Source: Gordionus sp. m RMFG-2023 (lineage: Eukaryota; Nematomorpha; Gordioida; Chordodea; Parachordodidae). From it: 64,000 bases of DNA. The stretch is taken from contig NC_088776.1 of NCBI RefSeq assembly GCF_954871325.1, positions 15,686,052 to 15,750,051 on the forward strand, given 5' to 3'. The notes below the pieces were generated by a model. That model was not told where the DNA came from, made no database searches, and was given only the letters and a program-made list of their open reading frames with translations. A program made the position numbers and the translations under genes. Positions 1 to 64,000 of the stretch are shown piece after piece (within the stretch, counting starts at the first letter, position 1; each line of letters begins with the position of its first letter).

Positions 1-1898
1 TCCTTCCCTAGCGACTCTACTGGGCTCATATAAATATTCAGAGTTTTTACATTAAGTTTCCGATTTATTATTTCCATAAGTCTGACTATCTGCTCAAAGC
101 GTGATATTATAGTTTTTATTGCATTTTATTGATATTTAGAAAAAGTTACCCTAAGGTTAACTTAACAGCATTATATAGTAAATTAGATCTTATAATTTAT
201 AGGTAAGAGTAATAAATGTTGATGCAAATTCAATATCTAGAACTTCTAACATCAAAATTTAAGCATGACGCTAATTTTGTTTTTATTCTCCGAATGACCT
301 TTCATTTTAAACCCCAAATAGATTCATGCACTATACTAATTAGGCCTTGCTTATTGGCAATATCAGTTTCAGAATTAGTGCTACCAAAACTGGGGTTCTG
401 TAGATGTTTTAGACAACTAGTTTTATTTTTTGATTCGCAAAACTGTCGAGTAATTAATATTTAATAGGCAGGCACTAATATTAACCAACGCATATTTATT
501 TTTCTGTATTTTCTATTGTGGCATGATGCTAATTTTAGTAATTTTAAATAAATATAATATAAATTAAGAACTAAACATTGATAAACTTTTTAGAATAAAT
601 TCAGTGCTTTTTACTATTAAGGTTGGTCAAAATTTTTTTAGTAAATTATTTTTTACTTTATAATGGCTGCTGTACTGGTTAACGCATTGACACTAATAAA
701 GCACGAAACATTGACATATATTTTAGAAATTAGTGCCGCCAATTGTTCAGCCAACCTTAACGGTGATGATATTAAGATATTCCTTATTTCTCAAATGCAA
801 AATAAAAATAAATATAATCACATAAAAGAATGTCAATTAGTTTACATTTAGTTAACTAAAACAACATATTTAGTTAATTATGTATGCCAAAAAATGGTGC
901 TTTCACGTACTAATGTAAAACTGAAGAAGATAACGGGCCTCCTGTATCTTCTGAGAAATATGATACTGATGATCTTCCCATTATTGTTTTTCCTTAGATC
1001 TAGGGTGGCATACTATTATTTCTCATTTTTCTTGTTTATTTTTTCTAATAATTAGTTACTTAAAATCCATACGATACATATATTGATAATATATTTTTAA
1101 ATTTCCCTCCTTAACGTCAGACTTGTACCTATATTATACCTTACTCTAAATTTTCATGATTTGTGATCTACTGCCATTTTTTTTCATCGCTGTTTGTTTT
1201 ATCGTCATTAATAATTACCAGATTTCACCCTTCCCGGTCAAATTTTGAGCTAGGACAAAGTCTAGTATTAAAAATCATCATATATGAATAGTTATCAAAT
1301 TGAGATTTAAAATATTAATCCTAAATATTCAAAGAGGGAGTAAAATTATAGGGTATTTACAATTATACTATATGATTTTTGTATAAAATGATAACTGAGC
1401 ATTACTAGATTTTAAAATGGAATAGTATAAAAGTATAGTGCATATTGGCACTATTTTTTAATATATCTTGAATATATTAATGACGATACGTTTAGTTTAC
1501 TGGAACAGGTTGTTAAAAAGTCTAATTTTTCGATTAAAAATTTAGCCAAATAATCCTATGCAAGCTACGAGATTTGGCAAATGGATGTTCAAACATTTCT
1601 GCCATCATCTATGAGCGAAATCTTAAAGTTTATATAATATTATTTTTGGTTAAATCTTAATCGGGCTATTTTAAAAATAGACTCAAATTTGACTTTTAAC
1701 AATACAACAAAATGAAAAACATTTATTATTTTTATTAGTCAAATCCAAAAAAAAAATAAGATTTATAAATAAGCGAAATTCGTCTTAGTTTTTAAGTAAA
1801 ATTTTAATCTACATTTTGCGATCGAGTTTATAATCTTTTGAATTCAATCTTGCCAATAATTGAATTAACTGCAAATTAATGGTTGATTCCTCCTGCCG
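1..1898. other. AT-rich non-coding stretch
   Basis: No coding exon was recognised. The short open frames at 216-464 and 663-851 have no familiar motif and look like chance. Around 618-635 and 752-768 there is a short inverted match (TAAGGTTGG and its complement), which may be the ends of a small decayed element. At about 1510-1690 there is a very diverged copy of the MITE family that is intact at 2795-3017. Confidence 0.5.
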
Positions 1899-2081
1899 TT
1901 AGACTACCTTTGCCAAAAATCCTTTATCATGCCAAATATATTTTTCCTTTGGGAGTAATAGGCATGATAAACAATATAGAGAATTAAAAAATTCGTATCC
2001 AGTGAGCCACTCATAATTTTCATATTTATCGAAAAAAAAACTAGGAAAGTCTATTTTGATTTCCTTTTTAAAGTTTTGCAA
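1899..2081 (-). pseudogene. hAT transposase fragment (TTF-type zinc-finger part)
   Basis: The 60-residue frame has the pattern W-L...F-F-N-S-L-Y-C-L-S-C-L-L-L...W...K-G-F. This is the hallmark of the TTF/ZMYM-like zinc-finger segment that precedes the DUF4371 and transposase regions in one branch of hAT elements. No flanking terminal repeats or remaining transposase were seen, so it is a broken relic. Confidence 0.6.
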
Positions 2082-2278
2082 AATTGGTTTTGGTCTTCCT
2101 TACGATAATTAATTTCTTTACATCAAAATTTTTTTGCCTAAATTATTTTTTAAATAAATATTCAATAATACAATTTCAATTATTAGACATATTAAATTAA
2201 TTTTTGTTTAAAATAAAGGAAATTTTTTATTTAAAAAAAGAAAAGATAAAAATATAATACAAAAATTTTTTTTCTTCT

Positions 2279-2508
2279 TGTTAAATATATATTTTAACTT
2301 TTTATTTTTCTTTTTAAATGAAATGACCTTTTCGCAATTCTTTCTTTTTCGTTTTTTTTTTGAAATAGATTTATATAACCTTTTAAAAACTTATATGTAA
2401 AAAACTTACTTGTAAAAATGTATATAAAGAACTGTAAATTTTCAGTGTAGATAGATATAAAAAATAAAATAAATTTAAATTTTTGGTGTCTTCCATTAAA
2501 ATTTATTA
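2279..2508 (+). repeat. 5' LTR
   Basis: Direct repeat of 4230-4452. Shared core blocks include AAATGAAATGACCTTTTCGC and the end CTTCCATTAAAATTTATTA. The 5' copy contains a stretch (AATGTATATAAAGAACTG) missing from the 3' copy, and the 3' copy has a small insertion near its start (GAAGGACA). The two LTRs have therefore diverged by small indels. Confidence 0.85.
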
Positions 2509-2794
2509 AGGTGGCAGAACTAGAAGAAAGAGGATTATGGAAAATGATGTTAATTTAATTCTAAAACACATAAGAGATGATTAAAATGTAAAATTAAAAA
2601 TAAATATAATAAAATTTTAATAATAAAATATTTTAATTATCAATAAACCTATATGGGACAATAAGAATAAAACAAAATTCATAGATGAATTAGAAGATAT
2701 TTAATATACCATGAGAGTAAAGATGTTTTGAGTTTAACATTTAATCTACCAGATGACTTATATTTTCTTATGGACGCAATGTTACCGATATATG

Positions 2795-3017
2795 TAGTGT
2801 TGTTAAACGGCTCGATTTGAGCCGATTTTTAAAAACGGCTAACTCAATATTTTATCAAAAATAATATTACGCAAGTCTGAAGATTTTGCTCATAGATGGC
2901 ACAAAGGTCTAGACATCAATTAGCGAAATTTCGAGATTTAGGTAATATTTTTCTAGCTAAAATATGGATTTAGCCGTTTTTAAAAATCGGCTCAAAATGA
3001 GCCGTTTAACAACACTA
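2795..3017. mobile_element. MITE, TAGTGTTGTTAAACGG family, nested in the LTR element
   Basis: This 223-bp element has terminal inverted repeats TAGTGTTGTTAAACGGCTC/GAGCCGTTTAACAACACTA and no coding capacity. It is flanked by a perfect 8-bp duplication, GATATATG (2787-2794 and 3018-3025), as expected for hAT-type transposition. It splits the gag-like scrap of the surrounding LTR element, so it inserted later. Related copies lie at 11279-11476 and at the very end of the window (63965). Confidence 0.9.
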
Positions 3018-4229
3018 GATATATGGAAGTTCAAGTTATGATGAAGCAATATATATATTAAAATGTTTTGGTAATTATAATTTTAAAAGTCAAAATAATA
3101 AAAACTAGAATAAGATTGAATTATGTAAATTAATACCAAATGTTAAAAAAGAAATAAATTCTTATAAATTAAAAGAAATAAATCATATGATAACAATTGA
3201 AGAAACAATAGTGATTAAAGAAAATAATGAAATAAAAATTAGAGAAAATAATAAAATAAAAAAATTTATAATTAATAAAAAATTAAAAATTAAAAAAAAA
3301 ACTTTAAAAATAAAGAAAATTAAAACAAATATTAAAAAGAGAGGCAAGGTGATTAAATATCTTGATGTTGAAAAAGTTTTTAAGAATATGATGATATGGA
3401 GATCGTATGTTGAAAATGGAAGGAGAAAGAGAAATTTTTTTATAAAGAACAAGTTGAAGATAAATTATGATATAAAAAAATTGTTTAAATTGAAAAATAA
3501 AGGAGTAAAATTTAAAAATAAAAATAATTAAATAATAAATAAAAAATTATTATATAAAACGAGACAATTCCAAATATTCTATTATTCTATATTCCAAATT
3601 CTTATTCTTATGAATGATTTCTATAAATTATTTATTCCATTATCATTTCAATTATTCCAAAATTATTTTATTTGAGATATATTTATCATAATATATATTT
3701 ACAAACATTGATAAATAAATAAAAATGATAATAAATAACGAGATGAACAAGCTAATGGATGATGTTTAAGCGAGTGATTAGACGATAACAAGCTAAGAAC
3801 AAATCAATGAAAAAGATATGACTGAGGCTAAACAACGAACATAATATCAAATGAAAATTCTACAAAGCTGAAAAAATTTTTAAAGGGGGAAGAAGTGAAC
3901 AAATTCAAGTTCAAAAGCGAGAATATGACTTACGACATAGAAAATGATTGTTATAAATAAATAAAAATTTTGTAAAAAAAAAATATATATAAATTTTTGA
4001 AAGAGAAATGGGATGATCAATACAAACAGCAAATCAACAAGCAATGTTCAACCAACGATGTTTCACAAACGATGTTCAATAAACGATTCAACAAACGATA
4101 ATCAGATGGTCAAACAAACAATCTCAAGATATACGAATAAATATAAATGACAAATGGAGCAATTGAGAAACAAAGACTGGAACTGAAGATAAGAAACGGA
4201 GGAAAGAAGACATTAAAAAAAGAGGGAAA

Positions 4230-4452
4230 TGTTAAATATATTTTGAAGGACAAAACTTTTTATTTTTCTTTTTAAATGAAATGACCTTTTCGCAATTCTT
4301 TCTTTTTCGTTTTTTTTAAAAATAGATTTATATAACCTTTTAAAAACTTATATGTAAAAAACTTACTTGTAAAATTTTCCGTGTAGATATATATAAAAAA
4401 ATAAAATGAATTTAAAATATAAATTTTTGGTGCCTTCCATTAAAATTTATTA
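4230..4452 (+). repeat. 3' LTR
   Basis: Second copy of the LTR, preceded by an A/G-rich polypurine tract and followed directly by the CTTCT target duplication at 4453-4457. Confidence 0.85.
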
Positions 4453-4463
4453 CTTCTCTTATA

Positions 4464-5699
4464 CAGTGAAGGGGGGGGGGGTATTTTTTACCAGATGTTA
4501 AAACAAAATAAATGATATTATTATATTTTTATTTTAATCATACTTAAACATTAATATATGTTAAAAAAATATTAAACAACTTTTTTAAATGTCACACTTA
4601 AAAAAATATATTGTCATTACATATTTTCTTTTACTTAGTTAAAGATATTTTATGTAGAATAATTTTAAAAATAATGATAAAATATTCATTTTAGATCTTA
4701 GTCAAAATCTTTTATTTCTGAAAATAGTTTTTTTTCTCCCACTCTATTTTATCATGTTTGAGTTATAAATTATTAAATATTTTATTCAATTCATATATTA
4801 CATATAAACAATATATAATAAGAAATATATTAGTAATTTCACAAATACATGAATATTGATTATATAAAATATGAAATATTTAAATGGTAGTTCATAGACA
4901 TCCCAAATTTTCTGCTAAGTAGTACCTATTTAATTAAAATATTAAAAGTTAATCGTAATTTATTATATAAATAGTTTACTTTAGTCAATTGGTAGTCTAC
5001 AATAGCCCAGCTCCAAATAGTAATTTGTCTTTCAATATTTGAATTGTCCTTTATTTTTCTCCCTCTTTGTTTAAGAGTGAATTCTTTTAAGGGATCACCA
5101 ATAATTTCTGGGAATGTATCCAGTTTTATTTTATGAATCGAGGCTTTCGACATATTAACAAATTTCGCTATGTCCTTAATCTTAATCTGTTCCTCCTCTG
5201 GCATAGCTAAAAATTTTATTACCATGTCAATCTTTTCTTTGTTCCAATAATGGTATGTTCTTTTGGATTTAGGAATAATGGAGGAAGAGGATGATTTGTA
5301 TTTTCATTAATGATACTAGTAGTTAAAGAAATTATTTGTGGAAATGTTAGAATATGATTGATAATTTTCCATCTCATTCTCATCTGAGATGAGCAAGGAA
5401 TAATTTACAGCAGTAAGTGAGTGGGAATAGAGGAGAATTATTAAAGTTATGAGATATTAAACATCGAAAAAGTAATTAATTAAATTAAATATGAAAATTT
5501 TAAAAAATATTGTAAATACGCTTTTTATGTAAAATTAATTTTTTTTAAATTATACAAACTTCAAGTGCGGCATTTTTTTTAAAAGAGTTGTTTAATATTT
5601 TTTTTAACATAGATTAAGTATGATTAAAATAAAAATATAATATTATCATTTTATTTTGTTTTGTTTTAACATCTGGTAAAAAATATCCCCCTTTCACTG
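4464..5699 (-). mobile_element. Tc1/mariner-like DNA transposon, decayed
   Basis: Inverted repeats of over 80 bp begin CAGTGAA followed by a G-run and TTTTTTACCAGATG. They run from 4464 and, in reverse complement, back from 5699. TA dinucleotides flank both ends (4462-4463 and 5700-5701), as expected for this superfamily. Inside, on the minus strand, 5225-4926 encodes 99 residues resembling the N-terminal helix-turn-helix of such transposases (IKDIAKFVNMSKASIHKI). The catalytic DDE/D part is missing. A G10 run sits in the left terminus. Confidence 0.8.
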
Positions 5700-5701
5700 T
5701 A

Positions 5702-6684
5702 ATATATTTAAAAATTAAGCATTTTTATATTTGCTTCTTCAACACTTATTTTTTAAAACGTTAAATTACACAGTACATTCACATGATTTTCTTTCTATTT
5801 ATTAAAAATATAAGCAATTTTATATTTGGTTTCTAAATGTTATATTTATTAACTCAATAAAAGAATTACCAAAAATATATCGCATGTGCATAAATTTTTT
5901 CTATTTATTTATTTTAAAAATAAACAATATTAAATTTGCTTCCCTTATTATATATTTTTTTAATAAAGTAAAAATAATAGTATTTTTTTATATTAATATT
6001 ATTTTTTTAACGTTATAAAAGTAATATTCTTTGTCAATTTTTAAAAACAGCCCTTTTAAGATTTAGCCAAAAGAATATTATGTAAGCCCTGAGATTTGGC
6101 AAAATAGTCGATACCTTTCTGCCATCTATGAGCAAAATTTCCAGTATACATAATATTAATATGATTAAAATAATAATCATGCCATTTTTAAACCCGTTAC
6201 TCTTTAGTTGGCTGGCCACACATATCTGAAGGCAAAAAAATGCTAAGACTGTCATTTAAACGTCTATAGCCGATGAAAATAAAGTGAAAATCTTTTTCTA
6301 GAACATATAGTCAAACCCGAATAACTGCGACACATTTGAACTGAAAAAATTTATTTTTCGCACTTATTCAATTTTTTGCAATTAACCGATTTCTATTTAA
6401 AAATATATTTTAGCATTATGCCATTGTAGATTTTAAAAAAATGGCATATTTTTTTCGCATTTTAGAGTTTTTATTAACTATAATATGATATTTTAATATG
6501 TTGATACAATTTGTTTAAAGTGAAATAAACATATCTTAGAGATATATAACAAAAATAAATATTTATAATATAAAATAAAAATATAATAAAAAGGTCAATC
6601 ACATTAATAGTATAAGATATAGATATATATGACAATCTCAAATTAAAGTTTTCTATATGACCATATGATGCATTAACAACCCAT
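5702..6684. other. Region upstream of RASSF
   Basis: AT-rich sequence between the mariner-like element and the first RASSF exon. It holds a diverged MITE copy (about 6038-6195; AGCCCTGAGATTTGGCAAAA and the CTGCCATCTATGAGCAAAA core shared with family members). No convincing promoter element was identified. The RASSF start frame is closed upstream by TGA at 6658-6660. Confidence 0.5.
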
Positions 6685-9600
6685 ATGGTTAAAGGTAACA
6701 CTCAATTTGGATTTCGTTTACCTTTCTCACGTTTTTTTAAATGGCCAGAAAGTCATGAATATGATTTATATAAAGAGACCATTGAACTTTCAACATTACA
6801 TAGGAACAAATTTAAATCTTTTAAGATAATAGGCTCACATAAATTTATTGATAAAAATATTTCTAATTTAACTTGGTGTGATATATGTGGTGTGACCATT
6901 TTCGGAATCAATACTAAAGCTAATATGTGCATGGGTAATTATAATTTATTAAATAAAATATATTTTTATTGTTTCTAATAAATAAAGATAATGTCCTTAA
7001 AGTTTTTTTTAGATTTTATTACTCCATATGTTAAAAAAAACAATGCCTATACTCTTTTTTATTAACAATTTTATTCTTTTCCTCCTCCAAGCCACTGTCA
7101 ATATTAATCCCACACCCCCTACCCCCAAATAAAATTGCCCTCCTACCCAAAATAAAAAAAAATCTACTCTCCTCTCATCCCCCCTCCAATCAATCTACCC
7201 CATTGCAATGACAATTCTACATTATGCCCCGACCATCCCATGGTAGAAGTGTCTAGCAACCTATAATTAGGAAATTTTGCATTTTAGCACCCCTAAGAGC
7301 TAGTGATATCTCTGATTTTGATAACACTTCGCTTATTTAATATATTATTTAGTTAACTGACTTAAAAATATAGTTGATTCTTCACAATAATATGTCCTGA
7401 ATTATATTTTTGTAAATTTTAATTGCATATCTTATTTGCTTTAATTAAATCAGGGTTGTGCATTTGACAGTAGGATTCGGTTAGATCGATGTTTGACTGG
7501 TCAAATATAATCATATTCAAATAAATGTTTTTTAAGACAATATTAACTATTTTATATATAATTAATGAATCTATGTAATATTAAATAATATTTTTTTTAA
7601 ATTCTATAATTAACGTTTCATTTTCAGTGGCAGAGTATTGTTCTAATTTATATTCAATTTTATCTTTTTTAAAAATATTTTTAATCAATCTTAGGTTATG
7701 ATATACTCTTACCAATTTTCTGGTTATCGAGATCTTCAATCGATTTTTCTTCATATGAATATTACCCCAAACAGACCAATTTCTATCTGAAAAAGAAATA
7801 TAACTATGAATTGTTAGTAAAATGTTAGACATTTTTCTTAATGTTCAAGGTGAGCAAAGCTTATTCCAACAACTTGAGTCCGAATCTGATTGTTTCTTAT
7901 GAAAGTTACTGCTTTCCACATATTTTAATGTCTAATTCTTTTATCATATAAAATGTTTCATCAATTACTAAAAATAATCAGCAGTGTGAGAACATGTATC
8001 AAGATTGTTTTTTCTTTTTCAAATGTAACCTTATTTTTTTTTTCTTCAGGTGGGGAAATAATAGAATCATGACATGATTGAATTATGTGTTTTCTAAATT
8101 AAGCATCTCATTAATGAAGGTACCTTAATCCCTTTTCACTTACAAAAAAAAATAGCTAAATGTTTATAATAATTTCATTTAATATATTTTTGATAATTTA
8201 TTTCAGATAAATATTGAACTTCTTCAACCACTGCTTTCAGAACTTTCTTGCAGATTTGTATTTGCTTTTACATTTTATTGACGATGACCATCTTGTTTGA
8301 ATAATTATAATACATAAATTGGCAATTATTAATTTTCTCTAACCATGCTTCAGTAGCATATAATTAATAATGAGAAATATTTTTTATTTTTATATTTCAA
8401 AATGAAATTTTAATATTTTAATATTCTTATATAATAATGTAAAATTATAATTAAACCTATGCCTTGATAATGCTAATATATTTTTAAATCAATTGTATCC
8501 TAATTAGATTGATAAACATGGTTTAAATTCATATTAGTTAATTAAATCAATATATTATTCACCTATAACATTTTAGAGTATTTGACCAGGTACTCCTTCA
8601 GTCAATTGACTGGCTTGTCAAGCAACCCTGAATTAAAATGTGTTCTTAAAATGTTTTATTTTATTATCATTGATTTTTTACTCAAATTTCTTTTTTTAAT
8701 TTTTTTAAAATATGAATATTAACATTTTATTACATATGAATCTATACAATTTAAAGTGTTTATAAATGCCTTATAATATATTTTTTCTCCTAATGTACAG
8801 TCAGCCTAACGTTTTTTTTATAAGGTTAAGAAAATCTTATTTTTATGTGCCTTGCCTCTATAATTTTTTTTAAATTATTTATTTTCATTTAGCAAAGTTT
8901 TTATTTTCTGAATAAGGTTAATCATTTTTATTTTCACCCATATTTTTAAACGTTTCAAAAAAATTAAGTTTTGGAAACATAAAGAGATCAGAGAATAAAT
9001 AACCAAAATTTTAACATAATTTTATAAATCTAACAATAAAATATATACAATTTCATGATATTTAACTCTTTAAGGCTTAACTTTTTTAAAATAAGTATTT
9101 TTACAGAATATTTATTCAGTAAAATTATTATAAGGTAATTTTTTTAATAATTGAAACACCTTTTGTTCATATCACAATTAAATAGAATTAAAATTATAAA
9201 ATAATACTATATTTTATAATTAATATTTTTGGTTTAAATTATTATGGCATCATATTTTTGAATATTTTATAATTAATATTTTTGGTTTAAATTATTATGC
9301 CATTACATATTTTTGCATATTTATCTTCTTTTCTGCAATATATATTTTAAATTTGTTATAATAATAATTTTGAATATTTAGTAATAAATGACATTTAATG
9401 ATATCAGAGTTGTTAATGACATTTAATGATATCAGAGTTGTTAATGACATTTAATGATATCAGAGTTGTATATGATATTTCCTACGTACAGACTCATGGC
9501 CAAAAATATATCTAGATGCTAATATATTTTTTTCAAGAAACATTTAAATGCATTTTTACTATATGTAAAAAATGTCAAAATTGAAAATCTATTGCTAAAA

Positions 9601-12600
9601 CTTATTGAAGGGAACCAAAGATTTTTTAATTCAATTTGATAATTTATTTATTTATATATAATTACTAAAATTTGTCATTCACTGAGACATTCCCGTTTAT
9701 CTGTGCACATTTTTAGCCACAATAAAAAGTCTTTAAACTGGTGCTATATTTCAAGCAAATTATTTAATTTGATTATTCGTATTTTATGAATATGAATAAC
9801 AAAATTATACTGTTCAGAAAAGAATATATTATTTATTTAATAATATTTTGCCAAGTATTTGATAGAATTAAAATTATTTATATAATTAAAATTTTCATAT
9901 AATTTGAAATTGTTCGTAGTTAATCAAAATTCTTGAGAAATTTTTTTGGATACAGCACACCTTGAACTTCTTTCTTACTCCAAAAATATTTATTACTTCA
10001 TAGCCCCTGAGAACCTATCCCTGCTTCGTGAAAGAATGATATATGAAGACAACTGCCCCCACACGTTCACATAGCCGAAATTTTTCTACACATGGTATGT
10101 CGTGAGAAACGGAACATGAAATATGAAATCATTGGACATATTATTATTATTGAAAGCGAAAAAGAAAAAGCATTTCTAAAAACAGACTAATTTATTTTAA
10201 ATTGAGCAATATTATGACTAATACTTGTTGAATACAAGGTAGGCCATCTTAGACGACAAATTTTTTTAAAATTTTATCAAGTGCTGATAAGAAATCTATA
10301 ACAAATACTATATTTCTTTCATATATAGTTATATTTCTGCTGTGCATCATCAAAGTCATGCACGTATCCAAGGTGGTACAAAAATTTGTCTATACTCTTA
10401 AATATCATTTAAAACTAATAAAAATCACCCCCCTTCTCCCCCCCCCACCCAATAATGTATATAAATATATCACTATATATAATATAGATAAGAAAAATAA
10501 GTAAAAGTTAATAATCGTATTTTTATATATAAAAAAAATGAAAATCGAAAATATTTTTGTAAAAATATAATATAACCAAAGGCTTACAATAAGTTGGTCT
10601 AAAGACCTCCAATAAAATTCTAAAGACCTCCAATATTTTTTTTGGTTTCGATGGTATATTCATGAGTTAAAAAATTTGCTTAATTTTGTTAAAGCTTAAA
10701 GCGTTAAAAATGAAATCTCTAAATTTTTCTCAAACTCCGATAATTAATGATCAGCCGAACACTAATATATTTTTTTTAAAGATTCCACTACTTTCAAGAA
10801 ACTGGTTAGCTAAAAAAAATAAAAACATGAGATTTTACAATATTTATCCAGATGCTTCCTATGAGATAAAATTTTTTTTAAGCATCCATAAGTTATGGTG
10901 GTATTTCCTCTTTAAAAGTTCGATTTTATAACAAATAAATTTTCTGTTCTTTTTATTTAAAATCGATAACGTTTTTATTAACGAAAACATGAATATTTTT
11001 TGTTTAAAAATTATTGATTTTTTTTTTATTTTCGCCACTTGTTTTATGTAATTTTTTTCCCCCATATAATATGGAATGTTTTAGGTTAATTTTTTTTACA
11101 TCCTAATTTTTTGATTCCGGTTTATCCAGGCTAGCTTCGAAAAATGATATTGCGTTTTAAAGAGGAGCTCTTCAAAGTTATTAAACACATTTTGTGGAAT
11201 TTTAATTACTTAGGTAACTTATCCATAATATTTTAAAAATAATACATTACAGCAGAGTCTCTATAAGGTGAAAAAGATTAGGGCTGTTAAACAGCTTGAT
11301 TTTTAAAGGCTATCGCAATATTTTAGTCAAAATATATTGCGCAAGCCTCGAGATTTCGTCAATAGATGCCTAAACCTTTCCGCCACCCATGAGAAAAATC
11401 TCCAGGCTTGCGTAATATTTTTAGGCTAAAATAGTGGATAGCCTTTTTTTAGAAATAGAGTCGTTTAACAACACTAGAAGAGATCGCTCATAAAATTTAG
11501 ACAATAGAGAGATCCTGATCACCTTATCGAGGCAATTCTTTTTAGGGATTCACTGTATTTAATTAATTTAAGTAATATAATTACATTGATAATTTATTTT
11601 AGACTGCAATTATACTTGTCACACGGCCTGCAAATCTAACTCGTTCCTTCCATGTGAACCCTCCGATAAGTCTGCATCGACAAACAACGTTGATAATTTC
11701 CAAAATTTTACACAAGAAAAATTCCACTATGCCGTGCTAGAAAAAGAAAATTGCAATGGGTCGCACCAATGCGTCAAATCCCAAATGGCCGAATCCTTTC
11801 AAATCGATGATAATTTACTATCAAGCCCATCATGGCAACATTTTCCCGATCACCATTTAAACCAAGACACCATGCAAAAAACAGTTTTTATAGTGCAGGA
11901 ACAGCCGGCCTCAAACTTAGCTCCTAACGTATCCATAAATATCATGCAAAGCGATCTTGATACAAATGATTTCGATAAAGTACTTTACGTTAGAGAACAA
12001 TTTAAGAAAAATCTTATTCATACGCACAAACGTTCCAACTCAGAATCATGCTTATCACTACTTCCCAATAATTATCGTCCTCCCTCTTTCACTCATTCCC
12101 TTCTATCTTCCGTTCATTCCTCGAGAACCTCTATTTTATCGACTGCTAATTACTACCACGATCCCGGCACGATGCTCAATTTTTCAAGCTGCCACTCTTT
12201 AGAAGAGCCCGTCAGAAGTCTGCAATCTTTGAACGATTTACAATGCTTAGATTACGATGAAATCATGACTCATTCCTATGTTAGTTTCGATAGAGCCGAT
12301 GACACCCCTATTCTGGAGGAAGGGGTAGATAATTCTTACGATTGCATGCATTTAGACCCCTCTACACCGGATTCTTTTGAGGTTGTTTATAAATATATTT
12401 TAAAAATTGAAACTTGTTTTAACCTTGTACTACTACTTAGTATTTGTCTCATTGTCTGAAACGAATATGAATTCTTTATAAATAAACCTGCGCCATACCA
12501 CCCCCGGATATTAAGGAGCGAGGTCATTCTATTTCATAAGAATCATTGAAAAATTAAGCTAATTTTCTTAAACATCTTTATAGATGCACATGAAAAAAAT

Positions 12601-15600
12601 TTTGCAAGGTATTTTTATTTAAAAATGGAGTTTTTATTTTAGCTAAGTTATATATTACATGATGTCAAACCTGGAAAATATTATTTTTCCTATGGTTAGG
12701 ACTGGGCAAAAAAAACACTATTCTTGGTTTTATTTTTAAAAATGGGATAGAAATAAATTATGTCAACATATCTGCCATTTGCGAATATGAGTAATGATAC
12801 GTTTGCCCTTTTTACGTAGTCGATATGCTTTAAAAAAAGAAGATTAGTATTTAATATTATTTTTAATATAAATTAGCACGACGACAGTTCTGTAAAAAAG
12901 GGATCTAAAGGCTTGTATATAACGATAGGCTTTAATTTGCTGAGACCTATAAACGTTTTAACCGAGCTTAAACACCAAACTTCCGAAGAAATTATCAATA
13001 CATCCTTACGTTTCGATCATCAACAAATGGACCAGTCTATGAATTCTATAGATGATTCCGGTTATGACGGGGTAGTATGCGAAAACGCAGCAGCGGAATA
13101 TTCAACATTTTTTCTCCCTTCCAACATTACGAAATCGATTTTTATCACAGAGTATAAATAAAAAATCACATCTGTTTACTTTTTCCCTCCCCAACAACAA
13201 CTTTTGTTGTAAAAAAAACAATTACATTTTCATAATTTAGAGTTCATATTATCAGGGGCAGATTGGGAGGCTTACTCTCAGAGGGGCGCCAAATGGCCAA
13301 TTATCGCATATTATTATGGAGTGAAATTAATCATTTTCTTTTAAATATTACGAATTAAATTCCACATTTGAAAATACGTTCGTATTAGGTCTATTCAAAA
13401 ACGAATCAATAAGTGCATTATTCATATTCGATTCGTTCTATTCGTGTTTGTGCGAATAATAAAATTATTCAATTCAAATTATTCGAATAATAATTCATTT
13501 TTTTTTGAATATTATATAATAATTCATACAAAAATATATTGATAAATTTTTAAAATATTTTTTACGGTACTTAAAATTTTAAACCGAAAAAAAATGATAG
13601 TAATCTGATTATGAAGAACATGCGATCAAGTTATTAACGAAATTAAATTGCATATTAATTTAATATATAATGAATGCCAAGCCAATATTTAAGGTAACAA
13701 GTTTTTATTGTTCTTCTCTACAAGACATGCGATATTTCGAAGCAAATTGGTTTCAATTGGGAAAAGTCTTTCACAAGCAGATGATACACCTTATTAATCA
13801 CATACCTTTTGTAGGTTATCAATAGAAATGACAATTATGATTAAAAAACATATTAATATTCCAAATCTCAAGGGTCCAGTATTAAAAAATGCTGGGCCAG
13901 ATAATTTATACACAAAAATCTCAATTATCTGATTTTTCGTTAATCTTGATGGGACAAGCATTAAAATTTATATATATTTTTGAATCTCAAGCTAATATAT
14001 TGATTAATACTATTACAGGTCTGTCCGCGCAACTTGTGCAAGAAATCTTAACAAGCCGGAGTTTTGCAGATCTCTGACTCCGAATATATTCCTATTCGAG
14101 CAAATCAGAAATGAATAATTTGCTATTCGTTCATTATTATTAGATTTGTTTTTGAATATGCCTAGTTCATACTAAGATCGCCATTATAATATATCAATTT
14201 TTATTTTAGGAAAACAACAGCACTAAATGTGATAATAAAGTTTTTATTCAAATTTCGCATCGTTGACAACCCCCGCAAATTTTATCTTCATGAAAAAAAA
14301 GTTTCCCCTTCTACCGGAAAAGGTTCATAAATTGATCATCTTTAAGCTTTTTGGCTTAAGCATATTATATTAAAAAAACTAATATGCAAAGTATCTAGCC
14401 AAAGTATTTATATTAATTTTAATTTATAAACCTATTTCGTTTTGAAGATTTTCAGTGTCAAACCATTTGATTTATCGGTTTGGGTTCAGGAGGAAGAAAA
14501 TATAAAGGTTTAGAGGAATTAAATTTTATAAAGATAACCTTTATTGAAGATTCAGTAATTATTATTTTTTTATACAAGGTACCAATTATTCATAAATTAT
14601 AATTTATATATTTCTTTTAATACAATAATTCAATTGCATAACCTTTCAGACATAATCAGGGGTGTATTGCTATAGATCTTAAGCTCCCCCCCTGCCGCCA
14701 AAATTTTATAATATTTTTTCAAAAGTGTTAAATTTGAATTCTTTTTCTTGTTATTATTGTTATAAAAATAAAAAAAATTTATATAGTCAAAAATTTTTTT
14801 CATATTTTTTTATAGCTACATAGAAGATAGAAAAACAAAAGTTTTATTTTTTAATATTTTTATGTTCATTATTTTTATATAAATTTTTATAAGTCACCGC
14901 CGCTTCTGCTTTGATTAAAGTATAGAGTTAGTTTCATCACCAAAACAAGTAGTGATGATAAATAGCTCCATTTTTAACCAATTTTGAGCGAACTCTAAAA
15001 AAAGGGCAAACCAAATTTTTAAGCGAAGCTCAATCTTGATAAAAATATACTTTGCCACAAGTCTAAGCGAATTTATTCAACGGTTAGGATTTAGCCGATT
15101 TAACAACTTTACAGACAAGAAATAGACCAATTTTAACAAAATCTTTTAAATGTTAAAATAGGAATTTAAACCATCAGGCTATTCGGTGTCCTTTTGCCAA
15201 TTAATCATTTTTTTTATTGATTGATCCATATATAAAAATATAAATCATTAGGAACATGTTGACGATAATATTATATAATATAAGTAAATATTTACAGATA
15301 TTGCTCGATTCAGAAATTTTACTTTTAAAAAATCTAAAAACTAGTAAGATATAGACCAATTTACAATTTCTCTAGAAATCATCATGCAGTCGCGTCTAAT
15401 TGATAGCTTTGAGGGTAAACTTGAATTTTAATAAAATTTTATTTTATTTTACAAATTCTTTCCTATATATATACACTTTATTCAAAAAGAAATTGTCCTA
15501 AGAACCTAGATGCGCAATTTGACGAAAAACAAATAAAAAGATATGTCAAAAATTCAAATTAAATAAATATCTATAAAGATATTCCTAATGAAAATCTTTA

Positions 15601-18600
15601 AATTCCCTAATGTGTATATACTTATATGTTCTTAAATATTATTGGACCTTCGATATTGAAATGGATTCCAGAGCATATATCAAAATATTGAAAAGGAATT
15701 ATCACGGGCGAGTGAAATCTTTTTAAAGAAAAATACTGAAATGAAGCATATTTATATATATCCTAATTTGTAGATATTGGTGGTATATAATTTGTTACAT
15801 TATTTTTAAAATATAAAATAACGAAAGAATTATTCACATTCGTAATAAAAAATAAATCAATTATATATATCCTATTTTTTGATAATATATTTGGAAAAAT
15901 CATATCTCCCCCTCCTCCGCCAAGTTTTAAAGCAATACACCGCTGGACATAATACAATGATGATTATGTAAATCACGGATAAATAAAACATTCTGTTTTC
16001 ATTAATAAATAACCCAAATATAATTTTTAATAATAGTAAAACTATTTTATAAAATACAACCTGATCATTTAAAAAAACATATGACTATGATTACATCACT
16101 TGCCCTTTAGAAAACCGACTCCTATATACCTTGAAATTGGTTAGACCCTTTATTCCATATTCTCATTCCAGTTTCTTTATTCACTGCCAATTTGATTATT
16201 GTCTACCTAGAAAGCAGTCTCGGGACATAATTTAACCATATGATTACCTACACACCCCATCTCATCCGTCCTGGCATCTGATAAGGGTCCGTTCTTTCCC
16301 CTCCCTTATCTTCGCATATTCGTTCATTTTTCAATACATTCTTATTTCTTCTTCCCTGGCGGCATTAACCCATCTTCTCGATTACTTTCAACCGTCTATC
16401 TCTAAAATCTCTATCACCTTTTACCCCAGCCATGTAAAAATTGCATATATAACCTCTCTTTTTTTTTCCTTTTTTCTACTTCTCCTTCTTTTTATTTTTA
16501 TTTCAATTTTATAAATAATATTCTCATCCTTTCGGGACTCCGTTGTTGAAATGTATATCACCTTTTCTTACCCTTTCGGGGATCGGGGAACACACCCGTT
16601 GTTGAAAAACAATTGAGATTTCTTTATTCCATTCGTGTTTAAACTCCTGGTCCCTTCTGTTTGATATGTCTTCTTTTATTTTTACGTATTATAGGTTGGA
16701 GAACAAGGTGATATAGATCGAATTTAGAGAGATCGACTGAATCGAGAAGATGAGTTAGAGCTTCCAGGTAAGAAGCAGCAAGAATAGTTGAAGAAATGTT
16801 GAACAAGACACAGAAACGCGAAGATCAAGAATGATGGAAAGAACATAACCTTGCCCTATACCACAACGGGAGATGCTAGGCATTTGAAGGTAATCATATT
16901 GTTAAATTCTGTCGACTGATTACGCAGTATATAATAATCAGATGTTTGCAGTGAAAAAAGACTTACGACAGGGAATAGAAGGTATAGCCAATCTCCCTGT
17001 AATAGGAGTCGGTGCAAGGGTGTTGTAATCATATTTTTTTGTTTAATGATTATGTTGTATTTTTAATAAGATAATTTTATTATCATTATATGTTGGGTTA
17101 TTTATTAACATGTTAAAATTGAATGTTTTATTTATCCGTGATTTACATAATCAGATATTGTATTATATCTGAATAATTAATTATTGTATTAAATGAATAT
17201 GTAAAAATTTATGATTTAGTGTAAAGATGGAAATTAAAATTTATTCGACACCATTTTTTATTTCGCATTTTATAAATTAATAAAGTTATCAGAACCCTTT
17301 CGATATTTATTTAAATTTTAATAAAATCATTATTTAAAACTATGATTAATTAGAGTAATTGATTAAATAACCTTTTAAACTCACTTGGATGGCCAATTGA
17401 TACATAAAATATTGGACCAAAGTAAGTTCTAGAAAAGTAAGGAATACTAAGAAAACATTATTAAAAGACATCGAATCAATTTCCTCCTAGTGCTAGTATA
17501 GTTCCTAAGGCATCCTTAGTCAAAAAGAACCTTTTTCGAAAAATATGATTTTTGAAAAGTGAGATATACTAAAAAATAAAAATTTCATTTTGTAGCTCTA
17601 CTAAAAAGACTTTTAGTAAATATTTAATGATTATTTTAAATAATAATGGAGTTTTTATATGTTATAAATTTTGAATCTAAAGGTTCCACATGTTTAGCTA
17701 TTTTTCTTTATTTTAATTTTATAAAAAATTCTACTTTGATCTTTTCCACTTTCTTTTGTTTCATATTTTTTTTAGTCATTAGAGATATAGCTAATTAATT
17801 TAAAAAATATTATTAGCCAAAGCTATTTAAAATTGACTGGCTATTAGTCGTAGACATAAAAGCTATAATTATTTTTGTTGGCGAAGCTTTAACTTAGTCC
17901 CCACTTAAAAATAAACTTTTTTATTTAAAAAAATGTAAATTTAAAATCAGGGATATGAATTCTTCTACAAAAAAAAGGGTTCAGGTCCGGGTACAGTGAT
18001 AAAATTTAAAAAGGGTCCGCGTTCGGGTTAAGGGAACAAAATAAGACTTTTTTCATTCATTTATTATTATCCTTCAATTATATACACATTCATAATTTAC
18101 AAATAAAAAATTTAAAAATGAAATAATTTATATTTTATTTAATCGCACAATTATAATATCTTCTAAAATGTCATCATTTAGATTTCCACGTAAATTAGAC
18201 AATTTATATTTCAAAAATGAAAATCCACGTTCTACGCTTACCTAAAATAGATAGTTATCTTATTGTACTTCTGTCGCCGGTACAGCCATGTCGATTCTAG
18301 ACAAGATATATAATTCTGGATATTTTCTTCTCAGAATTTTAAATTATTTTTATCCTTATTTATTCTCTTAACTTCTGAGAACTTTTCTATTAATGAATGC
18401 AATCGGCATTTTTTGATCCTTCTTTCTATCTGATGATAATTTGATATTTTTTCTCTATCTAAAAGTAAAATTTCAAGATCATCAATGTTGCTATCATTAT
18501 AATTATTATCACTACAACCAGTAGGTATTATTGTCTCACCAATATATTGTAAAGGAGTTTTGTGTATGCCATAAATCCTTAAGATGGGCTTTAGCCATTT

Positions 18601-19977
18601 GTTTTTGCTCAATACCGAGCGTCTAAATATATAGAAGCATATACAATAATATTTTGCAAATATTGTTGCTCTCGAATTTTTATGTTTTCTAATATTTCGT
18701 ATGAAAAAGGACGAGTAAATCTTTCTAAATCTAATTGACATCTAATCCATATTCTATAAAAATCAGAAACATAATTGTTCTGATCGTAATCTTAATGTTG
18801 TTATTTTTAAAGGAACTAATACACTAGTAAGGTCCTTAATTTGGCATCAATCATCTTCCGACAAAATAACTTCACATGCTCCTATTATAAGATTATTACA
18901 GAAATCTTTCAAACTTAAAAATCGTTCTAACATCAAACAAATTGAGGATCAACGTGTTGTGCAATCTAATATTGTCATTGACTTTTTCATAGATTTTAAT
19001 ATTCTTACAATTGTGGGAGTTCTTAAATAATGATAGTTTTAAAGTGATTGTTTCTTAGGCGTCATTAATAGCCAATATTGTAGAGTATGGGCTGCACATC
19101 TGATGCAATATATATTTGTGGGGAAATCTATTAATAAATTTACATAATAAAATATTGTTACCTACATTAGAAAATAATTTATGATATCAATCTCTAAATA
19201 AAATGGAAGTTCAGGAAGATATTTGAAAGAAAAACGCGAAAATAAAATAAATGATTCCGCGAAATAAAATTTTATATTATTTTTTAAAAAATTTTTATAT
19301 TATTTTTTAAAAAAATATTTCTATTTTTAAAATTTTTATATGACACTTAGAACCCTTGGACCCTCCACCTTTAAAAGGGGTTCGGGTACAGACAAAATAC
19401 GAAGGTTCAGGAGGGTCCGGGTTTGGTTCACATCCCTGTTTAAAACCTTTTTTTTAAGAAGATTTTGAATATAATTTACTTTTTGTTTTTTATTATATAT
19501 AATACAACATTAGTTTACCTCAGGAAAATAGCAGATACCGAAAAATTATACTACATAGCAGATATGCATCGGCTGACAAGCGTGCATAAGAGTAAAAGTG
19601 AGGATTGCGCACATATTCCTGATACGGCATTTGTCTTAAAAGATCACATTGAATCGGAAATATTAGTAAAGATCATTTGATCATGTTTTACTTAATATTA
19701 TAGCACTTTTCAAGGAAAGCACCGTAAATTTAGAACGCTAGTAAATCAGAAAACTTCATAAGGGAATTACGTCCAACATTTTATATAATAATATATTTTT
19801 TAAATTTGATGGAAAATTTTTTTATATTTATTTATATATTAGTGGGATTCATTTAGCATTCCGGAGTTGCACAATTTTGTCAAAATTTTAGACCAAGAAG
19901 AAAAAGTGAGCATAGACAATATCAAAAAAACATATCTAAAAAAATACCAGGCATTAAAACAACTTATGACAGTATAA
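6685..19977 (+). CDS. RASSF: RASSF-type Ras-association protein (C1-RA-SARAH), six exons
   Basis: Rebuilt exons are 6685-6934, 11603-12381, 12877-13151, 14210-14322, 19514-19665 and 19843-19977. All phases agree and give 567 codons plus stop. The first two exons form a complete C1 zinc finger: H52, C65, C68, C82, C85, H90, C93, C101, with the canonical 12-2-13-2-4-2-7 spacing. A long Ser-rich linker follows (about 102-350). The Ras-association domain runs from about 415 to 510, with FFLPSNITKS, the VDNPRKFYL segment (the family's DDPRKFAL) and VYLRKIAD. The C-terminal SARAH helix (524-567) contains WDSFSIPELHNFVKIL. Known RASSF1/3/5 proteins are scaffolds binding Ras-like GTPases through RA and MST/Hippo kinases through SARAH; that role is inferred. 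The linker is longer than in human RASSF1. Introns are 4668, 495, 1058, 5191 and 177 nt and hold many hAT elements. The exon-2 donor (GTTGTT) is weak. The start at 6685 is the only in-frame ATG after the upstream stop, though an earlier exon is possible. Confidence 0.95.
7451..8630 (-). mobile_element. hAT element in RASSF intron 1
   Basis: The termini are CAGGGTTG at the left and CAACCCTG at the right. Flanking 8-mers are AATTAAAT and AATTAAAA (7 of 8 identical). The minus-strand frame 7832-7581 encodes a hAT C-terminal segment (SDRNWSVWGNIHMKK...KLVRVYHNLRL), corresponding to the ASERNWS...F-N-L-R region of intact transposases. The rest of the transposase has decayed or been deleted. Confidence 0.85.
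9205..9470. repeat. Short tandem repeats in RASSF intron 1
   Basis: Two separate arrays. At about 9209-9310 a unit of roughly 53 bp (TTTGGTTTAAATTATTATG core) occurs twice. At 9387-9469 a 28-bp unit (AATGACATTTAATGATATCA plus GAGTTGTT) occurs three times with almost no change, so the array is young or unstable. Confidence 0.85.
11279..11476. mobile_element. MITE, TAGTGTTGTTAAACGG family, in RASSF intron 1
   Basis: The termini TAGGGCTGTTAAACAG and the reverse complement of TAGTGTTGTTAAACGA match the element at 2795-3017. Flanking 8-mers AAAAAGAT and GAAGAGAT share 6 of 8 bases. It ends 126 bp before the exon 2 acceptor. Internally it has the same GCAAGCCTCGAGATTT block and its inverted partner. 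Confidence 0.8.
13386..14164. mobile_element. hAT-like element in RASSF intron 3
   Basis: Terminal repeats TAGGTCTATTCAAAAACGAATC and TAGGCATATTCAAAAACAAATC are inverted. Flanking 8-mers GTTCGTAT and GTTCATAC share 6 of 8 bases. Subterminal DNA is dense in ATTCG/CGAAT motifs, likely transposase-binding repeats. A 62-codon frame inside (13889-14077) shows no clear motif. The element ends 45 bp before RASSF exon 4. Confidence 0.75.
14657..15945. mobile_element. hAT-type element with perfect 8-bp target duplication, RASSF intron 4
   Basis: The left end CAGGGGTGTATTGCT pairs with the right end AGCAATACACCGCTG. Perfect 8-bp duplications GACATAAT lie at 14649-14656 and 15946-15953. C-rich subterminal blocks (CCCCCCCTGCCGCC at the left, CTCCCCCTCCTCCGCC at the right) face each other. 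No transposase remnant was recognised inside, so it is probably non-autonomous. Confidence 0.85.
15961..17153. mobile_element. Inverted-repeat element, unclassified, RASSF intron 4
   Basis: The left arm (15961 onward) begins TGATTATGTAAATCACGGAT. Its reverse complement ends at 17153, and pairing continues with a small indel for about 60 bp through ATAACCCAA. It begins only 7 bp after the target duplication of the preceding hAT element. The interior is richer in G and C than its surroundings and contains a duplicated CCGTTGTTGAAA motif (16541-16550 region and 16597-16607 region). No protein was recognised and no clear target duplication was found. Confidence 0.65.
17948..19438 (-). mobile_element. 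hAT element in RASSF intron 4
   Basis: The left end CAGGGATATGAA and the right end TTCACATCCCTG form inverted termini. Flanking 8-mers are TTTAAAAT and TTTAAAAC (7 of 8). Subterminal repeats are GGTCCGGGT/GGGTTCGGG. On the minus strand near 18240-18135 is the conserved hAT dimerisation segment (VSVERGFSFLKYKLSNL...DILEDIIIVRL). Upstream, 18741-18331 is a 136-codon frame from the same strand without its own recognisable motif. The transposase is broken. Confidence 0.85.
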
Positions 19978-19987
19978 TAGACGGTGA

Positions 19988-19993
19988 AATAAA
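19988..19993 (+). terminator. RASSF polyadenylation signal
   Basis: AATAAA begins 11 bases after the RASSF stop codon, implying a very short 3' untranslated region. Confidence 0.5.
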
Positions 19994-22900
19994 CAAATCT
20001 TTTTATTTAATTTTTTTTATTGGTTCAAAATTGCTTTTAAATGTAAAATTGTATAATCTATTAGGCGATATTTTGTAAAATTCAATCAAGAATCACTTAT
20101 ATTTAATTATTTATTATTGAATTTATAAACTATATAGCGCTAATGCATTCACTTCTGTTCCCTACATTATCTAAAATGGTTCTCATATTGCCCATTTTTA
20201 TTAAAGTCATTATGCAATAAAATAATTTATAATAAATCTTAATATCCCAGTCTTTTGTGAATGGGAAAATTCGTTGATATTTAATCATTGAAAAATTTTA
20301 GATTCTAGTGCTGTAACGTTACTTCAAAAAAGAAACGCGTTAGGATGCATTCATAGTGGCCCGCTTTTCGCATACGTAAACTATGCGTAAAATACAAAGT
20401 ATGTTATTTGATATGATGCATTCATAGTGAAGCTATGCGTTTTTGGATCCGATTTATTTGTCGTTGTTTAAACGTTATGTAAAAAATCAAATACAAGTCA
20501 TTTTGTATTTTTCGTTGCGGCCGCCAAAAATCCGATAAATTTTGAAGCAATTATAAATTGCGTAACTCATAAATGCCTTTATTATGATAAAAGTCCAATG
20601 TATAAAAATCATTAGATAAGCCAAATGCACCAAATATGATAATAACTTAGAATCTATATTTGACGAAATGAGTTTATTATGGTATCCTCCTGTTGAGGGT
20701 ATGAAATATGTTATAACACCCAATACTATATTATGTTTATTAATTTAAAATATTAGGACCCTTTGATTATGAAATTCACTTATATTAAAAAATTCTGAAA
20801 TTTAAGATAATTAGAATAAGTTAACAAAATATTATATATAAATTTTCTTTTATTTTTATACAAAAATAATATATTAAAGTTCAGTTGGTAATAATTTTTT
20901 ATTTATTTTTAACAGCAATTATTTTCAAAATTTATCAGATAAACAAATGCGCCTAACAGAGCTTTCATTGTTTTAAGCTGGTGCAGAGGATGGGAAGGCT
21001 TTATTTTATTTAATAAATAAACATTTTAATTAGAAGAATTTATTTAAAATATTTCTTATCAGATCATCTCCCTCATCAAGAATCATTTAGATCCTCATCA
21101 ATTTTTTTTTCTTTGTCAAAATTTAATCTGAATTCATATTTTTAATATTTTATGTTTTTTTTAGATCTGAGCAGCTGGACATCGAAGTTGAAATATTTGA
21201 ATTAGGGCACAATCTACACTTTTAGCGCCCTTAATTTTTTTTATTTGTGTAAAAAAAATTTCATACTGAGGTCATGGCAGAATTAGATCATCTTCACCTG
21301 AATAAATAAATATTAATGATATATTATTATAAAAATTAATTATAAAATTAGAGAATATAAATTTGATTAATCAGTATAAATAAAATAAAAATGAACTTTT
21401 GTGACTGATCTGAATTGAAAGCTCGACCCAAATTATTTATAAAAATATATTAAAATTACTACTGTTTTAATCGGAATCATGGAATTTTCCAAAATCTATA
21501 ATATAGTCTCGAAAAACACTCCCAGCCTTTATAATATCTGGATTGGACAAAACGCCATTTTCCTATGCTTGCCATGAATTTAGTCGTAGAAAATTTTTAT
21601 TGTTTTTTGGGTGTAAAACCGTCAATATTGGAATTTTTTCATTTCAATAATGTGTTGTTTTATATCAAATCAATTTTTTTATTATCTTAATGATTTCATA
21701 TTCGTTATTAAGATTATCGATAAATTTTCAAAACATCTTTCTTGATTTTCAATTTTTTTAAAATAGGATATCCTCTTTCACTTAAGCCTTTTTTCTTAAT
21801 TGTTGTATCGCCAATCAATGGTAATGGTATCATTAATATAATACTTGCTTTTTAAAAAAATTTGGGTTTGGGCCGGGTCGGCAAAACTTTTTTAAAAAAA
21901 ATTTAGGGTAGGGCCGGGCTTGAAAAATTAGGCCCGATGCAGATCACTACCTGCCATACATTCCACTTTAGGTTGCACACTCCCTCTAAATGAATTTCTG
22001 TCCCATGAATAATAACGCGACCAAATTTCAAATTCAGAAAATTAAAATATCCAGATAAATAGTCATATATCTTAAAATTTCTAGTTTATATATATCTGTA
22101 TTTTCTAAATTTTAAAATGAACTTAAAAAAATGTTAAGATTTTATATTTAGATGATTATGCAAACTCTTCAATTTTAAGTAGTAAAGACAAATATAAGTG
22201 TGCCAAGCTTAGGGAGATTTTTTATTGATTAAAATTAGTGGCGAAAAAGTAATTCTTTGCTCATATTCGATTTATTAGAAGCTGAAATGATGGTAAAGCA
22301 GAATTTCGACATGAATTACAAAGAGTTCGCAAAATTTATTTCCTAAGATAAAAACTTATAAATAATATAGATTCTTCCAATAAAATCTAATCTTTTTTTT
22401 ATATTTGACTCTAACTATTCATAATATTCAAATAAAAATTGATAAAATTTACCAATACTGCATTTGTCCTATATAATAAAAACCTAGATTTGTCGAATAT
22501 TTCAATAAGTTTTCAAAATTTATCGCCATAATTTTTTAAATAAATCTTTGAATATTTTAGTAAAAAAAATTGTGATTTCATCTTGGAAGATTTTTTATAC
22601 ATGAAAATTATAAAAGATTTAGTTATAAAATTTTACTAAACACATTTGGAATTTTTGGTAAAATTTGATCAAATTTAAAGTGATTTATGTGGAAATAAAG
22701 TAAAAAACTAAAATCGCCCACAAGAAACATGAAATAATTTTAATATTTCTGAAGTGTCAAATATTTACGATAAATTTTAAATGCAAAATATTTCAAATTA
22801 TCCAAATAATTTTATTGAATATTGAATAAAATTATTTGACAAATAATATTTTTTTCCTTATTCATATTTGATTCAAATAGTTTTAATTGTATTTGTAACT

Positions 22901-23298
22901 TTATCTAAAATGAATTAATTCATTTTAGATAAAGTCCCAATTAATCTCATTTTCTTTATCATTGATATAAATCCCACATACTCACTTTTAGAATATGATG
23001 GGTCATTCATGACAATCTCCCAAAAATAAGAAGACTGGATAGGGATTGATAACTATTCCCATTCTCCAACCCCTAAGATTTTGCTGACTATTTTTATTGC
23101 AATATTATACTTATGAATATTTTCTTCAAGTCCTATACATTTAACATTATGTTTACATTTACTTGAAAAATAATAAAATTTTATTTTTTCAAACTAAATA
23201 CATAAAATAATGATGAAAAAACAAATGCACAATTTAAAAACAAATAGTATTTATATTGAATTATAATAAGCTAAACTCTAATGAGCAATCAATATGAA
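19994..23298. other. Intergenic region between RASSF and caprin
   Basis: No gene was recognised. It holds a duplicated ATGCATTCATAGTG motif (about 20348 and 20419) and, at about 21864-21960, one GC-rich hAT-type terminus (GGGCCGGGT blocks followed by GATGCAGATCACTA) with no partner nearby. The 20723-20487 minus-strand frame has hydrophobic stretches but no recognisable identity. Confidence 0.5.
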
Positions 23299-24381
23299 TT
23301 AAAAATATGATTGTCGTTCAGGATCAATCAAGGAGTCTTGCATAAAATTGAAGTTGCTTTGGAAGGAAGCCAATAGATCATTTAATGTACGAGTATGAGA
23401 AGAATTTTCATTCAAATGCTTGCTTGTGACAGTTGAAACATATGGCTTGATAACCTCATTTTGTGATAAAAATGTGCCCATGTTTTGAATATGCTGAAAA
23501 TGGGAAGGTGGTTTCCCATTTGTATTATGCCCATTGTTAATACTATTTATATTATCATTAGTGCCCATTGAAATGTTGGTAGGAATATTTTCAGGCTTCT
23601 CAATGACAACCATACCATCATTATCATCTGATGAAGATGTATCATCATTATTATTTGATTGTATATTATTATTTTTGGCTATTGGATGTTTCTGTTCAGA
23701 TATTGTGTTATTGATATTACCATTAGCATTTGATTTATATGAATGAAGATATGATTCAAAAAATTTAGATTGGTCTATCTTATCAACCAATGCTTTTAAT
23801 TGTTGATAAGTAAAATTAGTTTCCAAAAAGTTTTTGGGTTTAGGTGTTATTAAGGATGAAAGATGTTCAGATGATTGATTAAGAAAATCAGAAAATGACA
23901 ATTTAACTACTTTCATATCAAATACTGTAATATAGAATTTTTCTAAAATATTAAGTTCCACCTCAGTTAGGTTGTTTAAAAAATCCTCTTTGACTTTTGG
24001 AATTTGTAAAGCAGACAAAATGTAATATATTTTTAATATATAATATGAAATATTTGATTGGTCTTGATCTTTTTCCATTTTTTGTTTTTTAATTTGTTTT
24101 TTGGAATTTCGGGATATTTCATTATTCAATGTAATATATGTTTTATGTAAATCATTTAACGTTTCTAATAATACTATAACCTCTGAATAATGAGATACAG
24201 CAGTCTTTTGGTCGTCATTTAATTCGGTTCCTGATTTTTGTTTTTCTCTATAATCATCTAATTTTGCCTTTCGTTTTTCTAAATTTCTAATCTTTTTTTC
24301 TAGCACTAATACATATTGTTTATAAGTCTCTGTTTCAATATTTGTCTTATTATCTTGAGGTTTAATCTGTGTTGATGCCAT
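23299..24381 (-). CDS. CAPRIN: Caprin homologue, short form
   Basis: This is a single-exon frame of 360 residues. Residues 20-190 match the N-terminal helical and dimerisation region of caprin: KKIRNLEKRKAKLDDYREKQ near 29-48, then ELNDDQKTAVSHYSEVI and LTEVELNILEKFY. Residues 210-330 are an Asn/Ser-rich, low-complexity stretch. The C-terminus, TLNDLLASFQ then FNFMQDSLID, corresponds to the caprin segment (NFIQDSMLD in mammals) that binds the G3BP NTF2-like domain. Known caprins are cytoplasmic RNA-granule proteins acting with G3BP and FMRP in translation control. Mammalian caprin-1 has about 330 more residues rich in RGG motifs; here the frame stops six residues after the motif, and no splice donor is visible at the end. 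The start ATG follows an in-frame AT-rich leader. Function by homology only. Confidence 0.93.
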   Translation of the reverse strand: MASTQIKPQDNKTNIETETYKQYVLVLEKKIRNLEKRKAKLDDYREKQKSGTELNDDQKTAVSHYSEVIVLLETLNDLHKTYITLNNEISRNSKKQIKKQKMEKDQDQSNISYYILKIYYILSALQIPKVKEDFLNNLTEVELNILEKFYITVFDMKVVKLSFSDFLNQSSEHLSSLITPKPKNFLETNFTYQQLKALVDKIDQSKFFESYLHSYKSNANGNINNTISEQKHPIAKNNNIQSNNNDDTSSSDDNDGMVVIEKPENIPTNISMGTNDNINSINNGHNTNGKPPSHFQHIQNMGTFLSQNEVIKPYVSTVTSKHLNENSSHTRTLNDLLASFQSNFNFMQDSLIDPERQSYF

Positions 24382-27300
24382 TGATTCCTATTAAATTGTT
24401 AAGTATAATAAAAGGAATATACAAAATACTTTTTAACTTTTCTAGATTTGATAAGTTTCAAGGAAATTTGTAAAGATAATTAATTTTGATAAATTTAACA
24501 ACAAGGAAAATAGTTACTTTCGAATATTAAAGAAAAAAATTTATAATAAAAAATTAGTTTGCTTTTTCCGATGCAAATGGATACAGAATCTTTAAATATG
24601 GGTATTCCTTACCTTCAAAGTGTGGAAATAAATAAGTGATCGTTTTCGTATTGGTATTCTATTTTTAAGTTTTTTTTAAGTTCTAAAAATTCTAATTAAA
24701 AGTAATTTTAACATAGCCTAAACAAAATTATTAGTAATAAAATTTTGGCCAATACGATAAAAAAGAGAACGAAATTATTCAGAAAATTTTATCAGTTTTT
24801 ACTTCTTAATTGTATATTATTTCAATCCATTTGGTTTATAAGAATATTTATAAAATATAAAAAGATTGCAAAATTGGCGTAATTCTAGAATAAAAGAGAT
24901 AAATATATGGTGTGCGTTAATATTGATTTTCTTAACTGGTACTGATCTATGTCTCAGTATATTTTCTCATAAAAACCGAGCTATAAATAAAATGAAAACT
25001 ATGACATCCGTCTTTGAGGGTAAAGTGAACCAAATTTTTTGACTAATTCTGAAACTAGAGTATTAAGTAGTGCTTTATAAGTACATTTTAGATAGTTTTA
25101 AAAAAGAAAATAAATAATTCGTAAAATAAGGAAAAAAAATTGTCAAATTAGCATTATGGCAGAAGGAGAATATAGAAATTCCAAATACATCGTTTTCTTT
25201 AATATATATTTCGATATTTATTAATCCTTATATCAATTTCGCAAACCCCAAAATATTAACATAATTATAAGCCAAGTAACTATGATTCCCGCTTTAGAGG
25301 TGAAGTCAGCCAATCTTCCTGACATTGACTCTGAAACTCATATCAATATTTAGTGCGTATTCAAAAGTTTTCGTATTTCAACCCGTTTAGAAGATAGATT
25401 TGAGATAAAGCAATATCGATTAGAAAATATTAGCCAAGATTGACATGCTAGAAGAAAAATTATAGTTGCACTAAATATCTGGATGAGCTAATGCTTGATT
25501 AGTGTTTATTAATTAATCAATCAGTTTAGTTAAACAAAAACTAGTCATATTGCGATTCAAAAATTAATTACGTCTAAATAATAAATGCCTTGATGTTATT
25601 TTTTCCCTGTTTAAAAATATTTTTCTTTATAGATGATACATAATATTTTTTTTGGGTTTATTTAATAGATATAGAACTAAAATTATATTTTAAAAAATAT
25701 GATATTGATATGACTCACCACGTCTACATAGCAGAATATTCGCTGAAGGCGAACCCCCGCCCCCCCCCCCTCAAAAATTTATACCTACTCACAAATTTTT
25801 AATTATAATGGTAATCCCTTCATATATTTTAAAAGAGTCACTTTAATCATCGATCCTTTTTTTAAGCTATCAAAAAATTGTGAATGCAAAAGAGTTATTT
25901 TATAGAATGTGAATTAAATTAAAAACCTCCCCCTCAGTTACGATGAATACATTTGTTATATATAATGATAAAATGGAGCTTATACTTTTATTATTCTAAA
26001 CATTTCATCTTATTACATATGATAATCCTAAAAATATATTGTTGCGCTATTATAGATTTTTTTTGATGTTATATTTTTATATATATAGTGTTGAATTTTG
26101 ACAGATGTGTCCCACCGTCTGAGTGGGGAAAACACAGTCCATGATTGGGGGTCCGGGATGGTCGATAAGGGGATCCAGGGGGCCGGGTTTGGGTATCGAT
26201 TTTGTCATGAGATCACGCGGACAACGCAGTAATCCAAAAGCCAATACCACCGAATTAAGGTTAAACAAATTTTATTTCAATAGTTTACAAAAAAGAGGAA
26301 ATTAAATAAAATCATTCATCAAAAAAAAATCACAGTCACGAATTTCATTTTTGGTGGTCTTTATATTGATTAATTAAATAATAAAAAAAAGAAAGTTAAT
26401 AAATCCAGGCTCATCTCGAAAACTGGCTAGAACCAGTTTTGAGGATGAAATCAAAACAAGCTTGGTATACGTGAACAAAGAAAAAAAAAGATATACATGA
26501 TAATGAGAAAAACACATCACTTTTAATTGAACAAAGAAAACAAAAATATAAATGGTAATATAAAAACATATCACTTAAACAAAAACATAATAACTATTAT
26601 AAACTAGTTAAAACACAACATATAGCTTATCAAAATTCTATAATAATATAGATTTTTACTTGAAAGTGTGAATTAATAGCACGGTTGCAGCGGAAAGGCA
26701 AAAACGACTGAAATTTAATTCAGGAAAATTAGTAAGATATAAATAAAAAAAACATAAATTAAATTAAATTGGTAAGTAAATTAATTCCCTGGAAAAAAAA
26801 TTCTCCAGTAAGAATATTTTGCGGAAAATAATTCCAAAGAAAAAAACCACAAGATAAATTTTCATTGTTATGATCTTCAAAAAAATTTTTAGCAGAATTT
26901 TTCTTTTTGAAGAAGATAGATTTTAATCAAATATTACCTAAAAATTTAAAAAATTTTTAATAAAAGTTCATATATATATAATCAAAACTTTTGCAATTTC
27001 TATGGATAAAAAATATTTCAAAATGACAATTTTTTGAGCAAAAATCTTAATTTCTGAAGATTTTTTTAAAACTCAATATAGTTTTAAGTTTAACAAACCA
27101 AAAAGACAGCGAAACTTTTATCACAAAACACATTTTCACGAAACTTTTATTGTGAATGTTTATTAAAGCGGATTAATAATTATAAATAAACTTATATCAC
27201 GAATTCATATTCGCGTATGCTATTCAGCAAAGTCCATATCAAGAATTTTTCATAACAAAACCCTTACAAAACTCTTTAAAGCGAATACATAACATGGAAA

Positions 27301-29633
27301 TTTTCTTCGTGAATATATAGTACATTTTATAGAGAAGGCGAACCCAAATCACGAAGAAATTATAGCGAAAACATTTTTGCGAATCATATATAGGATATTT
27401 ATTAACGCTAAGTAAATATCGGGAGAAAGCGCGAAAGCAATAAAGCCTTAAATGATAATAGCGACTATTTTCTTAAAATCAATATTACTAAGAATATATC
27501 TTGTTTTATATATTTTTCCAAGCTATTTATCTTTTAAACTGTATCCATATTCTGGGCAATTCAGTTTAATATCTGAACTACGGATTTTTTTGAACAATTC
27601 AATCTTAATTCTGAGCAATTAAATGTGAATTTTAAAGTACGAGACTCGATAAATCTGGTGGTAACCGTGATACTTATATAATTTCGAGCGATAGTATAAG
27701 TAGTCAAATCGATTTTTGTCATTTAGAAAGAAAACGTGATACCAAATTAAGAGCGATTACAATAGATTATTTTTACAATACTCAAAAAATTATAATAATA
27801 ACTATTTTTTTAAACGGAAAATGATAAAATGAGAAGTAAATTCATATTAAATGAATCCTTATTATTTTCTAGCAGACTGATAAAAAGTTCGTATGGCCAA
27901 CCATTTTTGAAGGCAATTGTGAAAATCCTCAATTTCCCAATGTGATATTATATTTTATAAAAACTTATTGGAAATGATTAATAATTTCAATATTTTTTAA
28001 AAAAATGCTAGGTTCTAAAATTTGTAAAATTTCAAAAATAAATATTTATTTTAAAAGAAAAGAAACTGATGAAGGTATTTATTATAAAAAATTTTCCTGT
28101 CATGATGAGCCTTTAAACTTTTTTCCCATAAATATCTAAATGTTGTGGAAAATATTTAAAGGCGAACAAAAATATTTTAAATTTTATTTTAATTATTTGA
28201 AAATGTTAACTTATGATAATATTTTATTTAATATCGGAACTAAGTATCTAATAGGTAATTTAGGTTAAGGCAATGATATAGTTAAGCATTAGTTTATTTT
28301 ATAATAATTGTCTTACTTATTTTTACCAAAACTGGGTTCGGGATAAGGCCATAATGTTACACATTACATGGTTTAGGATTAATTAATAATATTTTAAAAA
28401 TTAGATTAAGTTTAACATTAACTATTTTTTATTGTTTGTAATTATTATTAACAAATTTATTTGGAAAATCATTTTTCAGGGATATATTTTCCAGGATTTT
28501 TTTTTATTTTGTTGATTTTCTCCAAATTTTTAAATATTTTATTTGGGAAATTTTTTTCGGAGATATATTTATAGGGATTTATTCCTCCAATTTATCTATT
28601 TTCTTTTAAGGATCAAAAATTGGGGAATTTTTCTCCTGTAAATTATTTTCTGTGTGAATTATTTTATGTGATTCGCATGATATAACTCATAAATCAATTA
28701 TAATGCCTTAAAAATGATTTTAAATGATAAAAATTTTTATTAATCTGTTTCCTTAGATTTGATATAAAAAATTTATGGGGGGGGCAAAAATTTGTTTGTT
28801 TCCCCCCTTTGGATACGGCCCTAAATTTAACCTTTAATTACTTTTTTAATATTATTTGATCCTAATATATTTAAAAGTATTCTTTATATAAAATGATAAA
28901 ATATGTCATTCGTTACAATGATATTTATATAAATAGTTCGGAAACAATAAAAAACATTTATTCAACCTACCTATTTTTACTGGTAATGATATAACACTAA
29001 ATGTTTTATATCTGTTTAGATATAAAAGTAAATAAATATTTTATAATTTAGAATGAGAAAAATTTTATATTTTTATAAATAAGGTATTTAAAATAATAAA
29101 CGTCAATTTGCATATTAAATCTTATCGAATAATATATTTTAGTTATATTTATTTTAGACTATTAATTTATTATTAAAGTATTTTAATTTTTATAACTTGT
29201 TTATATCATAAGAAAATGAATCGAAATTAAGAGTATATAACATTTTCTAAATCATCTTGAATCGTTAGATAACATTCTTGATTAGTTGATAAATTATTCC
29301 TAATGATAAAAATTTATGCACATTTAAAATTAATAAATATTTTTTCATTATACAAGCTTAAATAAACTCTCAACTAGTGATCTGTATCCGGTCAAATTTT
29401 TCAAGCCAGGACATACCCCAATTTTTTAAAATTAGCCGTAACCGGCTTGGCCCGAATATATCTAAATATAGAAAAAATATATTAGGTTATTATTTTTTGC
29501 AAATTTTTTTAATATATAAATGATTTTGTTAATACATGTCTCCTAGCCTTTGCGACATGTATGTGCAAACATAAAAATTAGCTTGAATTAAGTTGGGGAT
29601 TCCCTTTTTTTTATAAACTTAGTACATATATAT
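24382..29633. other. Intergenic region upstream of caprin
   Basis: No gene was recognised in about 5 kb. It contains a diverged direct duplication (about 24985-25075 versus 25280-25360, sharing AACTATGA...AGGT-AAGT-A-CCAA), a C-rich block at 25755-25772, an isolated G+C-rich island (26100-26240), a facing G8/C6 pair at 28769-28809, and a lone hAT-type terminus at 29378 (TAGTGATCTGTATCCGG) related in inverse orientation to the one near 21950. Confidence 0.5.
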
Positions 29634-31405
29634 CAGAGACCTGCAGGCCCGGCCCTACGCCCGGCCCGGGGAGGGCCGTATTTTAAATTTTTTAAATATA
29701 CCCGGGCCGGGCCTAAAAAAATTTTTTAAACATATCCGGGCCGGGTCTTAATATTTTTTATAAAAATTTTTACATTATGAGTTAATGGTTTATAAGATTA
29801 TATTATATTATAGTTATGATTAATATAATATTGGGTGATGGTTAACACTACCTAACAACCCACAGATCGATCTAATTATTAATTTCCTGCAAATTTATTC
29901 AAAGTATTAATATATTTTTTTATAATTCATATCTAAATTTTTACAACATATTTTACCAAAACAATCAAATAAAGGAATATCTTAAATAAGCCCCAATATT
30001 CAAGTATTATTAATATATTTTTTTATAATTCATATCTAAATTTTTAGAATATATTTTACCAAAACAATCATATAAAGGATTATCACTTCTTAAAGTTTAT
30101 AATTGATTTGTACTTAATATAAAGCATTTTTTAATTGAAAAATTTGTTTTACACAAGTATCATTTTATTTCTCTTTTTCTCTGTCCCAAATTCAAGCAAT
30201 TACGTATGTAGTCAGGGACAGATCGCAAAATGACGGAAAACTATATAAAAGATTATATTAAATTACAAGAGGCTCGAGGTGAAATACCATCGACCAGTCA
30301 AATTACGACTGTTGTTAAACAAATTGAATCGTTTTATGACAAATGGGGCGATGGTAATTCTGGTAATATGTCAATACCCGATGATGAATATTATAATTAC
30401 ATAAATAATAGATAAAACATTTAAGGTGGATAATTTGTTAGAGTGGTGGGCGGCTCCTCAAAGCGAATTTCCAATTTTAGCAAAATTGGCAATTCCTGCT
30501 TTAAGTGCAAGCTGTGAGCGGAATTTTTTCACTACTGGGAGAATTCTTGAAGAAAGAAGAAGTAATCTTCAACCTGAAAAGGTAGATATGCTTCTCTTTT
30601 TTCATGATAATTTGTGAATTTTTAATATCTTTCTTGAGTTTAGGGTTTCGTCAATCATGCTGGTTTTTTACTTTGCAAACTGTCAAATATTTATTGCATT
30701 TATTATATTTACCTTGAGTCATGAAAGTTTTTAATCCAACATTTTTCATTATTTTTCTTACAATATTATATAATACAATTATCTTCTTTTTGTTAAAAAT
30801 TTATATTATAAAATAAATTATATTAATATTGTGCAATTAGATTATATTTTCAAAATACTATTTATTATACATGCATTTTTTTAAATAGCGATTTATTTTT
30901 ATTTTATAAATTAAATAGTAAATTAAATACAATATATTATATTCTCAAAATATTTTCCATTTTTATAAATTAAATATTAGTTTTATTTTTTTTAAATGTA
31001 ATATAAAATATAGTATATGACAAATATTATTACCATTTTTATGAATATTAGTTTTATTTTTATAAATGCAATATAAAATATAGTATATGCTCAAAATATC
31101 CATTTTTATAAATAACAGTTTTATAATTTTTATAAATTCAATATAATATTCTTAAAATATTAGCTTTTTACATGCATTTTTTAAATAATAAGCAATAATA
31201 CTCGCTGAAAAATATGGTAAAATACCACATAGGTGAATTTTTGTATATACCAGGTCAAATATAATTTTAAAAAAATTCCGAGCCATGCCTGAAATTTTTA
31301 AATCCGGGCCGGGTCATAAAAAATTTTTTTAAAAAATATCCGGGCCGGGCCTAAAAAATTTAAAACCGGGCCGGGCCGTGCAAATGGTACCTGTGCAGGT
31401 CTCTG
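29634..31405 (+). mobile_element. hAT element, CAGAGACCTGCA family, with transposase remnants
   Basis: A perfect 12-bp terminal inverted repeat CAGAGACCTGCA lies at both ends, with ATATATAT on both sides (8 bp, though in low-complexity DNA). Blocks of GGCCCGGCC/GGGCCGGGCC separated by AT-rich spacers crowd both subterminal regions (29645-29755 and 31300-31380). On the plus strand, 30230-30415 and 30426-30617 are two pieces of the transposase C-terminus in different frames. The second has the hAT dimerisation pattern EWWAAPQSEFPILAKLA...CERNFFTTGRILEERRSNL. The frame break makes it inactive. Confidence 0.9.
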
Positions 31406-33228
31406 ATATATATAAAGGGTTCGGATGAATGTATAGCATGATTGGAAAAAATTAATTAAAATGACTAGACCCCATTGATAAGCTAAAGAATTCTGAATAA
31501 ATAATGTATATACCAAGAGCGCATATTATAATCAAAAAATTTTTTACTACCATGTTCTGAATCTCCTTAAAAAGCTAAACATGATCATTTATTTTTTTAA
31601 AATAATGTTATTTACCAAGGGCACAAATTTTAGTCAAAAAAAAAGAAAAAAGTGTATTTTCAAAAACCACTAAGTTATAAAAAATTTACAAACTTATTAA
31701 TAACATTTTCTAAATCCTTTTAATGAGCTTAATATGATTATGCTTTCATTTTCTTAAAAATAATGTAAATTCATAGAGGGCATATAGTTTAGTCAAAAAA
31801 AAGTTATTTCAAAAGCCCACTAAGTTATAGAAAATTTTAAAGTATAATATTAGCAATTTTTGATTACTTTTAATAAGCTATATATGATTCTGCATTCATA
31901 TTTTATAAATTAAGCTTCTTTGATAGGGGGTGCATAGTTTTCCCCCTTTTAGAGATTAAGTTAAGGTGATATTTTTACCAGGTTAGGTTTAGTTAATACT
32001 AGTTTAATAGTTCAGTTTGGAACCATGGTTGTCACATGACAGATAAACATCTGTTGTTATTATGAATATTGATTCTGCTGATGTATTTCTAATCAGTATT
32101 GGATACCAATTTTTTGATTCCTTAACAAAATATTCAAAACAAGTAATTTCAATTGGGAATGAAATACTTAAAACCCTATATTCCTTAATAAGAATAGCAA
32201 GTGAAAAAATATATATTTGAATTGTTCACTAATCAGGTTATTATAAAAACATGTATAACCAAAGTAATATATTTTTCCATTTATTTATGGTTCCTGTTCA
32301 CTGCTTATTCATGACAATATTAATGTCTCTATATTTTAATAAGGATTAAAGATGGTGTGGGTAATTAAACTTAAATTCTTTTATATACCCTTTATTGCCT
32401 TCTACTATATAATTTTAAAACCCATCAACAAGAAGCCAAACAATGATCATAATAGGAAACATTTAATATGAATAGTACATTCATCTTTTTTTAATTATTT
32501 CCCCAATAAAAAAATTTTATTAATTTAAAAATTTTGCATGTATGATGATTTGTAGAAAATAGTCTCCATAAAATTTCATTGTAAGAATTTAATAAAAAAC
32601 TACTTACTTCAATTATAAAGTTATATTAATTAAGTTGACTTATGAAAATAAAAATTAAGATTTAATTTTTACTCTCTGATACAAATTTGATATCTTTTCT
32701 TAGATAATAATTTTAAACCATATTATCTAATATTTATAACATAAAATGTTAATATAGGTTTGGTTTGCTTTTTTAATTTTTTTTAGGTTTGGTTCAATTC
32801 ATTAAAAAAATAAATTATATAGGGTTCGAAGTCTGGTTCAACACTCTGCTTAGATATACATTTATATATATATTAATATTATTTGCTTTATTACTATTGT
32901 CATTGAATTCTTTTCAAAAATAACTTTAGCAAGTCAGTATTTTTAAAAAGAAGTATTTAATCTGGCCTGCCTAATAGATATTTTTAAAAAATAAAGGTAA
33001 ATTCTTTTAGAGCCTTAAATTTTATTATTAATATTGTTTTCTAAATCTTGATATTAGATATAATTAAAATTTAACTACATCATATTCCAAACATTGAATA
33101 AAAGTAAATAGGGTATTTTTTTAACCAAAAAAAAAATACATGAGATAGTTTAAAAATAAAGATTATTTTAAAATTTTTATAATTATTATGAATAATGGAT
33201 ACTTTTAATAATAAACTTAAAGAAATTA
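31406..33228. other. Intergenic region downstream of TAF10
   Basis: AT-rich DNA without a recognised gene. Between 31470 and 31920 a unit of roughly 130-150 bp is repeated three times in diverged form (CCACTAAGTTATA-AAAATTT and GATTATGC/TTCATTTT-TTAAAAATAATGTA). Confidence 0.45.
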
Positions 33229-33688
33229 TTAATAAAAATAAGGAGGTTTTTTAATGTGAATTCCATATTCAGATGCAGCAGATGCCAGATCATCAGTTGT
33301 TAGTGTGTATTTACCTAATGGAGACAGAGATGAATGTTTATTATTTCCAGTCAATGTTAAATTAGACAAACGCATTTTATTATGTTGTAGTGCATCATTA
33401 GCCAAATCTGTTACAAACTTTTGAGCTGCTAAAGATATCAATCTGATTAATCTAATATCATCAATTTCAAATCCTGATCTAAAAAATGATTTATAAAAAT
33501 AGAATTAGTATACAAAACTTTTGCAAAAAGTAGGTAGAAACTGCATCAGGAATTAATGGAGTATAATCATTAAGTTTGTATAAAAATTCTGATATAGGTT
33601 GCTGATTCATCACTTTATTGATATAACTTTTAAGTTCAGCTTCATCTGCTATTATTTCTAAATTATTATTTGGTTGGCTTTGACTCAT
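33229..33688 (-). CDS. TAF10: TAF10, TFIID/SAGA histone-fold subunit
   Basis: Two exons, 33688-33519 and 33478-33229, are joined across a 40-nt intron (GT...AG, with a perfect TACTAAT branch motif). They give 139 residues. The protein contains the family's key blocks: ISEFLYKLNDYTPLIPDAV (33-50), GFEIDDIRLIRLISLAAQKF (59-78), DLANDALQH (81-89), then KYTLTTDDLASA and the C-terminal EYGIHIKKPPYF. In known organisms TAF10 forms histone-fold pairs with TAF3/TAF8 in TFIID and with SUPT7L in SAGA. The N-terminal tail is short, whereas vertebrate TAF10 has about 100 extra low-complexity residues. The ATG overlaps the TGA of TOMM5 as ATGA. No promoter is obvious between the two genes, so TAF10 may depend on the TOMM5 promoter. 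Confidence 0.96.
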
Positions 33689-33883
33689 TGTGAGGTTAAT
33701 TTAAAAATGAAATAAGGTACTATAAAATAATTTAGATAAAGGATTTAAATTTAAAAATTTACTGGACTTAATCAATGCTACAGTAACAAAAAATTGACCT
33801 ATAGTTAATAAAACTTGACGATCACCAATTCTTTTTTCTTCAGCAGGATCAATTTTAATTTTTTGCGGACTAATTTTAAACAT
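33685..33883 (-). CDS. TOMM5: TOMM5, small subunit of the mitochondrial import receptor complex
   Basis: Two exons, 33883-33763 and 33719-33685, are joined across a 43-nt intron (GTAAAT...TATAG) and encode 51 residues, exactly the human length. The start MFKISPQKIKIDP-E-KR matches the family's MF-I...K-DPEE-KR pattern. Residues 28-46 form the single tail-side membrane helix, and the C-terminal VALIKSIPYFIFKLTSQ lines up with VALLRVTPFILKKLDSI. Without splicing the frame reads on to an unrelated 60-residue form; the spliced version restores family similarity, which strongly supports the intron. Known TOM5 stabilises the outer-membrane TOM complex. Its last codon and stop overlap the TAF10 ATG. 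Confidence 0.92.
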
Positions 33884-33910
33884 CGTATAAGAAGTTGCAA
33901 CTTTAAAAAA

Positions 33911-33934
33911 ACTGTCAGAGTCACGTGTGACAGT
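33911..33934. promoter_or_regulatory. E-box palindrome upstream of TOMM5
   Basis: A 7-bp inverted repeat ACTGTCA...TGACAGT surrounds TCACGTGTGA, with CACGTG at 33922-33927. It lies 28-51 bases upstream of the TOMM5 ATG. CACGTG cores are bound by bHLH-leucine-zipper factors of the USF/TFE/Myc type in animals. The position suggests a promoter element for the TOMM5-TAF10 unit (inference). Confidence 0.5.
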
Positions 33935-33944
33935 TCAGAATACA

Positions 33945-34140
33945 CCAGTGGCCCCTACAACGGGGGGGAGGGGGGTCCTAACCAACTGCTTCAGTAAATT
34001 TGAGTGGGGGTACTTTTTTTTTTTTAATTTTTTTTTAAATTTTCTTTATTATTTAATTCTTTTACTGTTTTGTAACATCCATCATGATCAAGTGATTTCT
34101 GGTTTATAAATGTAATAATAAGACCCCCCCCCCCTCATAA
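33945..34140. repeat. G- and C-tract block
   Basis: A G-rich tract (33962-33975, GGGGGGGAGGGGGG) and a C13 tract (about 34123-34136) face each other across T-rich DNA, like the C-rich subterminal blocks of the elements at 14657 and 43311. It may be a small element of that type, but no terminal repeat or target duplication could be fixed. Confidence 0.4.
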
Positions 34141-34249
34141 CTTAATATTCAATTTAATATATATTGACGGAAACTTTGGTAGATGTTTAGTAAATTAGGT
34201 TGTTATCCGAGATTTCTTGTCACAAATTATTTTTCCAATTTAAAAATAT

Positions 34250-36060
34250 GCCTAAAAATATTAACCAAAGAAAATACAAATGCCTAATTAAAAATTGCAA
34301 ATCGCATAATATAAGAGATGATTAGAAATTGGATTACTTATAGTATTAAAATGAATAAAGTTTTATGCTCAACATGTCTCTTATTTGGAGGTCTACACAC
34401 AAATTCAAAATGGACATGTGAAGGTCTAGATAAATGGCAGAATATTAATCGTGATTTCTGCATGAATCTTCACGAGGCACATATGATGGCCGATTATGGA
34501 AGACTTTCTCACAATAAAAATTCGATATTAAAATTTATAACACCCCAGAAAGAATGTGTAGATAATAACCGTTCTATCATATGAATTATAATAATATGTT
34601 TAGATTATTTAATATCTCGTGACCAAGCCTTCTGGGGAAACAGGCAACAAGAAGGCAATATGATGGCCCTTATTAAGCTTATTTCAGATTCTGAACCTGT
34701 ACTAAAAATGTATATACAACAAAAGGAAGAAAGAAAAAGAGATTAAAAACGAAATTATATTCAAATCTATTATCATATAATAACATAAATATTCTCATTG
34801 AAACCATGAAAAATATGGTTATAAAAAAAATTCAAAATGAGATTACATTTAACAGGTGCTTTAATAGCTTTGATAGTAAATTATGTTGAAAATAGTGAGA
34901 CGCCGAAGCCTGTTGAAAGACTGATTGACATATACTAGAAATACCACAGGTCTCGATATTAAGCATAATATAATATCCAAACTTGGCTTGATAAATTTAC
35001 CCCTTGAATTTCTAGTTGGAGCAAAGTTATGATGGCGCCTCAAACATGAGTGGAAGAATCAATGGTGTGCAGGCCTTGATGAGAGCAGAGGCGCCAAAGG
35101 CAGCTTTTATTTGGTGTTATTGTCATCGATTAAATTTAATCATTGTTCAATTATGGCAATCAATTAAAGATCTTCGAAATTGATGGGAATACTAGATGAG
35201 ATTTATATCTATTTTAATGGTGTAAAAAGATATGAGGTACTCAAAAAATGTCAGTGTAATGATCTAACGATTTCTACGCATGAAGAATATCGGTAATAGT
35301 ATCGTATTTGATTTAAAATGTTTTTTTTATTTAGAAGCTGTCTATCGTCATATAAAGCTATTGTAATTTTTTTTTCTACTTTATGATGCCTTGAGGGCAG
35401 CTTTAACAAATTTAAAAGATTCTGAAGTCCTGCCACTTCCACTATGGCTAGTGTTATAGTCTTTAGAATAGAAAATTTTGATTTTATCTCATCACTTTGT
35501 GTTTTGGATAAAATATTGTTGATAACAAGTTTAGCTTGTACAAAATTGCAAACCATTTCGAAGGATATAGGGTTTGCAATAAATCAAATTCAATTGGCAA
35601 AAGATTGCTTGATTAATTTGATAAGTATAATATAAATTATTGTCTTAATTATTTTTTGATCTAATAAATAATAACACTGAATTTTTGGATGTTTTTTTCA
35701 AAGGCACAAAATTTTATGAAGGAGAAAAATCTACCTTGTGATTTTGAAAGTTCTAGACTTCAAACATTACAATCCAAAAGGAGAGGTATATATATAACTT
35801 TTATCATTAAATATAGAAATTTTTTTAGCTTAAAATAGGTGTGTTTGCAGTTTAACGAAAGATTTAATGATGATTCGATGAAATTTTACATCAAACATCA
35901 TTTTTAACGCCAAAGGGAATGACAGAAAAATCAATTTTTAAAAAGATATGGAGGATATCTGTGAATTTTACAATTTAAATTCAAGTCAAATTTTCGAAGA
36001 AATGTTGAAGTTCAGAAATATTTATAAGATGGCCAAAATGGGGAATGTAATTATTACTCT
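34250..36060 (+). pseudogene. Degenerate hAT transposase (TTF/DUF4371 type)
   Basis: The frame 34318-34584 has the TTF-zinc-finger pattern KVLCSTCLLFGGLHTNSKW...GLDKWQNI and then HE-AH. From 34600 to 35240 the same strand reads on with stops and shifts through DYLISRDQAFWGNRQQEGNM and a QKEERKRD segment, typical of ZMYM-like hAT proteins. Pieces of the RNase-H-like part follow (about 35530-35760: IGFAINQIQLAKDCLINL; then QNFMKEKNLPCDF). Many stops make it dead. Terminal repeats were not found. Confidence 0.7.
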
Positions 36061-36347
36061 TTAGGGGATACTTTTCAGGGGGTATTCTGCTTCATTCGCT
36101 CAGAAAGTGTAGGGCCCACTGGAATACACATTGAATAACTAATAATTAACATGTCTAACAGGTGTCTGTTATTGAGCCTCTTATTGTCAAAATTTTTAAA
36201 ATATTTTGTCTCGCCAGAATTTTTTTTATCTAAAAAATAAATATCATTTTCTTTATTATTCAATATAAATAACAATATTGGAAGCAAAAAAAGATAAAAA
36301 ACAATTATTGCATAAACGGGATGTTGTTTTGTCCCTATCATTTACAA

Positions 36348-39300
36348 TCTATATTAAATTTTCCGATGTCCTCACTACGTCATCGTGACGTCATGTCACT
36401 CGATACGTATTTATTTTTATTTATTTTTATTTGTTGGTTTTATTTATTTATTTTATACAAACAGATGAATGGAATTTCAAGAATTGATGGTGTACACATA
36501 CCTAACATGGATTGAGAGATTTGAAAAATCGTCTTTGAATTGATAAAAACAATATTCCTTCAACTTTGTAAATATGAATGAAACTTTTTATTTCACTTAA
36601 TCCTTTCTTTATTTTTTAGATTACCTTATCAATTTTCATCTCATATTATCAATTACACATTAATGAAATCTCTACAAGACTCAACTTGTATATTTATTTT
36701 GAACATACTCACATTTTTTGTCAGTACTTACATTACAATTTTTTATACTCACATTTTTCTTTCATAACCAATAATTAAGAAGATAACCAAGTATATTCAA
36801 ATATTTAAATATTCTTATCTTAACTTATTTATAATCTCCAATCCTTATAAATAACTCTTTCTTTATATTTTCTCCTCCCTTAATGAATTTATTTATCACT
36901 AAATTTTATTAACTCATTCTTTTCTTTCTATCTCTATTATCTATTAACCACTATTTCTCAAAACCTTATCAATTCCATTAATTTAATTTTTAAAATATAA
37001 AAATTTATACCTCTTTCCCCCCCCTTTTTTAATCTTATTTTTTAATTACCTTACAATTAATTAACCTTAATCTTAATAACATTACATTCATCATGCTATT
37101 TTTTAACTTTTAGAATATCATAATAGGCTTAATAAGTATCCCAAATTTTTTTTTTGATGATAGCCAAACCTTATCAATTCCTTTAATTTAATTTTTATTA
37201 TTTTTATAATATAATAATTTATACCTTCCTTTTTCCCCCTTTTTTAATCTTATTTTTTAATTAACTTACAATTAATTAACCTTAATCTTATTAACATTAC
37301 ATTCATCATGTTATTTTTTAAATTTAAGAATATTATAATAGGCTTGATAAGTCCCCCAAAAAATTTTTTTTGATGATAGCCAAACCTTATCAATTCCTTT
37401 AATTTTTATTATTTTTATAATATAATAATTTATACTTTCTTTTTCCCCCCTTTTTTAATATTATTTTTTAATTACCTTACAATTAATTAACCTTAATTTT
37501 AATAACATTACATTCATCATGTTATTTTTTAACTTTTAGAATATCATAATAAGCTTGATAAGTCCCCCAAAAATTTTTTTTGATGATAGCCCTCTAACTA
37601 CTAGAAATATGCATCTAATATTGACCCATCTACTGGTTTACATTATTTTAATGTTTGTTTAATTTCAACAATAGTTTATTTATATTTTTGCCTGATTTCT
37701 TTATTTGTCTAGGCTAACCCTAATCCCTCACATTGCTACAAAACATGATGACTCTATTATTAAAGATAGGCAAAGAATAATGACGATTAAACAAACGCCT
37801 TATCCGTTCTAAAGTTACTGGTAGACAAAATAATAAAGAACTACGCTTGAAATGATCTGGAGGTTTATTTTGTTTTTTTTTTATCTTATGTTTTATATTT
37901 ATGTTTATTTTATTTTCACCCAGTTCTCCAAATTATACTATCACCACTAACACAATTCCTATGCCTGCGCCTATTTTTTAACAAATATAAACATTTAATT
38001 CTGTACTATCATTCACTTCACTAGGAGTTAATATAAATATTACTTTCGATTCTCTGAGAAACTTTCAAGGATATTTAGAGGAATGTTAAAACTTGAATGT
38101 ACAGTACGGCCAATTTCATCAACTTTATTAATGGAAAAATATGCAGTAGTTCTGTCGTGACCTTTAAAACAATACTTACGACCGTTTTATGGTTGAGTTA
38201 ACATTCTAGTTTATGATTCTATTTTAGAAGGTGTTATAGTAAGCAGGGAGTAAAGCAAGATATTACAAAAAGATTTAAAACTTTTATAAATAAATATATT
38301 TTAAAAATATTTAACTACAATTTAACTAAAAAACTATAATAAATTTATGCTTTATATATAAAATAAAACTATTAAATAATTAAATGAAACTATTAAATAA
38401 AGTTAATAAAAATGGTGTTAATTTAATGAATGTAAGATACAAAAATTTGTGCTAAATAATAACCATTATACAAAATAGTAATCCATGTTTAACAGAAGGG
38501 GATACCAGGCTGACATTGACAGAAATATCGTTTTGCCTGTTCAAACTTGAATGTACAGTACGGCCAATTTAATCAACTTTATTAATGGAAATATATGCAG
38601 TAGTTTCTGTCTTGGCCTTTATAACAATACTTACCCCCGTTTTAAGGTTGAGTTAACATTATCGTTCATGATTCTATTTTAGAGGGGGATACCAATGCTG
38701 ACATTGACAGAAATATCGTTTTGCATTCTTCTTTTACCAGTATCCCAAGGCATAGGCATATCATCTTTATCAGGACGTAATGTTTTTTGTACACTGCTTT
38801 GTTCATCCGTCATCACTTTCATCTACAACCCTAAATGCATTGGCATACGCAGCGGGGAGGAAAGCCAAAAAATGAAGATGCCGGATATATTTTTCAAAAT
38901 ATATTTTTTGTTTAGAGTGTTGTGCAGATTTAGTTTAAACAATTCCATATTTTTTAATTCGTTTGTAAATAAAAATTTTAACTTGTAAAAATTGATAAGA
39001 ATATATAAATATGTTATTTTAACAACTTTTTTACAAGTCAAATAATTTTATTTTCAAATAAATTAATAAATTTGGAAATGTTTTGAATTAAATTTACACA
39101 GTATATTTGTTAATATTTATTCCTAACTCATATTAAATATATATTTAATTACATTTATTATCACATTCATAAGTAAGTTTATCAATTAATTTCGATTTCA
39201 AGTTTTCCGGCGTAATATTATCTTATTATTTTCAAATTTTTAGTGGCGTGATATTTATCTACCATTTTTAAATTTCTAGTCAAATAATAATTATTCTGAA

Positions 39301-40389
39301 ATTGTCCAGAGAGATAGAAATTGCAACCTTGTCATACGAGATAGAGTCTCTGCCATCAAGCAGTAACAGATTTTATGGAGTTAGAAGAGCCGATTATTTG
39401 CTATTACTGACATATCACAATGGCCTGAAAGAAATTTTTCCTTAGAAGCAAAAAAATTATTGGATTCAATGTTTATTCAAAATTTTTTTCTCATTAGAAT
39501 GTACACCATGTTTTGTAGCAATGTGAGGGATTAGGGTTAGCCTAGACAAATAAAGAAATCAGGCAAAAATATAAATAAACTATTGTTGAAATAAAACAAA
39601 CATTAAAATAATGTAAAACCGGTAGATGGGTCAATATTAGATGCATATTTCTAGTAGTTGGAGGGCTATCATCAAAAAATTTTTTTGGGGGACTTATAAA
39701 ACCTATTATGATATTCTAAAAGTTAAAAAATAATATGATGAATATAATGTTATTAAGATAAAGATTAATTAATTGTAAGGTAATTAAAAAATAAGATTAA
39801 AAAAGGGGGAAAAAAGAAGGTATAAATTATTATATTATAAAAATTAAATTAAAGGAATTGATAAGGTTTTGAGAAATAGTGGTTAATAGATAATAGATAG
39901 AAAGAAAAGAATGAGGTAATAAAATTTAGTGATAAATAAATTCTTTAAGGGAGGGGAAAAAAAATAAAGAAAGAGTTATTTATAAGGATTGGAGATTATA
40001 AATAGGTAAGGATAGGAATATTTAAATATTTGAATATATTTGGTTATCTTCTTAATTATTGGTTATGAATGAGTATAAAAAGATTTCATTAATGGTAATT
40101 GATAATATGAGATGAAAATTGATAAGGTAATCTAAAAAATAAAGAAAGGATTAAGTAAAATAAAAAGTTTCATTCATATTTACAAATTTGAAGGAATATT
40201 GTTTTTATCAATTTAAAGACGATTTTTCAAATCTCTCAATCCCTGGTAGGTATGTGTACAGTGTACACCATCAATTCCATTCATCTGTATGAATAAAATA
40301 AAATCAAATCAACAAATAAAAAAAATAAAAGTACCGATGACATGACGTTACGATGACGTAGTGAGGACATCGGAAAATTATAATATAGA
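36348..40389. mobile_element. Two Helitron relics head-out in inverted orientation
   Basis: Both outer ends read inward as TCTATATTA...TTTTCCGATG followed by TCCTCACTACGTCATCG, preceded outside by A or its complement. This fits a Helitron 5' end (TC after host A). The left copy (36348 to about 38990, plus) carries fragments of the Helitron-like N-terminal domain at 38695-38990 in shifting frames (IVLHSSFTSIPRHRH... and FITFIYNP). Two near-copies of a 150-bp segment lie at 38090-38240 and 38545-38690. The right copy (40389 back to about 39505, minus) has only the outer arm. The middle (about 38990-39505) is unrelated AT-rich DNA. Confidence 0.7.
36961..37598. repeat. Three tandem ~210-bp units in the left Helitron arm
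   Basis: Each unit starts CCTTATCAATTCC, passes through a pyrimidine tract (CTTTTTCCCCC) and the CCTTACAATTAATTAACC block, and ends with AAGTCCCCCAAA-TTTTTTTTGATGATAGCC. The right arm at about 39660-39880 and the copy at 46780-46990 carry only one unit, so the tandem growth happened in this copy. Confidence 0.85.
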
Positions 40390-40390
40390 T

Positions 40391-42612
40391 ATCTTAAATT
40401 ATTTAATTAGATATTTTGAACCAAATTGTTACTTATTATTTATTCGCTTCATTTTTTAAATTCAAATGATAAAACTTTTTATAAAAATCACGAAAGACGA
40501 TATCGTGTTAATAATTTCATTTTTTTTAATATTTAATCTCGGTACCCAGCAAGTTTATTCGAAAAAATGGTCGGTTTATTTAATAAGCCATTATATTTAT
40601 AGAGAAACGTAGGAGTGTAGGTTTTTTACAAACTCGGGAGCCAGAGCTAGCCTTTTAGTATTAATATTATTACATATATTAAAAAATGATCTCAATTAGT
40701 GCGGTGTTGATCCATAAATATTCTGCGATCCCATATTAATAGGCCATGACAGAAAATAGTATTTAAGGCTTCGATTTACACGATTTTTAAAATGGGTAAA
40801 TAAGATTATAGCCAAAATATTAACACATATCTATCTGTTTCAAAATTTCATCAATCGATGTTCAAACCTATCTTAATTCGTGGACAAAATATATAAGCTT
40901 AGGTAATTTTTTGGATAAAACCTTATGTTATTGCGTAAACATTCTATTTTTTTTTTAGCTATTCTATCATTCAAAATAATTCGATTTTTTTTTAAACATT
41001 TAAATAATTTTAGATATCTCTTATAAAAGAGGTTAATGGAAGCATATATTATTATGTAAAAATAGATGAATAATACTCTCGAACGTTAGTTCTTACAATT
41101 TAAAAAAATCACATCATGGTAAAAACATTATGTAAAATATATAGATAAAAATAAAATGTTTTATTCTGTACTTTATCTTATAATCAACAAAGTAGTTAAG
41201 ATGATCTCCCTTTAAAAAAGAGTAATTAATTATATTTATATCTTAAATTATTATTATTAACATTAATAATATTAAAATATGAATTGTATTATATTAGCCA
41301 ATGACATATAATAATACCTAGACTGACGATGTATTCATAATAATGCATCTGAAAGCGTCGTTGAATGCAAATCTATAGACCCGCCATTTTGATAACCCTT
41401 ATAGTAATTATTTTCATATTAAAAACTACTATTAAATTGATAACTTGATTTCTTATTATCTCGATGATCAGGCAATTCTTTAATAAAGTTTGCGTCAGGC
41501 ATAGGAATAAATTGGCCTCTCGTTAAAATTTTTTAATAATGATATAGGTAACTAAAATGGCGTCCCCAGCTGTTTTTAATTGATGTACACTTTAATGAAT
41601 GCATCTTCCTAGATATTATTATATGTCATATTAGCATATAATAAAATAGTATATCATTTGCATTCATGCATATTCATACATCTAATTTCAAAATCATACA
41701 AACATTAATTTTTTTATGGATTTACACGTTTTAAACCCCTAGTTTGTTTATTGTCAGCTCTAATTGATGTTTTTTGAGTATCTTTTTAATGTATAAACTT
41801 AATATAAGATTGATATATTAAATTAATTATTAAAATTTGATGATTTTTAAATATCCTTTTAATGTATAAAATAAATATAAAATTTAATAGGGCGGAATTA
41901 TGTTTTACTGTGAAGCTTAGATTTAAGGCCATTGGTTCTATAGACAATAAAGGAATAAATGATTTTTCACAGGTTAAAATTTATATAAAATTGTTAGATA
42001 TATAGATTTTAAGTTTTTGTTTATTACAAATATATTTATTTCAAACGGCAATAACATAAAGATTTTGTTTCTTAACTTAAAAAATCAGTTTATATCATCG
42101 TTTTTATCGTTACAATTTACATTTTTTAAAATTTTAAACAAAGAACATTTTATTTTCGTTTTGTGTAACTTGATTATTATTTTATTATTTATTTTATCAA
42201 TTAATAAAATGGGTATATAATCATCATTTTTCTAACAGAGATGGTAATTTATTTAAGGATACAAAGATATTTATGACGAAACATTCGATTTTTTATTTTT
42301 ATATTTTCTATGATGTATTTTATTGCTGAATGACTTTGTTATAGTGATATAGTTTTTACGTATTTATGATATGCAGAAAATATTACAGGAATTAATCCCG
42401 GATTTATTTTTAGCAAAAATGATTATTAAAATAATAGAAATAAATTGAAATATAATAATTGAGTTCTCGTCAGAATTGCCTGATAAGAACCATTAGTCGG
42501 TGGATGAAGTTTATTCACCAATAAAGGCGTCTGTTTTAAATCTGATCGATTCTGAATAAATATTCTGTTCTATTACTTTTGATTTATTGAAAGACATTTA
42601 AAGCGTCGAAAT
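40391..42612. other. AT-rich non-coding stretch
   Basis: No gene was recognised. It includes a diverged MITE copy (about 40760-40975) and, at about 41330-41615, a pair of facing ATGCATTC/GAATGCAT-type motifs bordering somewhat G+C-richer DNA, possibly an old inverted-repeat element. The frame 42017-42220 is hydrophobic and AT-driven and is not considered a gene. Confidence 0.45.
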
Positions 42613-43036
42613 CAGTGGCGTAGCTAGGAATTTTCCTTAGAGGGGGTCCATACATATAAAAGCCTGGGGGGATTCGCTTCCCAAACCTCCTTATACGGGC
42701 CTTTGTCCCTTTTGCGCCGGCCTTCGGCCGAGTTTATCTTACAAATCATAACCATATCTTCGGTAATATATAATAAATATATTTTTTAAATGCATCAATA
42801 ATATGTTATTATAATTTAGTGGATTATTCTCAATGACTTTATGATAATACTATCCAGAATAATTTCAATAGTAATATAATACCTTCCACAAACATCAAAA
42901 CCAGAAAAATATAAATATTAATGGTATTTATTTGATATAAAGTCACTTTTAAGTCATTTGAACGTATAATCTAAAAAAATATTTTTGCTCTGGGAGGGGT
43001 CCAAACCTGAAAACCACCCCCGTAGCTACGCCACTG
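42613..43036. mobile_element. hAT-type MITE with perfect 8-bp target duplication
   Basis: This 424-bp element has the ends CAGTGGCGTAGCTAGG and CGTAGCTACGCCACTG and no coding capacity. It is flanked by identical 8-mers GTCGAAAT (42605-42612 and 43037-43044). The termini resemble CAGTGGCGTAGC ends seen in animal hAT elements. The perfect duplication suggests fairly recent insertion. Confidence 0.92.
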
Positions 43037-43149
43037 GTCGAAATATATCACGTTTAACGTCATTTAAATAAAAATTTTGATTCAAAATATTTTATCCTGG
43101 CAATTAGAAACGTAATGCAAAGGCAACTGGAACATTAGTATCTAAGATA

Positions 43150-44530
43150 TATAGTATAGAAAAGGAATTCAATTTAAAAAAAACAATACAGATTGTAACT
43201 AATGCTGGGGCTAATGCCAAAAGAAGCATCAGATTAGGGGATGTATGCTTAGGAGGGCATGGACTTCATAATTTAGTTACAGTTGATGGCATATAAAAAG
43301 TTGCCAGAATTAGCGTCTACATGACAAGATTTTCGATGCAAATCTCAAAAATCTATGCCTACCCTCCCCCCCACACCCCTATTATTAATTACACCTTTTT
43401 TATTATACGGGTGCTCCTCTCATAAATTTAAAGAGAATAACTTAAATTATTTTAGCTCTACTACCAACTATCAAAATATTGTGAATATAAAAGAGTTATT
43501 TTTTAGATCATGAATTCAATTAAAAACCCCCCTCATTCACTATTATTATGAATGTATTATTATAGCATATTGTTTGGCATGAATATGAGTTTGCTGAGAA
43601 TGTCTAACCCTTTTAAATTACATTTTAAAGGATAGCAGAAAGTTTTATTCGGAAAATAATGTCTATGATTGTTTGCAATATATATTTGGTGGTATTAATT
43701 TTTAAGCAATATATTTTTCCCTATTTAATCAAAAAATTTAATCCCCCCCCCAAAAAAAAATGTGTCCTACCCCCCTCGATAAAGATTGATGCAAACTGCC
43801 ACCCCCCACCCCCCTACCATTTACTTTCATGTAGACGCTGGCCAGAATATATTTTCTTATTAAAATTAGAGAAATTATTTCAGCCTCAGATATTGAGTAG
43901 CTGATTTGGAATGTGAAATTAGATGAGTATCGTAAATACCTGCAATCAATTTATGAGAGATGGCATATTGTGGATATTGATGATTCTGATCCATATCTTG
44001 ATAAACATTTTGATACTTCTGATGAAACTATCAATACGAATTGCATTTCACCAACAAATCTAATTAATAGCATTAAGAATTGCCACACCAGCCGGCACCA
44101 TATTAATTATGCTAGAAAATATCTATAGTGTTAACAAATGGATATAATTGACGATGAAATAGAAACATATACAAATCAATAAATCTGATTGCTCAGATAT
44201 CATTTGCCTAAAAAAAATATGCAAAAAACATAGGTTTCCAATTACAACTTAAAGTAATTTATTTTAAAAATATTTAACATTAGATATTAGCGACACTACT
44301 TGATCCGAGATTTTAAAATTATATTGTTTCAGAATATTTAAGTTCGAATTCTACATCATAATTTTTAATTAGACATTTGAAACTTTTAGAGCATGATAGA
44401 AATGCACAGAATGAGATTCAAATGAAGATAATGGGCAACCATCTATATATCGCTAAAATAGCTCGTAAACATTCCCTTCCAAGCAACGATTATAATAACA
44501 TTAACATTGAGCAAGAATGCCAAATTTTGC
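43150..44530 (+). pseudogene. Degenerate hAT transposase, interrupted by a nested MITE
   Basis: Plus-strand pieces: about 43185-43300 reads VTNAGANAKRSIRLGD...GGHGLHNLVTVDGI, the TD-G-SN...C-H-LNL-V part of hAT catalytic domains. It resumes after the insertion at 43311-43840 with 43913-44128 and then, past stops, LLEHDRNAQNEIQMKIMG near 44390. Stops and frame changes mark it as dead. No ends were identified. Confidence 0.65.
43311..43840. mobile_element. MITE nested in the hAT relic
   Basis: This 530-bp element has inverted ends (T/C)AGCGTCTACATGA and is flanked by identical 8-mers GCCAGAAT (43303-43310 and 43841-43848). C-rich subterminal tracts (CCCTCCCCCCCACACCCC; CCACCCCCCACCCCCC) lie near both ends. 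It splits the hAT coding relic around it. Confidence 0.88.
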
Positions 44531-44556
44531 TCAACTAACATACTATACCTAATTAG

Positions 44557-44700
44557 TAGTGTTGTTAAAGTTATTTTTTGAAAATAACTAGTTACAGTTA
44601 CTAGTTATTGGCAAAAATATAACTAGTTACAGTTAGTTACATTTGTACAGTTATTTTTCAAAAATAACTAGTTACATTATACGTTACTTTGTATATCATT
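44557..44700. repeat. Lone hAT-type terminus with AACTAGTTAC repeats
   Basis: It starts TAGTGTTGTTAAAGTTATTT and then carries at least five AACTAGTTAC or TAACTAGTTA motifs in 120 bp, the layout of transposase-binding subterminal repeats. The opposite end was not found. Confidence 0.6.
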
Positions 44701-45899
44701 CATATAACGCATTTATTTACTGAACGAATTTATTTAATATAAAAAAATTATGATATACAAATTATAATCATTTGTTTAAAAAAAATATACAACTTATTTA
44801 TATAAAAAAAAAGTAAACCGAAAAAAATATCGGATAATATAATATTTATATTTACATAGAATAAAGAGCACTTGATGTAATAACAACATTATATTTAATA
44901 AAGAGTATTTTTAAATTTACCACGTATCTTGAGAAAAATACTATTTATTCATGATAATTATAATTTTACTAAATCTGATTTTTAATATATTATATTACTT
45001 ACTTTATATTTTACTTGCATTCCAAATTTATTTTAATTTGTTCTAATAAAATCAATAGAATATTATTGATACTAGTAGATAGCCCGTCAAAAATGACGGA
45101 GAATGAGAATTTTATTCGTTTTTTTAAGAAAGATGTTACCTTTTATTTAAAAATCATATCCAATTTATATAATTTTTAAACCCCCCCCTCCCCATTTAGG
45201 TCAAGTCCAAGCAATGTCATTGAGTCCAACCCATTAGGACTAAGAGTGGAAACTATTATTTGAGTCAAAATATATTTAAATGAGCTTGTACCCAATACCA
45301 AAATTCTTTGTAAATATATTACTGGTTACATAAGACTAACATTTAACATTAAAAAATTTCAAGCCAGGTCCAAGCTCATAATATTTGGAAAAAATTTCCA
45401 CGCGTTCAAGACCTTATAATTTATAAAAAAATTTCTCAAGCCTAGCTCAACCCATAATAATTTTGAAAATTTTTTCCTAGCCCGGCCCATAATAATTTGT
45501 ATAAGATATTCCCAAGTCTAGGTGCAAGCAAATATTAATCTTGAGGAATATTTTTCAAGCCCAGTCCATCACATATTAAGTTTCAAAACTATTTCCCAAA
45601 CCCGGAGATAGTTAAATTTCTAAATAATTTATCAACACATGAAGGGGAAATCTCGGATTTACCAATTAGTGAGTTAACTCCTTTTATCAAAAAATTTGAT
45701 AAGGGCTATCTATATCTTTTGTTAAGTACAAAAAAATGCTATCTATTTAAATTACAAAAATGCCATTCAATACTAATGAAACTTATATGCAATTTATTTA
45801 TATATTTTTTAAGAAATTTGTTTTTCTTGCCATATAAATTTAGGTATTTTTTTTAAAAAATGATGAGGATTAATTAATACTCTGTGTGTCTGGTAAAAA
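44701..45899. other. AT-rich stretch with subterminal-type repeats
   Basis: No gene. From about 45170 to 45625 a loose unit of 40-50 bp is repeated (for example AAGCCCGGCCCATAATAATTT and its variants), resembling the GC-rich subterminal blocks of the hAT elements at 29634 and 53122. It begins with a C8 tract near 45181. Confidence 0.5.
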
Positions 45900-47678
45900 T
45901 AAGAGCAAATCCTTTATGACATTTTAATTTTTGATGGAAAAAGCGACAAAATAAATCTGGGCAGTCGTCTGCAGAAGAAAAAATTAATGTATAATATCAT
46001 CCCATTTAGGGTTGTAGGTGAAAGTAATGAATAATGACGGATTACCAAAGCAGTGTACAACACCCATTGCATCCTGATAAAGCTGAGGAGAAGAACGCGA
46101 AATGATATTTCTGCCAAAGTGTCAATTTTGGTATACCCCTCTAAAATAGAATCATGAACGACATTGTCAACTCAACCATAAAACGGTCGTAAGTATTGTT
46201 ATAAAGGCCATGACAAAACTATCGCATATTTTCCCATTAATAATGTTAATGAAATTGGCTGCACTACACATTCACGTTTGAACATCTCTCTAAATATTCA
46301 TGAAAGTTCCTCAGGGAATCGGATAAAGTATTATTTATAATAACTCCTAATGAGGTGAATGATAGTGGAATTAAATGCTTATATTTGTTAAAAATTAGGC
46401 AGAGGTGGCATAGGGATTGTGGTAGTGGTGATAGAAATATCATTTGGAGGCAACTGGGTGTATAAAATAAACATATAGATATAAAACATTAGATAAAAAA
46501 CAAAATAAACCTCCAGAGGAGTTCACAGTGCCTTATCATCTTGGCCACCAGTAACTCTAGAACGGGTAAGGCGTTTGTTGAATCGCCATTTTTTCCTTTG
46601 CTTATCTTTAATAATAGATTCATCATGTTTGGTAGCAATGTGAGGGATTAGGGTTAGCCTAGACAAATAAAGAAATCAGGCAAAAATATAAATATACTAT
46701 TGTTGAAATTAAACAAACATTAAAATAATGTAAAACCGGTAGAAGGGTCAATATTAGATGCATATTTCTAATAAGTTGGAGGGCTATCATCAAATAAAAT
46801 TTTTGGGGGACTTATCAAGTCTATTATGATATTATAAAAGTTAAAAAATAACATGATAAATGTAATGTTATTAAGATAAAGGTTAATTAATTGTAAGGTA
46901 ATTAAAAAATTAGATTAAAAAAGGGGGGAAAAAGAAGGTATAAATTATTATATTATATTATATAAATTAAAGGTGATAAGGTTTTGAGATATAGTGGTTA
47001 ATAGATAATAGAGATAGAAAGAAAAGAATGAGATAATAAAATTTAGTGATAAATAAAAATGTTTATTTTTGTTAAAAAATAGGTGGAGGTGGCATAGGGA
47101 TTGTGATAGTGGTGATAGAAATATCATTTGGAGAACTGGGTGAAAATAAAATAAACATAGATATAAAACATAAGATAAAAAAAAACCTCCAGATGAGTTC
47201 ATTTCAAGCGTAGTTCTTTATTATTTTGTCTACCAGTAACTCTAGAACGGGTAAGGCGTTTGTTTATTCGTCATTATTTTCTTTGCTTATCTTTAATAAT
47301 AGAATCATCATGTTTTGTAGCAATGTGAGGGAATAAGGTTGGGTTAGCCTAGACAAATAAAAAAATCAGGCAAAAATATAAATAAACATTATTATTGAAA
47401 TAAAATGAAGATTTTTTGGAATAGATATAAAATAATATATAATACTATTTATAATAAAAATAATATACTATGTATATTTTTTGTGCGTTATACAAAATAA
47501 TCAGCAGGGAATAATAGAGCAATGGTGGATCCGACAAAATGGTAAGCTTTTAAAAAAGTAGGATCCTTAAAAATTGTTATATTCATTTAGTTAAATTTTA
47601 AAAATGTACTTTGATATAATTTTCAATTAGACAAAATATTCATCAGAGATAAAAGGGCATATTGAGCGGCTTGACAAA

Positions 47679-48460
47679 TATCTAAAATAGAAACAAAGAA
47701 TAATATAAAGAATATAAATGCAATGAACATGATCTAAAATAAAAACAAAAGAATAAATAAAAAATAGAGTCAATATTAGGTTAACCTCTCTAGAAATAGT
47801 GGGAATACAATCATTAACTGAGGTTAGGACATGGCTTGTTATCTAAAATAGAAACAAAAGAATAAATAAAAAAAATAAATGCATTGAACTTGATGAGGAG
47901 TTATACCACCTGTACAATCATTAAATATGGGTAAGACAGGGCTTGTTATCTAAAATAAAAACAAAGAATAATATAAAGAATATAAATGCAATGAACATGA
48001 TCTAAAATAAAAACAAAAGAATAAATAAAAAATAGAGTCAATATTAGGTTAACCTCTCTAGAAATAGTGGGAATACAATCATTAACTGAGGTTAGGACAT
48101 GGCTTGTTATCTAAAATAGAAACAAAAGAATAAATAAAAAAAATAGATGCATTGAACTTGATGAGGAGTCAATATACCACCTGTACAATCATTAAATATA
48201 GGTAAGACATGGCTTGTTATCTAAAATAGAAACAAAAGAATAAATAAAATAAATAAATGCATTGAACTTGATGAGGAGTCAATATACCACCTGTACAATC
48301 ATTAAATATGGGTAAGACAGGGCTTGTTATCTAAAATAAAAACAAAGAATAATATAAAGAATATAAATGCAATGAACATGATCTAAAATAAAAACAAAAG
48401 AATAAATAAAAAATAGAGTCAATATTAGGTTAACCTCTCTAGAAATAGTGGGAATATCAT
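47679..48460. repeat. Composite satellite inside the Helitron relic
   Basis: Units built from ATCTAAAATA(G/A)AAACAAA, AATATAAATGCAATGAACATG and GGTTAACCTCTCTAGAAATA recur. The GGTTAACC landmark occurs near 47779, 48047 and 48428. A subunit of about 112 bp (TTGAACTTGATGAGGAGT...GACATGGCTTG) is present extra times in the third period, so the array has a higher-order structure with unequal unit number. Confidence 0.85.
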
Positions 48461-48697
48461 CCATCATAAGCTAAAAATAGATATGATCATAAAAAATGAA
48501 CAAATAAATTACTTCTTCTGATTTCAGGAATTCAAATAAAATGATAATCTCTAAAAATTGGTATCTGGCACTCCGATTTCAGTCAAGGAAAATGATAGTC
48601 TCATAAAAAATCAACAAATAAATTACTTCTTCTGATTTCAGAATTTGGTATGAACATCTGTTTAAAAAAAATAATAAACAAATAAATAAATACGTAC

Positions 48698-48760
48698 CGA
48701 TGACATGACGTAACGATGACATGACGTAGCGATGACATGACGTCAGCGATGACGTAGTGA
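48698..48760. repeat. CRE-like tandem array at the Helitron terminus
   Basis: Four successive 14-17-bp units CGATGACATGACGTNA lie next to the terminus; the fourth is CGATGACGTAGTGAGGA. One unit contains TGACGTCA, the full CRE palindrome. The copies at 36380-36400 and 40335-40365 have fewer units. Confidence 0.8.
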
Positions 48761-48786
48761 GGACATCGGAAAATTATAATATAGAT

Positions 48787-50762
48787 GTGTTGATTATGTG
48801 ACTCTGATCTGAATAAAAATTCAATTCCTTAATCAATTTCTGTAAATGAGAAAATTCATAAATTTAAATAAGAGTAAGACAGAAAATAATTTAAGAAATA
48901 CTCCAAATAAATTATAAAAAAAAATGTAATATAATAAATTAAATTCATTAAAAAATTTTTGAAATAAATAACACGCCGCGCCGCCGCTAATCTATTATGC
49001 GGCTTCAAAGTCAGTTACGCCCTGAAGATAAAAAAATCGCCGCCGTCAATCGTTTCGGTGCACAGGTCTACATCTACATTTTGAATGTATGAATCCAATT
49101 TATGTTATTTACTTATAGTATTACTAGTGATACATCCAAATGTATACTTATACATTGTGATACAATTATGAAAGGACATCATGATGCTATCAAAAACTCT
49201 TTGAAATTAACAAAATTCAAAAGAAAAAAAAATTTGGCATCAAAAAACAGACACTTGAAGAAACATTTAAAAAACATGAACAGGTACAATATCTTAGAAG
49301 GATCATAAAATATTTTCTTAAAGATCCTAGCCTTAATAAAAAAAATATCTTGGACTATTTTCAAAGAATATTCTATACCCTGAATAATATAAATTGTCAG
49401 ATGTATTAATGGCAATATCAGTTACTCAAGTTAGGAAGAATGTTTTTCAAAAATAAAATTTATACTATATCTGTATAGAAAATTTGTCTGATATGGAAGT
49501 TAATAAATCATAAGATATTATTTAAAATGTGTTAGATATATATATATCTGTATTTAAAACTTTTCAAAAAAAATGGTGTTTCTCTTAATTTAATTCTAAT
49601 GTGATTGTATATAAGAGTTCAACTCAGTTTCAAATGGGCAAACTGAATCGATATTATATTTTACGAACCGTAATTCGTTTTGGGTTATGTTCTTTGTGAA
49701 AAATAACTTGGAATGTAACAACAAAAATACGTGGTTACTATTAAAAATATGAATAAATGATACGAAATATTATATGTGTATTAGTGTTCTAGAAGGTATG
49801 ACTTGTTAAAAACTTTTGCACAAGATGTGTATTTAATTTTTTGCCTGGCATGACCCATTATAATTTTTTTTTTAAATTTGCTGGCCCAACCTGTTAAAAT
49901 TTTACAAAAGATTTGCTCACTCTAGTTAATGTTTTTGTATAAATTTTCCTATTACATATTTTTAATATCTATATTCAATTTCTTCCCAATGTCAATGAAG
50001 GCTATTTTCTTTATAACTATTTCTTTCTATAAAAACTGTTTTATAACCAGTAGTTGATATTTGTATTGGTTATTTATAATTGGATCAGATCACAAATATC
50101 TTATTTAATTTTAGTGAATTAACTATATTATTTATAGATTTAGTATTTTATTTTGACAACTCTTTAAATATAAGGAAACAAACATATTTTAATTCATTAT
50201 CATATAGTATTAATCAAAATATTGGCTTAAAATTTAAAAAAATATATAAATTTTGATGCTTATATAAAAAATTTATGAAAGATTTGAAAGACATTGCCTG
50301 ATTTTTTTAAATATAAATTATCTGATCCAGCTCAGAAACTCTTTAAATATTAATTGCCCACAGTCTATTATATTTGTTGCCCTTTCCCACCTATTATAAT
50401 ATTGAAAAAAATTTACCCAGCCTGCCTTAACCTAAGAGTGGAGATGTAGATCTTTAAGGTGTATTGCCTGATTAATATTATTTCAATCAATCCATGCAAT
50501 TTTAATATCAAAGGCAACTCAAATTTATGATCAATAAATAAAAGGAATAAATTTTTTGGCAAAATTAGATTTTAAAATTTAAAAAAGCCCTTAGCAGATT
50601 GTTTAGCTATTTTTTTATATCTAAAAAAATAAGATTTTGCTATATATGTATTCCAGCTGTATAAAATACCAACCCTATTTCAAATAATTTTATAAGATAT
50701 TTCACAAATTTATAATAACTGCTTATTAAATAAAATGTATCATTTATTATATCAGGCCCTCC
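48787..50762. other. Repeat-derived non-coding stretch
   Basis: It contains a short BED/zinc-finger-like scrap on the plus strand (49102-49308; HCDTIMKGHHDA and NRHLKKHLKNMN), probably from another hAT gene. Degenerate GC-rich subterminal blocks lie at 49830-49925 and 50320-50440 (CTGGCCCAACCTGTTAAAAT and the like). No intact gene was seen. Confidence 0.45.
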
Positions 50763-50772
50763 TGGAGGAAGT

Positions 50773-51232
50773 TTGTTTAGTGTAAGGAATATATGTGATT
50801 ATCCTTTCCAACCACCTATTATAAATCTGAGCAAAATGGATATAATCAGTGCCATTAAAAGACTAAAAATGTATAAAGCTACCAGAATCGATGAGATATT
50901 TGCAGAACTTTGGAAGATAGATGCAGATCTAAGTGCTAATCTACTGCTTCCCCTTTTTAATGAGATATGGAATACAGGCAACTTTAAGAGGAATAGTTGA
51001 CATCTATAATACTAAACTTCCCCAAAAATAAGAACCCAATTAGCCTAAGGAATTCAAAGGTATTTAACTGATCCTGGTTACCCTGAAAATGTTTAAGTAT
51101 ATAACACTAGTCAGGATCACAATAATCGATAGGAACCTCTCAAACACTATCACATCGTACAGGAATGGTAGAAACAGGACGGAACTAACCATGATGCTTA
51201 AGGTTATTCTAAAGCTAGAATGAACTCAACAT
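50773..51232 (+). pseudogene. LINE reverse-transcriptase fragment
   Basis: The frame 50773-51000 reads PPIINLSKMDIISAIKRLK...KATRIDEIFAELWK...LLLPLFNEIWNTG. This is the N-terminal part of non-LTR reverse transcriptases (the EV-AI--LK--KA-G-D-I--ELLK pattern). Frame-shifted remnants of the next block (LILVTLKMFKYITLVRI) continue to about 51232. The rest is missing, so it is a dead fragment. Confidence 0.75.
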
Positions 51233-51451
51233 CAGAAAAATTAATTAAAATTATTAGAGAAAATGATAATGGAAAATAAATCAGAGGAAGACTGTGTCAT
51301 AAAGCAAAGTATTAGTTATAACCCTGGTTTAAACAATTCTGATTTCATGCAAAATGACCCTAACATTAAGCAATCATTTATACTCAAAATCTTTTTAATA
51401 AAGGGTTTGATATTTGAATGTAAAATGCAGTGCTTTACCAAAACATGTTAA

Positions 51452-51457
51452 TTTATT
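51452..51457 (-). terminator. LSM3 polyadenylation signal
   Basis: AATAAA on the minus strand, about 60 bases past the LSM3 stop codon. Confidence 0.55.
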
Positions 51458-51516
51458 TTTAATATACTTTATATATAAATTATAAAATTAACAAATATAT
51501 AAAATAGAGGATATAA

Positions 51517-51946
51517 TTAGACTCTTGAAGGAGGAGCAACTAAGACAATACTATCACCTCTAATAAATAGTAATGGAATGTTTCGTTTTACAGTCTTTGT
51601 AATATTAAAAATTAGCAATATTTAAAATTTAAATAAACTTTATAATTTTCTTCATAGGTTTCTTCATCAATTTCAATAGAGGTAACAATTTCTTCAACTT
51701 CACTCAAAATCATATTTAAATGATTATCATATGCCTATAAATTCAAATAAATGAAATTAACTTTAATGTATATTTACGTGGAGTCGCCCCCTTATTTCGC
51801 GGTCATGCCTCATTTTAACATATATTTTTTCATCCAAACTCAATTTAATCAAATCAAAGGGTTCTTCTATAGCATTAGCGGGAAAAGTCTGTATAAATAA
51901 TTTTTATAACATATCATCATTTTATCACCTCTTCTTCCTCGGCCAT
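51517..51946 (-). CDS. LSM3: LSM3, U6 snRNA-associated Sm-like protein
   Basis: Four exons (51946-51929, 51888-51778, 51734-51639, 51594-51517) and three introns of 40, 43 and 44 nt give 100 residues; human LSM3 has 102. All introns are phase 0 and GT-AG. The Sm fold is nearly identical to other animals: [19 protein letters not shown] (14-32), [15 protein letters not shown] (39-53), [12 protein letters not shown], then [20 protein letters not shown] (78-97) as the Sm2 motif. In known organisms LSM3 sits in the LSM2-8 ring on U6 snRNA in the nucleus and in LSM1-7 for mRNA decapping in the cytoplasm. A 17-codon upstream frame (51999-51946) ends in TAA that overlaps the LSM3 ATG as TAATG. The locus lies back to back with DOCK. 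Confidence 0.97.
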
Positions 51947-52197
51947 TAAAATTTATCAATAAAAATTTTAGCGTGATTAACAGGTGCCTTGTCAGACATA
52001 AGGTAATTTTTATAGTACAACATTTAATCATCAAAAAAAATTTCTTACATTTTGACAGAATATGGATGACATCCTATCTTTTGAAATTCTAAACTATTAT
52101 TAAAAGCAGGTAAACATGTGATTAATATAAAATATGACAAAAGATTAAAAAATCATGGTTTACAATTTTCATTATATATTAAACCAAGTTTATTTAG

Positions 52198-55100
52198 TTG
52201 TCTTTATTTCATAAGATATATGACCCTCTGGATTATGAAATGTTTTTAAATAAACATAAAAAATCTATAGATCATGATGTTTTATGTAAAATATTCAAAA
52301 TTCCGATTGATAATATAACTATTATAAAAATTCCAAGAAGCAATATGCAATTTAAGTAGAATAAAACATATCAAAGTTTATAACTAGTACTTTTTAGATT
52401 AAATTATTCTCGAATTAAAAATTCCAATAATTATATGAAAGATTTGGTTCAAATTTATAAGAAGTAAAATTATAATATATAAAAAATTAATGTGCATCTT
52501 TCATAGATATGAAAGATTCAATGCAACATATATAATAAAAATGCAACAATTATATATAATTGAAATAATTGATCAACTTCCTGTTCAAATTTATGAGATA
52601 GATATAAAGCTTAGTGAAGTTAATGAAGTAAACATACACTTATTTTATAATCTTTTGGATTAAAATTTATTAAAGATTGTAAATTCTGGTACCAATTTTA
52701 ACAAGCATATTAATGAAGAAGATATTAGATCTACCTCAGGAGATCCTCTATTGTTAGATATATTAGAACAACATCATAATTTGACTCTACAAGATAGTCA
52801 AGATAAAATTAATGAGTCATTTAGAAGCCAAGATAGACATAAAACATTATTTGATTTATATTATCATCATATGCCTGTAATCTATCAATATTACTAAATT
52901 TATTTATAGATTATTTAGGGTAACACACGTGGATATTCTAAATTTCTATACACACCCTTTGAACATTTTGGATACCAACTTATTTTTAGATGCAATAATG
53001 TTAGTTTCAATCTGGAGATTGAACCAATCTATTGCTCAGCTGCACTATATGACCTGAATTGTAAAAAGAAAGTAAGCCATATTAAAATATGGTGTTTTTA
53101 ATAAATCATATTTATAAATGTCAGACCTACAGAGGTACCATTTGCACAGTCCAGCCCAGATTTTTTTTAAGTAAATTTTTTTGACCCAGCCTGGCCTGGA
53201 TTTTTTTTTAAAAATTTATTACGGCCCACTCCAGGTTTTATATTTTAAGACTAAGCCCGGATTTTTTTAAAAAAAATTTTCATGCTTGGCCTGGGTTTTT
53301 TTTTAAAAAAAATTTCTGGCCCGGCCTGGATATATTAAAAAAAAATTAAAATACAGCCCAGCTAGCCCAAAACCTGGGTCAAAGGGTGGGCCAGCAGGTC
53401 TCTGATAAATGTTGAATATTAAAAAATGGATATGGCCTGGCCTGGATATATTATAAAAAAATTAAAATACAGCCCAGCTGGCCCATATCCCGGGCCAAAG
53501 GTTGGGCCAGCAGGTCTCTGATAAATGTTGAATATTAAAAAATGGATATCATTTAATTGAACAGTGCAAAACAATCTAAACTCATTAAATAATTAGTTAC
53601 ACAGTTTTATAATAATTCATTTCACAATTTTTAAATCAATTTGTTCAGTTTTTAATGAATGTTTTCACTCAAATAAAATTATCATTTCTTCTCATAAAAT
53701 ATAAGCACCACCCCTATCTTTGTTGCATAGCCCTAAGCTAACTGCTAACACAATCAACAAACTTATATCTGGCCTTAGCCTGAACCCTGTTGTTCAGTAA
53801 AAATTAACATAGACTTATTGACTACTTCATGTTACTCAGCAGCCTAAAAGTGTTTTATAAAATTAGTATATCTCAGCATCTAATATAAACAATAATTCTT
53901 ATATTTGTTGCATAGTCCTAAACTAATTGCCATCAAGGTTACGGTTGCCAGGTCAAAAATTTTAAATTGCGGGAGAAATTAGTTATTTTGTGGATGAAAT
54001 ACTAATATTGTGGTAGAAATCAAATTTGTGAATTGGCTTAGTTTGCCCCTTATTAATTCTTACAAAAAATATTAACAAAGTCGGTAACATTTTATAATTT
54101 CAAAATAAGTAATATTTTTTAAAATAACATCTTTATTTATTAAAATATATTTATTTTATGCAAATGTATAAATAAGGTTTTGTAAAATAAAGAAAAAAAT
54201 ATGGAAAATTAAATAGTTTATAGTTATAATATTAATTTATTTTATTGATATAAAAACATTTTATTTCATCATTAAAATTAAGATTTAAATAATGGAACTG
54301 AACGTTACTGTCGTTATTGAGATATTTATAAAATTGCTGGCATACCATATTATAATTTTATTTAACCATTAGCTCGGCCTCTTATGTAGAGCAATCCGAT
54401 GTTTCTTTCCTTTCTCCATGCAGTTCTCATCAAGCTAAAAATGCGCTCCAATGAGCCATTAGAATGAGGTAAGGAGAAAACATACTCGCATATTTTTTTC
54501 AAGCATAGGAATTTATCGTTATTAAGAAAAAACTTTGCTTTTGGACCATCTATCTTTGAGTATTCTAGAGAATCATAAAAAATAGAGAGCATTACAATCT
54601 CCTCAAAATAAACATCAATGTATATCGTTAATTTTAATATAATTATTTAATTACAAAAACCATCAATAGATGGTTTCTGTTCCAAGGTAATATATCTATA
54701 CATTTGTAAATCAAGTTATTGAATCAAATTTTGATTGCAAATATTCTAAAATTGTCTTAATAAAAATATTTGCTTTATTTTAAAATACATTAATTTGAGT
54801 AATATTTGAACATTTTAGTATGATATTATTAACAATAGCGCCATCAAATTTATTGTCAATTTTTAACTGTAAAGTGAACACAGCTGCAACATAATTTTGT
54901 GAATTTCTATTAAAAAATATTTTTTTGATTGAAACTGCATATTAACAGCTTGTAGTAGATTTCATACATGTGAAACCATTCCTAAATATGCCTCTTGTGT
55001 TTCATTCGCGAAAAAATTTTTCAAAATATTAGGAAAGTTTTTATAATCTTTATTTAAGAAATATTTTTTTAAGGGTTCGTAAAATTTTAAAATTCTATCG

Positions 55101-58100
55101 ATGGCGGGATTAATGATAACCACCTGATAGGGGCATATCGCAACAACTCACACCATTCCAAGTCAGACCACTCCACGAACTCTTTTAATTCATTAATCTT
55201 TTAGTTGATGAACTAAATTCGTTAAAGCATTACAATTATTTCGACATAGATAATACATACAATGCCTTCTTGCAAGATTTATGTAGTATGGCATATACAG
55301 CAAATTGGGATTAAGTCAACATTGTGCTGTCTCAATTCTGTAAATACATTCTGGTTTTTACCAAAATTCACTGATTCAGCGCAGAAAGCTGACATGCAAC
55401 TCATTTATAATTCCAAATCTGCTATATTTACCATTATATGGTTAGCTATGTCTTTCGATTTTTCACTAGCTGAGGAAAATTTTTTTAATAGGTTTATTGA
55501 AACGCCCTTATTTTTGTTGAAATAGCAAAGGATCAAGGGAAATGTTTTTATATTTCTATTAGATGCTGTTAGAATTGCATATGGATGTCCATCTTTCAAA
55601 TCGTCAAGAATTGACCTCCTGGATTCAAGTTCTAAAACATTGATGATAGATTTTGCTCATTTTTGTTCTACCACCAATAAAGTTTTCACTTATCTTGGAG
55701 TCGTTTTGTATTTAAACGTGATACATGATAACGCCTAACCCTACACTGTTATCACAAACACACATGAAATTGAGAAAATATGAATGAATGATGTGATTTA
55801 TTATTGGATAAAAAATAAAACATATGATTAAGGTAAGGATAGAAAGAAATTTACAAATCAGACATGTTTTTTGAATAAATATTTAAATATATTTTAAAAA
55901 TATGAAAATAATCAATTAATGTTTCTCAGGGACTATAGTGAACCGTAACGAACCGTTAAACCATTATAAACCATTATAAATATCTGAACCGTAACCGAAC
56001 CGATATAAGTATTTTTTGAAGGATTAATAAGAACCTTTATAAAAAAAAGATTGAACCGGTTTAGTTTTTATATTTTAGAAATGGAAATAATTTAATATCC
56101 AGAATTATATACACTTGCTCTTATAGAACTGGCGGTTCCTGCTACAAAGGTTTCTGTAGAAAGGGCCTTTTCGGGGCTAAAATTTGTGTTATCCTCTCAT
56201 CGAACAAAGATGAATCCATTTATATCAGAAAATTTATTACTTATGCGTTTAAATAATATATTTAAAGATGAGTTATTTTGAATCTTATATATTTTATATA
56301 TTAATATAATTCATACATGCTTATAATAAAAATAAATTAGACGATGGTGTTGCTTCAATAAAAAATAACTGTAATAAACCATTATAAACCTTTACAATTA
56401 GCTGAACGAACCGAACCTTTATAAATTTTTTCTTAAGACCGTAACCAAAACGTAACCATTATAATTTTTACATACTGAACCGTAACCTCCCTGGTTTCTC
56501 AAAAATTATTTACAAAATGCTAAAATGCTGGAAAAAAAAATTGTGCGGGAGAAATTTAAAAATTGCGGGAGTCTCCCGCTAATGGGGGAGATCTGGCAAC
56601 CCTGATTAAGGTCCACAATATTTGTATCAATAACCTGAACCACATAGTTCTCTAAAAACTAACAGAAACCTATTGCCTGCTTTGCGCTGCTCAGTAGCCC
56701 TATGCATCGGTTATATTTTACCGTATGTAGTAGGTTTGGCGCCTAATAAAATAGTAAACCTGCATATTTAATTAAAAAATTGTGAAAATAATTATAAAAG
56801 TGTGACGATTTAAAACTGCATATAATTAGTTCCCTTAAAAAAATGTAAGTGAAAATAATAAGGTCTGCAATATCCAAAAAATTAATAGGTTTTTAAAAAT
56901 ACTTTTTGGATTATTGGGCCTTATATTAATTATTTAGGGCTCTGTCGATATTAAAGATCGGATCGGCATCGATATTTAGCGTTTTTAAATATAGGATCGG
57001 GTCGATATTATTGAAAACCGATCCAGTTGGATATTTTTTACTGTTTTTGGTTAATTTATGACTGTATAAATAATTTTTTTATTTTATATATAATTTCATT
57101 AAATTAATGACAGGAACTTATAGCCCTAATTTTTTTTAAATAAAAAAAATGTATATGAAAAATAAATTCTTAGAAAAATTTTGGTTATTAAAATTTTATT
57201 TACTAAATTAATTCGATAAACAAGAAAATACTTATAAAAATCTTAGTTATAAAATATCCACATAAACATTAAATGAAAAAACAACAAGCAATATCAATCT
57301 TTCCTCGATATTGGTGAATTCGTCAGTTCCTGTGATGATTCTTCTCAACCTCTTCTTGAACATGGTAAGTCAGTCAGTTAGCAACATTTAAGATTTAATA
57401 AATAATTAGGATAAATTATAGATATTACAAAGTACTTCATGATTATCACGAGATAATACCTATAATAATACATGTAAACTATTAATATAATATTTTAAAA
57501 AAATAGACGAAGGGAACGAATACTTTTTAAAAATACCTATTTTTGTAGTAAAGTTTAATATATTATAAATGGCAAACTATCCTGCCAATACCTATCAAAT
57601 AAAATAATATATAAGAAATTTAAATCGCGAATATTTTGGAGTGTAATTGAACCACTCTAAAAACCGAGAGGTACTTAGGCTATCGCCTTACATTATAATT
57701 ACTTATTTCCACCCATAATAATTGAGTATAACTTAAGTTATTCAATATTTTCATAGTGCTGTACTTCCAATTGGTTAGAGAGTCAATGAAAGATAGACGA
57801 AAACAAAATTTAGTTTTAATGGCATATTAAAAAAAAATAACTAAAAATCAAAATCATCGTATTATATTATAGTAAAATTTTATTTCTTTATTTACAAATT
57901 TTTAATAAAAATTTCTGAATGCTTAACTTTTCATTTTATTTCAAAAAAATTGGCCCTTCTAAATAAACTGCCCTCTAAACTACAAATTCCTGGCTACGGG
58001 TCTGTGCAGACCTCTAGTTTTTACTACTAAATTCTAGACCGTTATAACTTTATAATGTTGTTTCTTTGTCGCTTTCTTAGGATCAAGCCATATTACTTTT

Positions 58101-61100
58101 TTTTAAATTTTACTATTATAAATCAAATATACCAAAAAATATAATAATAAAAAGATATCGGAAAACTTTTATTTCGACATAAATTCTGAAAATCTCAATA
58201 AGCTAACCACAAAAACCTCAAGGGATGGCTCCAATAGCCCCTATAACAGTTATACAAATTACTCTTGCATTTTTGAAATAAGCCACCCATCTCCAGACAT
58301 TTATCTGGTTATCAGGTTCGAGAAAATTTTACAACAGGGAGAAATATCGGAAGTGATGGAACCATATCTTAAAAACAATTTAGATGAAAAGGTAAACCCA
58401 TTTAATTTTTCAATCATCATTAATAATTTTGTACAAAAAATATATAAACCTCTATCACACTTTACAACCTATCATATAATACCATTTTTTTAGACCAAGG
58501 ATAAAATAAGGAGTAACACAAAGGAAAATAATGAACTTTTGGGTAAGTATCGAATGCCCTTTGCCTGGACAGCCATCAATTTAAATTCGTTGATTTTATA
58601 TAACTCCGGCGATTATACTACAAAAAATATCAGAAATATCAATAACAACAATAATAGCAGCAAACACGTTTCATTGGAAAGAGGGCTTAGTCTAGACCGG
58701 AATCATAATAACTATTTGAGGATCATATCATCCAATTTTAGTCTTGGTATATTCCTCCAAATTGAATGCTTATTTCTTTTTTTTTGGCAAAAAATTAAAT
58801 GATTATTTTAGAACCCTAAAAATGCAATTTATTCTAGGAGCAAACTCTTTTTTAAATTTATTTTTTTGACCCAACATGATTTTTTTTAATTGACCTGATC
58901 CGGCCCTATTTTTATGATCAGACCGGTTTTTGTTTCATTTCTGTTTTGGGACGCTCCTATATATATATATATTTATATATATGTTTGCAATATGATTATT
59001 AAAAATCTTGAGTGGGGAAAAGTATTTCACAATCACTTTGCTGTAAAAAGTGGCTAGCTATATAAGCCAATTGGATAGAATGTGTTCGATTGATTGAAAC
59101 AATCCTTTGCCATTTTTTTGGGTAAAATATTATTATATATTCACCATATCTTTCAAGAATCAACTAACTTATCGTAAATACGCAATCCACGCTCAAATTA
59201 AATTTTATACCTGTTTAAAACAAATTTAAATAACATTTGAATGCAATAATTTGGTTTCAATATATGAAAATAACCAATTTTTTAGATATTTTTTCCCACT
59301 CTTTCTCCACATCGTTCGCTTCATTTGAACGTTTGTCAGCTTTTATATTACCAATTGAAGGCAACTCCACTTTTTGTCCAATTAAGTTAGGGCTTAAATA
59401 AGGTTGTCAAATTTAAATCAAATGGTTTTTAATCGCGAGAAAAATCAGACCGATTTTTAAAAAATATCAATGATTTAAATTAATAACTTAGTATATTTAC
59501 TAAACTATAAACCGCTGTTTTTATATTTTATCTTATAATTAATTAATCTTTAAGTATATTTTAATCATTTAAAAATCACTTAAAATAACATTGTATCACT
59601 CTAATCTAATACCATTCTTACGAATCAGTTTATTCATATAAATTAGAGATTTTAAAATACACATAATCACCCAAATTAATACAACATTGAATGATAAATA
59701 AGGATCCTTAAAGGGCAAGCCCTTTTTGTAGCAGATTATACTGTAATAATAAGACAATAAATTTACCCCTCATGGGTCTATCATATCTAGTTTCTCAAGC
59801 ATACTCACCCTGGTTCTACTCATCATTAATATTCATTATTTTACCTTACAAATCCCACCATCCAATACCAATAAAGATAATAATAATGGAAGCTAAGTTT
59901 TTTCAAATATTTTGCTGAAAATATAAATTGATCTTTTGTTTTAATAAAGAATTATATATGACTAAGATATTTGTCTTATCACTTCATGCTTTGCCAAGGC
60001 TCATTAGGTTGACATCATAAATTGTTAAAGATAAAACATATGTCTTTTAATTTCATGTCCCTTCTGCAAATTTATATTCCTTACCAAATCAGGTAAACTA
60101 ACACTTTATTCCCAGATCATTAAGATGTCTTGCATCTGGATTTTTTTTCCATAATCCTTCTTTACCACCATCAGTTTCCCAGCCTTATTTAATCCAGTTC
60201 TGCCGATCATAAGTAATTGTAACATTGATGATGATATACATTTATCTGATGACATCAACAATTCAGAGAAATGAAAAGAACTATTTAAAATCTCCTTCAG
60301 ATAAAGATAACTTTTCACGCTAATTTAAATTTTTTTTTGATCCTAATGTCTTACCTTGTTCTTCATTCATCAAAAAGCAAACCATCCAACCTTCAATGTC
60401 CCAGAAAGCAAAATTGATTGAAAAAATGACTCAATTTATGCAACATTAAATCTGCACTAAACATTGCAGTTTTAAATGATGTGTTTGCTCCAAATGACCA
60501 CCTAACAATACAATTGCTTTTATCTAAACATTTTTCAAGAATATATTTCCACCAACACTGCCACCACCATACAACCTTAACTTCTGTAAGGCTATTCGCA
60601 CCATCATAGACAACATTAACAACAAATGCAATGTCATTTTAAACATATGGTACTTAGATGATGGAACAGTTGCAGGACCATACGATGTTCCATCTATCAT
60701 TTCGGATGGCACCTTTATTACTGGGCTTTCCCCTCAATTATAAAAAATGCGAATTTTATATGCCCAACAATTTTTGTCTCATTCCAGAAAACTTTTCTAT
60801 AGTCGAAAAATCAAACTTTACTCATCTTACTCACCTATTGGAGGCTAAGCAGCAATATCCAAATTTGAGAAACCTGATTAAATTTGACCGACTTCAGAAA
60901 ATCTTAGGATTTTTACAATCTCATCATTCATTTTTCTCCTAAAGAATTTCCTTTACATTCCAAAAATATTGCTGCCTTTCGTTTTGCTCCTCTTTTCCAA
61001 TTCCCAGACATGTTACTAGAGTTAGAATTTAAAGTTAAAATCTCTCTTGAATCAATACTCAACTCACTTTCTCGCCCATTTCGTTGATGCACCGTTCTCC

Positions 61101-61645
61101 CAAGCAAATTTGGGGGTATAGGCTTTCTATCCCCTGCCCCACTGAGTATTGCAGCTTTTCTCTCATATATATAATTTTTTTATATAGCATATATCTTAAA
61201 TTGTAAATTGTAATCATTTTTAAATCAAAATAAAACCTTCATTCATAAAAAAATTATTATATTAGTAATCAATATTTAAATTGGGGAAAAAATTATGTTG
61301 CATTTACCTATCATATTAAATTTATTTACATTATACATCGTAAAAGTTATCAATCAATCATTCATTATTTTATTATATTAGTTTTATGCGGGGTCATATT
61401 TTATTGTTAAATCAGACAAAATTCAACAATCCAACCATAACTCATCACCCGCCTCTTCTTCTCGTAACTCTGCTTCTAACATCACCTTCGGTGGGGAGGC
61501 TGACGAAATCGATTGCGCGCGTTCTTTCGAATTACAGTCCGAATTTGAGTATTGCCCTCTGTGTACTTGCGAACAAGTCCGAAAATATCGGCATTTAGCC
61601 ACGTTTAAACCTTTCACTATCACGATGGACTCCGTTTTCCGTCAG
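52198..61645 (+). CDS. DOCK7: DOCK6/7/8-type guanine nucleotide exchange factor, 5' part
   Basis: Recognised exons: 52198-52355, 52398-52463, 52507-52627, 52676-52876, 52919-53071, 58155-58391, 58494-58746 and 61416-61645. All phases agree (473 codons). Introns are 42, 43, 48, 42, 5083, 102 and 2669 nt. The protein follows the N-terminal region of the DOCK-C subfamily: IYDPLDYEMFL, then FRSQDRHKTLFDLY, EHFGYQ, FNLEIEPIYCSAALYDLN, KK/ISENFYFDIN, HPSPDIYLVIRFEKILQQG, LLGKYRMPFAWTAI, and RHLATFKPFTITMDSVFRQ. The window ends before the DHR-1 lipid-binding and DHR-2 exchange domains, and the start exon was not found upstream of 52198. Known members activate Rac/Cdc42 in migration and neurite growth. 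The choice among DOCK6, 7 and 8 is not resolved; the symbol is the nearest by memory. For the last exon an acceptor at 61382 is also possible but breaks the phase. Confidence 0.93.
53122..53404. mobile_element. hAT-type MITE, CAGAGACCTGCA family, DOCK intron
   Basis: The left end CAGACCTACAGAGGTACC and the right end CCAGCAGGTCTCTG correspond to the termini of the element at 29634-31405. Identical 8-mers ATAAATGT flank it (53114-53121 and 53405-53412). The body is a series of CCCGGCCTGGA/TTTTT blocks, the same GC-rich subterminal pattern without a gene. Confidence 0.88.
53323..53550. repeat. Tandem duplication of the MITE 3' end plus flank
   Basis: About 115 bp containing the right half of the MITE, its right terminus, the target duplication and the flank TTGAATATTAAAAAATGGATAT is repeated directly with few changes (GCTAGCCC against GCTGGCCC). 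The duplication therefore happened after insertion. Confidence 0.85.
53940..56604 (-). mobile_element. hAT element in DOCK intron with nested second hAT
   Basis: The ends TACGGTTGCCAGGTC and CAGGGTTGCCAGATC are inverted. Flanking 8-mers ATCAAGGT and ATTAAGGT match at 7 of 8. GCGGGAGAAATT blocks occur at both subterminal regions. The minus-strand frame 54592-54362 is a hAT C-terminus (FSLPHSNGSLERIFSLMRTAWRKERN). Decayed minus-strand coding continues toward 55600. The element at 55927-56493 is inserted inside it. Confidence 0.8.
55927..56493 (+). mobile_element. Small hAT element nested in another hAT
   Basis: The termini CAGGGACTATAG and, inverted, CAGGGAGGTTACGG are both followed by AACCGTAACG-type repeats (GAACCGTAACC occurs repeatedly near each end). 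GTTTCTCA occurs at both borders. The plus-strand stretch 56120-56280 encodes LIELAVPATKVSVERAFSGL...ENLLLMRLNN, the hAT dimerisation region, ending at a stop. The rest of the transposase has been deleted. Confidence 0.82.
57295..57362 (+). other. Exon-like block in DOCK intron, unassigned
   Basis: A short stretch with balanced base composition (TCAGTTCCTGTGATGATTC) ends at a strong donor ATG/GTAAGT (57363). It does not fit between the flanking DOCK exons, whose junction (KKK/ISEN) is already continuous. It may be a fragment captured by a repeat, an alternative exon, or chance. Confidence 0.25.
59990..61170 (+). pseudogene. Retroelement reverse-transcriptase relic in DOCK intron
   Basis: Plus-strand frames around 60590-60760 read IDNINNKCNVILNIWYLDDGTVAGPYD and GLSLNYKKCEFY (quoted in part), with the YLDD catalytic motif at 60651-60662 and the following thumb-side L-LN--KCE pattern. 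Upstream fragments (60100-60420) and a downstream LPSKFGGIGFLSPAPLSIAAFLSYI-like stretch (61090-61165) belong to the same strand but are separated by stops and shifts. It is a dead element lying wholly within an intron. Confidence 0.75.
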
Positions 61646-62035
61646 GTAACTTAATATATTTATTTGACTGCGACAAACCAAAACATTTTTTGGTACAGTA
61701 TTTATAAAACGTCTTTATAATGAATACTCTGTGGAATATCTTTCACGCTAGTCAGTTTTTCAGTTATATTCGATATAATTTAATTCTAGCAAAATAATAT
61801 TTCACATTTTAAAGTAAATAAATGTGGGAGAGGGGGAGGCTTTGATTGGATAGCTAAATATCTTCTATAGGCTTCTCAATTTGTTTAAATACGAGAATAG
61901 GGATTTTAGCCGGATTTTGATATTATATATAGCGAATTTCACTATACCAGGCTTTACAATAACGAAGTTATAATGTAATAAAAAAGGGTTGATCACAATA
62001 TTTGGTATTCATCTATAATTTGAAATTGTCAGTTA
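61646..62035. other. DOCK intron sequence, nothing recognised
   Basis: The stretch starts with the GTAACT donor that follows DOCK exon 61416-61645. It is AT-rich with no exon-like block. The next DOCK exon (expected to begin near the family's EGDRLSDEDLYKFL segment) was not found before the end of the window. Confidence 0.5.
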
Positions 62036-62335
62036 GAGGAATACATATACCATTTGCACCGTCCTACCATCTCTAATTTTTTTTCAAAAAATTTTTTCGG
62101 CCCTGCCCTGATTTTATATTTTCAGGCCCCCTATTTTTTAAAATATTTATTTTTAATTTTTATAGCTAATAATGGCGTTTAAAATATTTGTTTTAAAATA
62201 TATAACCGCGGGTCTTTTCTTGAAAAATTTTTAGACCCTGCCCGGGTATTTTTAATAAAATTTAAGGCCCTGTCCGGGTATATTTAAAAAATTCGATTTA
62301 GGGCCGAGCCTGCAGGCTTCTAATATATCTTTTTA
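62036..62335. mobile_element. Diverged MITE of the CAGAGACCTGCA family
   Basis: The left end keeps ATATACCATTTGCACCGTCC and the right end GGGCCGAGCCTGCAGGCTTC, both recognisable against the termini at 29634-31405. CCCGGGTA/TTTTTAAA alternating blocks fill the inside. No clear target duplication remains, so it is older than the copy at 53122. Confidence 0.65.
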
Positions 62336-62480
62336 ATTTGAATACTTGTTGGGGCCCAATTGAAATCACATTAGTTTAATGCTTTGGCTAGGGGCATAAT
62401 TATATTTATTTCTTTTCTTAATTCCGTGGATTTTAAATTACAGGGTTTCCCATTAAAAAAAAAAGAAGTGTCAATCATAA

Positions 62481-62697
62481 AAGGATAAAATCCGATCAAA
62501 AAAGGAAAGGGTCCAATCAGTGTTAATCAAAAAAGGAAAAGTCTCAAAAGAAAAGGAAAGGTGAAATCAAAAAAGGAAAATTCCCATTCAAAAAAGGAAA
62601 AGGTCCAATCAATGTTAATCAAAAAAGGAAAAGTCTCAAAAGAAAAGGAAAGGTGAAATCAAAAAAGGAAAATTCCCATTCAAAAAAGGAAAATTGT
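62481..62697. repeat. Minisatellite based on TCAAAAAAGGAAA
   Basis: The basic unit (A)TCAAAAAAGGAAA recurs about a dozen times, organised in a higher-order period of 92 bp (GTCCAATCA(G/A)TGTTAATC at 62511 and 62603), strictly purine-skewed on the plus strand. Confidence 0.85.
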
Positions 62698-63084
62698 TAT
62701 TTTTTAAAATAATTTAAAAAAAAATATTAATTTTTTTTCCTGTCAATTTTTCTTAAATTTTTTATTTTTCCTTCTTATCTTTTCTCAATATTTTTATAAT
62801 TCATTTTTATCTTTTTAAAAATAATTTATTAATTTTCCCTGTTATTTTTCTTCACTAATTTTCTACTCCATGTTTTATGTCATTTTTTAACAATTCTTTT
62901 CTCTTTTTTCATCATACATAACAATTTTTTGACTTTTTATGATTTTATTCTCCTTATATTTTTATCTCTAAAATTTCACTTAATTTTTATTTATCTTTTA
63001 CAATCAATTTTTTTATTAATATTTTTTGCATATCAATTATGTCTTTACCAATTACGATGTATATAATATGTCATAATTCTCAGA
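62698..63084. other. T-rich non-coding stretch
   Basis: Low-complexity T/A-rich DNA, nothing recognised. Confidence 0.4.
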
Positions 63085-63955
63085 AACATCGGAACTATCT
63101 GGGATCATCACTGGATTTAAAGGGATCCCATTAAGAATTCAATTTTTTAAAGAATATCAATCGATAGCTAATCAATAGATCTATTCAATTGCTGGAGATC
63201 AATCTCTCCCCCTTAATGGGCAAGGTTAAGTCTGATGGGTCAGGAATATTTAATAGCAAATTTGAATATTTTTTGACTGAAAATATTAATTCTTGGCCTT
63301 GATAGTTGGACTTGGTCTGGGGGGCGGGTAAAAATATTGATATAGGTATCAAATAAAAGGTAATTAAATATCTTTTGATTGTAATAATAATTATCATTCT
63401 AAATGGGCTGATCGAGATATTGGGAGGTTAGGAATATTTTTATCAACACAAAATATCGAGATGATCAAATAAAACCTAATTTAAATATCTTTTGACTGAT
63501 AGTATTCATTCTTCGTCTTGATAGGTAGGACTATGTAGAGATGGATGGAGGGAGGGGAGCAAAAAAATAAAATTTTTATCTGACCCTTCAAGACCTTGAC
63601 CCGCCCACTTAGAGTGATAATTATTATTACAATCAAAAGATATTTTATTTACCTATTTGATACCTATATCAATATTATTTTTTTTACCCCCTCCTCCATC
63701 TACCCCTTAGACCAATCCTACCCATCAAGATCAAGAATGAATACTTTCAGTCAAAAGATATTTAAATTAGTATTATATGATACCTATCGATATTTTGTTT
63801 TGATAAAAATATTGCTGACTCACCAGACCCAAACATGCCTATTAAGGGGAGAAATTGATCTCCAGTTGAATAGATCTTTTGATTAGCTATCAATTGATAT
63901 CCTTTAAAGAATTGAATTCTAAAAGGGATCCCTTTAAATCCCGGATAGTTCTGAT
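63085..63955. repeat. Fold-back element with long inverted arms
   Basis: The left arm starts near 63090 (CGGAACTATCTGGGAT) and contains GGATTTAAAGGGATCCC and AATAGATCTATTCAATTG. The right arm ends with the reverse complement (GGGATCCCTTTAAATCCC then CGGATAGTTCTGATG). Each arm is about 300 bp. A further inverted partial copy lies in the middle (about 63415-63560). No coding sequence was recognised. Confidence 0.75.
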
Positions 63956-63964
63956 GCTTTTGAG

Positions 63965-64000
63965 TAGTGTTGCTAAACGGCTCGATTTGAGTCGATTTTT
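63965..64000. mobile_element. MITE, TAGTGTTG family, cut by window end
   Basis: TAGTGTTGCTAAACGGCTCG and the following bases match the first 36 bases of the element at 2795-3017 with two differences. The remainder lies beyond the window. Confidence 0.8.

Follow-up and report, generated by a model that had tools for sequence, protein, structure and literature searches.

Overlapping TOMM5 and TAF10 coding regions in a horsehair worm suggest a dicistronic transcription unit

How might TAF10 be translated when its start codon overlaps the stop codon of TOMM5, an unrelated gene lying immediately upstream? The question is raised by a 64,000-nucleotide stretch (the window) of the genome of Gordionus sp. 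m RMFG-2023, a horsehair worm of the phylum Nematomorpha (C2:15686052–15750051 of assembly G000; 287 Mb in 267 contigs). The ATGA formed by the two codons on the minus strand is real and can be read directly from the sequence (see Table 1 for all features), and the first-pass annotation of the window was correct in this and in both of its gene models, with TOMM5 homologous over nearly its whole length and TAF10 from its conserved core to its end. It had, however, described the overlap as three shared bases, and this needs to be amended: ATG and TGA have two bases (TG) in common and the coding regions overlap by four. Two complete and conserved coding regions lie in tandem on one strand, as in animal dicistronic pairs, and judging from the alignments described below the overlap is not due to chance and both products are genuine homologues. 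The suggestion that such a layout is rare in animals was too strong, as FlyBase counts 159 dicistronic pairs in fly, along with 18 pairs on the same strand whose coding sequences overlap (PMC4528330). The annotation was right to ask how TAF10 is translated, offering reinitiation on one mRNA, trans-splicing or a separate 5′ end as the answer, all of which are still viable, but leaky scanning was missing from these options.

Table 1. Features of the TOMM5–TAF10 locus (window positions) and of the other tight gene pairs (locus and approximate contig positions in G000).
Feature	Position	Strand	Details
TOMM5 (TOM5 homologue) exon 1	33763..33883	-	Codons 1–40 and first base of codon 41
TOMM5 intron	33720..33762	-	43 nt, GTAAAT...TTATAG, phase 1 in codon 41
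TOMM5 exon 2	33685..33719	-	Tail IPYFIFKLTSQ then stop, ends CAA TGA; also TAF10 5′ leader
ATGA overlap	33685..33688	-	TAF10 ATG 33688-33686, TOMM5 TGA 33687-33685
TAF10 exon 1	33519..33688	-	Open frame, homology, public protein
TAF10 intron	33479..33518	-	40 nt; its removal yields public protein P0001
TAF10 exon 2	33229..33478	-	Bulk of TAF10 Pfam domain; stop 33231-33229
GC patch	33900..33999	.	49% GC compared with 26% GC for the window; isolated, directly upstream of TOMM5
AATAAA	33021..33026	-	Downstream of TAF10
NAA38–TAF11 locus	L044:3491-7900 (C2 about 9549490-9553900)	same strand	ATGA overlap
MRPL48–TIMM8 (presumed)	L018:1722-1812 (C5 about 5247848)	same strand	86 nt gap, MRPL48 upstream
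COX19–TAF1B (tentative)	L058:1383-1438 (C4 about 7069966)	same strand	54 nt gap, COX19-like upstream

Once spliced, TOMM5 is a protein of 51 aa which aligns without gaps to residues 1–50 of human TOM5 (PDB search, E = 3.6e-4) and matches the Pfam Tom5 family with an E-value of 1.9e-4 and 21.9 bits, a score under the curated cut-off of 26.1 bits. When compared with zebrafish TOM5 (P0162), 50 of the 51 residues of the spliced form are aligned (18 identical), but only 44 residues of the unspliced form. We scored all 5340 AG sites on both strands of the window as possible acceptors using BLOSUM62 against four vertebrate TOM5 tails, and the proposed acceptor ranked first with a score of 21 (the runner-up scored 19) and was far ahead amongst the 174 sites with a properly placed stop, where the next score was 13. 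The position of the intron was also compared with that implied by other TOM5 proteins; among the best 120 of 179 matches to the human sequence, those named are vertebrates. Twelve TOM5 isoform models (of 20 sequences; ten from named vertebrates plus P0229 and P0231) depart from the common sequence past residue 40 (41 in the rat model), and all twelve carry T, S, K, I, N or M at position 41, for all of which codons starting with A are possible. As the Gordionus intron divides codon 41 as A/TA, these proteins suggest that the vertebrate TOM5 intron lies at the same codon and past the same first base, bearing in mind that serine also has other codons. Introns of similar length are found in two other Gordionus genes with LSM matches, which we take to be SmF (L009; 41, 39 and 37 nt) and SmD2 (L013; 66 nt), and introns of 40–43 nt are therefore ordinary in this genome. 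The 43-nt intron proposed by the first-pass annotation is thus backed by the TOM5 alignment, which is longer when spliced, by the acceptor ranking, by the codon seen in the vertebrate isoforms and by local intron sizes, and we rejected the idea that it is an artefact. A retained-intron form of TOMM5 is possible, as the unspliced frame stays open to 60 aa and ends with a TAA at 33703–33701, 12 nt ahead of the TAF10 ATG. A protein search by shared words produced no match for TOMM5, and no public Gordionus TOMM5 model was found by this means.

The TAF10 protein obtained after removing the 40-nt intron is 139 aa long and is identical end to end to the public Gordionus protein P0001, with homology covering residues 23–138 and a match to the Pfam TAF10 family (E = 7e-35). 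The conserved core starts near residue 23–33 and a second in-frame ATG is located 78 nt downstream of the first; translation from the overlap ATG, which has an A at -3, is less certain than the remainder of the model and is supported by its open reading frame and by the public protein model. TAF10 and TOMM5 each have one match in the 287-Mb genome, where a search for further copies of either found none, and there is therefore no second TAF10 copy found that could supply the protein.

We propose that TOMM5 and TAF10 form one dicistronic transcription unit expressed from a single mRNA, and give this reading a probability of roughly 0.6. The overlapping stop and start leave no intergenic room for a poly(A) site or promoter between the two genes. 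Transcription would begin at a promoter located 5′ of TOMM5, possibly around the GC-rich patch, which is a candidate for a promoter common to both genes, and produce a single pre-mRNA from which the 43-nt and 40-nt introns would be spliced out. Poly(A) would be added past TAF10, with the AATAAA listed in Table 1 being a possible common signal (an ATTAAA is also present at 33209). Ribosomes arriving at TAF10 would then most likely come by scanning.

Two routes by which TAF10 may be read from this joint mRNA appear about equally likely: the ATGA arrangement favours reinitiation where the codons overlap, and the AUG-free first coding region permits leaky scanning. In leaky scanning, some ribosomes would skip the TOMM5 AUG and next meet the TAF10 AUG 152 nt further on, and this fits the locus because there are 0 AUGs between the two starts; we regard it as a tenable, if tentative, suggestion. 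AUG-free stretches of this length are uncommon in six other Gordionus coding sequences (16/697 overlapping and 1/17 non-overlapping 152-nt stretches). It should be noted that no internal AUG arose when 20,000 synonymous recodings of the TOMM5 peptide were sampled, and we rejected selection on codon choice as the origin of the AUG-free leader since the peptide alone accounts for it; leaky scanning is therefore permitted, but selection for it is unproven. A weak start context would favour leaky scanning, and that of TOMM5 is not obviously weak, with A at -3 and T at +4 (the ten Gordionus starts compared are too few for a consensus). The other route is reinitiation, in which ribosomes would finish TOMM5 at its TGA and begin again on the ATG that overlaps it, and this too we hold to be possible rather than probable. 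ATGA is a stop/start overlap of the type seen in TURBS-type termination-reinitiation, but the exact motif UGGGA was absent when the TOMM5 coding sequence was read by eye.

Whether this arrangement recurs was considered in a small survey, conducted partly by eye, of loci, mostly of small genes, matching the LSM (13 matches), TIM (5, taken as 4 genes), proteasome (21), LYR (3) and CHCH (2) families, in which Pfam scans covered approximately 1.5 kb on each side. This yielded three more tight same-strand pairs, NAA38–TAF11, MRPL48–TIMM8 and COX19–TAF1B. In the first of these, the NAA38 stop TGA lies within CATATGAGC, giving a second ATGA overlap (L044:3760–3763, C2 about 9549759). NAA38 matches the PDB chain of the same name (E = 1.8e-20) but its main exon lacks an initiating ATG, and a first coding exon was looked for and not found. 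The protein opening at the overlap ATG passes a 52-nt intron and then a longer one into TAF11 (PDB TAF11, E = 2.2e-30; Pfam TAFII28, E = 2e-31), whose conserved part starts in exon 2, and exon 1 with the ATG was placed by its open frame only. In the second pair, the upstream gene matches mL48 (E = 3.9e-11) and the downstream gene, with a Tim10/DDP domain, is presumably TIMM8. The third pair consists of a CHCH protein which we assume to be COX19 (best PDB match E = 0.055, not significant) followed by a gene only tentatively assigned to TAF1B, based on a Rrn7 zinc ribbon match (E = 9.6e-4, below cut-off) with no significant match in the PDB search. The survey demonstrates the recurrence of close pairing and not its frequency. 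The second ATGA, again with a TFIID subunit downstream, and the two close pairs count in favour of the dicistronic reading of TOMM5–TAF10, while the eleven loci where the Pfam scan found no second gene on the same strand (L003, L004, L005, L007, L008, L010, L011, L012, L015, L019 and L020) count against it. Weak matches to RtxA at L010 and to a plant Cys-rich family at L020 were under curated cut-offs and were set aside. The remaining loci (L009, L013, L014, L021, L022, L057 and those of the proteasome and LYR families) were judged by codon score or eye only. We note that the TAF11 domain sits beyond the span of the Pfam scan, which would therefore miss a pair of this sort. A codon-score scan for stop/start overlaps was too unspecific to be of use, flagging 3952 candidates across 253,528 bases; it placed TAF11 tenth, and TOMM5–TAF10 was absent among the 25 sites listed. 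The two SmF-like copies, as we presume them to be, at L007 and L009 on contig C1 have first LSM exons that are nearly identical.

The additional pairs also limit how far leaky scanning can be extended. There are five internal AUGs ahead of the second start in NAA38–TAF11 (counted in the main NAA38 exon), seven in COX19–TAF1B and 13 in MRPL48–TIMM8, which excludes leaky scanning as a rule for all pairs; for these three one has to consider either reinitiation at the overlap or 5′ ends of their own. A broader proposal, that nematomorphs have operon-like ATGA pairs in which TFIID subunits (TAF10 and TAF11) come second and are translated by termination-coupled, bacterial-style reinitiation, linking nuclear genes that are essential but unrelated in an animal, seems to us rather doubtful.

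Other explanations would produce TAF10 from an mRNA of its own. Nematomorpha are usually regarded as the sister group of Nematoda, in which operons are frequent, and this kinship favours a nematode-like operon in which a spliced leader would be trans-spliced at the AG at 33721–33720, which is also the TOMM5 cis acceptor, so that a pre-mRNA would give TOMM5 or TAF10. The 31 nt from this acceptor (5′ end 33719) to the TAF10 ATG are AUG-free, the MRPL48–TIMM8 gap contains an AATAAA and one AG, and nematode SL1-type operons, as they are described in an extract of PMC9258526, similarly have genes on the same strand with no intercistronic region, in a related phylum. However, the abutting genes of those operons receive SL1, whereas Gordionus has no known spliced leader: the Rfam SL1 model RF00198 matched nothing in the genome at E ≤ 10 among the 50 candidates scored out of 91546 from a first look (as a control, the model produced matches below its cut-off in 3/14 prokaryote genomes), and no literature match joined Nematomorpha with trans-splicing and a spliced leader. 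The 54-nt COX19–TAF1B gap also lacks any AG, and the stop/start overlap bars a TOMM5 poly(A) site ahead of TAF10. Taken together, we consider a spliced-leader operon to be improbable here.

A separate promoter for TAF10, with transcription starting inside TOMM5 (in either exon or in the intron) and the overlap reflecting mere compaction, is unlikely, though less so than trans-splicing. The AT-rich TOMM5 intron could host such a start site, and the portion of PMC4528330 concerned with fly dicistronic loci has monocistronic transcripts produced at many of them as well. Compaction, however, does not require an exact ATGA at two loci, and the 100-base windows across 33700–33899 have 20–28% GC, unlike the 49% patch further upstream, which is weak evidence against a promoter in this region. 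The unspliced TOMM5 frame, open for 60 codons, allows one more alternative in which the TAF10 mRNA would be a retained-intron transcript and reinitiation or leaky scanning would take place past a TOMM5 stop 12 nt upstream, with no overlap involved. As the 60-aa form would lose the conserved TOM5 tail, we think this very improbable indeed.

The dicistronic reading of TOMM5–TAF10 can be compared with systems already described. In fly dicistronic loci, two complete coding regions likewise follow each other on one strand, the gap between them being tiny or absent, and a small mitochondrial protein may come first. In sloth1–sloth2, where both proteins are small and mitochondrial, reporter data back leaky scanning according to the section of PMC9681215 on translation, but sloth1 and sloth2 are likely paralogues separated by a 5-nt gap, whereas TOMM5 and TAF10 are unrelated, joined by ATGA and from a nematomorph. 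Joint transcripts have been demonstrated for the fly loci, while the Gordionus pair is known here from sequence alone. The green-algal TOM22_SDHAF3, as presented in an excerpt of PMC11892635, is similar in placing a TOM subunit, TOM22, ahead of an unrelated gene; the TOM22 portion is free of internal AUGs, and leaky scanning is indicated by reporter tests. In the same excerpt, algal first ORFs tend toward weak start contexts, in contrast to the A at -3 that can be read from the genomic sequence for TOMM5.

For coupled termination and reinitiation, the relevant portion of PMC5972666 lists AUGA, UAAUG and UGAUG forms in viruses, retrotransposons and a few cellular mRNAs, the UGAUG cases including GAD, and adds that even a 1-nt overlap is likely to preclude the usual rescanning type of reinitiation. 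These systems share the AUGA overlap with TOMM5–TAF10. They differ in that UGGGA, the upstream motif named there for termination-reinitiation, is not found in TOMM5, and the first coding region in Gordionus is just 51 codons long and its coupling putative. In one human case cited in that portion, the downstream product was about 82-fold lower. The likely effect of an overlap on rescanning, this low yield and the missing motif count against our reading.

Among the literature matches listed, we found no report of a TOMM5–TAF10 pairing, and for Nematomorpha none that described trans-splicing, operons or dicistrons. Dicistronic genes are already known as a kind; what appears to be new is the recurrence of the ATGA form within this phylum, with ATGA occurring twice in one animal genome and a TFIID subunit second both times. 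If both proteins are made from one mRNA, then Gordionus would rely on non-standard initiation for its TFIID subunits, and a phylum related to nematodes would illustrate how genes pair where spliced-leader operons are lacking or have yet to arise. The two natural ATGA pairs, one with and one without internal AUGs, would also offer a clean test of leaky scanning versus coupled reinitiation in an animal.

An RNA family scan of the window returned no matches. Elsewhere in the region, an open frame on the plus strand at 34315–34584, just past the TOMM5 5′ flank, resembles the zinc-finger region of a transposon protein, presumably of the hAT/zf-MYM type. A long open frame on the minus strand at 23299–24387 resembles what we take to be the N-terminal part of Caprin, and the 10 kb preceding the window include open frames (L016:1–6236) that we assume to be retroelement-like.
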